From assembly GCF_013407955.1 (NCBI RefSeq), contig NZ_JACCBU010000001.1:992001-1056000 (forward strand): DNA of 64,000 bases, in the 5' to 3' direction. Below the pieces are notes generated by a model, which was not told the DNA's origin, made no database searches, and saw only the letters and a program-made list of their open reading frames with translations. Shown piece after piece: positions 1 through 64,000 of this stretch. This DNA is from Microlunatus parietis (GTDB lineage Bacteria > Actinomycetota > Actinomycetes > Propionibacteriales > Propionibacteriaceae). The number at the start of each line of letters is the position of its first letter. Position 1 is the first letter of the stretch. Both the position numbers and the translations under genes were made by a program.

Positions 1-4835
<4,835 letters not shown>

Positions 4836-5024
4836 AATCTAGCGGTTCCGGGTTAATAGCCCGTTTCCGTTCAACTTAATGTTCGATCGCTGACAAGACC
4901 CATTGCTGGGTTCATCATCAATCAAAGGAATTCCGAACTCGTGGATCGTTGAGGCCTAGACCTCGCAGAGTGCCATGAGCACGGGGTTTGTTGTGCATAT
5001 TTGGCATTGACTTTTAGCACGCTG

Positions 5025-5036
5025 TTGAGTTCTCAA
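5025..5036 (-). promoter_or_regulatory. rrn leader antitermination-like hairpin motif
   Basis: The minus strand reads TTGAGAACTCAA followed by CAGCGTGCT, a small palindrome typical of actinobacterial rRNA leaders (boxB-like), about 190 bases before the 16S 5' end and downstream of all three promoters. The related motif in the ITS supports a role in antitermination or processing, but this is inference from similarity. Confidence 0.55.
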
Positions 5037-5091
5037 GTTTCGGGCGCACACCGCTCGGTCACTTTCGTTTCCGTTTGGGGCAACTCGACTT

Positions 5092-5121
5092 ACTTTAGTG
5101 AGGTTCGGTTTCCGGTGTCAA
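5092..5121 (-). promoter_or_regulatory. rrn promoter, proximal (P3)
   Basis: On the minus strand a perfect -35 TTGACA (5116-5121) and a -10 TAAAGT (5092-5097) are separated by exactly 18 bases. It is the promoter nearest to 16S. The flanks closely resemble the distal copy at 5292-5321, which starts exactly 200 bases upstream. Confidence 0.85.
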
Positions 5122-5197
5122 ATCCGTGTTTCCGAGTTTCACTTGGTTGTTTTAGCCTTCTCGGTTGCTATTCATTGCTTCCGAGGCAGCCTGCGTA

Positions 5198-5227
5198 ACT
5201 CTAGGGATTCTCAGTTCGCGATGTCAA
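5198..5227 (-). promoter_or_regulatory. rrn promoter, middle (P2)
   Basis: On the minus strand -35 TTGACA (5222-5227) and -10 TAGAGT (5198-5203) with an 18-base spacer. Its spacer sequence differs more from the other two copies than those differ from each other. Confidence 0.8.
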
Positions 5228-5291
5228 ATCGGCATTTGAGCTTCACTTCGAGTTTGGATTGCCTCGTTCTTTCTCTGAGGCAACCCGACCA

Positions 5292-5321
5292 ACCTTAGTG
5301 ATCTTCGGTTTCGGGTGTCAA
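5292..5321 (-). promoter_or_regulatory. rrn promoter, distal (P1)
   Basis: On the minus strand -35 TTGACA (5316-5321) and -10 TAAGGT (5292-5297) with an 18-base spacer. The surrounding 50 bases are a diverged duplicate of the proximal promoter region, which suggests promoter duplication. Confidence 0.82.
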
Positions 5322-5333
5322 ATCCGGTCCCGA

Positions 5334-5726
5334 TCCCCACTGTTGACTTGTCTGTACCCACGTTGCTGCTCCCGAAACCTTGTCGCCCTGAAGAAGAGCG
5401 CAATGATCCGGGTCGATCATCGTGGGTGGTTTGCCCCCTTCTGGAGGCTTGGGCCACTTTACTCGCCCGACTCCGGAGAGTCAAGCAGCTCGTGTCCCGC
5501 TTCCTTCGAGACTCCCGAGCCGGCCATCGCGATGGGCCCGATCAAGGGCGCACATCAACCGGATCTTCATCTCGGAGGAGTCGGCCGGTGGCTCGCTTCG
5601 GTTTCCCTCGGCGTTCCGCCCCCCGGCTCGACAGGTAGAACATTACGAGGCTCCGTCGGACAGGGTCAAATCGAGTCGCCGTGGCAGTCCTCACAGCGTG
5701 ACACGCCCGCGCGAAGTGGCCTGAGG
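5334..5726. other. Intergenic region between tyrS and the rrn promoters
   Basis: About 390 bases with no credible gene on either strand. Upstream activating sites for the rRNA promoters could lie here, but I see no clear repeats. I also see no convincing intrinsic terminator after tyrS. Confidence 0.5.
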
Positions 5727-6995
5727 TCAGCGCCGGATGGTAACGGCGCCCACCGTCTTCCGACCGCGGCGCGCGATCAGGTACCGCCCGTGCAGCAACG
5801 CCGCATCGGTCACCTTCGCGTCGGGATCAGTGACCTTCTCGTTGTTCAGGTAGGCGCCACCCTCGGCGATGGTGCGGCGGGCGGCGGACTTGCTCGCCAC
5901 CACTCCGCTGGCCTCAAGGACGTCGACGACTCCCGGCAACTCCCCGTCGGCCGAAGCGACCTCGCCCCCACCGACCTCGGCGACCACTCCGGTCAGCGTC
6001 TCCTCGTCCAGGTCGGCGAGATCCGCTCGGCCGAACAGCGCAGCCGCGGCAGCCTCGGCCGCCTCTCGAGCCCGGCGGGAATGCACGAAGTCGGTCACGT
6101 CGTCGGCGAGGGCCCGCTGAGCCCTGCGTTCGTGCGGACGTTCCTCGGTCGCCTTCGCGAGCTCGTCGATCTCCTCGGCCGAGCGTGGCGAGAACACCTT
6201 GAGGTACTCGATCACCTTGGCGTCCTCCGCATTCAGGAAGAACTGGTGGAACGCGTAGGGGCTGGTCATCTGGGGATCGAGCCAGACTGTGCCCGACTCG
6301 GTCTTGCCGAACTTCGTTCCGTCCGCCTTGGTCAGCAGCGGGGTGGCCAGCGCGTGCACCCGGTCCCCGGTGGACCGCCGGATCAACTCGACGCCGGCGG
6401 TGATGTTGCCCCACTGGTCCGAGCCGCCGAACTGCAGGGTGCAGCCGTGCCGGCGGAACAGTTCGAGGTAGTCGAAGGACTGCAGCAGCACGTAGGAGAA
6501 CTCCGTGTACGAGATCCCGGCCTCCAGCCGGTTCCGGACGACGTCCCTGGCCAGCATGCGGTTCACCGGGAAGTGCTTGCCGATGTCGCGGAGGAAGTCG
6601 AGCACCGGCACCGTGCCGGTCCAGTCCAGGTTGTTCACCACGGTGGCGGCCGCAGGTCCCTCGAAGTCGACGTACTTCGACACCTGGCCGCGGATCTTCT
6701 CCACCCAGCCGGCGACGACCTCCTTGGAATTCAGCGTCCGCTCGCCGGAGTCCTTCGGGTCGCCGATCAGCCCGGTCGAGCCGCCGACCAGGATCAGCGG
6801 CCGGTGGCCGGCCCGTTGCAGGTGGCCGGCGACGATCAACTGGACCAGGTTGCCGAAGTGCAGGCTCGGCGCGGTCGGGTCGAACCCCACATAGAACGTG
6901 ACGGGCCCGGCGGCGAGGTGGTCGCGTAACGCGTCGCGATCGGTCGATTCAGCCACCAGGCCGCGCCAGCTGAGCTCATTCAGGATGTCGGTCAC
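5727..6995 (-). CDS. tyrS: Tyrosyl-tRNA synthetase
   Basis: Class I aminoacyl-tRNA synthetase that charges tRNA-Tyr in the cytoplasm; 422 residues from the chosen start. The HIGH-type motif is HFGN at about residues 46-49 and the KMSKS-type motif is KFGKT near residue 230; the C-terminal 70 residues form an S4 RNA-binding domain. I chose the GTG at 6995 (VTDILNELSW) because the longer frame from 7025 would overlap the end of sthA and its extra ten residues look non-native. It follows sthA by only 10 bases, so the two may be co-transcribed. Placement just upstream of an rRNA operon is common in actinobacteria. Confidence 0.95.
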   Translation of the reverse strand: MTDILNELSWRGLVAESTDRDALRDHLAAGPVTFYVGFDPTAPSLHFGNLVQLIVAGHLQRAGHRPLILVGGSTGLIGDPKDSGERTLNSKEVVAGWVEKIRGQVSKYVDFEGPAAATVVNNLDWTGTVPVLDFLRDIGKHFPVNRMLARDVVRNRLEAGISYTEFSYVLLQSFDYLELFRRHGCTLQFGGSDQWGNITAGVELIRRSTGDRVHALATPLLTKADGTKFGKTESGTVWLDPQMTSPYAFHQFFLNAEDAKVIEYLKVFSPRSAEEIDELAKATEERPHERRAQRALADDVTDFVHSRRAREAAEAAAAALFGRADLADLDEETLTGVVAEVGGGEVASADGELPGVVDVLEASGVVASKSAARRTIAEGGAYLNNEKVTDPDAKVTDAALLHGRYLIARRGRKTVGAVTIRR

Positions 6996-7005
6996 GGCCG
7001 TAAAA

Positions 7006-8436
7006 CTAGTCCACGCCGATGACACTGGTGAGCCGGTCCACGGCCCGCATCTTGTTCGTCGCGTCGAGGGCGGCGACCTTGTACGCCTCGGACAGCGTCG
7101 GGTAGTTCAACACCGTGTCCACCAGGTAGTCGATCGTCCCGCCGCAGCCCATGATCGCCTGCCCGATGTGCACCAGTTCGGTGGCCGAGGTGCCGAAGAC
7201 ATGGACGCCGAGGAGGTGCCGCGTCTCGCTGTGCACGATCAGCTTGAGCATGCCGTACGGGTCGCCGACGATCTGTCCCCGGGCTAGCTCGCGATAGCGG
7301 GAGATGCCGACCTCGAACGGCACCGCCTCCGAGGTCAGGTCCTCCTCGGTCCGGCCGCAGTAGGACAGTTCCGGGATGGTGTAGATGCCGATCGGCTGCA
7401 GGTCCCGCAGTTCGTTCGCCGGCTCGTCGAACGCGTGCGAGGCGGCCAGCCGGCCCTGGTCCATCGAGGTCGCCGCCAGGGCTGGGAAGCCGATCACGTC
7501 GCCGACCGCATACACGTGCTCGACGGCGGTGCGGTAGTTCTCGTCGACGACGAGCCGGCCGCGGTCGTCGGCCGTCAGACCGGCTTTCGGCAGGTCGAGC
7601 CGGGCCGTGGCGCCCTGCCGGCCGGCCGAGTACATGACCACCTCGGCGGCGATCTTCTTGCCCGACGCGAGCGTGGTGATGGTGCCGTGGCCGGAACTCG
7701 CCACCGAGGCCACCTCCTCGCCGAACCGGAACGACATGCCCTGGTCGCGGAGGTGGAACTTGAGCGACTCGATCAGTTCCGGGTCGCAGAACTCGAGCAT
7801 CCGCGGCCGCTTCTCAACCAGCGTCACCCGGGTGCCGAGGGCGGCGAAGATCGACGCGTATTCGACGCCGATCACGCCCGCGCCGACCACGACGAGTGAG
7901 TCCGGTACGTGGTCCAGGGTGAGGATCTGGTCGGAGTCGAGGATCCGGGTGCCGTCGAACTCGATGTGCGGCGGCCGGGCCGGCGTCGTCCCGGTCGCGA
8001 TCACGATCTTGGCCGCGGTCACGGTCCGGTGCTGGGTGCCGCCGTCGACCTCGACCGACAGGGTGTGCGGGTCGGTGAACGCCGCCATCCCGCCGATCAG
8101 CTCGATGTGATTGCGCAGCAGCTGGGCCCGGACCACCTCGGTCTCCCGGCCGATCACGTGCTGCAGCCGGGCCAGCAGGTCACCGATCGTGATGTCGCTC
8201 TTGACCCGGTAACTCGCCCCGTACAGGTCGCGCATCTGCATGCCGGTCAAATAGACGACCGCCTCGCGCAGCGTCTTGGACGGGATCGTGCCAGTGTTCA
8301 CGCAAACCCCGCCGACCATGTGCAGGCGGTCGATCACGCAGACCCGGTGGCCCAGCTTGGCGGCCATGATGGCCGCCTTCTGGCCGCCCGGTCCCGAACC
8401 GATCACCGCGAGGTCGACGTCGAAGCCGTGATCCAT
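7006..8436 (-). CDS. sthA: Soluble NAD(P)(+) transhydrogenase (Si-specific)
   Basis: Cytoplasmic FAD enzyme that transfers hydride between NADPH and NAD+; 476 residues, the usual family length. It has an N-terminal FAD Rossmann motif GSGPGG (residues 13-18), a second [11 protein letters not shown] nucleotide-binding loop near residue 185 and a C-terminal dimerisation domain. The active-site disulfide of dihydrolipoamide dehydrogenases (C-x4-C) is here C45-x4-T50 in [13 protein letters not shown], which is the diagnostic SthA difference. The ATG at 8436 has an upstream GAGGGA ribosome site. A distant flavin disulfide reductase is possible but less likely. Confidence 0.9.
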
Positions 8437-8709
8437 TCCCTCAGGGTGTCACGCGGAGGTGACCTCCGTAAGTCCCGCCGATTACGCGCAGCCGAGGAAC
8501 GTGGTCAGAATGCGCTGGACCCCGTGCGACCCGGCCGAGTTCCCGGACTCGGACACCCGACCGGCCGGGAGTGGTGTGGTCGGTTCCCTGGAGTCAGGCC
8601 GCCAGTCGGTGACGGAGTGGCCGCAGTTCGGCGTGCCGCGGAAGACCATCCGACTGGGGGACAGATTCCAGGGCGGCGCTGCGTTGAGCGGCTCGGGGCC
8701 GGGCCGAGC
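8437..8709. other. Intergenic region upstream of sthA
   Basis: About 270 bases without a believable gene. It should hold the sthA promoter and the end of the amidase transcript. The only structure I see is the 15-base palindrome at 8454-8468. Confidence 0.5.
8454..8468. promoter_or_regulatory. Palindrome CGGAGGTGACCTCCG upstream of sthA
   Basis: Perfect 7-base arms around one central base, 18 bases upstream of the sthA start codon. Its position suits an operator or an mRNA hairpin controlling sthA. No regulator gene adjoins it, so the function is inference. Confidence 0.35.
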
Positions 8710-9696
8710 TCAGGAGGTGCGCAGGTGGCGGTGCATGCCGTCGTACGCACTCGCCGCCGGCAGCAACGCCTTGGGCAGCTTCACGACCGAGCTGTAGTTC
8801 GCGTCGACCACGTTGGCGATCGGCGCCTTCGCCAGCTGTGACACGACCTGGTAGCCGTCCATCCGGTCCAGCCCGTACAGCTCGGCGAGCCAGGTGATCA
8901 TCTCGACCTGGGCGATCCGCCAGGCGTCCTCGAGCGGACGGCTGGAGCCGACCGCGATCAGCCAGTCGTCCTGTTCGATCCGTGGCCAGAGCGGTGCACC
9001 GCCCTTGATCAACTCGACGATCAGGGTCACGTTCATCGCGCCCTCGACCGCGGTGCCGCAGGCCTCGCCCTCGCCCTGCCGGTAGTGCCCGTCGCCGATC
9101 GAGAACAGGGCGCCGGGGACGTTCACGCCGAGGTAGCAGGTTGCGCCGGCCTTCAGCTCCGGCGTGTCCATGTTGCCGCCGAACCGTTCCGGAACGAGCG
9201 AGCTCCGTACCTCCCGGGCGGGCGGCGCGACGCCGACGGTGCCGAGCATCGGCTCGGCCGGCCAGTCGACCCGGAAGTCGCTGCGGGCCGCCTCGAACGT
9301 CACGGACTGCCGGACGCTGTCGTACTGATAGATCCAGGTGACCTCCGGCAGCGCGCCGTGCAACAGCGCCGTCCGGTCGGTGCCGGTCAGCCCGCCGAAG
9401 AACGGGATCGTCGTCGACACACCCCAGTCGCGGGCCGGCTCGAGCTCGACGAAGTGCAGCGCCAGCGTGTCGCCGGGCTCCGCGCCCTCGACGTGGAACG
9501 GGCCGGTCTGCGGATTGACCTGGTTGATGTCGATGCACTGGCTGGGCAGGTCAGCCGGCGATCGAACCCTCCCGGCGTACGCGTCCTCGCACCACAGCCG
9601 CATCGTCGTCCCCGGCTTGACCTTCATGATCGGTTCGACGCCGCCGAACGTCCAGGCGAGTTGCTCCGGGGTCGGCGTGAACTCGACGGTGTCCAT
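8710..9696 (-). CDS. Acetamidase/formamidase family protein
   Basis: Predicted zinc-dependent amidase of the FmdA/AmdA family, which hydrolyses small amides such as formamide or acetamide to the acid plus ammonia; 328 residues, slightly longer than many members. Family hallmarks seen: an early acidic CIDINQVNPQTGPFHVEGAE segment, the DTLALHF strand and the GDGHYRQGEGEACGTAVEG segment (about residues 200-220) that carries metal and substrate residues. No signal peptide. It begins 32 bases beyond the argH stop on the same strand and could receive read-through from the arginine operon. The exact substrate cannot be told. Confidence 0.85.
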   Translation of the reverse strand: MDTVEFTPTPEQLAWTFGGVEPIMKVKPGTTMRLWCEDAYAGRVRSPADLPSQCIDINQVNPQTGPFHVEGAEPGDTLALHFVELEPARDWGVSTTIPFFGGLTGTDRTALLHGALPEVTWIYQYDSVRQSVTFEAARSDFRVDWPAEPMLGTVGVAPPAREVRSSLVPERFGGNMDTPELKAGATCYLGVNVPGALFSIGDGHYRQGEGEACGTAVEGAMNVTLIVELIKGGAPLWPRIEQDDWLIAVGSSRPLEDAWRIAQVEMITWLAELYGLDRMDGYQVVSQLAKAPIANVVDANYSSVVKLPKALLPAASAYDGMHRHLRTS

Positions 9697-9728
9697 GCCG
9701 GCAACGTCTCACCGTGGAACGGGGCCCG

Positions 9729-15282
<5,554 letters not shown>

Positions 15283-15286
<4 letters not shown>

Positions 15287-16274
15287 TGGTTGGCCTCGCT
15301 GATCATGAATTCCCCGTTGCGCAGTTCATGGTCCGGGATCGGCTGCCCGGCCGGGAACACCCGGCTGCCCAGCCGGACCAGGCCGTCCTGGATGATCATG
15401 GTGCCGATCCCCTCGTTGGTGAAGATCTCCAGCAGCAGCGAGTGCGGGACCCGGCCGTCGGTGACCGTGGCGCGGGTCAGGCCGCCCTCGACCGCGCGCA
15501 GGCAGGCCTCCATCTTCGGCACCATCCCGGACTCCAGCGTCGGCATCAGCTCCCGCAGCTGCGAGGCGGAGATGTTGGTGACGACCTCGGTGCTGTTCGG
15601 CCAGTCGGCGTAGAGCCCTTCCACGTCGGTCAGGACGACGAGCCGTTCGGCCTGGAGCGCGACCGCGAGCGCCGCGGCGGCCGTGTCGGCGTTGACGTTG
15701 TGGACCACGCCGTTGACGTCCGGGGCGATGCTGGCGACGACCGGGATCCGGCCCGCACCGATCAGGCCCTCGATCGCCTCCGTGTGCACGGCCGTGACGT
15801 CGCCGACCAGACCAAGATCGACTTCTTCGCCGTCGACGGTGAGCGACTTGCGCTCGGCGGTGAACAGGCCGCCGTCCTCGCCCGACATGCCGACCGCCAA
15901 GGTGCTCTGCTGGTTGATCAGCCCGACCAGGTCGCGGCCGACCTGGCCGACCAGGACCATCCGGACGACCTCCATCACCTCCGGACTGGTCACCCGGAGC
16001 CCGTTCTTGAACTCGCTCGGGATGCCCAGCCGCTTCAGCATCGTGGAGATCTGCGGCCCGCCGCCGTGGACGACGACCGGGTGCACGCCGCACCGCTTCA
16101 TGAACACGATGTCGGACGCGAACGCACGCTTCAGGTCCTCGTCGATCATGGCGTTGCCGCCGTACTTGATCACGACCGTCTTGCCGGCGTACGTCTCCAG
16201 CCAGGGCAGCGCCTCGGTCAGGATCGACGCCTTCTCGATCAAGGTCAGCCGGTGCTCATCCTGCTCGGGTGCGT

Positions 16275-16278
<4 letters not shown>
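15283..16278 (-). CDS. argB: Acetylglutamate kinase
   Basis: Phosphorylates N-acetylglutamate, commonly the arginine-feedback step; 331 residues, a little longer than usual because of N- and C-terminal tails. It shows KYGGNAM (about residues 34-40), HGGGPQIS for ATP phosphate binding and [11 protein letters not shown]. The ATG at 16278 overlaps the argJ stop; the open frame further upstream lies in argJ and is not part of the gene. Confidence 0.95.
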
Positions 16279-18487
<2,209 letters not shown>

Positions 18488-20278
18488 TTACCACTCGGTT
18501 CGGTAGGCGCGGGCCTGCAGCTCGAAGAGCTCGGCGTAGCGCCCGCCCTTGGCGATCAGCTCATGGTGACTTCCCTGCTCGACGATCCGCCCGCCGTGCA
18601 GGACCAGGATCAGATCCGCCATCCGTACCGTCGCGAAGCGGTGCGAGACGAGTACCGTGATGCCGCCGGTCCGAGCGGCAGCAACCGCGGACGCGGCGGC
18701 GTAGCGACGGAACAGCACGTATTCGGCCTCCGGATCGAGTGCCGCCGTCGGCTCGTCGAGGGCCAGCAGCAGCGGCGTCGGCCGCATGAACGCGCGAGCC
18801 AGCGCGAGCCGCTGCCACTGGCCGCCGGACAGGTCGACGCCATCGGTGAACTCCCGGCCGAGCTGGGTGTCCAGCCCTCGCGGCAACGACGCGACGACCT
18901 GCTCCGCCGCGCCGCGCCGGACGGCCGATCGGACCGCTTCCGGATCTTCGAGGTGGGACAGGTCGCCGACCCCGACAGCCTCACGTGCGGTGAGCTCGTA
19001 CCGGACGAAGTCCTGCAGGGCCACGGCCGTGCTGGTTCGCCAAGCCTCGGGATCGAGCTCGGCCAGCGGCCGGCCGTCGACCAGGATGCTGCCCTCGGAC
19101 GGCTCGTAGAGCCTGGTCAGCAGCTTCACCAGGGTCGACTTCCCGGCGCCGTTCTCGCCGACGATCGCAACCGTCCCGCCCGCCGGCAGGTCGACGTCGA
19201 GCCGGCGGAGGACCGGAACCGAGGTGCCCGGATAGCGGAAGCTGACGTCGCGGAGCGAGATGCCGCGGTCGAGCCGCCGTGGCGTCGATCGACTCCCGGT
19301 GGCTCCTGCTGTCCTTGCGTAGCGGCGCAACCAGGCATAGCGAGCGAACGCGCGGACCGTCTGGCCGGTGCTCCGGCCGGCGTCGGCGACCATCGCCGCG
19401 GTCTGCTCGACCCGGGCACCCAGGAGCACGATCAGGGCAAGATCACCGGCCGATCCAGTGTCGGTACCGGCCAGTGTCGCGACGAGGACGATCGAGGCGG
19501 TGTAGCCGAGACCGAATCCCAGCCGGGCCGCCAGTTCGTAGCGGGCGCCGATCGCGGCTGCGCGTCCGCGACGTCGCTGGACGACGCCCAGCAACGCGTC
19601 GATCATGCGGAGCAGGTCACCCTGAAGGCCGAACACCCTGACCTCGAGGCCGTGCCGAGCCGAGGCCGCGACGTCGGCCAACCGGTCCGCCCGGCGGCTG
19701 TACTGAGCGGTGGCCTCCCTCGCCCGACCCTGGTGTCCGCCGCTGACCAGCGATGCCCAGACCCGCAGTGCGCCGAGCAGGGGCAGCACCAGCAGCACGG
19801 GATGGATCGCGGCCAGGATCCCGAGGACGGCGACCGCGTTGGCCGCCGCCGAGATCAAACCGATCTGCTGGGTGAAGCTGAACGTCAAAGGGAGGCTCTC
19901 CGTGCGGAGCAGCTCGATCCGATCGGCGATCTCTGGTCGCTCGTGGTGTTCGAGGCCGGGTATCCCTGCCACCGTGGAGATCACTCCGTGGGTGAGGTAG
20001 GTGTGCACCTCGTCGACCATGGTCTGCGAGGCGGCGAACTCGAAGCACTGGATGATCATGGCGAGGACCAGGGTGGCCGAAATGATCACGGCGCCGGTCA
20101 GGACCGAGCTCGAGTGGTGGCCGAGTGCGCCATCGATGATCAACTTCAGGCCGTAGACCTGCAGGACCGGAGCGACGGCGCCGGTCACCCGCAGCAGCAG
20201 AGTGAGTACGGCCAGTGTTGGATTGGCCCGGAACCCGCTGACCAGCCAGAGCCGGATCGCGTCGAGTTGATCAAGCAT
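18488..20278 (-). CDS. ABC exporter half-transporter, second subunit
   Basis: Type IV-fold ABC exporter with fused membrane and ATPase domains, 596 residues. About six membrane helices lie in residues 1-310. The ATPase domain shows Walker A GENGAGKST, signature LSGGQWQRLALARAF, Walker B LLLALDEPTAALD and switch histidine in VSHRF, so all catalytic residues are present. It overlaps the upstream ABC gene by eight bases and the two probably form a heterodimer. The cargo is unknown: no peptide precursor or modification enzyme is next to it. Confidence 0.88.
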   Translation of the reverse strand: MLDQLDAIRLWLVSGFRANPTLAVLTLLLRVTGAVAPVLQVYGLKLIIDGALGHHSSSVLTGAVIISATLVLAMIIQCFEFAASQTMVDEVHTYLTHGVISTVAGIPGLEHHERPEIADRIELLRTESLPLTFSFTQQIGLISAAANAVAVLGILAAIHPVLLVLPLLGALRVWASLVSGGHQGRAREATAQYSRRADRLADVAASARHGLEVRVFGLQGDLLRMIDALLGVVQRRRGRAAAIGARYELAARLGFGLGYTASIVLVATLAGTDTGSAGDLALIVLLGARVEQTAAMVADAGRSTGQTVRAFARYAWLRRYARTAGATGSRSTPRRLDRGISLRDVSFRYPGTSVPVLRRLDVDLPAGGTVAIVGENGAGKSTLVKLLTRLYEPSEGSILVDGRPLAELDPEAWRTSTAVALQDFVRYELTAREAVGVGDLSHLEDPEAVRSAVRRGAAEQVVASLPRGLDTQLGREFTDGVDLSGGQWQRLALARAFMRPTPLLLALDEPTAALDPEAEYVLFRRYAAASAVAAARTGGITVLVSHRFATVRMADLILVLHGGRIVEQGSHHELIAKGGRYAELFELQARAYRTEW

Positions 20279-22073
20279 CGGATTCCTCCTCCCCCGCCGC
20301 CGCGTAGCGTTCCGCCTGGAGTCGGAACATGGCGGCGTAGCGTCCGTCGGCGGTGATCAACTCGGCGTGGCTGCCCGACTCGACGATGCGTCCCTCGTGG
20401 AGCACGGAGATCCGCTGCGCACCGCGTACCACGGAGAAGCGATGCGAGATGATCAAGGACGTGACACCTCGGCACAGTCGCAGGTAGTCCTGCACCAGTT
20501 CCGCTTCGGCCCGGACGTCGAGCGCGGCCGCAGGCTCGTCCAGCACCAACAGACCTGCGCCCGTGTCGACGGAGTGCAGGGCACGAGCCAGTGCGAGCCG
20601 CTGCCACTGGCCGCCGGACAGCTCGGCACCGCCCGGTACGGTCCGGTCCAGGATCGTGTCCCACTGCGCTGGCAGCCGGTCAACGACCGGAACCAGGCCC
20701 GCCCGCCGGGCCGATTCGGCGACATCCGCCCGCTGCTCGGCGGAGCCGGCGCCGACCGCGACGTTGTCGGTCACCGACAACGGGAGCCGTACGAAATCCT
20801 GCACGAGCGCCGCGATCCGACGCTGCCAACCGGCCAGCGAGACTGAGTCGATCATGGCCAGGTCGATTCCGTCGACCGTGATCCGGCCCGTGGTGGGCCG
20901 ATAGCAGCCAGCGAGCAGCTTCACCAGGGTCGACTTCCCGGCCCCGTTGATCCCCACGAGGGCATACGACTCCCCCGCCCGGAGTTCGAGCGTGACGCCA
21001 CTCAGGGTGTCCTGGTCACGCCCCGGGTAACGGAACGAGACGTTCTCGAACCGGATGCTGCGGGTCGGTGCGGACGCCAGTTCGACGGACCGTTCGGGCC
21101 GGTCCGGCGCCTTTGAGCTCACCAGGTCGGGCAACGACCGGAGCGACCGGTACGAGGCCTCGGCACGACGGGCCTGCACGAGGGTGCCGGGATCGCCGCC
21201 GGTCGCGAGCAGCAGGACCGCCGAAAGAACGGAGGTGGCGCCGCCGAGGGACACCTCGCCGATCCACAGGGCGCGGACCACGAGCATGATCGCGACCACC
21301 GTGACCGCAGCGTGGACTGCCATGACGCCGAGCCGGGCCAGGGCCGACCGCAGGCGGCGCGACTGGACCGGCCTCAGCGCAGCGTCCCGTTCGGCAGTGT
21401 GCCGATCCGCGATCCACCCGGCCAGGCCGAAGATCCGCAACTCCTGGATGCCCTCGGCCAGCGCCAGGTGATAGAGATAACTGGCCCGCCGCTGGCCCTC
21501 GGTACGGCCCGCCCAGGCCGCGGTCTCGCTCCGGCCGGCCCGGGTCGACCACCACTCGACAAAGAACACCGATCCCAGCAGCATCGGCGCCAGCCACCAG
21601 GTCAACCCGGCGCCGACCAGCAGCGCCGAACCGATCACGGTCAATCGCGAACTCCACAGCGACAAGACCAGGCCCGGACCGCGGCTGAGCCCGATCAGGT
21701 CGACTTCCCGCGACCGCGCGTACCGATCCCGCACCGCCGGATCCTCGAGATGCTCGATCCCGACCGGCGCCAGCATCGGCCCCAGGGCGCGCCCCGCAAG
21801 ATCACGGTCGAGTCCGAGTTCGAGCCGGGTGGCCGCCAGTTCACGCCCGACGGGCAGGACCGAACGGGCCAGCAGGAGCAGCACGGCTGCAGTCACCAGG
21901 AGCGCGAGCTGGGAGGTTCCGGCACCGGCCGCGGCCGCCTCGCCGGCGGTGACGACCCGGCCGATCAGCCAGGCGAGCAGGACGGCGGAAACCGCCATGA
22001 GGAGGGAGAGCGTCGCCAGCGCGGCCGTCGGTCCGCGGGCCACCCGGAAGCCGTAGCGCAGTAGATCGAACAT
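20271..22073 (-). CDS. ABC exporter half-transporter, first subunit
   Basis: Fused membrane plus ATPase ABC exporter, 600 residues, partner of the following gene. The membrane domain occupies about residues 1-310; the ATPase domain has Walker A GINGAGKST, signature LSGGQWQRLALARAL, Walker B GLLVLDEPAAALD and SHRF. Both composite sites therefore look active, unlike many heterodimers with one degenerate site. The ribosome site AGGAG eight bases before the ATG lies inside a perfect hairpin (22078-22104), so translation may be gated. Role unknown. Confidence 0.88.
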   Translation of the reverse strand: MFDLLRYGFRVARGPTAALATLSLLMAVSAVLLAWLIGRVVTAGEAAAAGAGTSQLALLVTAAVLLLLARSVLPVGRELAATRLELGLDRDLAGRALGPMLAPVGIEHLEDPAVRDRYARSREVDLIGLSRGPGLVLSLWSSRLTVIGSALLVGAGLTWWLAPMLLGSVFFVEWWSTRAGRSETAAWAGRTEGQRRASYLYHLALAEGIQELRIFGLAGWIADRHTAERDAALRPVQSRRLRSALARLGVMAVHAAVTVVAIMLVVRALWIGEVSLGGATSVLSAVLLLATGGDPGTLVQARRAEASYRSLRSLPDLVSSKAPDRPERSVELASAPTRSIRFENVSFRYPGRDQDTLSGVTLELRAGESYALVGINGAGKSTLVKLLAGCYRPTTGRITVDGIDLAMIDSVSLAGWQRRIAALVQDFVRLPLSVTDNVAVGAGSAEQRADVAESARRAGLVPVVDRLPAQWDTILDRTVPGGAELSGGQWQRLALARALHSVDTGAGLLVLDEPAAALDVRAEAELVQDYLRLCRGVTSLIISHRFSVVRGAQRISVLHEGRIVESGSHAELITADGRYAAMFRLQAERYAAAGEEESDA

Positions 22074-22077
22074 GAAA

Positions 22078-22104
22078 CCACTCCTGATCCCTTGACCGGA
22101 GTGG
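22078..22104 (-). promoter_or_regulatory. Hairpin enclosing the ribosome binding site of the ABC exporter
   Basis: CCACTCC and GGAGTGG (perfect 7-base arms, 13-base loop) flank the region just upstream of the start codon. On the minus-strand mRNA the second arm contains the AGGAG ribosome site, so a folded stem would hide it. This suggests translational control by a factor or condition that opens the stem. Confidence 0.45.
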
Positions 22105-22221
22105 CTGGGCGCACGGAGCCATCCCGGTCAATCCCGTTGGATTCACCGAATGACTCCGGGTTGCCGCCCGAAGACCCGACGACCGTAACAAGCGGCCCCC
22201 GGATCGGGCGACTGAATTTCC

Positions 22222-23157
22222 TCAGGCGGCAGTGCGGAGGCGTTGCGCCGCCTGCTCATGGGTGCGCCGCAGCACGAGTCCTGCCTTGGGAGCGGCGAGG
22301 GAGTCCCGGTCGAAGACCACGATCGTCCAGCCACGACGGCGCAGCCAGTCTCGGCGGCGCTCGTCGTACTTGCGCTCGGCGGCGGTGAAGTGGTGGTCCT
22401 GGCCATCGTACTCCGCGGCAAACCTCGCGGCGGGATCGGCCAGGTCGAGCCGGTAGACCGGGAAGCCGCGGTCGTCGCGGACGACGTACTGCGGCTGTGG
22501 CGTCGGCAGCTGCGCGTCGAGCCAGCGCAGCCTGAGGATCGACTCCTGCGGCGATTCGGCGCGCGGATCGCACAACGGCACCAGGTAACGCAGCTGGACG
22601 ACACCGCGCTGCCCCTTGAACCGGGGCAGCGCGGCGCGGAGGTCGGCCCGGGTGAACCGGCCGACCCGGAGCAGGGCATCCAGCGCGGCGAGGGCTGGGC
22701 CGCGGTTCAGCAGCCGGCCGAGATCCAGGGCCGTGCGCAGCGGCGTGGTCACCCGGAGGCCGTTGATCGTTTCGACGTCCTGTTTCGCGAACGCGCGGAT
22801 GCCGCTGATCGTGGCCAGGGACCGGACCCGGGTCCCGTCGGGCGGCAGGTGCACCGAGACCCGTGGCAGGTAGTCGCCGGGGAGTTGGACGCGGGCGCCG
22901 TGCAGCCAGGCCGCCGAGAGGTCGGTGATCACGCCCTCGGGATGGACGACGAGCGCGATCGCCGCTGCCCGCAGGTCCGTGCTGTCGGCGGTCGACGCGT
23001 CGACGTAGACCGACCGGATGACCGGGCGGATCAGGCCTTGTTTGCGGAGCCGGGCGACGACGCTGCGGCTCAGCCCGGCCGCCACGGCCTGCTGGAGGGT
23101 GAACGGACGGTTGGTCGGCAGCCGCGAGTCCGCGGTCGCCGGATCGAGGTTTGCCAT
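22222..23157 (-). CDS. AbiEi-type antitoxin N-domain with DUF559 endonuclease-like C-domain
   Basis: 311 residues. The N-terminal half resembles the AbiEi antitoxin family (winged helix FTLQQAVAAGLSRSVVARLRK, then a LHGARVQLPG core). The C-terminal 110 residues resemble DUF559, a very-short-patch-repair-like nuclease fold, with AAEYDGQDHHFTAAERKYDERR and a WTIVVFDRDSL strand. No AbiEii-type nucleotidyltransferase toxin lies next to it, so it is a solitary protein. Such fusions are frequent in actinobacteria and their job is unproven. A perfect DnaA-box-like 9-mer lies 38 bases upstream. Confidence 0.75.
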   Translation of the reverse strand: MANLDPATADSRLPTNRPFTLQQAVAAGLSRSVVARLRKQGLIRPVIRSVYVDASTADSTDLRAAAIALVVHPEGVITDLSAAWLHGARVQLPGDYLPRVSVHLPPDGTRVRSLATISGIRAFAKQDVETINGLRVTTPLRTALDLGRLLNRGPALAALDALLRVGRFTRADLRAALPRFKGQRGVVQLRYLVPLCDPRAESPQESILRLRWLDAQLPTPQPQYVVRDDRGFPVYRLDLADPAARFAAEYDGQDHHFTAAERKYDERRRDWLRRRGWTIVVFDRDSLAAPKAGLVLRRTHEQAAQRLRTAA

Positions 23158-23194
23158 GCCGAGATTCTCGGAGCTCCCGTACGCCCTGGCTCAG

Positions 23195-23203
23195 TTATCC
23201 ACA
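23195..23203 (+). promoter_or_regulatory. Isolated TTATCCACA (perfect DnaA-box consensus)
   Basis: One exact consensus DnaA box between the repeat behind pheT and the start of the AbiEi/DUF559 gene. No second box or AT-rich unwinding region is nearby, so this is not an origin. It may be chance or local DnaA regulation. Confidence 0.35.
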
Positions 23204-23221
23204 GGCCCACTTTCACCTGAT

Positions 23222-23286
23222 CCGCCGACTGGGCAGTTCAGCAGCGACACGCCGCGAAAACGCCTGCTTTTGTGCCCAGTCGGCGG
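23222..23286 (-). repeat. Post-stop structured repeat, copy A (behind pheT)
   Basis: Element of 65 bases with perfect 14-base arms (CCGCCGACTGGGCA and its complement) around a 37-base interior. The interior contains CAAAAGCAGGCG and GCGGCGTGTCGCTGC on the pheT strand, with an inner GCAG/CTGC helix. It begins three bases after the pheT stop codon. Copies B, C and D share the interior, while two stem pairs differ from B by compensatory changes. No U-tract follows, so it is not a standard intrinsic terminator. Confidence 0.85.
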
Positions 23287-23289
23287 GTT

Positions 23290-25806
23290 TCAGAGGGTGC
23301 GCTGGAGGGCACCGAGGGTGGTGGCGGCGTTCGCCACCGCGGCGTCGCGGGCCGCGGCGGATTCGGCGTCGGTCAGGGTGCGGTCGGGGGCGCGGAAGCG
23401 GAGGGCGTACGCGAGCGACTTCTTGCCCTCGCCGATCTGCGGGCCGGTGTAGCTGTCGAACAGGCGGACCGACTCGAGCAGGTCGCCGGCGCCGGCGACC
23501 AGGGCGGCTTCGACCTCGGCCGCGGGTACGGCCTGGTCGACGATCAGGGCGACGTCCTCCTTGGCCACCGGGTGTGACGAGATCGGGGCCACGGTGCCGA
23601 GCTCCGGCGCCAGTTCGATCAACGCGTCGCAGTCGAACTCGGCGGCGCAGGCACGCGCCGGCAGGCCGGCGGCCTCGACCACCCGCGGATGCAGCTCCCC
23701 GGCGTAGCCGATCACTCGGCCGGCGACGCTCAGCTCGGCGCACCGGCCCGGGTGCCAGGGCGCCCGTTCGGCGGCCTTCACCGCGATGGTGGCACCGACG
23801 GCTCGGGCGGCCGTCTCGGCGAACGCGATCGCATGCCGCCAGTCGGCCGGGACCGCCGGGCCGCTCCAGCCCGGCGGCTGCCAATCCCCCGTCAGCAGTA
23901 CGGCAGCGTGCCGCGGCTGGTGACCGATCGCGGCATCCATCGCGGCCAGGTCGGCGTCCGACGGGCGCCGGTCGACCCCCGGCCGCGGCGCGGCGACCGC
24001 CTGCTCGGGTGCGAAGAAGGCGGAGCCGAGCTCGTACAGGGCGAGATCATCGAGACCGCGGCTGGTGTTGCGGTGGGCGGCGGCGATCAGGCCGGGCAGC
24101 ACCGTGGTCCGCAGCAACGGCTGGGTCTCCGACAGCGGGTTCGCGATCTCCATGGTGCGGCGCCGCTCGTCGTCGGCCCCGATCTCCAGCAGATCAAGAT
24201 CACCGGTGCCGAGGAACGGGAACGACAGCACCTCGACGTAGCCGGCCTGGGCCAGCGCGGTGTTGATCAACCGGCGGGACCGCTGCGACCGGGTCAGGCC
24301 CCGGCCGCCCGGCGCCGGCGGCAGCACCGGGGTGATCCGGTCGTAGCCGTACAGCCGGCCGACCTCCTCGACGAAGTCGTACGGGTCGCGCAGGTCGGGC
24401 CGCCAGGTCGGCGGCGTGACGGCCAGTTCATGATCATCGGCGACGACGGTCACGCCGACCCGGCGCAGGTTGTCGATCACCGTGTCCGCGCCGAGCTCGG
24501 CGCCCATGATCATTCCCGGCAGCTCGGGGTCCAGCCTCAGCGTCGACACCGCGGGCACCGTGCCGGCGACGGTCTCGGCCGCGGCGACCTGGCCGCCGCC
24601 GTACTCGACCAGCAGGGCGGCCGCGCGATGTGCCGCGGCGTAGGTCGCACCGGGATCGACGCCGCGCTCGAACCGGCGGGATGCCTCGGAGGACAGCTTG
24701 TGCCGGCGCGACGTGCGGGCGATCGAGATGGCCTCGAAGTGGGCCGCCTCGATCACCAGGGTCGCCGTGTCGTGGCCGACCTCGGTCGTCTCGCCGCCCA
24801 TCACGCCGGCGATGCCGATCGGGCCGGAGTCGTCGGTGATCACCAGGTCGTCGGCGTCCAGATCGCGCTTGGCGTCGTCGAGCGTGGTGATCGTCTCGCC
24901 CGCGCGGGCCTTGCGGACGACGATCGGCCCGGCCAGCTTGGCGCCGTCGTAGGCGTGCAGCGGCTGGCCGGTCTCCAGCATCACGTAGTTGGTCACGTCC
25001 ACCGCGAGCGAGATCGGCCGCATCCCCGCCTGCTGCAGCCGCGACGTCAGCCAGCGCGGGCTCGGTGCCTCGGGATCGACGCCGGTCACCGTGACCGCGA
25101 CGAACAGCGGGCAGCCGTCGCTCTCCAGCCGGACCGGGTAGCCGTCGCCGACGGTGGCCGGCACCGCGCGATCCACCGGATCGGTGAACGGCACGTCGAA
25201 CGCGTGGGCCGTCTCCCGGGCCAGCCCGCGGACCGACCAGGCGTAGCCCCGGTCGGGTGTGACGGCGATGTCCAGCACCTCTTCGCCGAGCCCGAGCACC
25301 GGTCGCGCGTCGGCTCCGACCACAAGATCATCGCCCGCGAGCACCATGATCCCGTCATGGTCATCGCCGAGCTCGAGTTCCTGGGCGGAGCAGATCATGC
25401 CGTCGGAGATGTGCCCGTACGTCTTCCGGGACGCGATCGTGAACCCGCCCGGCAGCGTGGTGCCGGGCAGTGCGACGACGACGAGATCGTCGACCGCGAA
25501 GTTCCGGGCGCCGCAGATGATCCCGCGCGACGTGGTGTCGTCACCGCCGGAGTCCTTGGCCCAGGAACCGTTGTTGTGTTCGCCGACGTCGACCCGGCAC
25601 CAGCGGATGATCTTGCCGTTCTTCTGCTCGGCCTCGGTGAACTCGAGCACCCGGCCGATCACCAGCGGGCCGTCGATCTCGCCGCCGGCGGTGTCGACCG
25701 ACTCGACCTCGAAGCCGATCTTGATCAACGCCTCCGAGACGTCCCGGCCGGACGTGCCCTCCGGCAGCGGCGCGTACTCCCGCAGCCAGGACAGCGGTGC
25801 CCTCAT
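23290..25806 (-). CDS. pheT: Phenylalanyl-tRNA synthetase beta subunit
   Basis: Beta chain of the heterotetrameric enzyme that charges tRNA-Phe; 838 residues, normal length. Domain order: N-terminal EMAP-like tRNA-binding fold (about 40-150), B3/B4 editing domain, B5 domain, catalytic-like core and a C-terminal anticodon-binding ferredoxin-like domain ending in RFRAPDRTLTDAES. The ATG at 25806 (MRAPLSWLREYAPLPEG) overlaps the pheS stop by four bases; the longer upstream frame belongs to pheS. Its stop is followed at once by repeat copy A. Confidence 0.97.
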   Translation of the reverse strand: MRAPLSWLREYAPLPEGTSGRDVSEALIKIGFEVESVDTAGGEIDGPLVIGRVLEFTEAEQKNGKIIRWCRVDVGEHNNGSWAKDSGGDDTTSRGIICGARNFAVDDLVVVALPGTTLPGGFTIASRKTYGHISDGMICSAQELELGDDHDGIMVLAGDDLVVGADARPVLGLGEEVLDIAVTPDRGYAWSVRGLARETAHAFDVPFTDPVDRAVPATVGDGYPVRLESDGCPLFVAVTVTGVDPEAPSPRWLTSRLQQAGMRPISLAVDVTNYVMLETGQPLHAYDGAKLAGPIVVRKARAGETITTLDDAKRDLDADDLVITDDSGPIGIAGVMGGETTEVGHDTATLVIEAAHFEAISIARTSRRHKLSSEASRRFERGVDPGATYAAAHRAAALLVEYGGGQVAAAETVAGTVPAVSTLRLDPELPGMIMGAELGADTVIDNLRRVGVTVVADDHELAVTPPTWRPDLRDPYDFVEEVGRLYGYDRITPVLPPAPGGRGLTRSQRSRRLINTALAQAGYVEVLSFPFLGTGDLDLLEIGADDERRRTMEIANPLSETQPLLRTTVLPGLIAAAHRNTSRGLDDLALYELGSAFFAPEQAVAAPRPGVDRRPSDADLAAMDAAIGHQPRHAAVLLTGDWQPPGWSGPAVPADWRHAIAFAETAARAVGATIAVKAAERAPWHPGRCAELSVAGRVIGYAGELHPRVVEAAGLPARACAAEFDCDALIELAPELGTVAPISSHPVAKEDVALIVDQAVPAAEVEAALVAGAGDLLESVRLFDSYTGPQIGEGKKSLAYALRFRAPDRTLTDAESAAARDAAVANAATTLGALQRTL

Positions 25807-26906
25807 CGTGCTCCTCCCACCAGCGAACGGCTGAACCGCACGTCGCCCTCGATCATGTCCCGCATGTCCTCCGCGCCGTTGCGGAACATCAGCGTCCGGT
25901 CGATGCCCATGCCGAACGCGAAGCCCGAGTACTCCGAGGAGTCGACGCCGCCGGCCTCGAGCACCCGCGGGTTGACCACGCCGCAGCCGCCCCATTCGAT
26001 CCAGCCCTCGCTGCGGCAGGTCCGGCACGGGTGCTCCGGATCGCCGACCGAGGAGCCCTTGCAGACGAAGCAGAGCAGGTCGACCTCGGCCGACGGCTCG
26101 GTGAACGGGAAGTACGACGGCCGCCAGCGGAACCTCGTGTCGTCGCCGAACATGGCCCGGGCGAAGTGCTCCAAGGTCCCCTTCAGATGCCCGAAGGAGA
26201 TGCCGCGGTCGACCGCGAGACCCTCGATCTGGTGGAACACGGGCAGGTGGGTCGCGTCGTACTCGTCGGCTCGGTAGACCTTGCCCGGGCAGACGACGTA
26301 GACCGGCAGGTCCCGGTCCAGCAGGCTGCGCACCTGCACCGGCGACGTGTGCGTCCGCAGCAGCAGGTTGTGTTCCGGCGGCTCGATGAACAGGGTGTCC
26401 TGCATCGTCCGGGCCGGGTGGTCGGGGATGAAGTTGAGCGCGTCGAAGTTGAGCCACTCGGCCTCGAGCTCGGGTCCCTCGGCGATCTCCCAACCCATCG
26501 CCAGGAAGACGTCGCTCATCTTCTCCATCAGCGCCGTCACCGGATGGACGGCGCCGAGCGGGCCCAGCTCGGTCGGCAGGGTGACGTCGACCCGCTCCTC
26601 GGCCAGCCGGCGATCCAATTCGGCAGCGCTGATCTCGGCGTCCCTGGCCTCGAGGGCCTGCCGGACCCGGTTGCGGGCCTGCCCGACCCGGGACCCGGCC
26701 TCCTTGCGCTGCTCCGGCGGCAGTCCGCCGATCTGCCGGTTGGCCAGGGCCAGCGGCGACCGGTCGCCGGCGTGCGCCAGCCGCGCCTCCTTCAACGCGG
26801 CCACGCTGTCGGCTGCGGCGAACGCCTCGATCGCCGCCGTCACCAGGGCGTCGAGCTGGTCGGCGTCGAGCGCGTTCGTGGCGTCGGTCTGTGTCGGCCC
26901 GGGCAT
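25803..26906 (-). CDS. pheS: Phenylalanyl-tRNA synthetase alpha subunit
   Basis: Catalytic alpha chain of PheRS; 367 residues. It has an N-terminal coiled-coil (about residues 15-95) and a class II core with motif 2 (FHQIEGLAVD) and motif 3 (GFAFGMGIDRTLM). The start is the ATG at 26906 preceded by GAGGGAG. The open frame continues upstream only as a shadow of the divergent gene. I see no T-box or Phe-rich leader upstream. Confidence 0.97.
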   Translation of the reverse strand: MPGPTQTDATNALDADQLDALVTAAIEAFAAADSVAALKEARLAHAGDRSPLALANRQIGGLPPEQRKEAGSRVGQARNRVRQALEARDAEISAAELDRRLAEERVDVTLPTELGPLGAVHPVTALMEKMSDVFLAMGWEIAEGPELEAEWLNFDALNFIPDHPARTMQDTLFIEPPEHNLLLRTHTSPVQVRSLLDRDLPVYVVCPGKVYRADEYDATHLPVFHQIEGLAVDRGISFGHLKGTLEHFARAMFGDDTRFRWRPSYFPFTEPSAEVDLLCFVCKGSSVGDPEHPCRTCRSEGWIEWGGCGVVNPRVLEAGGVDSSEYSGFAFGMGIDRTLMFRNGAEDMRDMIEGDVRFSRSLVGGAR

Positions 26907-27026
26907 GAAGGCTCCCTCGGGTTCTGCGGATTGGGGTCGTGAATGCTCGGACAGTCTAGGAACCGCTCGCGTACGCCTGCCACTCGGACACCCCGCCCCG
27001 CCGGAGCCCCGGCGACGCCACCTTCG

Positions 27027-27039
27027 TAAAATCGTTTCA
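27027..27039 (+). promoter_or_regulatory. Candidate LacI-type operator upstream of the GH106-like gene
   Basis: TAAAATCGTTTCA is an imperfect palindrome with a central CG, similar to LacI-family sites (TGAAACGTTTCA type), about 40 bases before the start codon and AT-rich against its surroundings. No LacI gene is in the window, so the regulator would have to be elsewhere. Confidence 0.3.
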
Positions 27040-27080
27040 TCCGACCCCTGGGCTGCGACGCCCTCGAGGAAGCGAGCGAC

Positions 27081-29675
27081 ATGCCGAGCCACGACGCCAC
27101 CAGCCGGACCGAGTTCCCAGGGAGAGTGGCAGAACTTCGGCGCGGCTTCGCGGAGCCGGATCCGGCGGCCAGACCGATGATGCGGTGGTGGTGGTTCGGC
27201 CCTGACGTCGAGGACGCCGAGGTCGAACGAGAACTCACCGCGATGGCCGACGCCGGCTTCGGCGGCGCGGAGGTGGCCTTCGTCTATCCGCTGCGGCAGG
27301 TGCGGCACCCGTTCCTGTCCGACGAGTTCGGCGCCCGACTCCGGCACGCCGCCGAGTTCGCCCGGTCGCTCGGGCTGCGGTTCGACCTGACGATCGGCAG
27401 CGGCTGGTCGTACGGCGGCCCGCACATCGGTCCCGACCACGTCGCCCGGCGGCTGCACTGGGAGCGCCGGGAGCTGACCGCGGCGGCCGTCCGGGTGCCG
27501 GTGGTCGCGCCGTGGCCGGGTGACGAACTCGTGGCCGCCTTCCTCGCCGAGGGTTCGCCGGGGGAGGCGCGGTCCGGCTGGGTCCCCTTGTCGATCTCGG
27601 ATTCCATGATCACCATCGAGCAGGGCCGCGGGCCCCGGACGGTGCTGCTCGCCTGGTCCCGGCCGACCGGCCAGAACGTGAAGCGGGCGGCGGCCGGTGC
27701 CGAGGGTCCGGTCCTTGATCACTATTCGGCGGCGGCCACCCGGAAACACCTTGCGGAGTTGGGAGATCGGCTGTTGGCGGCGGTGCCGGCCGAGCTGCTC
27801 GGTTCGGTGTTCTGCGACAGTCTCGAGGTGTACGCGGCGGACTGGACGCCGGACCTGCCGGCCGAGTTCGCCCGCCGCCGCGGCTACGATCCGCTGCCGC
27901 ACCTGCACCGGCTCACCGTCGAGGAGGCGGGCTCGGCCGAGTTCCGTGCCGATTTCTATCGGACCCTGACCGAACTCGCCGAGGACAACTTCATCGCCGT
28001 CTGCCGGGACTGGGCCGCCGGGCACGGGGTGCCGTTCCGGCTGCAGGGGTACGGGGTGCCGCCGGTCACCGTGAGCAGCAACCGGCACGCGGACCTGATC
28101 GAGGGCGAGGGCTGGGGCTGGACCGAATTGACCCAGACCCGCTGGGCCTCCTCGGCCGGGCACCTGTACGGCCGGCCGGTGATCTCCTCGGAGATCTGGA
28201 CCTGGGTGCACTCCCCCTCGTTCCGGGCCACACCGTTGGACCTGAAGGGCGAGGCGCACGAGCACTTCCTGCTCGGCATCAATCAGTTCGTCGGGCACGG
28301 CTGGCCCTACTCGCCGCCCGACGCGCCCGGGCTCGGCTGGTACTTCTACGCGGCTGGGGCGCTGGACGACCGCAATCCGTGGTGGCCGGCGATGCCGGCC
28401 CTGAACGCGTACCTGACCAGGCTCGGTTGGCTGCTCCGCCAGGGCGAGCCGGTGGCCGACGTGAAGCTCTACCTGCCGGCGAGCGATGTCTATCCGACCC
28501 TCGGCCGCGGGCTCGACCTGTGGAAGGCGACCCGGCGGCACATCGGCCCCGAGCTGCCGCGGACGATCCGGTGCGCGGGCTACGACTACGACCTGATCGA
28601 CGACCCGGCGCTGGAATCGGTCGATCCGGCCTCGGTGCCGGTCGTCGTGCTGCCCCGGGTGACGACGCTGCCGCCGACGGCGCGGGCCTGGCTCGATGCG
28701 GTACGGGAAGCGGGCGGCACCGTGCTGGCCGTCGACTCCACCGCCTATCCCGAAGGGGTGGCCGCCACGGTCGAAACGTTCGAGGAGGCGCTCCGCCGCG
28801 CCCTGCCGCCGGACGCGGAGCTGTCCGGGGCGGGCGACGACATCGGGGTCGTGCACCGGCGGCTCGGTGACGGCGACCTCTACTTCGTGGCGAACACCGG
28901 GAGTACGGTCCGGACCTTCGATCTGGCGCCGCGGACCGAGCGGGATCGCTTCGAGCGTTGGGATCCGGCGACCGGGCAGGCCGAGGTGCTGGCCGGGTCC
29001 CGGGCGGCGACGCTGACCCTGCATCCGTACCAGGCGGCTGTGGTCGTCGCCACCGATGGGGCGGACCGCGAGGGCGATGCCGGTGAGCGGGTGGCCCGGT
29101 CCGGTTCGGCCGCGGAGTCGCCGCTGGCCGGTCCGTGGCGGTTCGGCTATCTGGACGCCGGCGGCGTCCGCGAGGTCGTCCTGCCGCACCGGTGGGAGGA
29201 CGAACGGCCGGGCTACTCCGGCGGTGCCTGGTACGAGCTCGACCTGGATGCCCGGCCGGACTGGCTGGACCCGGCGACCGAGTTGATCTTGGATTTCGGG
29301 CCGGCCGACGCGATCGATGATCATGATCCGAGCCGCGCGGAGATCCGCGGCAACTCCTATCGGGCGCGGGTCGAGGCTCCGGTCCGGGAGGTCGCGGTGG
29401 TCTCGGTGAACGGCGCCGCCTGTGGCGTGGTCTGGGACGCCCCGTACCGGCTGGACTTGACCGGCCGCTTCCGGGCGGGATCCAACACGCTGCGGATCGA
29501 GGTCTACAACTCGGCCGCGGCCGCGGTGGCGACCGATCCGGATGCGGCGGCGATCATCGAGGAGAGCCGGCGGCTGTACGGGGTGCGGTTCCATCAGCAG
29601 GACCTGGAGCTGGCCCTGGACGGGGTGTCCTCCGGCCTGCTCCGGGTGCCCTCGCTACGCTCCGCCCATGCCTGA
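27081..29675 (+). CDS. Glycoside hydrolase, GH106-like (alpha-L-rhamnosidase type)
   Basis: Large cytoplasmic protein, 864 residues, with no signal peptide. The N-terminal RPMMRWWWFGPDV, the FGGAEVAFVYPL strand and a GWSYGGPHIGPDHVARRL segment match the GH106 rhamnosidase architecture: a catalytic barrel (about residues 30-450), middle beta domains and a C-terminal galactose-binding-like domain (about 690-830, with YRARVEAPVREVAVVSVNG). The expected role is release of L-rhamnose or a related deoxysugar from imported oligosaccharides. It overlaps the next gene by eight bases. The substrate is inferred from family only. Confidence 0.72.
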   Translation: MPSHDATSRTEFPGRVAELRRGFAEPDPAARPMMRWWWFGPDVEDAEVERELTAMADAGFGGAEVAFVYPLRQVRHPFLSDEFGARLRHAAEFARSLGLRFDLTIGSGWSYGGPHIGPDHVARRLHWERRELTAAAVRVPVVAPWPGDELVAAFLAEGSPGEARSGWVPLSISDSMITIEQGRGPRTVLLAWSRPTGQNVKRAAAGAEGPVLDHYSAAATRKHLAELGDRLLAAVPAELLGSVFCDSLEVYAADWTPDLPAEFARRRGYDPLPHLHRLTVEEAGSAEFRADFYRTLTELAEDNFIAVCRDWAAGHGVPFRLQGYGVPPVTVSSNRHADLIEGEGWGWTELTQTRWASSAGHLYGRPVISSEIWTWVHSPSFRATPLDLKGEAHEHFLLGINQFVGHGWPYSPPDAPGLGWYFYAAGALDDRNPWWPAMPALNAYLTRLGWLLRQGEPVADVKLYLPASDVYPTLGRGLDLWKATRRHIGPELPRTIRCAGYDYDLIDDPALESVDPASVPVVVLPRVTTLPPTARAWLDAVREAGGTVLAVDSTAYPEGVAATVETFEEALRRALPPDAELSGAGDDIGVVHRRLGDGDLYFVANTGSTVRTFDLAPRTERDRFERWDPATGQAEVLAGSRAATLTLHPYQAAVVVATDGADREGDAGERVARSGSAAESPLAGPWRFGYLDAGGVREVVLPHRWEDERPGYSGGAWYELDLDARPDWLDPATELILDFGPADAIDDHDPSRAEIRGNSYRARVEAPVREVAVVSVNGAACGVVWDAPYRLDLTGRFRAGSNTLRIEVYNSAAAAVATDPDAAAIIEESRRLYGVRFHQQDLELALDGVSSGLLRVPSLRSAHA

Positions 29676-30059
29676 CCTTGATCTTGATCTTGATCGGCTG
29701 CACGGGGAACGGAACGCCTGGCTGTGCACGCTGCGTCACGACGGGTCTCCGCACGTCACCCCGGTCTGGTACGTCTTCGTCGGCGACGGGTTCTGGATCA
29801 GCAGCGGCGAGCGCAACACCAAGGTGCGCAACATGATCAACGACCCGCGGGTGAGCCTTGCCCTGGAGGGCGGCGACGAGCCGTACGTGGCGGAGGGTCG
29901 GGCCGTCGTACACCGGGACGCACTGCGCGAGGACGTGCTGGCTGCCCTGGCGCAGAAGTACGACGGCTGGCAGGCCGGGGTCGAGATCGAGCCGTACGGA
30001 ACCGGGTGTTGATCAACGTGCCGGTCGACCGCTGGCTGCTCCGCGGCGCCGCCCAGTGA
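29668..30059 (+). pseudogene. PPOX / pyridoxamine 5'-phosphate oxidase-like flavin or F420 protein, frameshifted
   Basis: Small split-barrel protein (about 130 residues if whole) of the class whose members bind FMN or F420. N-terminal features include LCTLRHDGSPHVTPVWYV and VRNMINDPRVSLALEGGDEPY. Reading from the ATG at 29668 it stops early at 30010-30012, right after a GGG run. In the +1-restored frame it continues from about 30004 as RVLINVPVDRWLLRGAAQ, the expected family C-terminus, and ends at 30059, exactly next to the stop of the convergent gene. A one-base deletion near 30003-30006 explains this; a sequencing error is possible. The N-terminus encodes DLDLDLD from three CTTGAT repeats. 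Confidence 0.75.
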
Positions 30060-31070
30060 TCAGGCAGCAGCGCGGACGGCCGGGATCACCTGCCGGGCGA
30101 AGGTCTCGATCCCCCGCCGGGCCTGCTCGACGGTCAGGCCGGGCAGCCTGCCCCAGAACGCGAAGTGATCGAACGGCACCGTCTCGCGCAGGGTGATCAG
30201 CCGGTCCGCTACCTGGTCCGGCGGCCCGACCAGGAAGTCGGCCGGGTCAAGATCATCGGCGGTGATCGGTCGGTCCTCGCCGCGGGCGATCCGTAGTTGA
30301 TCTTCGAGATAGGCCAGGCACGGGCCGGCCTCGGACCAGGCCTGGTCGGCCGACGCGGCGACATGCGCGACGCCCGTCCAGACGAACGGGAACGTCGCCG
30401 CGGACCGGCCGGCCGCGGCCAGCGCCGCCGTGTAGGCCTGATAGCGCGGCGGAAGATCACGTTCGGCGGTGACGTAGACCAGCAGCCCGTCGGCCAGCCG
30501 GGCCGCCCGCTGCACGGCCGCCGGCGCGACCGCGCCGACGTAGATCGGGGCGCCGGGCGCAGGCTGCGGCGTGAACGGCCCGTCGGGCAGCGTGTAGCGG
30601 CGACCCTCGAAGCCGGTCCGGCCGTCCCGCCAGGTCCGCCGGATGATCCCGATCCCGTCCTCGAGCCGCGACGTCCGCTGGTCGAGCGGCGCCTGGAACA
30701 GGGCGAACTCGTCCTCGGCGTAGCCGCGGCCGACGCCGAGGATCAGCCGCCCGTCCGACACCGCGTGCACGACGGCGCCGTCCTCGGCCACCCGCAGCGG
30801 ATGATGCAGCGGCAGCAGCAGGATGTTGGTGCCGATCCGGATCCGGCTGGTCCGGGCCGCGATCGCGGCCGCCGCGACCAGTGGGGACGGCGCGAATCCG
30901 TCGGCGCGCCCGTGGTGTTCGGAGAGCCAGACCGTGTCGTACCCGAAGCGTTCGGCGTCGGTGATCAGGTCCAGGATCTCGGCGTAGTAGGCCGGCCAGG
31001 GCACCGTCGCCGGCAGCGGCTGGGAGAAGTCGTGCAGGACACCGAAGGAAGGTTGAGGCACGCCCACCAT
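30060..31070 (-). CDS. LLM-class flavin-dependent oxidoreductase
   Basis: Luciferase-like monooxygenase, 336 residues, TIM-barrel fold using FMN or F420. Family features seen: AERFGYDTVWLSEHHG near residue 42, RIRIGTNILLLPLHHPLRVAED, ILGVGRGYAEDEF and the C-terminal GPPDQVADRLITL. The EHHG segment fits the bacterial-luciferase-like FMN subgroup. Its stop codon abuts the restored stop of the convergent PPOX-like gene with no gap. The substrate is unknown. Confidence 0.82.
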   Translation of the reverse strand: MVGVPQPSFGVLHDFSQPLPATVPWPAYYAEILDLITDAERFGYDTVWLSEHHGRADGFAPSPLVAAAAIAARTSRIRIGTNILLLPLHHPLRVAEDGAVVHAVSDGRLILGVGRGYAEDEFALFQAPLDQRTSRLEDGIGIIRRTWRDGRTGFEGRRYTLPDGPFTPQPAPGAPIYVGAVAPAAVQRAARLADGLLVYVTAERDLPPRYQAYTAALAAAGRSAATFPFVWTGVAHVAASADQAWSEAGPCLAYLEDQLRIARGEDRPITADDLDPADFLVGPPDQVADRLITLRETVPFDHFAFWGRLPGLTVEQARRGIETFARQVIPAVRAAA

Positions 31071-31125
31071 CCTCGCCCGCGGCCACGAACGCGCCGCACC
31101 GCAATTCCCGCCGGCCCGCTCCTCA

Positions 31126-31186
31126 CCGACCGGTCAGTTGTGCAGCGACACGCCGCCAAAACGCCTGCTTTTGTGACCGGTCGGCG
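31126..31186 (-). repeat. Post-stop structured repeat, copy B (behind the SpoU methylase)
   Basis: Perfect 11-base arms (CCGACCGGTCA and complement, 31126-31136 and 31174-31184) around a 37-base interior that matches copy A at most positions. On the sense strand it begins a few bases after the TAA of the methylase gene. Compared with copy A, two stem pairs have changed on both sides, which keeps pairing. It lies in the 119-base gap before the LLM gene. Confidence 0.85.
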
Positions 31187-31189
31187 GGT

Positions 31190-32008
31190 TTAGGTGGTGG
31201 GGTTCTGGGCGGTGGCGGAGGCGTAGAGGCAGACGGCGGCGGCGGTGGAGAGGTTGAGGCTCTCGGCGGAGCCGAAGATCGGGACGGCGACGACGCGGTC
31301 GGCCAGCCGGACCAGATCGGCCGGCAGGCCGTGGGCCTCGTTGCCGAACAGCCAAAGGGTCGGCCGGGCCAGGTCGCCACCAGCGGCCAGGGCGGCCAGG
31401 CTCTCCCCCGCACCGTCCGCGGCGAGCACCTGCAGGCCGGCGGCGCGGGCCGCGGCGACCACCTCGGGCACCTCGGCGCCGACACCGATCGGGAGGTGGA
31501 ACAGGCTGCCGACGGTCGCGCGCACGGTCTTCGGGTTGTACGGGTCGACGGACTCGGCCGACAACACCACCCCGTCGGCGCCGAACGCGTCGGCGCAGCG
31601 GATCACCGTACCCGCGTTGCCGGGATCGCTGATCCGGGCACAACAGACCAGCAGCCGCGCCGCACGGGTGATCAACTCCGGCACCGGCCGGAGCTCCATC
31701 CGGCAGACCGCGACCACGCCCTGCGGGGTGACCGCCTCGGTCAGCGTACGAAGATCATCGTCGGTGATCAGCGCCGGGGCCGGGTGTGCGGCGGCCAGCT
31801 CCGGATGACGATCCAGGGCGGCAGGAGTGAGGAACAGGTCGGACACCCGGCCCGGTTCGGCCAGCGCTTCCCGTACCGCCTGCGGTCCTTCGGCGAGGAA
31901 CGTGCCGGTGGCATAGCGGTCCTTGCGCCGGAGCAAGCGACGAGCCGACCGGATCCGCCCCCGCGATGCGGCAGGCAGTCCGATCGGCTCGATCGTGGTA
32001 TCAGGCAG
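31190..32008 (-). CDS. SpoU/TrmH-family RNA 2'-O-methyltransferase
   Basis: SPOUT-fold methyltransferase that methylates ribose in rRNA or tRNA. The C-terminal knot has [32 protein letters not shown] and [18 protein letters not shown], all hallmarks. The first ATG/GTG/TTG in frame is a TTG at 31936, which would give 248 residues but removes a conserved N-terminal segment ([15 protein letters not shown]). The frame is open upstream to a CTG at 32008 that overlaps the rplT stop; that start gives 272 residues and is my preferred reading. It follows rplT as in many actinobacteria. The exact RNA target is unknown. Confidence 0.85.
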
Positions 32009-32372
32009 CGGACTCGGTGACCCGGGTGGCCTTGGCCAGCTCGACCAGGGCGGTGAACGCCTTCGGGTCGGACACGGCCAGCTCGGCCAGGATCTTGCGA
32101 TCGACCTCGATGTCGGCGGCCTTCAGGCCGGCGATGAACCGGTTGTAGGTCATGCCCTCGGCGCGGGCCGCAGCGTTGATCCGCTGGATCCACAGCTTAC
32201 GGAAGTCGCCCTTCCGGGCCCGGCGGTCACGGTAGGCGTAGACCAGCGAGTGGGTGACCTGCTCCTTGGCCTTGCGGTACAGCCGCGACCGCTGGCCCCG
32301 GTAACCGGAGGCCTGCTCCAGAACCTCGCGACGCTTCTTCTGGGCGTTGACGGAACGCTTCACGCGTGCCAT
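32001..32372 (-). CDS. rplT: 50S ribosomal protein L20
   Basis: Early-assembly 23S-binding protein, 123 residues. The basic N-terminus [18 protein letters not shown] and the segment [20 protein letters not shown] are typical. It lies 31 bases after rpmI and is third in the infC operon. In several bacteria L20 represses this operon through the leader RNA; whether that happens here is unknown. Confidence 0.98.
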
Positions 32373-32403
32373 TGCACTACTCCTTGACTCGGTGGGGCGC
32401 GGC

Positions 32404-32598
32404 CTACTTGCCGAGCAGCTTCTTGATGGTGGACGCGTCGCTCTTCGCCAGGACCACGGTCCCGCTCAGGCGCCGCTTCTGCTTGGTCGGCTTGTGCTCG
32501 TTGAGGTGCGCCTTGCCGGCCTGGCGGCGGACCAGCTTGCCCGAACCGGTTTCCTTGAACCGTCGCTTGGCACCGGTGTGGGTCTTCATTTTCGGCAT
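32404..32598 (-). CDS. rpmI: 50S ribosomal protein L35
   Basis: Small basic ribosomal protein, 64 residues, [15 protein letters not shown] onwards. I use the ATG at 32598; a longer frame exists, but the family starts here and GGAGCGGCAC provides a ribosome site upstream. Between infC and rplT. Confidence 0.97.
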
Positions 32599-32657
32599 GA
32601 TCGTGCCGCTCCTTGTTTCCTTGGTCTGCTGCACGGGGCAACGCCCCGCCGGCTGGG

Positions 32658-33350
32658 TCAGCCGAGGTCGATGTCCGGGTCGAGGTTGTCGGCCGGACCA
32701 CGCTTCTTCTTGGTCGCCGGCTCCGCTGCCGCCTTGGCTCGCCGGTCGGCCAGTTCGGTCCGCTCGGCCTCTGCGTCGGCCTCGCGGGCTGCCGCCCTGC
32801 GGTCGCGCTCGGCCTGAACGTCCGCCTTGGCCTCGGTCTTCTTCTTGTGCGGGCCGAGCACCATCAACATGTTGCGCCCGTCCTGCTTCGGCGAGGACTC
32901 GACGAAGCCGAACTCGTCGACGTCGTCGGCCAGCCGCTTCAGCAGGTTGAAGCCGAGTTCCGGTCGGGACTGCTCCCGGCCGCGGAACATGATCGTGATC
33001 TTGACCTTGTCCCCGGCCTTGAGGAACCGGACTACGTGACCCTTCTTGGTCTCGTAGTCATGGTTGTCGATCTTGGGCCGGAGTTTCATCTCCTTGATCA
33101 CGGTGTTGGTCTGGTTACGGCGGTTCTCCCGCGCCTTCTGCGCGTTCTCGTACTTGAACTTGCCGTAATCCATCATCTTGACCACGGGCGGACGCGCCAT
33201 CGGCGCGACCTCGACGAGGTCGAGCTCGGCATCCCGGGCCAGCCGCAGGGCATCCTCGATCTTGACGATGCCGGCCTGCTCCCCGGCCGGCCCGACCAAC
33301 CGGACCTCCGGGACGCGAATGCGATCGTTGATTCGCGGTTCAGTGCTGAT
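32658..33350 (-). CDS. infC: Translation initiation factor IF-3
   Basis: Binds the 30S subunit and checks start-codon pairing. No ATG, GTG or TTG gives the full N-terminus. The frame extends to an ATC at 33350 that begins [20 protein letters not shown], exactly the family start, with a strong GAGGAGG seven bases upstream (33358-33364). I therefore propose an ATC start, in keeping with the rare AUU-type starts used for infC autoregulation elsewhere; this gives 230 residues. The C-terminal 45 residues are a charged Ala/Lys/Glu-rich tail ending in [11 protein letters not shown]-like sequence. First gene of the infC-rpmI-rplT operon. Confidence 0.95.
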
Positions 33351-33420
33351 TGTTGATCCTCCTCAGTGGATTCCTCAGTGATCGGTACGGCCTCCGCGGC
33401 GAATCCCGCCCGGAAACGAA

Positions 33421-33452
33421 GAAAGGGCCTTCGTCACCAACGAAGACCCTGA
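33421..33452 (-). terminator. Attenuator-like terminator in the infC leader
   Basis: On the minus strand GGGTCTTCGT and ACGAAGGCCC form a 10-base stem (one G-U pair) with a 5-base loop, followed by TTTCTT. It lies between the infC promoter (33574-33603) and the infC start, so it would stop transcription early unless prevented. That arrangement suggests attenuation of the infC operon. Confidence 0.65.
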
Positions 33453-33460
33453 TCAGGCGA

Positions 33461-33482
33461 TGCGGCCTAGGCCGCAGTCGCG
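33461..33482 (-). promoter_or_regulatory. Palindromic stem in the infC leader
   Basis: TGCGGCCTAGGCCGCA (33463-33478) is a perfect 16-base palindrome flanked by GCGA and TCGC. It lies just upstream of the attenuator stem on the transcript. A third small stem, GGTTCA/TGAACC, sits at 33541-33562 near the predicted transcript start. Confidence 0.5.
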
Positions 33483-33573
33483 GACCGACCCGGCAACCTG
33501 TGACAGTCGCGTCGGGTGGGAGATCAGGTCTCCGCTTGCGGGTTCAACGGGCATGCTGAACCGGTCGGCGCCC

Positions 33574-33603
33574 ACTGTAACACCCGGTGCCCAACGCTGT
33601 CAG
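33574..33603 (-). promoter_or_regulatory. Predicted infC operon promoter
   Basis: On the minus strand -35 CTGACA (33598-33603) and -10 TACAGT (33574-33579) are separated by 18 bases, the same spacing as the three rRNA promoters. A start near 33566 would give an untranslated leader of about 215 bases. Confidence 0.6.
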
Positions 33604-33612
33604 ATCGCGGGC

Positions 33613-34143
33613 TCAGCCTGCCACCACCGTGGTCCAGCCGAACTCCCCCGGCTCGACCTCGATCAACCGATGCCCGGCGGCCAGTTGACGCAGCACCTCG
33701 TCCTCGATCACCAGCGACGCCGGTCCGGCGTGGTCGATCAGCAGCGCGTCGGCGTGGTCGGCGACCGCGGCCTCGGCCGCCTGGTCCAGGGTCACCGGAA
33801 CCGGCCGGGCCGCCGGATCCCAGGCGGCCAGCGAGTCCGTACCGGTGAAGGAGAGCATGGCCCGTCGTCCGTCCGGTGCTTGCAGCAGCACCACCGACAT
33901 CTCCGCCTCCTTGTCGGAGGCGAGGCCGCGGGCCCCGGTGCCGATCGAGGTGGCCGTCGCGACCACCGGAACCAGCAGCCGGTCGCCGCACAGGGCCGCG
34001 ACCGCCCGCAGGTACGCGATCGGGTCCGACCCGCTCGACTCGGCCCACGCGGCCAGCACGGCCCGGGTGGCCGGCGTCGCGCTACCGTCGTCGCCCGGGA
34101 ACGGGGACTCGGCCAGGGTCCGTTCGTGCTGCATCCGGCTCAC
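33613..34143 (-). CDS. SseB-family protein
   Basis: 176 residues with a single SseB-like domain: DPIAYLRAVAALCGDRLLVPVVA, a KEAEMSVVLLQAPDGRRAMLSFTG core and LVIEDEVLRQLA. Such proteins commonly sit just upstream of infC in actinobacteria. No signal peptide or catalytic motif is visible and the function is not known. The infC promoter overlaps its 3' end region. Confidence 0.78.
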   Translation of the reverse strand: MSRMQHERTLAESPFPGDDGSATPATRAVLAAWAESSGSDPIAYLRAVAALCGDRLLVPVVATATSIGTGARGLASDKEAEMSVVLLQAPDGRRAMLSFTGTDSLAAWDPAARPVPVTLDQAAEAAVADHADALLIDHAGPASLVIEDEVLRQLAAGHRLIEVEPGEFGWTTVVAG

Positions 34144-34276
34144 CCTAGCCTGGCGCTGACCGTGCGGGATCCATCACCTGAGCGACAACCACCGCCCGAC
34201 CCGCCACCACCGGATGGGGGCTCGGTACGGGCGGTCACCCATGCCGGGGGCTGGATCGCTGTGGCAGGGTTGAGGC

Positions 34277-34759
34277 ATGCCTGCCTCGGATGCCGTACTC
34301 CTCCCGCTCTGCGCCGGAATCGCCCTGCTCGGCGTGATCATCACTGCGCTGGCCTGGCGCCGGGGCAACAAGGGCCGGGTGGTGCAGGGCATCGGTGTCG
34401 TGCTGGCCCCGATCGCCCTCTACTTCGCCGGCCTGCTCACCCTGGTCTGGAACGCGATCGTCGCCGTGGTCGGCTGGGCCGCCCGGATCGTGTTCACTCC
34501 GTTGGTCTGGCTCGGCATCTCGATGCTCGGCCTGTGCATCGTGCTCTGGGTGGTCGGCGGCATCGTCGCCGGCCGCACGAGCGGGAAGACCAAGACCGAC
34601 GACGGCGCCAAGCCGGTGACCGGCGGGCAGCCGAAGGCGGTCGGTGGCGCGAAGCCGGCACCCAAGCAGCAGAAGCAGGCCGCGCCGGCGAAGCAGGATC
34701 CGGTCGACGACGACCTGGCCGAGATCGAGGCGCTGCTGAAGAAGCGCGGGATCGAATGA
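34277..34759 (+). CDS. Small membrane protein with charged C-terminal tail
   Basis: 160 residues with three hydrophobic helices (about 5-25, 33-60 and 70-95) and then a Lys/Ala/Pro/Gln-rich cytoplasmic tail ending DDDLAEIEALLKKRGIE. The same layout recurs in actinobacterial proteins that are sometimes labelled cellulose synthase; I see no glycosyltransferase feature and would not use that name. It is convergent with the PH-domain gene. Function unknown. Confidence 0.7.
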   Translation: MPASDAVLLPLCAGIALLGVIITALAWRRGNKGRVVQGIGVVLAPIALYFAGLLTLVWNAIVAVVGWAARIVFTPLVWLGISMLGLCIVLWVVGGIVAGRTSGKTKTDDGAKPVTGGQPKAVGGAKPAPKQQKQAAPAKQDPVDDDLAEIEALLKKRGIE

Positions 34760-34766
34760 GCCTGAC

Positions 34767-35246
34767 TCAGGCGACGGCGGCGCGGTAGCGACGCAGGGCG
34801 TCGACCGCCTGCCGGGCCCGATCACCGTCGTGGCCCTGGATCCCCATCAGGGAAAGCCTTTCGGCGTCGAGGTCGGCCTCAAACGGGGTCCCGTCGGCGG
34901 GACGCAGCAGGGCGAACGCCCACGGATCGCCGTCCCGCAGAATGATCTTGTGCACCCGGTCCCAGCGGACCCGGTACCGGCGGACCCCGTTGCGGACCGT
35001 GAGCCCGTCCGGATCGGCGATCACCGAACTCGCCGTCGCGATGATGATCACCCCGATCATGGCCGCCAGGATCGCGATCAGCGTGCCCAGTTGGAACGGC
35101 GTCACCAGGGCCCGGATCGTTGCCGGGAAGGCGAACCAGCCCACCACGGCGAAGATCAGGAATCCCACGGCCAGGGCCCGGCCGACGATGCGCAGCCAGA
35201 ACGGGCGGAGCACGAGCCGGTCCGGGCCGGGTTCGGTCGAGGGCAT
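34767..35246 (-). CDS. PH-domain membrane protein (bPH6-like)
   Basis: 159 residues: two membrane helices (about residues 20-45 and 50-75), then a small bacterial PH-like domain with ADPDGLTVRNGVRRYRVRWD and ILRDGDPWAFALL. It starts four bases after the hisG stop, so it is probably read with hisE-hisG, an arrangement seen in other actinobacteria. Role unknown. Confidence 0.75.
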   Translation of the reverse strand: MPSTEPGPDRLVLRPFWLRIVGRALAVGFLIFAVVGWFAFPATIRALVTPFQLGTLIAILAAMIGVIIIATASSVIADPDGLTVRNGVRRYRVRWDRVHKIILRDGDPWAFALLRPADGTPFEADLDAERLSLMGIQGHDGDRARQAVDALRRYRAAVA

Positions 35247-35250
35247 CGGG

Positions 35251-36135
35251 TTACAGCCGGCAGGCGGCGATGTCGGTGACCAGAATGGCCCGGGCGCCGA
35301 CCTCCCACAGTTCGTCCATCACCCGCTGGGCGTCCCGGCGCGGCACCATCGACCGGACCGCGTACCAGTTCTCCCGGGCCAGCGATGACACGGTCGGCGA
35401 CTCCAGGCCGGGCGTGATCTCCATGGCCTTGTCCAGGCCCTCGCTGGACACGTCGTAATCCATCATCACGTAGTTGCGCGCGACCAGGACGCCGTTCAAC
35501 CGGCGCTGCAGTTGATCAAGACCGAGCGGCGACGGCCGGTCGGCGCTGGTGATCAGGATCGCCTCCGAGGTGAGGATCGGCTCGCCGAAGAGCTCCAGGC
35601 CGGCCTGCCGCAGCGTCGTCCCGGTCTCCACGACGTCGGCGATCGCGTCGGCGATGCCGAGCCGGATCGACGACTCCACCGCCCCGTCCAGTTCGATCAG
35701 CCGGGCCGTCACGTTGTGCTCGGCCAGGTAGCCGGCCACCAGATTCGGGTACGAGGTCGCCAGCCGCAGCCCGTCCAGCCCGGCCACGTCGAGACCTCTG
35801 CCGGCCGGAGCGGCGAACCGGAACCGGCTGGCGCCGAAGCCCAACTGCATCACCTCGGTCGCGGCGGCGCCCGACTCGACCACGATGTCGCGGCCCGTGA
35901 TGCCGAGGTCCAGCACGCCCTCGCCGACGTAGACGGCCACGTCCCGCGGCCGCAGGTAGAAGAACTCGACGCCGTTGGCCTCGTCGTACAGCACCAGGTC
36001 CTTGCTGTTCTCCTGGCGCTGCGCGTACCCCGCCTCGCGCAACATCTCGGCGGCCGGCCCGGACAGTCCGCCCTTGTTCGGTACGGCGATCCGGAGGGTC
36101 CCGTTCCGGGACTGGGTGTCGGTCACGGCGCTCAT
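35251..36135 (-). CDS. hisG: ATP phosphoribosyltransferase (long form)
   Basis: First histidine-synthesis enzyme: joins ATP and PRPP. 294 residues, the long form with a C-terminal ACT-like regulatory domain (about 215-294) that binds histidine for feedback control. The catalytic part shows LRIAVPNKGGLSGPA, DLGITGRD and the PRPP loop in DVVETGTTLRQAGLEL. It follows hisE by 16 bases. Confidence 0.95.
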   Translation of the reverse strand: MSAVTDTQSRNGTLRIAVPNKGGLSGPAAEMLREAGYAQRQENSKDLVLYDEANGVEFFYLRPRDVAVYVGEGVLDLGITGRDIVVESGAAATEVMQLGFGASRFRFAAPAGRGLDVAGLDGLRLATSYPNLVAGYLAEHNVTARLIELDGAVESSIRLGIADAIADVVETGTTLRQAGLELFGEPILTSEAILITSADRPSPLGLDQLQRRLNGVLVARNYVMMDYDVSSEGLDKAMEITPGLESPTVSSLARENWYAVRSMVPRRDAQRVMDELWEVGARAILVTDIAACRL

Positions 36136-36151
36136 CGTAGTCGGGCGGCTC

Positions 36152-36463
36152 TCACAGCTTCGCGTACACGTCGTCGAGGTCCAGGTCCAGGGCGAGCATC
36201 AGCACCTGCAAGTGGTAGAGCAGCTGGCTGATCTCCTCCGCGGCGGCCTCCCGCGACTCGTGCTCGGCTGCCATCCAGACCTCGGCCGCCTCCTCGATGA
36301 TCTTCTTCCCGATCTCGTGGACGCCGGCCTCGAGCCGGGCCACCGTGCCGGAGTTCGGGTCCCCACTGGCCGCCTTCGCGCTGAGTTCGGCGAACAGCGA
36401 CTCGAACGTCTTCGGCGTACGGGCTTCGGGCGCGGTCACCGGGCCAGCGTAATGGTCCGGCAA
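36152..36463 (-). CDS. hisE: Phosphoribosyl-ATP diphosphatase
   Basis: Second histidine-synthesis step: removes pyrophosphate from PR-ATP. The annotated frame is 103 residues; a GTG eight codons later ([13 protein letters not shown]) may be the true start. The all-alpha MazG-like fold shows [17 protein letters not shown] and [15 protein letters not shown], with the acidic metal-binding residues present. First gene of hisE-hisG-PH. Confidence 0.94.
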
Positions 36464-36549
36464 CCCTGCCGAAGCCCCCGGTATCCCGACTACGCCGTGG
36501 TGACGATCTGTGTGACGACCTCACCCGTTCGCCCGTGGAAGGACCAACG

Positions 36550-38404
36550 ATGGTCACCTACCGGCTCAGTCGACGCACCTTCCTCCATGCCACGGCGGCC
36601 GCGGCGGGCGCCCTCGCGTTGACGTCGTGCACCGGCGGCAACAACGGCCCCTCCGGCCAGGACACGGCCGGTGGCGACAGCCGGGCCAACGGCTCGGTGA
36701 CCGAACCGCTGCCCCCGCCCGGGTCGTACCAACAGGCGCCCAGCCTGGACGACGCCGGCCTGCCCCGGTTGAGGAGCGGCTGCCCGAGCGTCCGTACGTC
36801 ATCCCGCACCGGTGGGTGCAGCCCGGCAAGTACGGCGGCGCGCTGGAGCTGCTCACACTCTCGCCTCGCGGCATGGCCTCGGCCAGTTCGGACCGTGAGT
36901 TCTGCTACGGCCACTCGATACTGCGCTTCCTCAACGACGGGAAGGATGTCGGGCCCTGGCCTGGCCGAGTCGTGGGAGTCCAACGACGACGCCTCGGAAT
37001 GGACGTTCCACTTCCGCAAGGGCCTGAAGTGGTCCGACGGGCAGCCCTGGACCACCGAGGACATCCTCCGCCTACGTCAACGGGGGCATCGGCCAGAACG
37101 GTGCCGTCTGGATGATGCCGAGCCACTATCTGAAGCAATTCCATCCCGAAACCGGTACCGACGTCCCGGCCGACTGGGACACGGTCGGCGGCCTGATGGA
37201 GACGAAGGCCGACTGGCATCGCAACCCCGAATGCCCGACGATGCTGGGCTGGCACTGCAAGACGTTCGACAACAATTCGGGGGTGGTGCTCGAGCGCAAC
37301 CCGTACTACTGGTGCGTCATGCCGAACGGTGATCAACTTCCATACCTGGACGAGATCCGGTTCACCTTGATCAGCGATCCGCAGGCCGGCTTGCTCCAGG
37401 TGCAACAGGGATCCGTCGACTACTGTCACGGACCCTTCAACCAGATCGCGCTCACCGACGTCGAAACCCTGCGGAGCGGCGCGACGGAGGCCGGAGCCGA
37501 AGTTCCGGCAGGCCGTATCGCACGCGTTCAACCGGGACGCGGTCCGCAAGGCGGTCTATTTCAACACCGGCGAACTGACCACGGGAACCCATAGCCCGAA
37601 ATTGACCGAATTCAATATCAACGACACGGGTCAGCAGCTTTATCGGCAATGGCGCGATGCCTATGTCGCGTACGACCCGGAGAAGGCGAAGCTACTGCTG
37701 GACGAAATCGGCGTCAAGGACACCAACGGCGACGGAGTGCGGGAACTGCCGAACGGAAAGAAGCTGCAACTCTGCGTCGAATACGCGGCGGACATGTCCG
37801 AGGAACACGTGAGCAAGGACAATCAGCTGGTCGCCGACCTGAAAGCGGTCGGGCTGTCGATGACGCGCACCCCATCCCGCCGCAGAGCTACGGCGACCGC
37901 TGGAAGACCGGCACCCTGATGGGCCACACCAACTGGGGCATCGCCAACGTCGGAATCTCGTTCATCCAGCCGATGTGGCTGGTCCCGGTCGAGCCCGAGC
38001 GGTGGGCACCCCTGGAAGGTCGGTGGTACCAACTCCGGGGTACCGGGGAGAACGACAAGGAGCAGGAGCTGGATCCGTGGCAGCGACACCCGCCGCGGCT
38101 GGAACCGGAACCCGGCGGCCCGGTGGCCCGGCTCTGGGAGCTGTACGACCAGGGCAAGATCGAGACGGACGCCATGAAGCGGTTCGAGCTCATCTAGGAG
38201 ATCGAGAAGATCCACATCTCCGAGGGACCATTCTTCATGGGCTGCGTCGCCAACGCCCCGCAGGTGATCGTGGTCAAGACCGACCTGCGCAATGTGCCGA
38301 GGCGGGACAACCTCGCCCAGGGCGGACTGGTCAACCCGTGGGCCACCCCGACACCGGCCGTCTACGACCCCGAGTGCCACTACTGGGAGACACCGAAGAA
38401 CTGA
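36550..38404 (+). pseudogene. Degraded solute-binding lipoprotein gene (SBP family 5, ABC importer)
   Basis: The start is intact: twin-arginine signal and lipobox (SRRTFLHATAAAAGALALTSC). The rest is recognisable as a family 5 oligopeptide/oligosaccharide-binding protein but is scattered over all three frames: PYVIPHRWVQPGKYGGALEL (from about 36765), LAESWESNDDASEWTFHFRK (from about 36960), WMMPSHYLKQFHPETG (about 37112), FRQAVSHAFNRDAVRKAVYF (about 37503), MGHTNWGIANVGISFIQPMW (about 37919). About four frameshifts, two internal losses (near 37070 and 37480) and an in-frame TAG at 38195-38197 are visible. No permease of the matching type adjoins it. It cannot make a full protein. Confidence 0.9.
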
Positions 38405-38417
38405 CGTCCCCGGCCGG

Positions 38418-39254
38418 TCAGCGCAGCGCGCCCACCGTCATACCCGCGGTGATCTTGCGCTGGAAGATCAGATAGACCAGGAGCACCGGCACCGTCGCGA
38501 TGGTGAGGCCGGCGAACAGGCCGGAGAAGTCGCTGGCGTAACCCTGGTTCACGGCGAGCTTGGCCAGGCCCTGGCCGATCACGTACTTCGACGGGTCGGT
38601 GACCAGCACGATCGGCAGCACGTACTGGTTCCACATGCCGAGGAAGTCGAAGATGCCGATGCTGATCAGACCGGGCCGGGCCAGCGGCAGCATCACGGTC
38701 CAGAACACCCGCCAGTGTCCGCAGCCGTCCAGCAGGGCGGCCTCGGCCAACTCCATCGGCAGCGACCGGAAGAAGGCCGTCAGGAAGAACACCGAGAAGG
38801 ACAGCGACTGGGTCGCGTAGACGATGATCAAACCGGTGAACGTGTTCAGCAGGCCCAGATTCTTGACCACGAAGAACAACGGGACCAGGGCCAGGAAGCC
38901 CGGGAACGCCATCCCGCCGACGAACAGGTAGTAGAGGAAGGTACGGCCGACGAAGCGGAACTGGGCGAGCACGTACGCCACCACCGACGACAACGCCAGG
39001 GTCAGGATCAGGCCGAGGGTGACGACGATGATCGTGTTGAGGAAGTACGCGCCGATGTTGGACTGGTTCCAGGCCCGGACGAAGTTGTCCCAGCGCCAGA
39101 CCGCCGGCAGCGTCCACGGGCTCTCGAAGATCTCCGGGTCCGACTTGAACGAGCTGACGAACGACCACAGCATCGGCACGCAGACGATCACCGCCCAGCA
39201 GAGCAAGATCACCTGCGCCGGAGCGCCGAGCAGGGTCCGGCCGAGCCGCGTCAT
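38418..39254 (-). CDS. ngcG: Sugar ABC transporter permease (NgcG-like)
   Basis: Inner-membrane permease of the MalG type, 278 residues with six helices. The EAA loop that docks the ATPase reads ELAEAALLDGCGHWRVFWTVMLP. It begins at the ATG 39254, overlapping the ngcF stop; the open frame further upstream lies in ngcF. No ATPase gene is adjacent, so a shared MsiK-type ATPase elsewhere is likely. The name rests on the NgcE-like binding protein of the same operon. Confidence 0.85.
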   Translation of the reverse strand: MTRLGRTLLGAPAQVILLCWAVIVCVPMLWSFVSSFKSDPEIFESPWTLPAVWRWDNFVRAWNQSNIGAYFLNTIIVVTLGLILTLALSSVVAYVLAQFRFVGRTFLYYLFVGGMAFPGFLALVPLFFVVKNLGLLNTFTGLIIVYATQSLSFSVFFLTAFFRSLPMELAEAALLDGCGHWRVFWTVMLPLARPGLISIGIFDFLGMWNQYVLPIVLVTDPSKYVIGQGLAKLAVNQGYASDFSGLFAGLTIATVPVLLVYLIFQRKITAGMTVGALR

Positions 39255-40159
39255 CAGACCTCCCGCCGGGTGAGCCGCAGCGTGACCGTGGTCAGCACCA
39301 GCGTGATCACCAGCAGGGTGACCCCGATCGCGGAGGCGTACCCGAAGTTGCTGGACTTGAACGCGGTGTCGTACATGTAGAGCGCCATCACCGTGCTCGA
39401 ATTGTCCGGTCCCCCGTTGGTCAGGATCTGCACGACCGCGAACCCGTCCAGCGCGCCGATGATCAAGAAGATGATCGCCGTCTGCACCGGCGACCAGACC
39501 AGCGGCAGCACGATCCGCCAGAACGTGGCCCAGCGGTTCGCGCCGTCGATCAGCGCGGCCTCGATGATCTCGGTCGGGATGGACGCCATCGCCGCCGTGA
39601 ACAGGACCACGTAGAAGCCGGCCGAGACCCAGACCATCACGGCGATCACGCTGGCCAGCGACGTACGCGGATCGCCCAGCCAGATCTGCCGCAGCCAGCC
39701 CAGCCCGACCGCGGAGAGGAAGCCGTTGAGCAGGCCATTGCGGGGTTCGAAGACGGCCTGCCACATCACCGCGATCACCGCGATCGACAGCACGCTGGGG
39801 AAGAAGTAGACGATCCGGTAGAACCCGGCGCCGCGGACCCCGGTCACCGCCCGGTTGCCGGACCGACCCGAGCCGCCGAACGTGATCATGGTGGCCAGGA
39901 ACAGCCCGAGCAGGATGATCAACACCGGGCAGACCACGAGCATGATCACGTTGTGGCCGAGCGCCCGGAGGAAGTCCGGATCACGAAGCACTCGGGCGAA
40001 GTTGTCCAGACCGACGAAGTTCCAGGACGCCGAATAGCCGCCCCAGTCGGTCATCGCGATCCAGACCGCCTGGCCGTACGGCGAGACGACGAAGATCACG
40101 TACAGCGCGACCGGGATGATCAAGGCGGACAGGATGAAGCGCCACTTGTGGTGATGCAT
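39254..40159 (-). CDS. ngcF: Sugar ABC transporter permease (NgcF-like)
   Basis: Inner-membrane permease of the MalF type, 301 residues, six membrane helices. The EAA loop reads EIIEAALIDGANRWATFWRI near residue 200. It sits 12 bases after the binding-protein gene and overlaps the next permease. With it, it forms the channel of an importer for N-acetylglucosamine or chitobiose-like sugars, as judged from the binding protein. Confidence 0.85.
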   Translation of the reverse strand: MHHHKWRFILSALIIPVALYVIFVVSPYGQAVWIAMTDWGGYSASWNFVGLDNFARVLRDPDFLRALGHNVIMLVVCPVLIILLGLFLATMITFGGSGRSGNRAVTGVRGAGFYRIVYFFPSVLSIAVIAVMWQAVFEPRNGLLNGFLSAVGLGWLRQIWLGDPRTSLASVIAVMVWVSAGFYVVLFTAAMASIPTEIIEAALIDGANRWATFWRIVLPLVWSPVQTAIIFLIIGALDGFAVVQILTNGGPDNSSTVMALYMYDTAFKSSNFGYASAIGVTLLVITLVLTTVTLRLTRREV

Positions 40160-40171
40160 ACGGCAACTCGG

Positions 40172-41578
40172 TCAGCGGGCTTCACGGCGGTACTTGGTCA
40201 CCGACGAGTCCGCCGCGATCGCGTCCGCCTTCTTCTGAATCCGGGCCGCCCAGCCGTTCGCGTCGACGGCACCGGTGAGCAGCGCGCCGGTGGCGTTGTC
40301 GACCTCCTTCTGCAGCGCCTGGTACCAGGTGCCGAACATCCAGTAGCTGCCGACGTCGGCGCCGGCGGCTTCGATCATGGAACTCATCGACGTCATGGCG
40401 AACGAGATGTCGGCCCCGTCGGCGGCGCCCTTGACGATGCCGAGCGAGCGGGTTACCTCGATCCGGCGGCGGCTGGCCTCGACCGACAGCATCGCCCGCA
40501 GCAGCTCCATCCCGGCCCCGGGGTTCGGGGCGTCGGCGGCGACCAGCAGGTCACCGCCCGGTCCCCCGTTGCAGGCGGCGAACGGCAGCGCGTCGCCGGC
40601 ACCGAGGCCGGGAGCCGGCTTGGCGGTCATCTCCAGGTCCTTCGGCGCGATGTCGCCCAGTTCGTTCTCCAGCCAGGCTCCGCAGGGGATGAAGACGGCC
40701 TTGCCCTGCGCCCAGTACGTCTGCGCCTGGGTGTGGGTCAGCCCGGCCGTGCCGTCCAGGATGTAGCCGCGGGCGTGCAGCTCGCCGTACCGGGCGGCCG
40801 ACTCGACCAGCGCCTCCTGCTGCCAGGCGCCGGGTTCGAGGTTGTCCACGGCGAGCCCGATCTGCCGGCCGCCGGCCTTCTCGGCCGTGCCCATGATCGG
40901 CCCCCACATGTAGCCCGGATACTTGCCCTGGTACGTCCACGGCGCGAGCCCGGCCTGCTTGATCTCCGCGCACAGCGCGAGCATCGCGTCGAACGTCTCC
41001 GGATAGGTCCAGCCGTGCTCGGCCAGCAGCTTGCCGGAGCACCAGACCGCGTTCAGCCCGTAGCCCGACGGCACCGAGTAGCGCTTGCCGTCGTAGACGC
41101 CGACCTCGGCAACGCCCGGCAACAGGGTCTCCGCCACGGTCTTGCCCTCGGTGTCGTACGCGGGAGCCTCGAGGACCGGCCCGAGGTCGACCAGCCGGCC
41201 CTGCTTGACCAGGCCGGCCGTGTCCAGGCCGACGTTGCCGATCAGGTCCGGCGGCGTACCGTCGACGAACCGCGGCTGCAACTCCTTCGGCAGGTCCTGG
41301 CTGCTCTTGTACGTCACCTTCGAGTCCGGGAACCGGGCGTTGTAGAGGCGGGTCGGCACGTCGAACCAGTCGTGGCCGTAGCCGCCCTCGAAGTTGAAGA
41401 ATTCGACCGGCTTGTCGACGGCGACGCCGAACGGGTTGTCGGCGCTGGTCGGCCGCGGCGTGGTCGGGCCGGCCGAGCCGGTGCCGCCCATCGCGCAGCC
41501 GCCGAGCGCCAGCGTTCCCGTCACCGCCGTGCCGAGCATGGTGCGTCGCGACAGGCGACGCGGGACCGATCCGGACAT
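40172..41578 (-). CDS. ngcE: Sugar-binding lipoprotein, NgcE-like
   Basis: Extracellular solute-binding lipoprotein (468 residues) that captures sugar for the two permeases. A twin-arginine-type signal, RRLSRRTMLGTAV, leads to the lipobox LALGGC. Segments LQPRFVDGTPPDL, NLEPGAWQQEALV, HARGYILDGTAGLTHTQAQT and GKAVFIPCGAWLENE match the NgcE family of N-acetylglucosamine/diacetylchitobiose transporters. I choose the ATG at 41578, which has GAGGAG five bases upstream, rather than the ATG twelve codons earlier. The substrate is inferred from family. Confidence 0.83.
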   Translation of the reverse strand: MSGSVPRRLSRRTMLGTAVTGTLALGGCAMGGTGSAGPTTPRPTSADNPFGVAVDKPVEFFNFEGGYGHDWFDVPTRLYNARFPDSKVTYKSSQDLPKELQPRFVDGTPPDLIGNVGLDTAGLVKQGRLVDLGPVLEAPAYDTEGKTVAETLLPGVAEVGVYDGKRYSVPSGYGLNAVWCSGKLLAEHGWTYPETFDAMLALCAEIKQAGLAPWTYQGKYPGYMWGPIMGTAEKAGGRQIGLAVDNLEPGAWQQEALVESAARYGELHARGYILDGTAGLTHTQAQTYWAQGKAVFIPCGAWLENELGDIAPKDLEMTAKPAPGLGAGDALPFAACNGGPGGDLLVAADAPNPGAGMELLRAMLSVEASRRRIEVTRSLGIVKGAADGADISFAMTSMSSMIEAAGADVGSYWMFGTWYQALQKEVDNATGALLTGAVDANGWAARIQKKADAIAADSSVTKYRREAR

Positions 41579-41600
41579 GTCTGCTCCTCGACCGATCGGG

Positions 41601-41617
41601 CTGATGTTGATCATCAG
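41601..41617. promoter_or_regulatory. Candidate operator upstream of ngcE
   Basis: CTGATG-TTGAT-CATCAG, perfect 6-base arms with a 5-base centre, 22 bases before the ngcE start codon. It suits a repressor site. No DasR-type consensus is seen and no regulator adjoins. Confidence 0.35.
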
Positions 41618-41800
41618 TCGATGCGCCGAACGGTATCCCCGCCGGACTGGGATCGGAGCGGGCCGGAGGCACTGACACTAGACCTGCGGGACGAGTTGAT
41701 GATCATGGTCCGGTCGAGCCGGGCGGAGGATCCTCTTGTCCGCCGTACGTTCCCGCCGCTGGCCCGCCCGGCGTCGCCCGGGCGGAGTCCGCGAAGTGGT

Positions 41801-42511
41801 CTACCGGGGTTGGGTCACGGCCTGCGGTTGGGCCGCCGGCCGCGGGTTGCGTTCGAGCCGCCACCAGGCCACGAAACCGGCCAGGCAGAAGCCGCCGTAG
41901 ATCAGGTACATGATCGCCGACGGGTAGAAGCCGGCCGACAGCAGCAGCGGCACCCCGACCGCGTCCACCGCGATCCAGATCAGCCAGAACTCGACCCAGC
42001 CGCGGGCCATTCCGTAGGTGGCGAGGATCGAGCCGGTGAGGATCCAGGCGTCCGCCGCCGGACCCCAGGAGCCGAGGGCGGACAGGGCGAAGTAGAAGAC
42101 GACCCACAAGATCACCGCGGCGACCGCCAGTTGCAGCCGGCCCCGCCAGCCGGCCCAGCGCGGCTGCACGCCCGCCTTGTCGTCCTCGTCGGCGTGGGCC
42201 TTGCGGTAGCCGTACCAGCGGATCCAGCCGTAGACGCTCACCGCGAAGAAGAAGATCTGCCGGCCGGCCTGGCCCCAGAGATCGAGGTCCTGCGGCGTGT
42301 GGAAGACGCCGCCGAGGAAGACCGTGAACAGCAGGATGTTGCCGATGATCCCGATCGGCCACGCGGCGACCCGGCGCTGCATGCCGAGGATCGCGCTGGC
42401 CAGCCCGAACCCGTTGCCGATGATCTCCCGCCACAGGATGCCGGGGCCGATGTCGAGCTTGGCATTCAGGAAGCCAAGCAGCAGTTCCGAGAATCCCACT
42501 GACCTCTCCAC
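41801..42511 (-). CDS. ribM: Riboflavin transporter, RibM/PnuC family
   Basis: Membrane protein of 236 residues with about seven helices, PnuC fold: WREIIGNGFGLASAILGMQRRVAAWPIGIIGN near the start and YGWIRW, WVEFWLIWIAVDAVGVPLLL later. PnuC members carry vitamins by facilitated diffusion. The FMN riboswitch directly upstream identifies this one as the riboflavin type (RibM/PnuX) rather than nicotinamide riboside. Two GTG starts are possible, 42511 and 42499; the second has GGAGAGG close upstream. No rib biosynthesis genes adjoin it. Confidence 0.85.
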   Translation of the reverse strand: MERSVGFSELLLGFLNAKLDIGPGILWREIIGNGFGLASAILGMQRRVAAWPIGIIGNILLFTVFLGGVFHTPQDLDLWGQAGRQIFFFAVSVYGWIRWYGYRKAHADEDDKAGVQPRWAGWRGRLQLAVAAVILWVVFYFALSALGSWGPAADAWILTGSILATYGMARGWVEFWLIWIAVDAVGVPLLLSAGFYPSAIMYLIYGGFCLAGFVAWWRLERNPRPAAQPQAVTQPR

Positions 42512-42552
42512 TCTCCGGGCGCATGCAGACCGGGGTGGACGGGGTGCATGGT

Positions 42553-42569
42553 CGCGCCAGGTCGGCGCG
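42553..42569 (-). promoter_or_regulatory. Hairpin in the ribM expression platform
   Basis: CGCGCC-AGGTC-GGCGCG, perfect 6-base arms, between the FMN aptamer and the start codon. It may be part of the switching structure. No U-tract follows, so control of translation rather than termination is more likely. Confidence 0.4.
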
Positions 42570-42582
42570 TGCCACGACCCCC

Positions 42583-42702
42583 GCGGTTCCTCCCATCCGG
42601 ACTTTCACCGTCGGTCGTGGAGTTTCACCACATCAACCGGCCCTCAGGCCGGGTCGCGGACTGTCACCGCCGGTTCGGACTTGCACCGACCCCGGAACAC
42701 GC
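42583..42702 (-). promoter_or_regulatory. FMN riboswitch (RFN element)
   Basis: The minus strand carries all the conserved RFN blocks in order: GGGGTCGGTGCAAGTCCGAA, CCGGCGGTGACAGTCCGCGA, a GGCC-TGAG-GGCC stem, GTGGTGAAACTCCAC, and CCGACGGTGAAAGTCCGGAT followed by GGGAGG. FMN binding normally turns expression off. It precedes ribM by about 70 bases, so riboflavin uptake should be shut down when FMN is plentiful. Confidence 0.95.
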
Positions 42703-42758
42703 GCGAGCTGAACGAACTCGTCACCACATCCTCCCACCCCCTATTCCCTTCCCCCATT

Positions 42759-42823
42759 CCGCCGACCGGTCACAAAAGCAGCTGTTTCTGCGGCGTGTCG
42801 CTGCAGGAGTGACTGGTCGGCGG
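42759..42823 (+). repeat. Post-stop structured repeat, copy C (orphan, inverted to copy D)
   Basis: Arms CCGCCGACCGGTCA and TGACTGGTCGGCGG pair over 14 bases (one G-U pair on the plus strand) around a 37-base interior. The interior shares CAAAAGCAG and GCGGCGTGTCGCTGCAG with the other copies. Unlike the other three it follows no recognisable gene end. It lies head to head with copy D, about 440 bases away. Confidence 0.85.
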
Positions 42824-43262
42824 AAGAAGACGCCGGTGCGCGGAGGTGGAGGTCGCGGTCGTCGTCGCCCCGGAAGGCCGCTCCGGAGGGGCCCGAGGCA
42901 ACGGACGGGCGGCACCCGTCGGGCCGGGCGCCGAGCTGACCGAGCCCCGGGGCATGTTCCTGGCTGGACGAAGTGGCGACCCCGGGCCACTGCCCGTCCG
43001 CATCCGCGACCGTTGCCCGCACCCGCGACCGTTGCAGCAGTCGCGGATCGGAGCAACGGTCGCAGATCGGAGGTACGGCCGCGACCCAGTCCACCGCCCG
43101 GTCACGTCGCACCACCCCCGCCGCGAAGTCCGCGACCGTTACACCCATCAGCGACCGTTGCAACGGTCGCGGTTCGAAGGAACGGTCGCGGATCGATGGA
43201 GGTCGCGGTCGCCCACTCGCCCTCGGCGATCGAACTGCTCACCCCGATCGAACTGCCCCCGA
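42824..43262. repeat. Non-coding block with duplicated GCGACCGTT palindrome arrays
   Basis: This gap of about 440 bases holds seven exact copies of GCGACCGTT or its complement at 43006, 43025, 43055, 43132, 43151, 43162 and 43181. They form two arrays with the same order (forward, forward, reverse, reverse; sites 19 bases apart), offset by 126 bases; the first array has one decayed site at 43036. The second array contains a perfect 20-base palindrome (43151-43170). TGGAGGTCGCGGTCG is also repeated directly at 42847 and 43197. Open frames across the block look like artefacts. Confidence 0.75.
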
Positions 43263-43325
43263 TCGACCGGTCACCTCTGCAGCGACACGCCGCAGAAACG
43301 GCTGCTTTTGTGACCGGTCGGCGGG
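43263..43325 (-). repeat. Post-stop structured repeat, copy D (behind mshC)
   Basis: Arms CGACCGGTCA and TGACCGGTCG (plus one T-G pair) surround a 37-base interior that is closest to copy C. On the mshC strand the element begins within five bases of the TAA stop. It is inverted relative to copy C. Confidence 0.85.
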
Positions 43326-43328
43326 TCT

Positions 43329-44570
43329 TTAGGAGAGGCGGATGCCGAGGAGGGCGTCGGTGGCGCTGGCGATCAGGGCGGGGCCTTCGGCGTCGTCGCC
43401 GTCGATGGTGAGGGAGGCGCCGGCCCAGGCGTCGATGGCGGCCACGGCGGCCGGGGCGTCGAGGTCGTTGCGGAGGGCCTCGCGGACCTTGGCCAGGGTC
43501 TCGGCGGCGCCGACTCCGGCATCCCGACGGACGGCCTCGCGCCACTGGTCCAGTCGCTCGGTGGCCTCGGTGAGCAGGTCGGGGGTCCAGGACCAGTCGG
43601 CCCGGTAGTGCTGGGAGAGCAGGGCCAGCCGGATCGCCATCGGGTCGGCGCCCTGACCGCGGAGCCGGGAGACCAGTTCGAGGTTGCCCTTGGACTTGGA
43701 CATCTTCTCGCCGTTCAGGGCGACCATCCCGCTGTGCACGTACGCCTTCGCGAACTCGCGCCCGGTCGCCACCCGGCCCTCGGCCGCGCACATCTCGTGG
43801 TGCGGGAAGATCAGGTCGCGGCCGCCGCCCTGCACGTCGAACTCCGGACCGAGGTAGCGCAGCGCGATCGCGGTGCACTCGATGTGCCAGCCCGGCCGGC
43901 CGGCACCGAGCACGGACTCCCAGCTCGGCTCGCCGTCGCGGGCCAGCCGCCAGACCAGGCAGTCCAGCGGGTCCTTCTTGCCGGCCCGGTCCGGATCGCC
44001 GCCGTTCTCGGCGAAGATCGCGACCGCCTCGGCGCCGAGCTTGGACAGGCTGCCGAAGCGGCCGTCGGCGGCCCGGGCGAAATACAGGTCCGGATACTCG
44101 GGATCGGCGACCGGATAGATCGCGCCGTCGATCTCGCGCAGCTTCTCGATCAAGGCGACGACCTCGTCGATCGACTCGACGGCGCCGACCAGGTGGTCCG
44201 GCGGCAGCACGTTGAGCGCGGCCAGGTCGGTCCGGAACAGCTCGGTCTGTTCCTCGGCCAGGTCGGCCCAGTCGACGCCGGTCTGCTCGGCCCGTTCCAG
44301 CAGCGGGTCGTCGACGTCGGTGACGTTCTGTACGTACGCGACCTCGAGGCCGGCGTCTCGCCAGGACCGGTTCAGCAGGTCGAACGCCACATAGGTGTTC
44401 GCGTGCCCGAGGTGCGTCGCGTCGTACGGCGTGATGCCGCACACGTACATCCGGGCCGTTCCGGAGGTCGGACCGACGGGGACGACGGCCCCGCTGGAGG
44501 TGTCGTACACCGAGACCGTTCCGTCCGATCCCGGCAGGCGGGAGATCCCCGGAGCGCGCCATGCCTGCAT
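43329..44570 (-). CDS. mshC: Mycothiol ligase (cysteine--GlcN-Ins ligase)
   Basis: Joins cysteine to GlcN-inositol in mycothiol synthesis, the main thiol of actinobacteria. 413 residues, the usual length. It resembles cysteinyl-tRNA synthetase but starts MQAWRAP, as MshC proteins do, and lacks the C-terminal tRNA-binding part. Zinc and ATP motifs: [16 protein letters not shown] (HIGH type) and EKMSKSKGN. In many actinobacteria it neighbours the SCO1664, DUF3090, phosphatase and uppP genes, all found within the next 9 kb here. Repeat copy D follows its stop. Confidence 0.95.
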
Positions 44571-44583
44571 GCGCCAACCCTAA

Positions 44584-45537
44584 TCAGCGGGGCCGCCGGC
44601 CACGCGTGTGGGTCTCGTCGCGCAGCCGGGCGACCTCCTGCAGGGCTTCGCTGAGGGCCAGCACAGCGGGCGCTCGTTGCCCGCGCATGATCGCAGCCTG
44701 GATGTGTCGGACCGGTCCGCCCTGGAGCGGCACGCTGCTGATCTTGGCGGGGTCGAGGATCACGTTGAGCCGATGCGCGACGCTGACCCCGCGGCCGGCG
44801 GCGACGAAGGCCTGCGCCTCGACCGGTTCGTCGCCGTGACCCGCGTGCACGATCTCCGGTCGGATTCCGGCCCGGGTCAGCACGTGGTCGACCAGGGCGG
44901 CGGCCGAGCCGTGGTGGGCGCGGATCCAGGTGTCGGCTCTGAGGTCCTTGGGCTTGACCGCGCCGGCCTCGGCCAGCGGATGCGCGCTGGGCAGCAGCGC
45001 GCACGGCGGGTCGTCGAAGAGCGGGATCAGTTCGATGCCGTCGGGCGGCGGCGGGTCGGGCCGGAAGGAGTGCTCGAACACGATCGCGAGGTCCAGCTCG
45101 TTCGCGGCGAGCCGGCGGAATGCGGCCGCGCGGTCCACCAGCTCGTCCTTGATCACGTCCCGCTGGAGCCGGAACAGGTCCGGGTGTCTGGCCTCGAGCG
45201 CGACGGCCGCCTCCGCGGACAGATAGATCAAGGCCGTGAAGAACGACCCGAGCCGGACTTGCCCGGCTCGCAGTCCGGTCAGGTCGGCCAGCTGTGCTTC
45301 GGCCAGGGCGAGCCGGCCGATGATCACTTCGGCGTGGTCGGTGAGTAACCGGCCGGCTTCGGTGGCGTACACCCCGCGTTGCGTTCGGCGCACCAGCTGG
45401 GTGCCGACCTGCCGTTCCAGCAGGGAGACCTGTCGTGACACCGCGGGCTGGGTGAGGTTCAGCGCGGCGGCAGCGGAGGAGAAGGAACCGTGCGCCAGGA
45501 CCGCCCGGAGGGTGACCAGCTTCGCGACATCCAGCAT
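44584..45537 (-). CDS. LysR-family transcriptional regulator
   Basis: 317 residues. The N-terminal winged helix (about residues 5-65) contains SFSSAAAALNLTQPAVSRQV, and a periplasmic-binding-like effector domain follows. It is divergent from an MFS transporter gene with only 70 bases between, and a strong inverted repeat lies in that gap, so it very likely controls the transporter and itself. It ends 13 bases from the mshC start and separates mshC from its usual neighbours. The effector is unknown. Confidence 0.88.
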   Translation of the reverse strand: MLDVAKLVTLRAVLAHGSFSSAAAALNLTQPAVSRQVSLLERQVGTQLVRRTQRGVYATEAGRLLTDHAEVIIGRLALAEAQLADLTGLRAGQVRLGSFFTALIYLSAEAAVALEARHPDLFRLQRDVIKDELVDRAAAFRRLAANELDLAIVFEHSFRPDPPPPDGIELIPLFDDPPCALLPSAHPLAEAGAVKPKDLRADTWIRAHHGSAAALVDHVLTRAGIRPEIVHAGHGDEPVEAQAFVAAGRGVSVAHRLNVILDPAKISSVPLQGGPVRHIQAAIMRGQRAPAVLALSEALQEVARLRDETHTRGRRPR

Positions 45538-45562
45538 GCAGAGAGTTTAGGACTCCGATGCC

Positions 45563-45581
45563 TGATCATCATGAATGATCA
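45563..45581. promoter_or_regulatory. Predicted LysR-type operator
   Basis: TGATCAT-CATGA-ATGATCA: perfect 7-base arms, 19 bases in all, midway between the divergent LysR and MFS genes. It agrees with the T-N11-A pattern of LysR boxes. Confidence 0.65.
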
Positions 45582-45607
45582 TGATGGATGCGGGTACGTG
45601 AGCCGCC

Positions 45608-46765
45608 ATGACCGTGATCGCTGAGCCTTCCGCTCGGGCCGCGACCGGCCTGATGTTCTTCCTGGCGGGCTGGTGCTACGCCGCCTGGGCGACCCGAATT
45701 CCGGCGATCAAGGACGAGCTCGACCTGTCCGACGGGCAGCTCGGCCTGGCGATTCTCGGCCTCGAGGCCGGGGCGATCGTCGGACTCCCGAGCGGCGGAG
45801 CCCTGGTGGCCAGGGCGGGCAGCCGGCTGGCGCTGCGGATCGGGTTCGTGATCTTTCCGGTCGCGCTGGTCGCGGTCGCGTTCGCGCCGGGGATCGTCGC
45901 GCTGGCCGGCTGCCTGGCGCTGATGGCGGCCGCCAACAGCGTGGTCGATGTGGCGGTGAACGCTCAGGGTGTCGAGCTCGAGCACCGGTGCGGCCGGTCG
46001 ATCCTGTCGGGGCTCCATGCCGGGCATCCGCTCGGTCTGGTGGCGGGTGGTCTGGCCGGGGCGGCCGCGACCGCGGCCGAGTTGCCGGTGGCGACCCACT
46101 TCGCCATCGCCGCGCTCATCGCCGGCCTGGCCTCACTCGTCGCCTGCCACTGGCTCGTCGCCGATCCCGGGCAGCGATCCCAGCCGGTGTTCGCCCGCCC
46201 CAGCCGCCGGCTGCTCCTGCTGGGCTTGATCGCGTTCTGCGCGTTCCTGCTCGACGGCGCGGCGTACAACTGGACCGCGGTCCACCTGGCCGGCGAACGC
46301 GGCGCGCCCGAGTGGCTCGCCGCGACCGCCTTCACGCTGTTCGCCATCACCCTGGCCGTCGGCCGCCTGTTCGGTGACCGGCTGGTGACCCGCTTCGGGC
46401 GGGTCCGCGTCATCCAGGGATGCGGTGTCGTCGCGGCGGCCGGGAGCCTGCTCGCGATCCTGGCACCGACGACCTCCGCCACCTTGATCGGCTGGGCCGT
46501 GTTCGGGCTGGGGCTCGCCCCACTGGCCCCGACGGTGATCGGTGCCGCGCGAGGCGTCTCCCGCGCCGCTCCCGGTGTCGCGATCGCGGCGGTGACCATG
46601 ATCGGCTATCTCGGTTCCTTCACCGGACCACCGGTCATCGGTGCGCTGGCCGAGGTCAGCAGCCTCTCCGCGGCCCTCGGTCTGCTGGTGATCATCAGCG
46701 CCGTCACGGTCGTACTGGCCCGGCCGGGACTGAGTCAGAAGGGCGGCCAGGGCACGGTGCGGTGA
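45608..46765 (+). CDS. MFS transporter (YbjJ-like)
   Basis: Major facilitator, 385 residues with about twelve helices. The loop between helices 2 and 3 reads GGALVARAGSRLALR and the family feature NSVVDVAVNAQGVELE is seen near residue 118. No substrate can be assigned. It is divergent from, and probably regulated by, the LysR protein. Its last 31 bases overlap the end of the convergent SCO1664-family gene. Confidence 0.82.
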   Translation: MTVIAEPSARAATGLMFFLAGWCYAAWATRIPAIKDELDLSDGQLGLAILGLEAGAIVGLPSGGALVARAGSRLALRIGFVIFPVALVAVAFAPGIVALAGCLALMAAANSVVDVAVNAQGVELEHRCGRSILSGLHAGHPLGLVAGGLAGAAATAAELPVATHFAIAALIAGLASLVACHWLVADPGQRSQPVFARPSRRLLLLGLIAFCAFLLDGAAYNWTAVHLAGERGAPEWLAATAFTLFAITLAVGRLFGDRLVTRFGRVRVIQGCGVVAAAGSLLAILAPTTSATLIGWAVFGLGLAPLAPTVIGAARGVSRAAPGVAIAAVTMIGYLGSFTGPPVIGALAEVSSLSAALGLLVIISAVTVVLARPGLSQKGGQGTVR

Positions 46766-47520
46766 TCATCGGCGCGCGGCCGCGGGAAGTGCCGGGTCGT
46801 GAGCAGCCGGCCGGCCCGGCGCAGGAACGCCTCCACCTCGTCCTCGGCCAGCAGCTTGCGCAGCACCGGCGGCGCCTCCGATGCGGCCCGCTCGACGCAG
46901 GCCAGTTCGGCCTCGCTGAGCTCAGTACCGGCCCAGCCCCAGAGCAGCGTGCGCAGCTTCGGCTCGCTGTGGAAGCTGATCCCGTGATCGACACCGAAGA
47001 CGCCGGCCCCGCTGTTCAGGATGTGGCCGCCCTTCCGGTCGGCGTTGTTGATCAAGGCGTCCAGGACGGCCATCAGCCGGAGTTGATCATGGTCGGCGTG
47101 GATCACCGCGACCGGGGTCTCGTCGACCCCGTACCCCTCGACGCAGGTGAACCAGCCCTCCCGCGGCATGGTCTCGGCCGGGACCAGGTCGATCAGTTCC
47201 TCGGCGTCGTCCTCGACGTCCACCCAGGCCTGCAGGGAGCCCGGCCCGAGCGGCCCGTCGACCAGGACGGTCACCGGCACCAGGTCGAAGCCGCCGGCCC
47301 GGGACACCTCGTAGGCGGCGACCTCGCGGAGCGCCAGCGTGCCGTCCGGGAAGTCCCAGAGCGGGCGCTCGCCCTTGATCGGCTTGTAGACGCAGTCGAT
47401 CCCGAGCTTCGTGTCGGGGTCGGTCAGCGTGGCCAGCAGTGTGACGTTGGAGGCCTGCAGCAGTCGCCCGGTGATCTCCAGCTCGCCAGTGTCCAGGCGA
47501 GCTTCCAGGGCAGGGTGCAC
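46735..47520 (-). CDS. SCO1664-family protein (PI3/PI4-kinase-like fold)
   Basis: 261 residues from the GTG at 47520, five bases after the DUF3090 stop; the open frame is longer but upstream residues do not fit. Features of this actinobacterial family: IDCVYKPIKGERPLWDFPDGTL near the start, MAVLDALINNADRKGGHIL and VFGVDHGISFH, which recall kinase catalytic and metal loops. Biochemical function is not established. It is the third gene of a tight phosphatase-DUF3090-SCO1664 unit. Confidence 0.85.
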   Translation of the reverse strand: MHPALEARLDTGELEITGRLLQASNVTLLATLTDPDTKLGIDCVYKPIKGERPLWDFPDGTLALREVAAYEVSRAGGFDLVPVTVLVDGPLGPGSLQAWVDVEDDAEELIDLVPAETMPREGWFTCVEGYGVDETPVAVIHADHDQLRLMAVLDALINNADRKGGHILNSGAGVFGVDHGISFHSEPKLRTLLWGWAGTELSEAELACVERAASEAPPVLRKLLAEDEVEAFLRRAGRLLTTRHFPRPRADDHRTVPWPPF

Positions 47521-47525
47521 CGGCG

Positions 47526-48119
47526 TCAGTTGAACAGCGGGCGCCGGTAGCCGTTGGCCCGCGGGCACACGTGGCCCTCGGGGTCGATCGGCTGCAGACA
47601 GAACGGGCAGGCGGGGCGGCCGGCGTTGACCAGCGCCTGGGACCGGGCCACGAACTCGCGGGCGTACGCGGCCGTGATCCGGACCACGAACACCTCGTCG
47701 GCCTCCTCCTCGGGCGACAGCTCCTGCTCCGGCTCGGCGGGAGTTTCCTCCTCGCTGTCCTCGGCCGTCTCGACGTTGGAGAACATCTCGATGACGATCC
47801 GGTCGATGTTCGGGTCCCAGGCGATCGTCATGGTGCCGACCCGAAACTCCTCGGTGATCGGCGCGTCCAGCGGTTGGGTGTCCCGGGGCGCCGGGGCCGG
47901 CGGCGGTACGTCGACCTCGCCGCCGCTGCGCCGGACCACCTCGTTGAGGATCTTGTCCAGGTGCTCGGCCAGCACGGAGACCTGCTGCTTCTCGCACACC
48001 ACGCTGGTGATCCGGTTGCCCTCCCGGGCCTGCAGGAAGAAGGTTCGCTCCCCTGGCTGCCCGACGGTGCCGGCGACGAACCTGTCCGGCGCGTCGAAGC
48101 GGTGAACCAATATCGCCAT
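47526..48119 (-). CDS. DUF3090-family protein
   Basis: 197 residues. The N-terminus MAILVHRFDAPDRFVAGTVG and the C-terminal CPFCLQPIDPEGHVCPRANG, a four-cysteine/histidine zinc-knuckle-like segment, are typical of DUF3090. A Glu-rich linker sits at about residues 120-140. It is conserved with SCO1664 and the phosphatase in actinobacteria. Function unknown. Confidence 0.88.
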   Translation of the reverse strand: MAILVHRFDAPDRFVAGTVGQPGERTFFLQAREGNRITSVVCEKQQVSVLAEHLDKILNEVVRRSGGEVDVPPPAPAPRDTQPLDAPITEEFRVGTMTIAWDPNIDRIVIEMFSNVETAEDSEEETPAEPEQELSPEEEADEVFVVRITAAYAREFVARSQALVNAGRPACPFCLQPIDPEGHVCPRANGYRRPLFN

Positions 48120-48129
48120 GACGTCCAGC

Positions 48130-48852
48130 CTAGTGCGGTCCGTCGGCGGCGCCGAGCCCCCCGCCGACCGGTGCGTCGGCGGCCGCCTTCCGGCCCCGTT
48201 TCTTCGGTGCCGGCGGCGGCTTCAGCAGGTCGCCCAGGTCGGCCGTGGTGGAGTTCATCGTGACCAGGTACGGACGCGTCGCGGTGTAGCGGATGATCGA
48301 CACCGAGGCCGGATCGACGAGCAGTCGCTGGAACTGGTCCAGGTGCAGGCCGAGCGCGTCAGCCAGGATCGCCTTGATCACGTCACCGTGCGACACCGCC
48401 GCCCAGACCGCGTGATCGCCGTGCTCGGCGGCCTGCTTGGCGTCCCAGGCGCGGACGGCGCCGACCGCCCGGGCCGACATCTCGGTCATCGACTCGCCGT
48501 TCGGGAAGCGGACCGCCGAGGGCTGCTGCTGCACGGTCGGCCAGAGCTTCTCCTTGGCCAGCTCGCGCAGCGGCCGGCCGGTCCAGTCGCCGTAGCCGCA
48601 CTCGGTCAGGGCGTTCTCGACCGTCGCCTGTTGTCCGTCGCGGACCGCGAGGATGGCCTGCGCGGTCTGCCGGCAACGGCGCAGCGGGGAGGTGATCACG
48701 GTGGTGAGCGGGACTCTGAGCAGGCGCTGGGCGACCTCGGTCGCCTGCTTCCGGCCGACTTCGTCGAGCTCGACTCCGGGGGAACGGCCGGCCAGGATCC
48801 CGGCGGTGTTGGCCGCGGTACGGCCGTGCCGGATCAGCAACAGTGTCGTCAT
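48130..48852 (-). CDS. Histidine phosphatase family protein (MSMEG_4193-like)
   Basis: Phosphoglycerate-mutase-like phosphatase, 240 residues. The catalytic LIRHGRTAAN begins at residue 6, SPLRRCRQTA supplies the second phosphate-binding arginine, and the late histidine is in VSHGDVIKA. A Pro/Lys-rich tail follows residue 210. It starts inside the stop of the upstream DinB-like gene (ATGA) and precedes DUF3090 by ten bases. Its substrate is unknown. Confidence 0.88.
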   Translation of the reverse strand: MTTLLLIRHGRTAANTAGILAGRSPGVELDEVGRKQATEVAQRLLRVPLTTVITSPLRRCRQTAQAILAVRDGQQATVENALTECGYGDWTGRPLRELAKEKLWPTVQQQPSAVRFPNGESMTEMSARAVGAVRAWDAKQAAEHGDHAVWAAVSHGDVIKAILADALGLHLDQFQRLLVDPASVSIIRYTATRPYLVTMNSTTADLGDLLKPPPAPKKRGRKAAADAPVGGGLGAADGPH

Positions 48853-49550
48853 TTGCCGTCAACGGTAACAAGGCGGTCCAGGTCGCGTTCGGCGTACCGG
48901 CGGTGGGCGCCGAACTCCTCCAGCACAGCGTGGATGCAGGTTCTCGCGGGAAGCAGCGCGCCGGCACCGGAACTGAAGCTGGACGGGCATTCCCGGGCCA
49001 GCTCGGCCTCGGTCATTGTGGTCAGCCAGGCGTCCAGTTGGCCGGTCCGTTCGGTCCAGCGCCGCTCGATCGCGGCCAGGTCCGGGTCGGCGGCGAGGTC
49101 GAGCCCGAGTTGCTCGGGGTGGAACGCTTCCAGGAACGACGGCACCAGCCCGCCCGGCCAGTAGGGCTGCGCCTCGCCCCGGACCGTACGGCCGAACCAG
49201 TCGTCGGCGACGAAGATCAGATGGCGCAGGGTCTCCAGCGCCGACCACTCGCCGTCGACGCGGTCCCGCCGCAGCGGCTCGGGCAGGGCGCGGATCCGGG
49301 CCAGCGTCGCCGACCACTGCTCCCGTACGATCTCCCAGCCGCGACGAAGATCATCCGGGTCCGCCGACCGGAACAGGATCCGCTCCGGGTGCCGCCGGTC
49401 CAGCTCGGCGTTGATCAACGGCTCGACCTCGACGTCGTTCACGGTGAGCCCGGTGATCAGCCCGGTGATCTTGGCGTCGACCAGCACCACGTCGCGGAAC
49501 CTCGCCCCGGACAGGTCGGTGCCGAGGAACGTACGGGCATCGTCGCTCAC
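48849..49550 (-). CDS. DinB-family protein
   Basis: 233 residues. The first 35 residues resemble a pentapeptide-like turn (TDLSGARFRDVVLVDAKI). The rest fits the DinB four-helix fold, with GEWSALETLRHLIFVADDWF holding one metal histidine and TCIHAVLEEFGAHRRYAERDL the others. Members include thiol-dependent transferases (bacillithiol or mycothiol), which is suggestive near mshC, but no activity can be assigned. Confidence 0.75.
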   Translation of the reverse strand: MSDDARTFLGTDLSGARFRDVVLVDAKITGLITGLTVNDVEVEPLINAELDRRHPERILFRSADPDDLRRGWEIVREQWSATLARIRALPEPLRRDRVDGEWSALETLRHLIFVADDWFGRTVRGEAQPYWPGGLVPSFLEAFHPEQLGLDLAADPDLAAIERRWTERTGQLDAWLTTMTEAELARECPSSFSSGAGALLPARTCIHAVLEEFGAHRRYAERDLDRLVTVDGK

Positions 49551-49582
49551 GAGGTCACTCTAAACCTCGCCAGCGACCCTAC

Positions 49583-49617
49583 CTGCACATGCATGCGCAT
49601 GCTACTCTATGTGCATG
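49583..49617 (+). promoter_or_regulatory. Inverted repeats at the toxin-antitoxin promoter
   Basis: TGCACAT and ATGTGCA (perfect 7-base arms, 49583-49617 region) enclose the palindrome GCATGCGCATGC. The cluster covers the antitoxin start, as expected for autoregulation by an RHH antitoxin-toxin complex. Confidence 0.5.
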
Positions 49618-49881
49618 TCCTCGACCCTGGAGCGCCGCGTCCATCTCCTGCTCGCCCAGGAGCAATACGAGCGCGTGGCGGATCGTGCCCGGCGCCGGCA
49701 CACGAGCGTCGGCGCGGTCATCCGAGAGGCCATCGATCTCTCCTTCACCCGTGAACTCGACGTCAGGGTGGCCGCAGCAGACCGGATCCTCGCCTGGGGC
49801 GACGACAACGATGAGCCTCCCGAGGAATGGTCCGAAAGCAAGCGCGCCCTGGAGGACGAACTGGCAGCCAAGTCCTCATGA
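49615..49881 (+). CDS. Antitoxin of a VapBC-like pair (ribbon-helix-helix)
   Basis: About 88 residues. The N-terminal RHH-like segment reads LERRVHLLLAQEQYERVADR, followed by HTSVGAVIREAIDLSF; the acidic C-terminus (EPPEEWSESKRALEDELA) is typical of toxin-binding tails. Two ATG codons, 49609 and 49615, can start it; I prefer the second (MSSTLERR). Its stop overlaps the toxin start by ATGA. Confidence 0.8.
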   Translation: MSSTLERRVHLLLAQEQYERVADRARRRHTSVGAVIREAIDLSFTRELDVRVAAADRILAWGDDNDEPPEEWSESKRALEDELAAKSS

Positions 49882-50318
49882 TCACGCCCCGCGTGCTGGT
49901 CGACACGGCGATCTTCGCGTACGCGCTGGGTGGCGAACACCCGGAGCGCGAGCCTTGCCGCCGAGTCGTCGCAGCCGCCCGTGATCGACTGATCGAACCG
50001 CATGCCAGTTGGGACCTTGTGCAGGAGTTGGTGTTTCACCGGCTGCGGCGCACCTCCCGGACGACGGCTGTCGAACAGGCGCGTGCCGCCGCAGAGATGC
50101 TTCACCTGCACGACGTCGACTCGTCGGTCGTCCTCCGCTCACTCGACTTGATCATGACGACCGACACGATCCGGGGCCGGGACGCTTTGCATGCTGCGAC
50201 GGCCCTTGAGCATGGCATCACCATGATCGTCACCCCCGATTCGGACTTCGACGGTGTACCCGGGCTGATTCGAGTCGACCCCTCCAAGATCGAAAGCGTT
50301 GCGCAGGCGGCCGGGTAG
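49878..50318 (+). CDS. PIN-domain toxin (VapC-like ribonuclease)
   Basis: 146 residues from the ATG at 49878. The acidic residues of the PIN active site are all visible: LVDTAIF near residue 8, a glutamate in VQELVFHR, RGRDALHAA and TPDSDFD near the end. Members cut tRNA or rRNA and are held by the antitoxin encoded just upstream. The target is not predictable. Confidence 0.85.
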   Translation: MITPRVLVDTAIFAYALGGEHPEREPCRRVVAAARDRLIEPHASWDLVQELVFHRLRRTSRTTAVEQARAAAEMLHLHDVDSSVVLRSLDLIMTTDTIRGRDALHAATALEHGITMIVTPDSDFDGVPGLIRVDPSKIESVAQAAG

Positions 50319-50401
50319 CCCGATATCACTGGAGCCAGAGGGTCTCGAGACCTTCAGGTCCCGTTGGGTCTCCCGTAACGGCGACCGGGAAGGATGTCCG
50401 G

Positions 50402-50830
50402 GTGTCGTCGGTGCAAGCGTGGATCCTGGAGCGGCCGAAGCGGATTCTCGTGATCTCGGTGATCGCGATCGGGTTCGGGGTGCTGGCCGTACTCGCCGCG
50501 TTCATGGCCATCGCCGCCCTGGTCGAACTGAGCGACTACCAGCGGACTCAGCTGCCGTTCGACTATGCGCTCACGCTGTCCTTGACCGTGCTCACCCTGG
50601 TCGAAAGCGTGATCATGATCGTCTGTGGAGTCGCGATCAGGTCCGGGCACCGCTGGGCGCGGCTCGGCCTCTCAGTGGTCTGCGCACTCGGTTCGGCCGG
50701 CTCGATTCTTCAGATCGTCCTCGGCGGGGACATCGTCGTGGCGGTGATCAGCGTCTGCATGTACATCCTGCTGCTGATCCTGCTCTGGAGCCGCGTCACC
50801 AGCAGCTGGTTCGCGGACGTCAACTCCTGA
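50402..50830 (+). CDS. Hypothetical membrane protein, four helices
   Basis: 142 residues with four predicted membrane helices (about 15-40, 55-75, 85-105, 110-132) and very short loops. No family is recognised. The start is the GTG at 50402. A 12-base palindrome, GGTCTCGAGACC, sits upstream at 50341-50352. Its last 11 bases overlap the end of the convergent flavin reductase-like gene. Confidence 0.65.
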   Translation: MSSVQAWILERPKRILVISVIAIGFGVLAVLAAFMAIAALVELSDYQRTQLPFDYALTLSLTVLTLVESVIMIVCGVAIRSGHRWARLGLSVVCALGSAGSILQIVLGGDIVVAVISVCMYILLLILLWSRVTSSWFADVNS

Positions 50831-51338
50831 TGCCCACGGTCCCGTAGCGACCGCGCAGGTGGGCCAGCGCGTCGGCCGTCGAGTCGGCCAGCTCGACGCG
50901 TTCGATCGTGGCCCGGACCAGCAGCGCCCAGCCCGCCGTTGTCGTCCGGTCCACGAGCCGGGCGCCGAGCCAGGCCGACGTGCCGGTGAGCACGGGTCCC
51001 CAGTCGGTGTCGGTCCACTCGGCCAGCCGGAACGGTCCGCCCGGCGCCGGAGTCTGCCCGGCGAACGCGTCCGCCAGCCGCTGATCGGCGCTGCCCAACA
51101 GGCTCACCGCGACCGTGTCCTGCTCGGCGAACGCGTCGGCCAGGTCGGAGTCCGGGTCGATCAGCCCGATCAGTTCGGCCGGCTCGCCGTCGGCGATCAA
51201 CAGCGAGGACACAGTCAGCCCAGCCGGACCGGGGCTGGTCCACAGGGTGACCGGCGCGGGCAGGCGGCCGCGGAACCGGCGGACCGGCGACCGGTCCCGT
51301 TCCGGCGGCAGGAACGGGTGCTCGGAGTGGATCGTCAC
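50820..51338 (-). CDS. Flavin reductase-like domain protein
   Basis: 172 residues with the split-barrel flavin-reductase-like fold: PVTLWTSPGPAGLTVSSLL near residue 30 and DTVAVSLLGSADQRLADAFAGQ near 95 correspond to the FMN-binding strands and the LADAFAG helix of the family. Such proteins bind FMN and reduce flavin or act as partners of monooxygenases. No partner is adjacent. Confidence 0.72.
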   Translation of the reverse strand: MTIHSEHPFLPPERDRSPVRRFRGRLPAPVTLWTSPGPAGLTVSSLLIADGEPAELIGLIDPDSDLADAFAEQDTVAVSLLGSADQRLADAFAGQTPAPGGPFRLAEWTDTDWGPVLTGTSAWLGARLVDRTTTAGWALLVRATIERVELADSTADALAHLRGRYGTVGIRS

Positions 51339-51354
51339 GGTTCAGTTCTACCGG

Positions 51355-51432
51355 TGACCGGAATCCAGCGCACTTTCGCGGGAATCGCGCTCTCGGAGGG
51401 CGATTCCGGCGACGTGCGCTCGATTCCGGTCA
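51355..51432. repeat. Near-palindromic 78-base element upstream of uppP
   Basis: Arms of 38 and 37 bases around a TCG loop: TGACCGGAATC pairs with GATTCCGGTCA, AGCGCAC with GTGCGCT, GGAATCGC with GCGATTCC, CTC with GAG, with a few mismatches and one bulge. It lies between the divergent flavin-reductase-like and uppP genes. It is unrelated in sequence to copies A-D. Confidence 0.75.
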
Positions 51433-51537
51433 GACCTCGTCTGCGACCGGGGTGTGACGCGCCCGTACCGGCGGGGGTCTAGTGTCTTCCGGGGCCCGGC
51501 TGTGGGCCGAGGGCGACGAACGGGAGACACGAGCGAC

Positions 51538-52371
51538 GTGGGATGGCTTGAAGCGCTGATCTTGGGCCTGGTACAGGGATTGACCGAGTTTCTGCCGATC
51601 TCCTCCAGTGCCCACATCTCGATCGTGGGACGGCTGATCAGCGGCAAGGATCCCGGAGCCGCGTTCACCGCGATCACCCAGATCGGCACCGAACTCGCCG
51701 TGGTCCTCTACTTCGCCCGGGACATCGGGCGGATCATCTCGCGCTGGTGCAAGGCCTTGTTCCGTTGGGAACTGCAGGGCGACCCGGACGTCCGGATGGG
51801 TTGGCTGGTGATCATCGGCTCGATCCCGATCGTGGTGCTCGGCCTGCTGTTCGAGGCCCAGATCGAATCGGTCTTCCGCAACCTCTGGCTGACCGTCGCG
51901 ATGCTGGCCGGGTTCGGCCTGATCATCGGCATCGTCGACCACTTCGCGAAGACCGAGCGCACGCTGGACCAGATCACCTGGAAGCACGGCATCCTGTTCG
52001 GCCTGGCCCAGTCGCTGGCGCTGATCCCCGGCGTCTCCCGGTCCGGCGCGACGATCGCGGCCGGCCTGGCGATGGGCTACAAGCGCGAGGCCGCGGCCCG
52101 GTACGGCTTCCTGCTCGCGATTCCGGCCGTGCTCGGCTCCGGCTTCTACCAGCTGTTCGGCCTGATCAAGGACGAGGGCGTACCGACCGACATCGGGCCG
52201 ATCATCCTGGCCACCGTGATCGCGTTCGGTGTCGGCCTGGCCGTGATCCACTGGCTGCTGCGCTACATCAGCACCCACAACTTCCTGCCGTTCGTGATCT
52301 ACCGGCTCGTCCTCGCCGCGGTGCTCGCGGTGCTGTTGATCACCGGCTTGGTGCCGCCGGTCTCCCCCTAA
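51538..52371 (+). CDS. uppP: Undecaprenyl-diphosphatase
   Basis: Membrane enzyme that turns undecaprenyl diphosphate into the monophosphate carrier for cell-wall synthesis, and gives bacitracin tolerance; 277 residues, about eight helices. Both active-site motifs are present: GLTEFLPISSSAHI at the N-terminus and PGVSRSGATIAAGLAMG in the middle. I use the GTG at 51538 (VGWLEALILGLVQG). Its stop overlaps the stop of the convergent LLM gene by four bases. uppP is a regular neighbour of mshC clusters. Confidence 0.95.
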   Translation: MGWLEALILGLVQGLTEFLPISSSAHISIVGRLISGKDPGAAFTAITQIGTELAVVLYFARDIGRIISRWCKALFRWELQGDPDVRMGWLVIIGSIPIVVLGLLFEAQIESVFRNLWLTVAMLAGFGLIIGIVDHFAKTERTLDQITWKHGILFGLAQSLALIPGVSRSGATIAAGLAMGYKREAAARYGFLLAIPAVLGSGFYQLFGLIKDEGVPTDIGPIILATVIAFGVGLAVIHWLLRYISTHNFLPFVIYRLVLAAVLAVLLITGLVPPVSP

Positions 52372-53405
52372 CCCGGATACGCCTCGCGGACCGCGGTGAT
52401 CATGGCGAGCTTGTCCTCGACGGTCCGGCCGAACGGCAGCAGGGCGGCGCTGGTCACGCCGGATTCCTTGATCACGGCCAGCCGTTCGGCGATCCGGCTG
52501 GGCGGGCCGACCAGCGAGGTCTGATCGATGAACTCGTACGGAACCGCCGCCGCGGCGTCCCGCTGCCGGCCGGACAGGAACAGCTCCTGCACCTCGGCGG
52601 CCGCATCCGCGAACCCCATCCGGACCGCGAGGGCGTTGTAGAAGTTCTGCTTCCGGCTGCCCATCCCGCCCACGTACAACGCCGCGTAGGGCCGGATCAC
52701 GTCGGCGCAACGCTGCGGGTCGTCGCCGACCACCACCGGCACCGTCGGGACCACGGCGAAGTCCCGGTCCGGCTGCCCGGAGCGCGCCAACCCACGCTTG
52801 ATCGCGGCGAGTTGATCATCGGCGTGCTCGGGCGCGTGGAACACCGCGAGCCAGCCGTCGGCGATCTCCCCGGCCAGTTCGAGGTTGCGTGGACCGACCG
52901 CGGCCAGCAGCAGCGGGATTCGTTCGCTGGGCGGCACGATGGTCAGTTTCAGCGCCTTGCCCGGACCGTCCGGCAACGGCAGCCGGTAATGATCACCGGC
53001 GTGGCTGACCGTCTCCCGGGCCAGTGCCGACCGGACGATCGCGACGTACTCCCGGGTCCGGCCGAGCGGATGATCGAACCGGACCCCGTGCCAACCCTCC
53101 GATACCTGCGGACCGGACACCCCGAGCCCGAGCCGGAACCGGCCGCCGGTCAGCAGGTCCAGCGAGGCGGCCGTCATCGCGGTCATCGTCGGCGTCCGGC
53201 CCGGGATCTGCAGCACGGCCGAGCCGATCCCGATCGTGGACGTCTGGCCGGCCAGCCAGGCCAGCACGGAGACCGCGTCGGACCCGTACGCCTCGGCCGC
53301 CCAGACCGTGTCGAAGCCCAACTCCTCGGCCCGCCGGACCAGGCGCAGCTGGCCGCCCGGGTCCTCGGAGCCGACCAGGTAACCAAGATTCAGGCCAAGT
53401 CGCAT
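52368..53405 (-). CDS. F420-dependent LLM-class oxidoreductase
   Basis: 345 residues from the ATG at 53405 (MRLGLNLGYLVG); the eight earlier codons are not likely part of it. F420-type luciferase-like fold: FDTVWAAEAYGSDAV, IGIGSAVLQIPGRTPTMTAM, GRFRLGLGVSGPQV. The same type sits beside uppP, aldo/keto reductase, DUF5703 and M20 peptidase genes in other actinobacteria. The substrate is unknown. Confidence 0.85.
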   Translation of the reverse strand: MRLGLNLGYLVGSEDPGGQLRLVRRAEELGFDTVWAAEAYGSDAVSVLAWLAGQTSTIGIGSAVLQIPGRTPTMTAMTAASLDLLTGGRFRLGLGVSGPQVSEGWHGVRFDHPLGRTREYVAIVRSALARETVSHAGDHYRLPLPDGPGKALKLTIVPPSERIPLLLAAVGPRNLELAGEIADGWLAVFHAPEHADDQLAAIKRGLARSGQPDRDFAVVPTVPVVVGDDPQRCADVIRPYAALYVGGMGSRKQNFYNALAVRMGFADAAAEVQELFLSGRQRDAAAAVPYEFIDQTSLVGPPSRIAERLAVIKESGVTSAALLPFGRTVEDKLAMITAVREAYPG

Positions 53406-53443
53406 GCCTGTCACCGTAATCCACGGCACTAAAGTGGCGCGCT

Positions 53444-54427
53444 ATGGAAACGCGCCAGGTCGGCAGCACCGGACTGCGGGTGTCGCGACTGGGTCTCGGA
53501 ACGCTGACCTGGGGACGCGACACGACGGCCGAGCAGGCCAGGTCACTGCTGCAGACGTACTGCGAGGCGGGCGGCAACCTGCTCGACACGGCGGCCGCGT
53601 ACGGCTCCGGGGAGACCGAACGGCTGATCGGCCGGCTGCTCGGCGACGTGGTGCCACGCGAGGACGTGATCATCGCCACCAAGGCCGGCTTCGCGATCAG
53701 GTCAGGGCAACGGGTGGTCGACACGTCCCGCGGCGCGCTGCTGCGTGATCTTGAGGGCTCGCTGCGCCGGCTCGGTACCGACTACGTCGATCTCTGGCAG
53801 CTGCACACCTGGGGCGAGGCGCCGCTGGAGGAATCCCTGTCGGCACTGGATCTCGCCGTCGCGCAGGGCAAGGCCCGCTACGTCGGCGTGTCCAACTTCG
53901 TCGGCTGGCAGACCGCGCAGGCGGCGACCTGGCAGCGGGCGCTGCCCGGCCGGACGCCGATCGCCAGCGTCCAGGTCGAGTATTCGCTGCTGGCCCGGCG
54001 GGCCGAGGTGGAGGTGCTGCCGGCGGTCCGGTCGCTCGGGATCGGCTTCTTCCCGTGGTCCCCGCTCGGCCGCGGCGTGCTGACCGGGCAGTACCGCAAC
54101 AGCACCCCGCGCGGCTCCCGGGCGGCCAGTGATCATTTCTCCTGGTTCGTCGAGCCCTATCTGGAGCAACGGTCCCGGGCCGTGGTCGAGGCGGTCGCGC
54201 GGGCCGCGGACGGCCTCGGCCTGACCCCACTCCAGGTGGCGCTGCTCTGGGTCCGCGACTCGCCCGGCGTGACCGCTCCCCTGCTCGGAGCCCGTACCTC
54301 CGGACAGCTCATGCCCGCGCTGGCCGTGGAAGATCAGGAACTGCCGGCCCAGATCGCCTCGGCGCTGGACGACGTGTCCGGCGGGCCGATGGCCGCGCGG
54401 GCGGACGAGCGGGTCGCGACCGGTTAG
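53444..54427 (+). CDS. Aldo/keto reductase
   Basis: NADPH-dependent carbonyl reductase fold (TIM barrel), 327 residues. The catalytic tetrad is visible: D and Y in LLDTAAAYGSGETE, K in IIATKAGF, H in LWQLHTWG. It is divergent from the LLM gene by 38 bases and its stop overlaps the DUF5703 stop. The natural substrate is unknown. Confidence 0.88.
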   Translation: METRQVGSTGLRVSRLGLGTLTWGRDTTAEQARSLLQTYCEAGGNLLDTAAAYGSGETERLIGRLLGDVVPREDVIIATKAGFAIRSGQRVVDTSRGALLRDLEGSLRRLGTDYVDLWQLHTWGEAPLEESLSALDLAVAQGKARYVGVSNFVGWQTAQAATWQRALPGRTPIASVQVEYSLLARRAEVEVLPAVRSLGIGFFPWSPLGRGVLTGQYRNSTPRGSRAASDHFSWFVEPYLEQRSRAVVEAVARAADGLGLTPLQVALLWVRDSPGVTAPLLGARTSGQLMPALAVEDQELPAQIASALDDVSGGPMAARADERVATG

Positions 54428-54627
54428 AGCTCCAGCGTCGGCACGGCCGGAATGATCTTGCGGCGAATCCAGATCTCGCGGCTGCCGTCCCAGTAGCGAC
54501 GCAGGCGGGTCAGCTCCCAGCCGCCGTATTCGGCGTGGTCGGTGAGGAGCTTCCGTACGGCATTGCGGGAGACCGTCCGGTCCAGCCGAACCCGCTGGAC
54601 CTGGTACTCCACCTGACGTTTACTCAT
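54424..54627 (-). CDS. DUF5703-family small protein
   Basis: 67 basic residues, MSKRQVEYQVQRVRLDR to RREIWIRRKII-like C-terminus. Families of this size and pattern occur beside an M20 peptidase in many actinobacteria. No known motif, no signal. It starts 24 bases after the peptidase stop. Confidence 0.8.
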   Translation of the reverse strand: MSKRQVEYQVQRVRLDRTVSRNAVRKLLTDHAEYGGWELTRLRRYWDGSREIWIRRKIIPAVPTLEL

Positions 54628-54651
54628 CGACCACCAGAGTATTCGGATTGT

Positions 54652-55971
54652 TCAGGCGGTGGCCAGGAACCGGTCCAACACCCGGGCGCCGAACTCCAGC
54701 GCGTCGGTCGGCACCCGCTCGTCGACGCCGTGGAACATGCCGACGAAATCGAGGTCCGCGGGCAGCCGGAGCGGTGCGAAGCCGAAGCAGCGGATCCCGA
54801 TCCGGTCCCAGGCCTTGGCATCGGTCCCCCCGCTCATCAGGTACGGCACCGCGCGGGCCCCCGGGTCCTCGGCGGCCAGGCTCCGCTGCATCGCCTCGAC
54901 CAGCGCGCCGGAGAACTCGGTCTCCACCGACGGCTGCAGCGTGTCCATCTCGATCGTGATCTTGTCGCCGACGAGTTCCTTGATCGTGGCCAGGAACTCC
55001 TCCCGGCCGCCCGGCACGAACCGCCCGTCGATGGCGGCCTCGGCCCGGCCCGGGATCACGTTGTGCTTGTAGCCGGCGGTGAGCATGGTCGGGTTGGTCG
55101 TGTTGGACATGGTGGCGCCGATCATCCGGGAGATGCTGCCCAGCTTGGCCAGCGTCTCCTGGGCCCGGTCCGGATCGAGCTCCACCTCGAGCGCCTCGGA
55201 CACCGCGTCGAGGAACGCCCGCTGCGCCTCGGTGATCTTGTGCGGCCAGTCGTAGGCGCCGATCCTGGCGACCGCCGCCGCCAGCTCGGTGACGGCGTTG
55301 TCGTCGTTGCGCATCGAGCCGTGGCCGGCCGTACCGTCGGCGATCAGGCGCAGCCAGGCGATGCCCTTCTCGGCGGTCTGGATCAGGTAGAGCCGAAGAT
55401 CATCGCGTACGGTGAGCGAGAAGCCGCCCACCTCGCCGATGGCCTCGGTGCAGCCGTCCAGCTGGTCCCGGTGATGATCAACGAGCCAGTGCGCGCCGTA
55501 GTGGCTGCCGGCCTCCTCGTCGGCCGTGAAGACGAGCTTGACCGGCCGTCGCGGCGCCACGCCGGCCCGGGCGCGGGCCCGGATCACGCTCAGCACCATG
55601 GCGTCGAAGTCCTTCATGTCGACCGCGCCGCGGCCCCAGACGCAGCCGTCGGCGATCTCGCCGGCGAACGGGTGGTGGGTCCAGTCGTCGGCGTTGGCCG
55701 GCACCACGTCCAGATGGCCGTGGATCAGCAGCGGGGTCGCGGAGGTGTCGACGCCCTCGGGCGCCCAGTCCGCGATCAGCGACGCGCGTTTCGGCCCGGC
55801 CTCGAAGATTTCGGAGGAGATGCCGACCTCGTCGAGCAGGCCGGCGACGTGCTCGGCGGCTTCCCGCTCGCCCGGCCCCGGTTGGGGACCGAAGTTGGTG
55901 GTGTCGATCCTGATCAGGTCGCGGCAGATCTCGACGACCTCGGCATCCGGTCGGTGGTCCATGGGCGCCAT
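54652..55971 (-). CDS. M20-family zinc peptidase / deacylase
   Basis: 439 residues (436 if the second ATG, MDHRPDAE, is used). Di-zinc site: HGHLDVVPA (near 85), GRGAVDMKD with the bridging aspartate, TADEEAGS with the catalytic glutamate pair, and a C-terminal metal histidine region. A dimerisation lid domain (about 200-320) is inserted. Members hydrolyse dipeptides or N-acyl amino acids in the cytoplasm. The exact substrate is unknown. Confidence 0.9.
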   Translation of the reverse strand: MAPMDHRPDAEVVEICRDLIRIDTTNFGPQPGPGEREAAEHVAGLLDEVGISSEIFEAGPKRASLIADWAPEGVDTSATPLLIHGHLDVVPANADDWTHHPFAGEIADGCVWGRGAVDMKDFDAMVLSVIRARARAGVAPRRPVKLVFTADEEAGSHYGAHWLVDHHRDQLDGCTEAIGEVGGFSLTVRDDLRLYLIQTAEKGIAWLRLIADGTAGHGSMRNDDNAVTELAAAVARIGAYDWPHKITEAQRAFLDAVSEALEVELDPDRAQETLAKLGSISRMIGATMSNTTNPTMLTAGYKHNVIPGRAEAAIDGRFVPGGREEFLATIKELVGDKITIEMDTLQPSVETEFSGALVEAMQRSLAAEDPGARAVPYLMSGGTDAKAWDRIGIRCFGFAPLRLPADLDFVGMFHGVDERVPTDALEFGARVLDRFLATA

Positions 55972-55996
55972 CCTGCCACCCGACGCTGCGCTGGGC

Positions 55997-56731
55997 TCAG
56001 ACGCCGCCGACGAGCCGTCCGACGACGTACGTGATGATCATGGCCAGCGCGCCGCCGAGGACGTTCCTGATCACCGCCCGCGAGGTCGCCGCCCCGCCCA
56101 GCTTCGAGCTGATCACGCCGGTCAGTGCGAGGGCGAGGACGACCGCGGCGAACGTGACCGGGACCCGGATCAGCTCCGGCGACAGCAAGATCGCGAGCAG
56201 CGGCAGCAGGGCCCCGACGCTGAACGAGATCGCCGAGGCGATCGCGGCCGTCCACGGATTGGCCACGTCGTCGGCGTCCAGGTTGAGCTCGACGTCGAGG
56301 TGGGCCTTCAGCGCGTCCTTCTCGGTCAGTTCGACCGCGACCTGGCGGGCCAGGTCCGGCGACAGTCCCTTGTCCCGGTACAGCTGGGTCAGCTCCGCCA
56401 GTTCCTGCTCCGGCATGGTCCGCAACTCGTCGCGTTCCTTGGCGATCAGCGCCCGCTCGGTGTCGCGTTGGGTGCTGACGGAGACGTACTCGCCGGCGGC
56501 CATCGACAGCGCGCCGGCGATCAGCCCGGCCAGGCCGGCGATCCCGACCGCGCCACGGTCGGTCGTCGCACCGGCCACGCCGACGACGAGGGCGGCCGTG
56601 GACACGATCCCGTCGTTGGCCCCGAGCACGCCTGCGCGGAGCCAATTGAGCTTCTGCTGCAGGCCTTGACCGTGCGGTTCATCGTGGTCGGCGACGTCCT
56701 TCGGCACGGTCGAATCGGTCATGGTCAGCAC
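55997..56731 (-). CDS. VIT1/CCC1-family membrane transporter
   Basis: 244 residues with about five helices: LRAGVLGANDGIVSTAALVVG, GAMSMAAGEYVSVSTQRDTE-like second segment (here GALSMAAGEYVSVS), and a cytoplasmic metal-binding helix pair (ERDELRTMPEQELAELTQLY). Relatives export iron or manganese. The start could be one of two ATG codons three residues apart. No metal regulator adjoins it. Confidence 0.85.
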   Translation of the reverse strand: MLTMTDSTVPKDVADHDEPHGQGLQQKLNWLRAGVLGANDGIVSTAALVVGVAGATTDRGAVGIAGLAGLIAGALSMAAGEYVSVSTQRDTERALIAKERDELRTMPEQELAELTQLYRDKGLSPDLARQVAVELTEKDALKAHLDVELNLDADDVANPWTAAIASAISFSVGALLPLLAILLSPELIRVPVTFAAVVLALALTGVISSKLGGAATSRAVIRNVLGGALAMIITYVVGRLVGGV

Positions 56732-56790
56732 CGTAACCCTTATTCTTGAACCATTCCAGAAAGGAAGGCCTGGCTCACCCGGTGAACGAA

Positions 56791-56821
56791 TTGTCGTTCC
56801 GGGGGTCTCGGTTGCTATAGT
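56791..56821 (+). promoter_or_regulatory. Predicted tRNA-Leu promoter
   Basis: -10 TATAGT (56816-56821) lies 24 bases before the tRNA 5' end; a weak -35 TTGTCG (56791-56796) is 19 bases upstream of it. Confidence 0.5.
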
Positions 56822-56845
56822 TCAGGCGCTGTTCACACCAGCCTG

Positions 56846-56931
56846 GTCCGGGTGGCGGAATTGGTAGACGCGCTAGCTTGAGGTGCTAGTGCCCGTTATA
56901 GGGCGTAGGGGTTCAAGTCCCCTCTCGGACA
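56846..56931 (+). tRNA. tRNA-Leu (anticodon GAG)
   Basis: Class II tRNA of 86 bases. Acceptor arms GTCCGGG and CTCGGAC pair with one G-U; the anticodon GAG sits in GCTTGAGGT; a long variable arm (TGCCCGTTATAGGGCGT) and the T-loop GGTTCAAGTCC are present. CCA is not encoded directly. It reads CUC (and CUU) codons. Confidence 0.96.
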
Positions 56932-56967
56932 CACAGATCGACCAGCAGCGGGAGCTCGCCCGAATGT

Positions 56968-57921
56968 TCAGAACGTGGCGATCGGGTTGATCGGACTGCC
57001 GGAGGTCCCGGCGTAACGGACCGGCGCGACGGCGAGCTGAAAGTCCCATTGGCCGAGTTCAGCGGCCGTCCTGGTGCACTCCTCCAGGTCGCAGTTGTCG
57101 AGCAGCCACAGGCCCATCGCCACCAGGCTCACCGCGTGGACCGGCATCAACACGGCGTCGTACCCCGACGGCTGGACGTCCTGAGGCGTGTCGGCGCCGA
57201 TCAGGGCGACCTCGCGTTCCCGCAGCCAGGGCAGACAGGACGCGTGCCAGCCGGCCTGCGTCATGCCACCCGTGTCACCGACCTCGTGCCGGACCCGGCC
57301 GTAACCGGTCCGCAGGAGCAACGCGTCGCCGGTGCGCACCCGTACCCCCTGGCGACGTTCGGCCTCCTCGAGGTCCTCGGGAAACACGCCCTCCCCCGGC
57401 TCCAGCCAGTCCACGCCGCGGGCGGCCGCGACGTCGAGCAGCACGCCCCGGGTGACGATCCCGTTCGCCGCCGCCGTGACCGCCGCCCAGGCCGATCCCG
57501 TGTCGGCACTGACCAGTTCGTGCGAGCGCCCGTTGTACATCCGGCCGTCCCAGAAGAGATGGCACGGCGAGTCGAGGTGGGTGATCGTGTTGCCGTGGAA
57601 CAGGATGCCGAGGCGTTCGTTCGAGAAGCCCCAGCGCCGGTCCTGGTGGAAGGCGGGCGGCATGTGCTCGGCGCCCGGCATCTCTGCGGCACAAGGGCAT
57701 GACGTCGTCGCACGTTCCATCTCCGCGGGCACCGAGATCTCCCAGCCGCAGGACACGGCCCGACCGTGCCGGACCGCCCGCGCGGCCGCCAGCCGGACCT
57801 CGTCGGTGATGTGGTTCAGCGTGCCGAGCTCGTCGTCGTCACCCCAGCGCCCCCAGTTCGACAGCGTGTCGAAATAGCCGAGCACGTCGTCCTGAGTGGG
57901 CATCGATCGTTCCGCGGTCAT
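56968..57921 (-). CDS. Cyclase-family protein (kynurenine formamidase-like)
   Basis: 317 residues from the ATG at 57921 (MTAERSMPTQ); nine earlier codons in frame are doubtful. The metal-binding signature HGNTITHLDSPCHLFWDG (near 110) matches the H-x3-H-x-D-x3-H motif of the cyclase/formamidase family, manganese or zinc hydrolases. LLRTGYGRV and VALIGADTPQDVQPSG are further family segments. Substrate unknown; no kyn genes nearby. Confidence 0.85.
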   Translation of the reverse strand: MTAERSMPTQDDVLGYFDTLSNWGRWGDDDELGTLNHITDEVRLAAARAVRHGRAVSCGWEISVPAEMERATTSCPCAAEMPGAEHMPPAFHQDRRWGFSNERLGILFHGNTITHLDSPCHLFWDGRMYNGRSHELVSADTGSAWAAVTAAANGIVTRGVLLDVAAARGVDWLEPGEGVFPEDLEEAERRQGVRVRTGDALLLRTGYGRVRHEVGDTGGMTQAGWHASCLPWLREREVALIGADTPQDVQPSGYDAVLMPVHAVSLVAMGLWLLDNCDLEECTRTAAELGQWDFQLAVAPVRYAGTSGSPINPIATF

Positions 57922-57974
57922 CCCAGCACCGTACGGCACTCCCCCCAAGCCGGCGGAATGCCTCCGGCTACCCT

Positions 57975-57996
57975 ACATACAAACCGACGTGTATGT
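57975..57996. promoter_or_regulatory. Predicted TetR operator
   Basis: ACATACA-N8-TGTATGT, perfect 7-base arms, 38 bases before the membrane-protein gene that is co-directional with a TetR gene. The size and AT-rich arms suit a TetR dimer. Confidence 0.6.
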
Positions 57997-58033
57997 TTCT
58001 TAGTGGGAAGCATCGACAACAGAGGACGGTGCC

Positions 58034-58867
58034 ATGAGCGAGCAGGCGATGATCGAACGACCGGTCCGGACGGCGGGAGCGGGGCCTTGGCGTCTCGCGG
58101 CCGTGGCCGTCGGAGTCCTGGAGGCGAGCGTGCAGAGTTGGGTGTACGGAGGCCCGGCGGTCGCCGGTCTGCTGGCCGGGGACGCAGTCGTGGAGGCCAA
58201 GGAAGGCCTGCGGATGATGGGGTACGCGATGGCGGCGGTCGGGTGGACGTACCCGATCGTGGTGATCATCTCCCACCGGCTGTCGGCGGCAGCGGGCCGG
58301 TCCCTGCTGACCATGATCACGATCTTGAACGCGTCGTTCGGCATCCTCGGGCTCGTGTGCCAAGTGGTGCTCGGCGGCGGTGGGCCGCTCTGGATCCTGC
58401 CGTGCGCTGTGGCCGTGCTGACCTGGCTGGCCCGACCGCCGCGGCCGGTCGAGGTCATGGCGGGCCCAAGGCGAGTCGGTGGCAGGGCCGTCCTGTTCTG
58501 GATCACCGCTGCGCTGACGACGGTCACGACGCTGTTCCACGTCGGTTGGGCCACCGTGCAGAGTTGGCCCGCGCAGCTGCTGGCCAGCAACACGGCGGCG
58601 CCGCAGCGCGCCGAGTTCTCCGGGATCTGGTGGTTCAGCTGCGTCCTGTTCATCTCGGTCGTGACCGTGTTGATCTTGTCGCTGCGGCTGCCCGCCCGGG
58701 CGGGACGAGCCCTGGTCCGGTACGCGGCCGTGTTGGTTGCGATCATCGCGATCACCCGGACCGTGACCATGATCATGGGACTCGGTCCTGATCATCAGCC
58801 CGCCGAGCCGCTGATCGCGGGCGCCCTGGCCGTACTGATCTTCCTCAGTGCCCCGCGGGTACGCTGA
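58034..58867 (+). CDS. Hypothetical membrane protein, probable target of TetR
   Basis: 277 residues with about eight hydrophobic helices and no recognised family. A His-rich segment or catalytic motif is not visible. It precedes a TetR gene by seven bases and both lie behind one predicted operator, so they probably form a self-regulated operon. Function unknown. Confidence 0.65.
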   Translation: MSEQAMIERPVRTAGAGPWRLAAVAVGVLEASVQSWVYGGPAVAGLLAGDAVVEAKEGLRMMGYAMAAVGWTYPIVVIISHRLSAAAGRSLLTMITILNASFGILGLVCQVVLGGGGPLWILPCAVAVLTWLARPPRPVEVMAGPRRVGGRAVLFWITAALTTVTTLFHVGWATVQSWPAQLLASNTAAPQRAEFSGIWWFSCVLFISVVTVLILSLRLPARAGRALVRYAAVLVAIIAITRTVTMIMGLGPDHQPAEPLIAGALAVLIFLSAPRVR

Positions 58868-58874
58868 CGGACCG

Positions 58875-59486
58875 ATGGCCACCACGAACCCGACCCGACG
58901 GACGCAGCAGGAGCGCCGCGCCGCCAGCCGGACCGCCCTGGTCCGCGCCGCCGCCCAGGGCATCGCCCGGACCGGCTACACCAGACTCTCCCTGGAGGAG
59001 GTCGCGCGGGTCGCCGGCTACAGCCGAGGCGCGCTCTACCACCAGTTCGCCGGCAAGGAGGAGGTCGCGCTGGCCGTCGTCGAATGGGTCGACCGGACCT
59101 GGGACGCCGAGGTCGGCCCCGCGCTGGACCGCACCGGCGACCCGGCCGAACTCCTGCTCGCCCTGGCCGCCGAACACGCCCGGTTCTGCCGCCGACACGA
59201 CGTAGCGCGGGTGATCCAGGTGCTCCGGATCGAGTTCAACGACCCGGAGCATCCGGTCGGCCGAGCCATTGCGGCGACCGTCGCCAAGACCGAGGCCGAC
59301 CTGCTCCGGCTGATCCGGGCCGGCCGCCGGGACGGCTCCATCCCACCCGGCCCACCCGCGACCCAGACCGCCCAAGCCCTCGGCCACGCCCTGGAGGCCG
59401 TCAGCATCGGCGTCGCCGGCGCACCCTACGACGTCGCGCTCGCCGTACGAGCCGCCCGCGGCATCCTCGGCCTGCCCGCCGACTGA
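58875..59486 (+). CDS. TetR-family transcriptional regulator
   Basis: 203 residues from the ATG at 58875. The N-terminal helix-turn-helix reads LSLEEVARVAGYSRGALYHQF (about residues 37-57, cited in part); the C-terminal ligand domain has RFCRRHDVARVIQVLRIEF. Likely binds the operator at 57975-57996 and controls the membrane protein with itself. Confidence 0.88.
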   Translation: MATTNPTRRTQQERRAASRTALVRAAAQGIARTGYTRLSLEEVARVAGYSRGALYHQFAGKEEVALAVVEWVDRTWDAEVGPALDRTGDPAELLLALAAEHARFCRRHDVARVIQVLRIEFNDPEHPVGRAIAATVAKTEADLLRLIRAGRRDGSIPPGPPATQTAQALGHALEAVSIGVAGAPYDVALAVRAARGILGLPAD

Positions 59487-59522
59487 ACCCGTGGCGGCGT
59501 CCGGGTCAGACGGGAGGGTCGT

Positions 59523-59984
59523 TCAACTCCAGGAGCCGGGCTGCTGCCGGGTGCTGACATTGAGCCGGTTGTACGTATTCGTCGTGGCGATCCAGAGCAC
59601 CAGCACGGCCAGCTCCTTCTCACCGTAGTGCTCCGCGGCGGCGTTCCAGACGTCGTCGGGCACGGGATCCGGCCGGTCGCTGAGCCGGGTGATCGCCTCC
59701 GCCAGGCCCAGTGCCGCCTTCTCCGCGTCGGTGAAATAGGGCGCCTCACGCCAGGCCGGGATCGTGGCCAGCCGCTGGTCGGACTCCCCGTCCTTTCTCG
59801 CCGAGGCGAAGCCCGCCTCGAGGCAGGGGGCGCAGCCGTTGATCTGGCTGGTCCGCAGATGCACCAGTTGCAGGGTCTCGGCCGGCACACCTTTGTCGCG
59901 GATCGCGTTGCCGAGCGCATAGAGCGCCTTCCCGGCCTCCGGGAAGTAGCCGGCCGGGTTCTTCATCCGTGCTTCCATGATCAT
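59523..59984 (-). CDS. AhpD-like carboxymuconolactone decarboxylase-family protein
   Basis: About 150 residues. The redox motif INGCAPCLEAG (CxxC near residue 50-53) with the preceding HLRTSQ identifies an AhpD-like alkylhydroperoxidase fold. It is divergent from an ECF sigma gene and its promoter matches the sigma's presumed motif (60030-60056), so it is the likely target. Start codons at residues 1, 3 and 7 are possible. Confidence 0.87.
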   Translation of the reverse strand: MIMEARMKNPAGYFPEAGKALYALGNAIRDKGVPAETLQLVHLRTSQINGCAPCLEAGFASARKDGESDQRLATIPAWREAPYFTDAEKAALGLAEAITRLSDRPDPVPDDVWNAAAEHYGEKELAVLVLWIATTNTYNRLNVSTRQQPGSWS

Positions 59985-59994
59985 TCCTTCGCGT

Positions 59995-60021
59995 TGTCAC
60001 ACGAACCCCGATTGGTTCGTC
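59995..60021 (+). promoter_or_regulatory. ECF-type promoter of the sigma gene
   Basis: TGTCACA (59995-60001), 16 bases, CGTC (60018-60021): to my memory this is exactly the published ECF41 promoter pattern. It reads towards the sigma factor gene, which implies autoregulation. The spacer also holds an inverted repeat ACGAACC/GGTTCGT. Confidence 0.75.
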
Positions 60022-60029
60022 AGGCCGGT

Positions 60030-60056
60030 GACGGACACCGACGAGAGGATGTGACA
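60030..60056 (-). promoter_or_regulatory. ECF-type promoter of the AhpD-like gene
   Basis: On the minus strand TGTCACA (60050-60056), 16 bases, CGTC (60030-60033). It has the same pattern and spacing as the divergent promoter and reads towards the AhpD-like gene. Confidence 0.75.
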
Positions 60057-60057
60057 G

Positions 60058-60999
60058 GTGCCGGAGGACAAGATGGACCTGCCGACCGAGGACATGCTGA
60101 CCGCGGCCTTCGAGGACGACCGGTCACGCCTGCGCCGTGTCGCGTACCGGATCCTCGGATCGGCCGGCGAAGCCGACGACGCGGTGCAAGACGCCTGGCT
60201 TCGGCTGCACCGGTCCGACCCGAGCGAGATCGACAACCTGGCCGGATGGCTGACCACGGTCGTCTCCCGGATCTGCCTGGACCAGCTGCGGACGCGGCGC
60301 ACGCGACGGGAAGACTCCCTGGACGCGCGCCCGACCGAGCTGCGCGACGACGAGGATCACGGCCCCGAGCAGCAGGCCGTGCAGGCCGACTCGATGGGCG
60401 CGGCCCTGATGATCATCCTGGACACCCTGGCCCCGACCGAACGGCTGGCGTTCGTCCTGCACGATCTGTTCGCGGTGCCGTTCGACGAGATCGCCCCGAT
60501 CATCGACAAGACGCCGGCGGCGAGCCGACAGCTGGCCAGCCGGGCTCGGCGCCGGGTGCGCGGCGGCTCGACGTACGATCGCTCGCGTACCGATACCGAC
60601 GGCACTCGTGATCAGACCCGGCAGACCGAGGTGGTCGCCGCCTTCCTGGACGCCACCCGCAACTCCCGGTTCGACCGCTTGCTCACCCTGCTCGCGCCGG
60701 ACGTGGTGCTCCGAGCCGACCCGATGGCCGTCGCAGCGGCCAAGGCCAGTGCCGACCGCGGCGCCCCACGCATCGAGGCCGAACTGCGTGGCGCCAAGGC
60801 CATCGCGAAGGCTCTGGCGGGGTCCGCTCAAGCCGCCCAGGTCGCCCTGGTCGACGGCTTCGCAGGCGCCACCTGGGCCCCGGGCGGCCAGCCGCGCTCG
60901 GTCTTCGAGATCAGCATCCGCGACGGCAGGATCGTCAGCATCGACCTCTACGCCGACCCCGACCTGGTCGCCTCGTTCGACGTCGAAATCCTGACCTGA
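60058..60999 (+). CDS. ECF sigma factor with SnoaL-like C-terminal domain
   Basis: 313 residues from the GTG at 60058, with GAGAGGA upstream; an ATG at 60073 is an alternative. Region 2 reads LRRVAYRILGSAGEADDAVQDAWLRL and region 4 reads LAPTERLAFVLHDLFAVPFDEIAPI. A SnoaL-like C-terminal domain (about 195-313) is typical of the ECF41 and SigJ-like groups, where it modulates sigma activity in place of an anti-sigma factor. No anti-sigma gene adjoins it. The divergent AhpD-like gene is the classical partner type. Confidence 0.88.
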   Translation: MPEDKMDLPTEDMLTAAFEDDRSRLRRVAYRILGSAGEADDAVQDAWLRLHRSDPSEIDNLAGWLTTVVSRICLDQLRTRRTRREDSLDARPTELRDDEDHGPEQQAVQADSMGAALMIILDTLAPTERLAFVLHDLFAVPFDEIAPIIDKTPAASRQLASRARRRVRGGSTYDRSRTDTDGTRDQTRQTEVVAAFLDATRNSRFDRLLTLLAPDVVLRADPMAVAAAKASADRGAPRIEAELRGAKAIAKALAGSAQAAQVALVDGFAGATWAPGGQPRSVFEISIRDGRIVSIDLYADPDLVASFDVEILT

Positions 61000-61017
61000 G
61001 CCCATACTCCCTCGACA

Positions 61018-61617
61018 CTAGGAGCTATCAACGTCGCGGGACGGCTTGCCGAAGAGCAGGTCGAGGTGGGCATCCAGTACGGCGGCGGCGTGCGTCTCGG
61101 CGTACTGCCCAGAGAGAACTTGCACGCCGAGGCCGTCGGCAAGCGCCAGCAGCCCGGTCGCCGCGAGTTCGGGGTCGATGCCGTCAGCTCCGGTCGCACG
61201 CAGTTGCTGCGCGATGAACTCGCGCATTCCGGCGGCATCCGTACGCAAACCTTCCTGGATCGCCGGCTTCACAGCCGCGTACGCGAGGAAGGCCAGCCCG
61301 ACGTGGCCCTCGAGCCGCCGGGTCTCGTCGAGCGGCAGAATCTGGAGCAGGACGCCACGGACGAGCTCGCGCGGAGACGCCGCCGGCGCGCCCACGGCAT
61401 CCGTCCGAGCTCGGATCCGGCTTCCCACCATGCCGAGTGCGAACGTCATCATCTCGTCCTTGTTGCGGAAGTAGTGCTGCACCATCCCGGTCGAGACACC
61501 CGCCTCGGCTGCCACGTGTCGCAGGCTGACACCCTCCAGACCGTGTGCGGCGGCAAGCCGCATCAGGGCGTCGGCCAGCAGTTCGCGGCGTTGACCATGG
61601 TCGACCTTGCGCGGCAT
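61018..61617 (-). CDS. TetR-family transcriptional regulator
   Basis: 199 residues. The helix-turn-helix is VSLRHVAAEAGVSTGMVQHYF near residue 30 (quoted in part), followed by a BetI-like C-terminal domain with VGLAFLAYAAVKPAIQEG. It is divergent from the PEP-utilising phosphotransferase gene across 110 bases that hold two tandem repeats, so it probably represses that gene and itself. Confidence 0.87.
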   Translation of the reverse strand: MPRKVDHGQRRELLADALMRLAAAHGLEGVSLRHVAAEAGVSTGMVQHYFRNKDEMMTFALGMVGSRIRARTDAVGAPAASPRELVRGVLLQILPLDETRRLEGHVGLAFLAYAAVKPAIQEGLRTDAAGMREFIAQQLRATGADGIDPELAATGLLALADGLGVQVLSGQYAETHAAAVLDAHLDLLFGKPSRDVDSS

Positions 61618-61629
61618 TCGGCGATTTTA

Positions 61630-61672
61630 CATTGCGCCTGTATTGTCAAATCTATGCATTGCAGTCGTATTG
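61630..61672. promoter_or_regulatory. Tandem sites between TetR and the phosphotransferase gene
   Basis: CATTGCGCCTGTATTG (61630-61645) and CATTGCAGTCGTATTG (61657-61672) are direct repeats with starts 27 bases apart. Each is a weak palindrome, so two TetR dimers may bind side by side. Confidence 0.5.
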
Positions 61673-61728
61673 GAACTGTGTCGGTCGGTCACTGAGGATC
61701 GGGTCGGCGCAAGGGAGGGAGGCCCCGC

Positions 61729-64000
61729 ATGAACGTGCTCGAGTTGACCGAGATCGGGATCGGACAGCGAGACCTCGTCGGCGGCAAGGCGGCAGGCCTT
61801 GCTGGACTGGTCCACCTCGGTGAGCGGGTGCCGGACGGCTTCTGCGTGACGACCGAGGCGTATGCGAAGGGGGTGGTGCCGCGCGCCGAGGTGCTCGCGG
61901 CCTACGAACGCCTCGGCGGAGGGCCGGTCGCGATCCGCTCCAGCGCCACCGCCGAAGACCTACCGCACGCGAGTTTCGCCGGTCAGCAGGACAGCTACCT
62001 CGGAGTCACCGGCGACGAAGCATTGCTTCAGGCGATCGAGGCCTGCTGGGCTTCCCTGCACACCGTTCGCGCGACCGCCTACCGCGAGGCCAACAACATC
62101 CCGCACGACCGGGTACGGATGGCCGTCGTCGTCCAACGCATGGTCGATGCCGATGTCGCGGGCGTTCTGTTCACCGCCGACCCGTTGACCGGATCGCGCA
62201 GCGTGAGCGTGGTCGACGCCGCGCCAGGACTGGGAACCGCGGTCGTTGACGGATCGGTCATTGCGGACCACTACGTGCTGAACGGCACCAAGGAGAGCGA
62301 ACACGGTTGCCTCTCCCCGGCGCGGCAGCAGGAGTTGCGCGCGGCCGGTGAGCGCATCAGGAAGCTACTCGGCACCGAGCAGGACATCGAGTGGGCCTAC
62401 GACCGCGACGGGGAGCTGTGGTTGCTGCAGGCACGCCCGATCACCACCCTCTTCCCGGCACCCCCGCCGAGCGACAAACCCGGCCCGCGGCTGTACGTCG
62501 AGTTCGGCCACGTGCAGGGGATGCTGCAACCTGCCACACCGATGGGCATGTCGACGCTGAAGTCGATGCTGGCCGGCATGCTTGCTGCGTTCGGCTTCAC
62601 CGTCGAGATCGTCGACATCGGCGGGCGGCTGTATGGCGACCTGACCGACGCGCTGCGCGATCGCTCGACCCGGCAGCGACTCGTCAAGCTGATGGCCGTG
62701 GACTTCGGGCCGCGCGCACAGAAGGCCGTCGAACACCTGCTGGCCGACCCGCAGTTCGAGCCGAGGAAGACTTCCCGCAAGCGCAATGCCGCCGCCATGA
62801 AGACCGGCCCGAAAGCTGCCCTCGGGATTCTCAGTGCGCTGGCCCGTCCCGAGCGGGCGCGGTCCCGGGTGTTCGGCGAGATCGAGCGCCTCCGCCGGCA
62901 GCCGGCGACCGATCCGGCCACGGTCGCTGAGGTGTTGGACCTGCTCGAGCGTGATGCGGAGTCGAGCACGGTCACCGACGCGATCGTCTGGCCCGTGGTC
63001 AGCGGGCTCGCCGTGTCTGCCGCCCTCCCGCCGCTACTCAAGGGCATCGCGAGCGAGGACGAGATCCGCACGGTGCTCGGTGGAATGCCGCACAACGTGA
63101 CGATCGAGATGGACCTCGCCCTGTGGGACGTGGCCCGGCGGGCGGAGCCGTACCGAGAGATGCTGCTCAACACTCCGCCATCAGAACTCGCGGCTGCCCA
63201 ACTGGCGGGTCGGCTGCCGGACATCGGCCTCGACGCCTTTCTCGAGCGGTACGGCATCCGGTCGGCCGCCGAGGTCGACGTCGGCGTACCGCGCTGGGCC
63301 GAGGCCCCGACGCCGGTGTTCACGATGCTCGCCAATTGCCTCCGGGTCACCGACCCCGAGCAGGCACCGGATCGTCGCTTCGAGCGCGCCGCGAAGAAGG
63401 CCGAATCGATGGTCTCCGAACTCACCCGGCGGGCCCGTCGCCAGCATCCGCTTCGGGGCCGGCTCGCCAGCTTCTTCCTGCGCAGGTCAAGGGAACTGTC
63501 CGGACTGCGCGAGGCGGGAAAATTCGCCGGGCTCTACGCCTTGCGCGACCGCCGCCGCCAGCTACTCCTGGTCGGCGAAGACCTCCTCGCGAAAGGCTTG
63601 CTGGCAGCTGCCGACGACGTCATGTTCCTTCAGCTCCACGAGCTGCGCACGGTGGTGGAGACCGGTGCCGACTACCAGGACACGATCGCCCAGCGGCGCG
63701 CGGAGCATGAGCGCGAACTGCGCCGCCGCACCGTTCCGGTCGCTCTGCTGTCAGACGGCACGGATGTGGAAACACTCCTGCCGTCCCCGCCATCCCACGG
63801 CGACACTCTCACCGGTACCGGCGCGGCACCCGGCCGCGTCACAGGCCGCGCCCGGGTGATCCATGACCTCTCCGACGCCTCCATAGAACCCGGCGAGATT
63901 CTCGTCACCCCGACCACCGACCCAGGATGGACGCCACTCTTCCTGACAGCCGGCGGTCTCGTCACCGAGAGCGGTGCCGTGATGGCGCACGGACCCACGG
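61729..64000 (+). CDS. PEP-synthase/rifampicin phosphotransferase-like protein (C-terminus cut off)
   Basis: At least 757 residues; the window ends within it. It starts at ATG 61729 behind GGGAGGGAGG. The N-terminal ATP-binding domain shows VGGKAAGLAGL, VAIRSSATAEDLPHASFAGQ and VLFTADPLTG, with WLLQARPITTL near residue 240. A long variable middle follows, and a phosphohistidine swivel domain begins near residue 690 (GAAPGRVTGRARVI), with its histidine in VMAHG at the window end. Architecture fits rifampicin phosphotransferases or PEP synthases; which of them cannot be settled. Divergent TetR likely controls it. Confidence 0.82.
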   Translation, partial: MNVLELTEIGIGQRDLVGGKAAGLAGLVHLGERVPDGFCVTTEAYAKGVVPRAEVLAAYERLGGGPVAIRSSATAEDLPHASFAGQQDSYLGVTGDEALLQAIEACWASLHTVRATAYREANNIPHDRVRMAVVVQRMVDADVAGVLFTADPLTGSRSVSVVDAAPGLGTAVVDGSVIADHYVLNGTKESEHGCLSPARQQELRAAGERIRKLLGTEQDIEWAYDRDGELWLLQARPITTLFPAPPPSDKPGPRLYVEFGHVQGMLQPATPMGMSTLKSMLAGMLAAFGFTVEIVDIGGRLYGDLTDALRDRSTRQRLVKLMAVDFGPRAQKAVEHLLADPQFEPRKTSRKRNAAAMKTGPKAALGILSALARPERARSRVFGEIERLRRQPATDPATVAEVLDLLERDAESSTVTDAIVWPVVSGLAVSAALPPLLKGIASEDEIRTVLGGMPHNVTIEMDLALWDVARRAEPYREMLLNTPPSELAAAQLAGRLPDIGLDAFLERYGIRSAAEVDVGVPRWAEAPTPVFTMLANCLRVTDPEQAPDRRFERAAKKAESMVSELTRRARRQHPLRGRLASFFLRRSRELSGLREAGKFAGLYALRDRRRQLLLVGEDLLAKGLLAAADDVMFLQLHELRTVVETGADYQDTIAQRRAEHERELRRRTVPVALLSDGTDVETLLPSPPSHGDTLTGTGAAPGRVTGRARVIHDLSDASIEPGEILVTPTTDPGWTPLFLTAGGLVTESGAVMAHGPT

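Follow-up and report, generated by a model that had tools for sequence, protein, structure and literature searches.

The window analysed here is a stretch of 64,000 nucleotides (G000:C1:992001-1056000) from a genome of Microlunatus (Propionibacteriaceae, Propionibacteriales), which consists of a single contig of 7,240,126 bp (7.24 Mb) and is referred to as G000. Between a gene of the mshC type and a ribM/PnuC-type transporter gene lies a block of repeats (window positions 42758-43325), in which an inverted pair of imperfect hairpins of 66 nt, termed H, encloses two palindromes of 68 nt, termed A; the latter are the GCGACCGTT arrays. The boundaries of these parts were taken from family models of H and A. 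The features of the locus and two further H copies of the window are as follows.

23222..23287, minus strand: H hairpin, probably the copy designated A earlier; sense, 2 nt past the TGA of a pheT-type gene
31123..31188, minus strand: H hairpin, probably the earlier copy B; sense, 1 nt past the TAA of a SpoU-family rRNA methylase gene
41801..42511, minus strand: ribM/PnuC-type transporter gene (PF04973), downstream of the riboswitch
42581..42704, minus strand: FMN riboswitch of the ribM/PnuC-type gene (RF00050, 90.3 bits), beside the antisense H copy C
42758..42823, plus strand: H hairpin copy C, antisense to both neighbour genes and facing copy D; 53 nt outside the FMN riboswitch, with a promoter presumed in between
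43001..43068, strandless: A palindrome, array 1, with exact GCGACCGTT sites at 43006 (+), 43025 (+) and 43055 (-)
43127..43194, strandless: A palindrome, array 2, with exact GCGACCGTT sites at 43132 (+), 43151 (+), 43162 (-) and 43181 (-) and a 20-bp palindrome inside
43260..43325, minus strand: H hairpin copy D, sense to mshC; 3 nt from the TAA stop to its first base
43329..44570, minus strand: mshC-like gene with a class I Cys-tRNA-synthetase-type domain and H copy D at its end

The name mshC for the gene at 43329..44570 follows the earlier reading and our own judgement, not a family match; the nearest named relative of the MshC-type protein is found in Microlunatus speluncae (84% identity). 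A codon-score gene caller detected no gene between mshC and ribM. At the gathering score, Rfam recognized only the FMN riboswitch in positions 42000-44000; with E-values of up to 10, the block yielded 13 matches, all of them below gathering and the best with an E-value of 0.036.

A sequence-only reading of this DNA had described two inverted copies, C and D, around some 440 noncoding bases, which agrees with the arms determined here: positions 42759-42819 and 43264-43324 are inverted with respect to each other, 61 nt long and 93% complementary, with 444 nt in between. The same reading had judged the interior to be non-random. The motif GCGACCGTT occurs seven times in the window, all occurrences being located within 43006-43189, compared to an expectation of 1.04; none of 100 shuffled sequences reached seven, and the judgement is upheld. 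The common plan of the two arrays, with steps of 19 bases and a distance of 126 bp, was likewise found, but array 1 contains just three exact sites, its third position being degenerate. The perfect 20-base palindrome that had been assigned to one array is GCGACCGTTGCAACGGTCGC, at positions 43151-43170.

The gap between mshC and ribM, for which a comparison with close relatives had been proposed, comprises 829 bp here, and 304, 309, and 328 bp in three relatives (L070, L068, and L069, respectively). The adjacency of the two genes in these relatives was established by a blastn match across the ribM start and the riboswitch, and their gaps gave no match to the H or the A model. The block is therefore extra in our genome, and the repeats are not needed at the mshC-ribM locus, since three relatives have neither of them there. 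In G004, the genome taken for M. speluncae, mshC has a different neighbour, and both H and A are missing at this place.

The family models were built from 30 copies of H and 29 copies of A and were used to search the whole genome. H was found at at least 150 places; as every scored candidate matched (150/150), this count is a lower bound. The search for the GCGACCGTT array, also suggested earlier, yielded 147 strand matches among 150 scored candidates, which correspond to 74 places of A. Both families are predominantly intergenic (139/150 H and 73/74 A). The 150 H listed form 28 pairs of neighbours no more than 3.5 kb apart, 26 of which are arranged face-to-face. Only four of the 26 contain A; the interiors are alike over short stretches only, and these are A or other short repeats (best 40 matches). 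Most H copies have no close H partner and are located behind a stop codon, so that H is not the terminal repeat of one element. The earlier notion of one composite non-autonomous element, that is, of a MITE transposed as a single unit, is thus abandoned: H and A constitute two distinct dispersed families, the composite itself is not repeated, and what lies between the two genes is a nest of REP-like repeats from both.

When only H pairs in the same gap without a called gene in between are considered, G000 contains 20, namely 18 face-to-face and two direct ones. In ten of the 18 face-to-face cases the gap is flanked by tandem genes, and one H copy is antisense to both neighbours, like copy C. 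Both direct pairs originate from one tandem triplicate with steps of 214 bp. The corresponding regions of M. speluncae contain seven same-gap pairs (six face-to-face, one back-to-back). The triplicate (G000:C1:3855196, 3855410, and 3855624) comprises the only direct neighbours within 3.5 kb among the matches listed.

Other repeats were noticed in the course of this analysis. One face-to-face H pair (L182, G000:C1 ~1911.6-1912.0 kb) encloses a tandem array of the 16-nt unit GGGGCGAAGGCCAGCC. Six more dispersed, foldable, intergenic repeat families, with 7-18 detected copies each, occur in 1.07 Mb of G000 (e.g. L180, L183, L250, and L182); examples are TGTCGCGATT..ATCGCGACA and TCGAGTGTGA..TCACACTCGA. 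A family of near-perfect palindromes of ~160-180 nt (G000:C1 ~2771458, 2031226, and 7023033), to which a sequence in G004 (L384) is similar, is perhaps a MITE or the end of an IS.

In order to relate the repeats to genes, the latter were called in 127 regions around H and A matches by means of a home-made codon-score caller, which was trained on G000, agreed with the ORF list on the stops of mshC and ribM, and places start codons only roughly. The G000 regions and a first set from G004 were selected for the presence of H or A. Eleven of the 150 H copies extend more than 12 nt into a called gene. Among the remaining 139, 109 follow a gene on the same strand, beginning at a median of 4 nt past its stop codon (three lie at 180-426 nt), and 30 occupy antisense or promoter-side positions. 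A stop codon is located within -15 to 20 nt of the 5' side of H in 99/150 copies and of the 3' side in 7/150, and divergent gaps account for only 8/149. Sense copies after a stop prevail also in the H/A-selected regions of M. speluncae (21/34, with eight in the opposite orientation and five sharing more than 12 nt with a gene), and a sense position after a same-strand stop was found for 6/11 copies examined in the genome G190 and for 3/3 in G031. Replication strand was rejected as the cause of the orientation: the replichore bias (26:45 vs 49:30) is weak beside the 99:7 given by the stop codon. A reading of antisense H copies as promoter boxes was dropped as well, the spacing, judged by eye, not being constant.

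The position and orientation of H are accompanied by a link to the identity of the stop codon. TAA terminates 47/115 genes with H vs 36/740 others in G000, and 18/24 vs 16/335 in M. speluncae. Eleven ortholog pairs have H in just one of the two species; among these, TAA is present nine times on the H side and never on the H-less side, and both species use TGA in the two exceptions (324873 and 29742). Pair 950349 (TAG vs TGA), the twelfth, was excluded from this count owing to an overlap of H with the end of the gene. The left edge of H is C-rich and then A-rich according to base counts of 150 copies, and by eye this applies to antisense copies too; TAA may therefore be supplied partly by the H element. 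When filled and empty gene ends were viewed for target-site duplications, the DNA past the stop codon was, by eye, unalignable between the two species.

The distribution of both families among relatives is patchy. The G000 model of H matches 7/40 genomes, own genome included; among the scored candidates, of which the H scans covered 13-150 per genome, matches numbered 128/130 in G004, 37 in G016, 35 in G011, three in G031, and one each in G007 and G013. G011 and G016 belong to the own genus group. The A model matches 4/40 genomes including our own, with 76, 5, and 2 strand matches in G004, G006, and G002, respectively. A wider H model, based on 28 chosen sequences from five genomes and applied to 13 scored candidates per genome, matches 7/394 genomes of the class, again including our own, among them G190 (12 matches) and G031 (three), which represent another family of the order. 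The single places in G252, G306, G336, and G406 are palindromes without the asymmetric loop of H and were not counted as H.

Between genomes, the stem of H changes on both sides while the loop TTTYNGCGGYGTGTC is largely constant. The inner stem reads GCAG/CTGC in 123/150 G000 copies (fixed register) and GCAC/GTGC in 24/34 copies of M. speluncae; CTCC/GGAG types occur in G011, TTCGGCG/CGCCGAA in one copy of G031, and TGACC/GGTCA types in some copies of G190. Both-side changes were seen at 12/23 stem pairs of the 28 chosen sequences, and the covariation is 0.263 vs 0.097 after shuffling (0/500) and at most 0.061 in slid controls; relatedness inflates such scores. The pairing changes are equally compatible with a hairpin of single-stranded DNA and one of RNA.

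Within a genome, the copies stay alike. Five orthologous H copies each have a copy in their own genome at 0.89-0.94 identity; their partners in the other species rank 1, 20, 14, 8, and 25 of 34 by similarity, and orthologous copies are no more alike across the two species than random cross-species copies. The G004 regions selected for H or A, a biased set, contain five shared copies, plus one that has an insert in its loop. Ten H places were found in 786 kb of G004 that had not been selected for H, and 3/10 of the H-ended G000 genes with an ortholog in this DNA have H there as well. With ~10 H per 685 genes, sharing of ~1.4% is expected (p ~3e-4 using 10/700), so that some H copies are old. 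Among the shared ends in M. speluncae are those of the SpoU-family rRNA methylase gene and of the pheT-type gene, the stop of the latter being TAA there. Taken together, many H copies have been gained or lost. In seven copies, the apical loop contains an insert of the CCTGAGCYTGTCGAAGG type, which recurs in two forms (G000:C1 near 562475, 950349, 1509594, 2750860, 4540892, 6718529, and 6727451); at the site of one of these, a plain H is found in G004, suggesting that copying or conversion in place, or else an insertion event in the loop, has occurred.

Where G004 lacks H, other hairpins may be found in its place. The G004 orthologs of 1213009 and 928168 end in a hairpin of a second stop-adjacent family, K, and those of 369675 and 324873 in a palindrome CCTGAGCCTGTCGAAGG; at the orthologs of 29742, 385037, and 459817 no hairpin was recognized in G004. 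K, with the core CAGAACTGAGTTG, occurs at 31 places in 1.19 Mb of G004 (L311-L330 and L352-L391), and its core was not found in 1.0 Mb of G000. The distance to a stop codon was measurable for 30 copies and does not exceed 25 nt in 20 of them (median 1.5 nt); 6/31 overlap a called gene. As judged by eye, K and H have the outer stem skeleton CCGA..GTCA/TGAC..TCGG in common. This interchange of hairpins agrees better with a general function of hairpins at gene ends than with a function of one particular sequence.

No description of H or A was found in the open-licence literature; several known systems resemble them in part. The MIRU elements of mycobacteria are dispersed intergenic repeats that are inserted in sense orientation at stop codons and contain a small ORF. 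H is similarly dispersed and placed, and is a hairpin without a small ORF. Integron attC sites are imperfect hairpins with a variable stem that follow a stop codon in sense orientation. These features are found in H too, but H is dispersed and does not form one array. The attC core sites RYYYAAC and GTTRRRY occur in 12/150 (8%) and 5/150 (3%) of the H copies, compared to 0.8% and 1.2% of random intergenic controls; being above controls but far from general, they led us to reject H as an integron attC. A search of the genome for the integron integrase TIGR02249 gave nine partial matches, none over the cut-off; the 14 control genomes had none over it either, so that there was no positive control.

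A further likeness is to REP/BIME sequences of the GTAG and CGTC super-families, which are described in the accessible parts of PMC3733652 and PMC12306157 as short, extragenic palindromes of high copy number, often paired, as H and A are. In the same sources, GTAG-type REPs have a transposase and CGTC REPs are without a dedicated one (PMC3733652), 446/4,072 predicted E. coli REPs are located within 15 nt of a stop (PMC12306157), and an effect on translation is reported for E. coli only at less than 16 nt from the stop (cited in PMC12306157). As far as these texts go, H and A differ from REPs in being 66-68 nt long rather than 20-40, and in lacking both the GTAG/CGTC foot tag (the consensus ends are CCCGCC and TCGGCG for H, CAnCCGCG and CGCGGATG for A) and a detectable Y1 transposase; H differs further in its strong sense orientation, its anchoring at stop codons, its link to TAA, and its Propionibacteriales host. 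Stem-loop sequence families, surveyed in 40 genomes including mycobacteria and a Corynebacterium (PMC2267715), are likewise dispersed and able to fold as stem-loops; the accessible text of that survey names no Microlunatus family and does not contain the term stop codon. Finally, hairpins that follow stop codons and lack a U-tract have been proposed as terminators on the basis of RNA-seq in 13 genomes (PMC8355165, in its accessible part). H shares with them the stable hairpin soon after the stop and the missing U-tract, whereas the present repeats form dispersed families of conserved sequence, the loop being largely constant and the distance from the stop mostly ~16 nt or less.

On balance, we favour the interpretation that H is an RNA hairpin at the end of messages, REP-like in character, which would act at the end of transcription or of translation. 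A transcript that enters a gap would read H mostly in sense and at the stop codon, and the terminating ribosome and the RNA polymerase would both meet a stable hairpin at the end of the gene. H could then end or cap the mRNA and shield its 3' end, and might be recognized via its largely constant apical loop. In a face-to-face pair, each H would be sense for transcripts from its own side, and for this reason the gap might be insulated at both ends. The data show the position and orientation of H, its link to TAA, the pairing changes between genomes and the likeness of copies within a genome; the action as RNA, on termination or on the ribosome, and the insulation are our inference. As at most three T per 8-base window were found in the first 12 nt of the flanks of 147/150 H and 143/148 A, neither repeat is a classic intrinsic terminator. 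The spacing of 4 nt fits effects on translation and on transcript ends alike, and the present data do not separate the two. The 30/139 H copies in antisense or promoter-side positions, the 5/11 copies of G190 that do not closely follow a same-strand stop, and the patchy occurrence of H among relatives run counter to an action as RNA.

A possible, if rather doubtful, alternative is that H and A are selfish DNA of the REP or MITE type, served by an unknown or lost enzyme; adjacency to stop codons would then result from target preference and from purging from genes, and any RNA effect would be a by-product. The patchy occurrence of H (7/40 relatives, and 7/394 class genomes of which four have one palindrome-like place each), the high turnover with only three of ten ends shared in the sample not chosen for H, the two recurring forms of the loop insert, which suggest copying, and the missing block between the same genes in three relatives would all be accounted for. 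However, PF01797 (Y1/RAYT transposase) gave no match in our genome at E 0.001, compared to control matches in 5/14 genomes, and mobilization by a resident gene of the Y1 family was therefore discarded. The orientation of H follows the stop codon far more strongly than the replichore, and the excess of shared ends indicates that some copies are old. That the chief effect of H is to slow translation termination, which is reported for E. coli REPs within 15 nt of a stop, and to lower the output of the upstream gene, with TAA compensating as a strong stop, seems unlikely. It would conform to the start of H at a median of 4 nt past the stop, to the short range over which E. coli REPs act, and to the excess of TAA at H genes, but TAA could derive partly from the A-rich edge of H, and a reduced output of a housekeeping gene such as the pheT-type gene would be odd.

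Of the 74 copies of A, 33 are located in convergent and 40 in tandem gaps, one is in a gene and none in a divergent gap, although such gaps make up 122/417 of those of at least 70 bp in the same regions. A stop codon lies within 60 nt of 38/74 copies and farther away from 36/74, half of the copies being 8-44 nt from it, and A often occurs as repeated copies in one gap. Because it is missing from divergent gaps and half of the copies are 8-44 nt from a stop, A is most likely a two-way transcript-end hairpin, whose symmetry would make it usable from both sides. That A is instead a cluster of four 9-bp sites for a DNA-binding protein seems possible but unlikely: the sites are conserved in sequence, their spacing is fixed, they recur at 74 places, and no covariation beyond that of shuffles was detected within the genome, yet none of 73 copies is in a divergent gap, where many regulators act, and half of the copies closely follow stop codons. 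Far less probable still is a composite MITE that spans 42758-43325 with H as terminal repeats, since, despite the inverted H at either end, a gap ~500 bp longer than in three relatives, and A inside three other H pairs (1836408-1837256, 4708321-4708674, and 5950542-5952226), pair interiors are unlike each other, A is present in just 4/26 pairs, most H lack a close partner, and face-to-face pairs in convergent gaps are a consequence of one H per gene.

A more far-reaching version of the message-end hairpin, which we put forward as speculative and hold to be unlikely as it stands, is that H represents a new class of mRNA 3'-end elements of Propionibacteriales: a module of TAA and hairpin, recognized in trans via its TTTYNGCGGYGTGTC loop, whose copies in a genome would change jointly, also in their stems, as though they followed a partner or a copying machinery. 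REP families in the literature are mostly from Proteobacteria (PMC3733652, accessible part). The present set stems from Propionibacteriales; its members are coupled to the stop codon and to the choice of stop, run in the direction of the gene, and resemble each other within a genome, with no visible Y1 enzyme. Two questions become testable with this set: whether stop-adjacent repeats affect translation or the ends of transcripts, and by what means dispersed hairpins of 66 nt stay alike within a genome.
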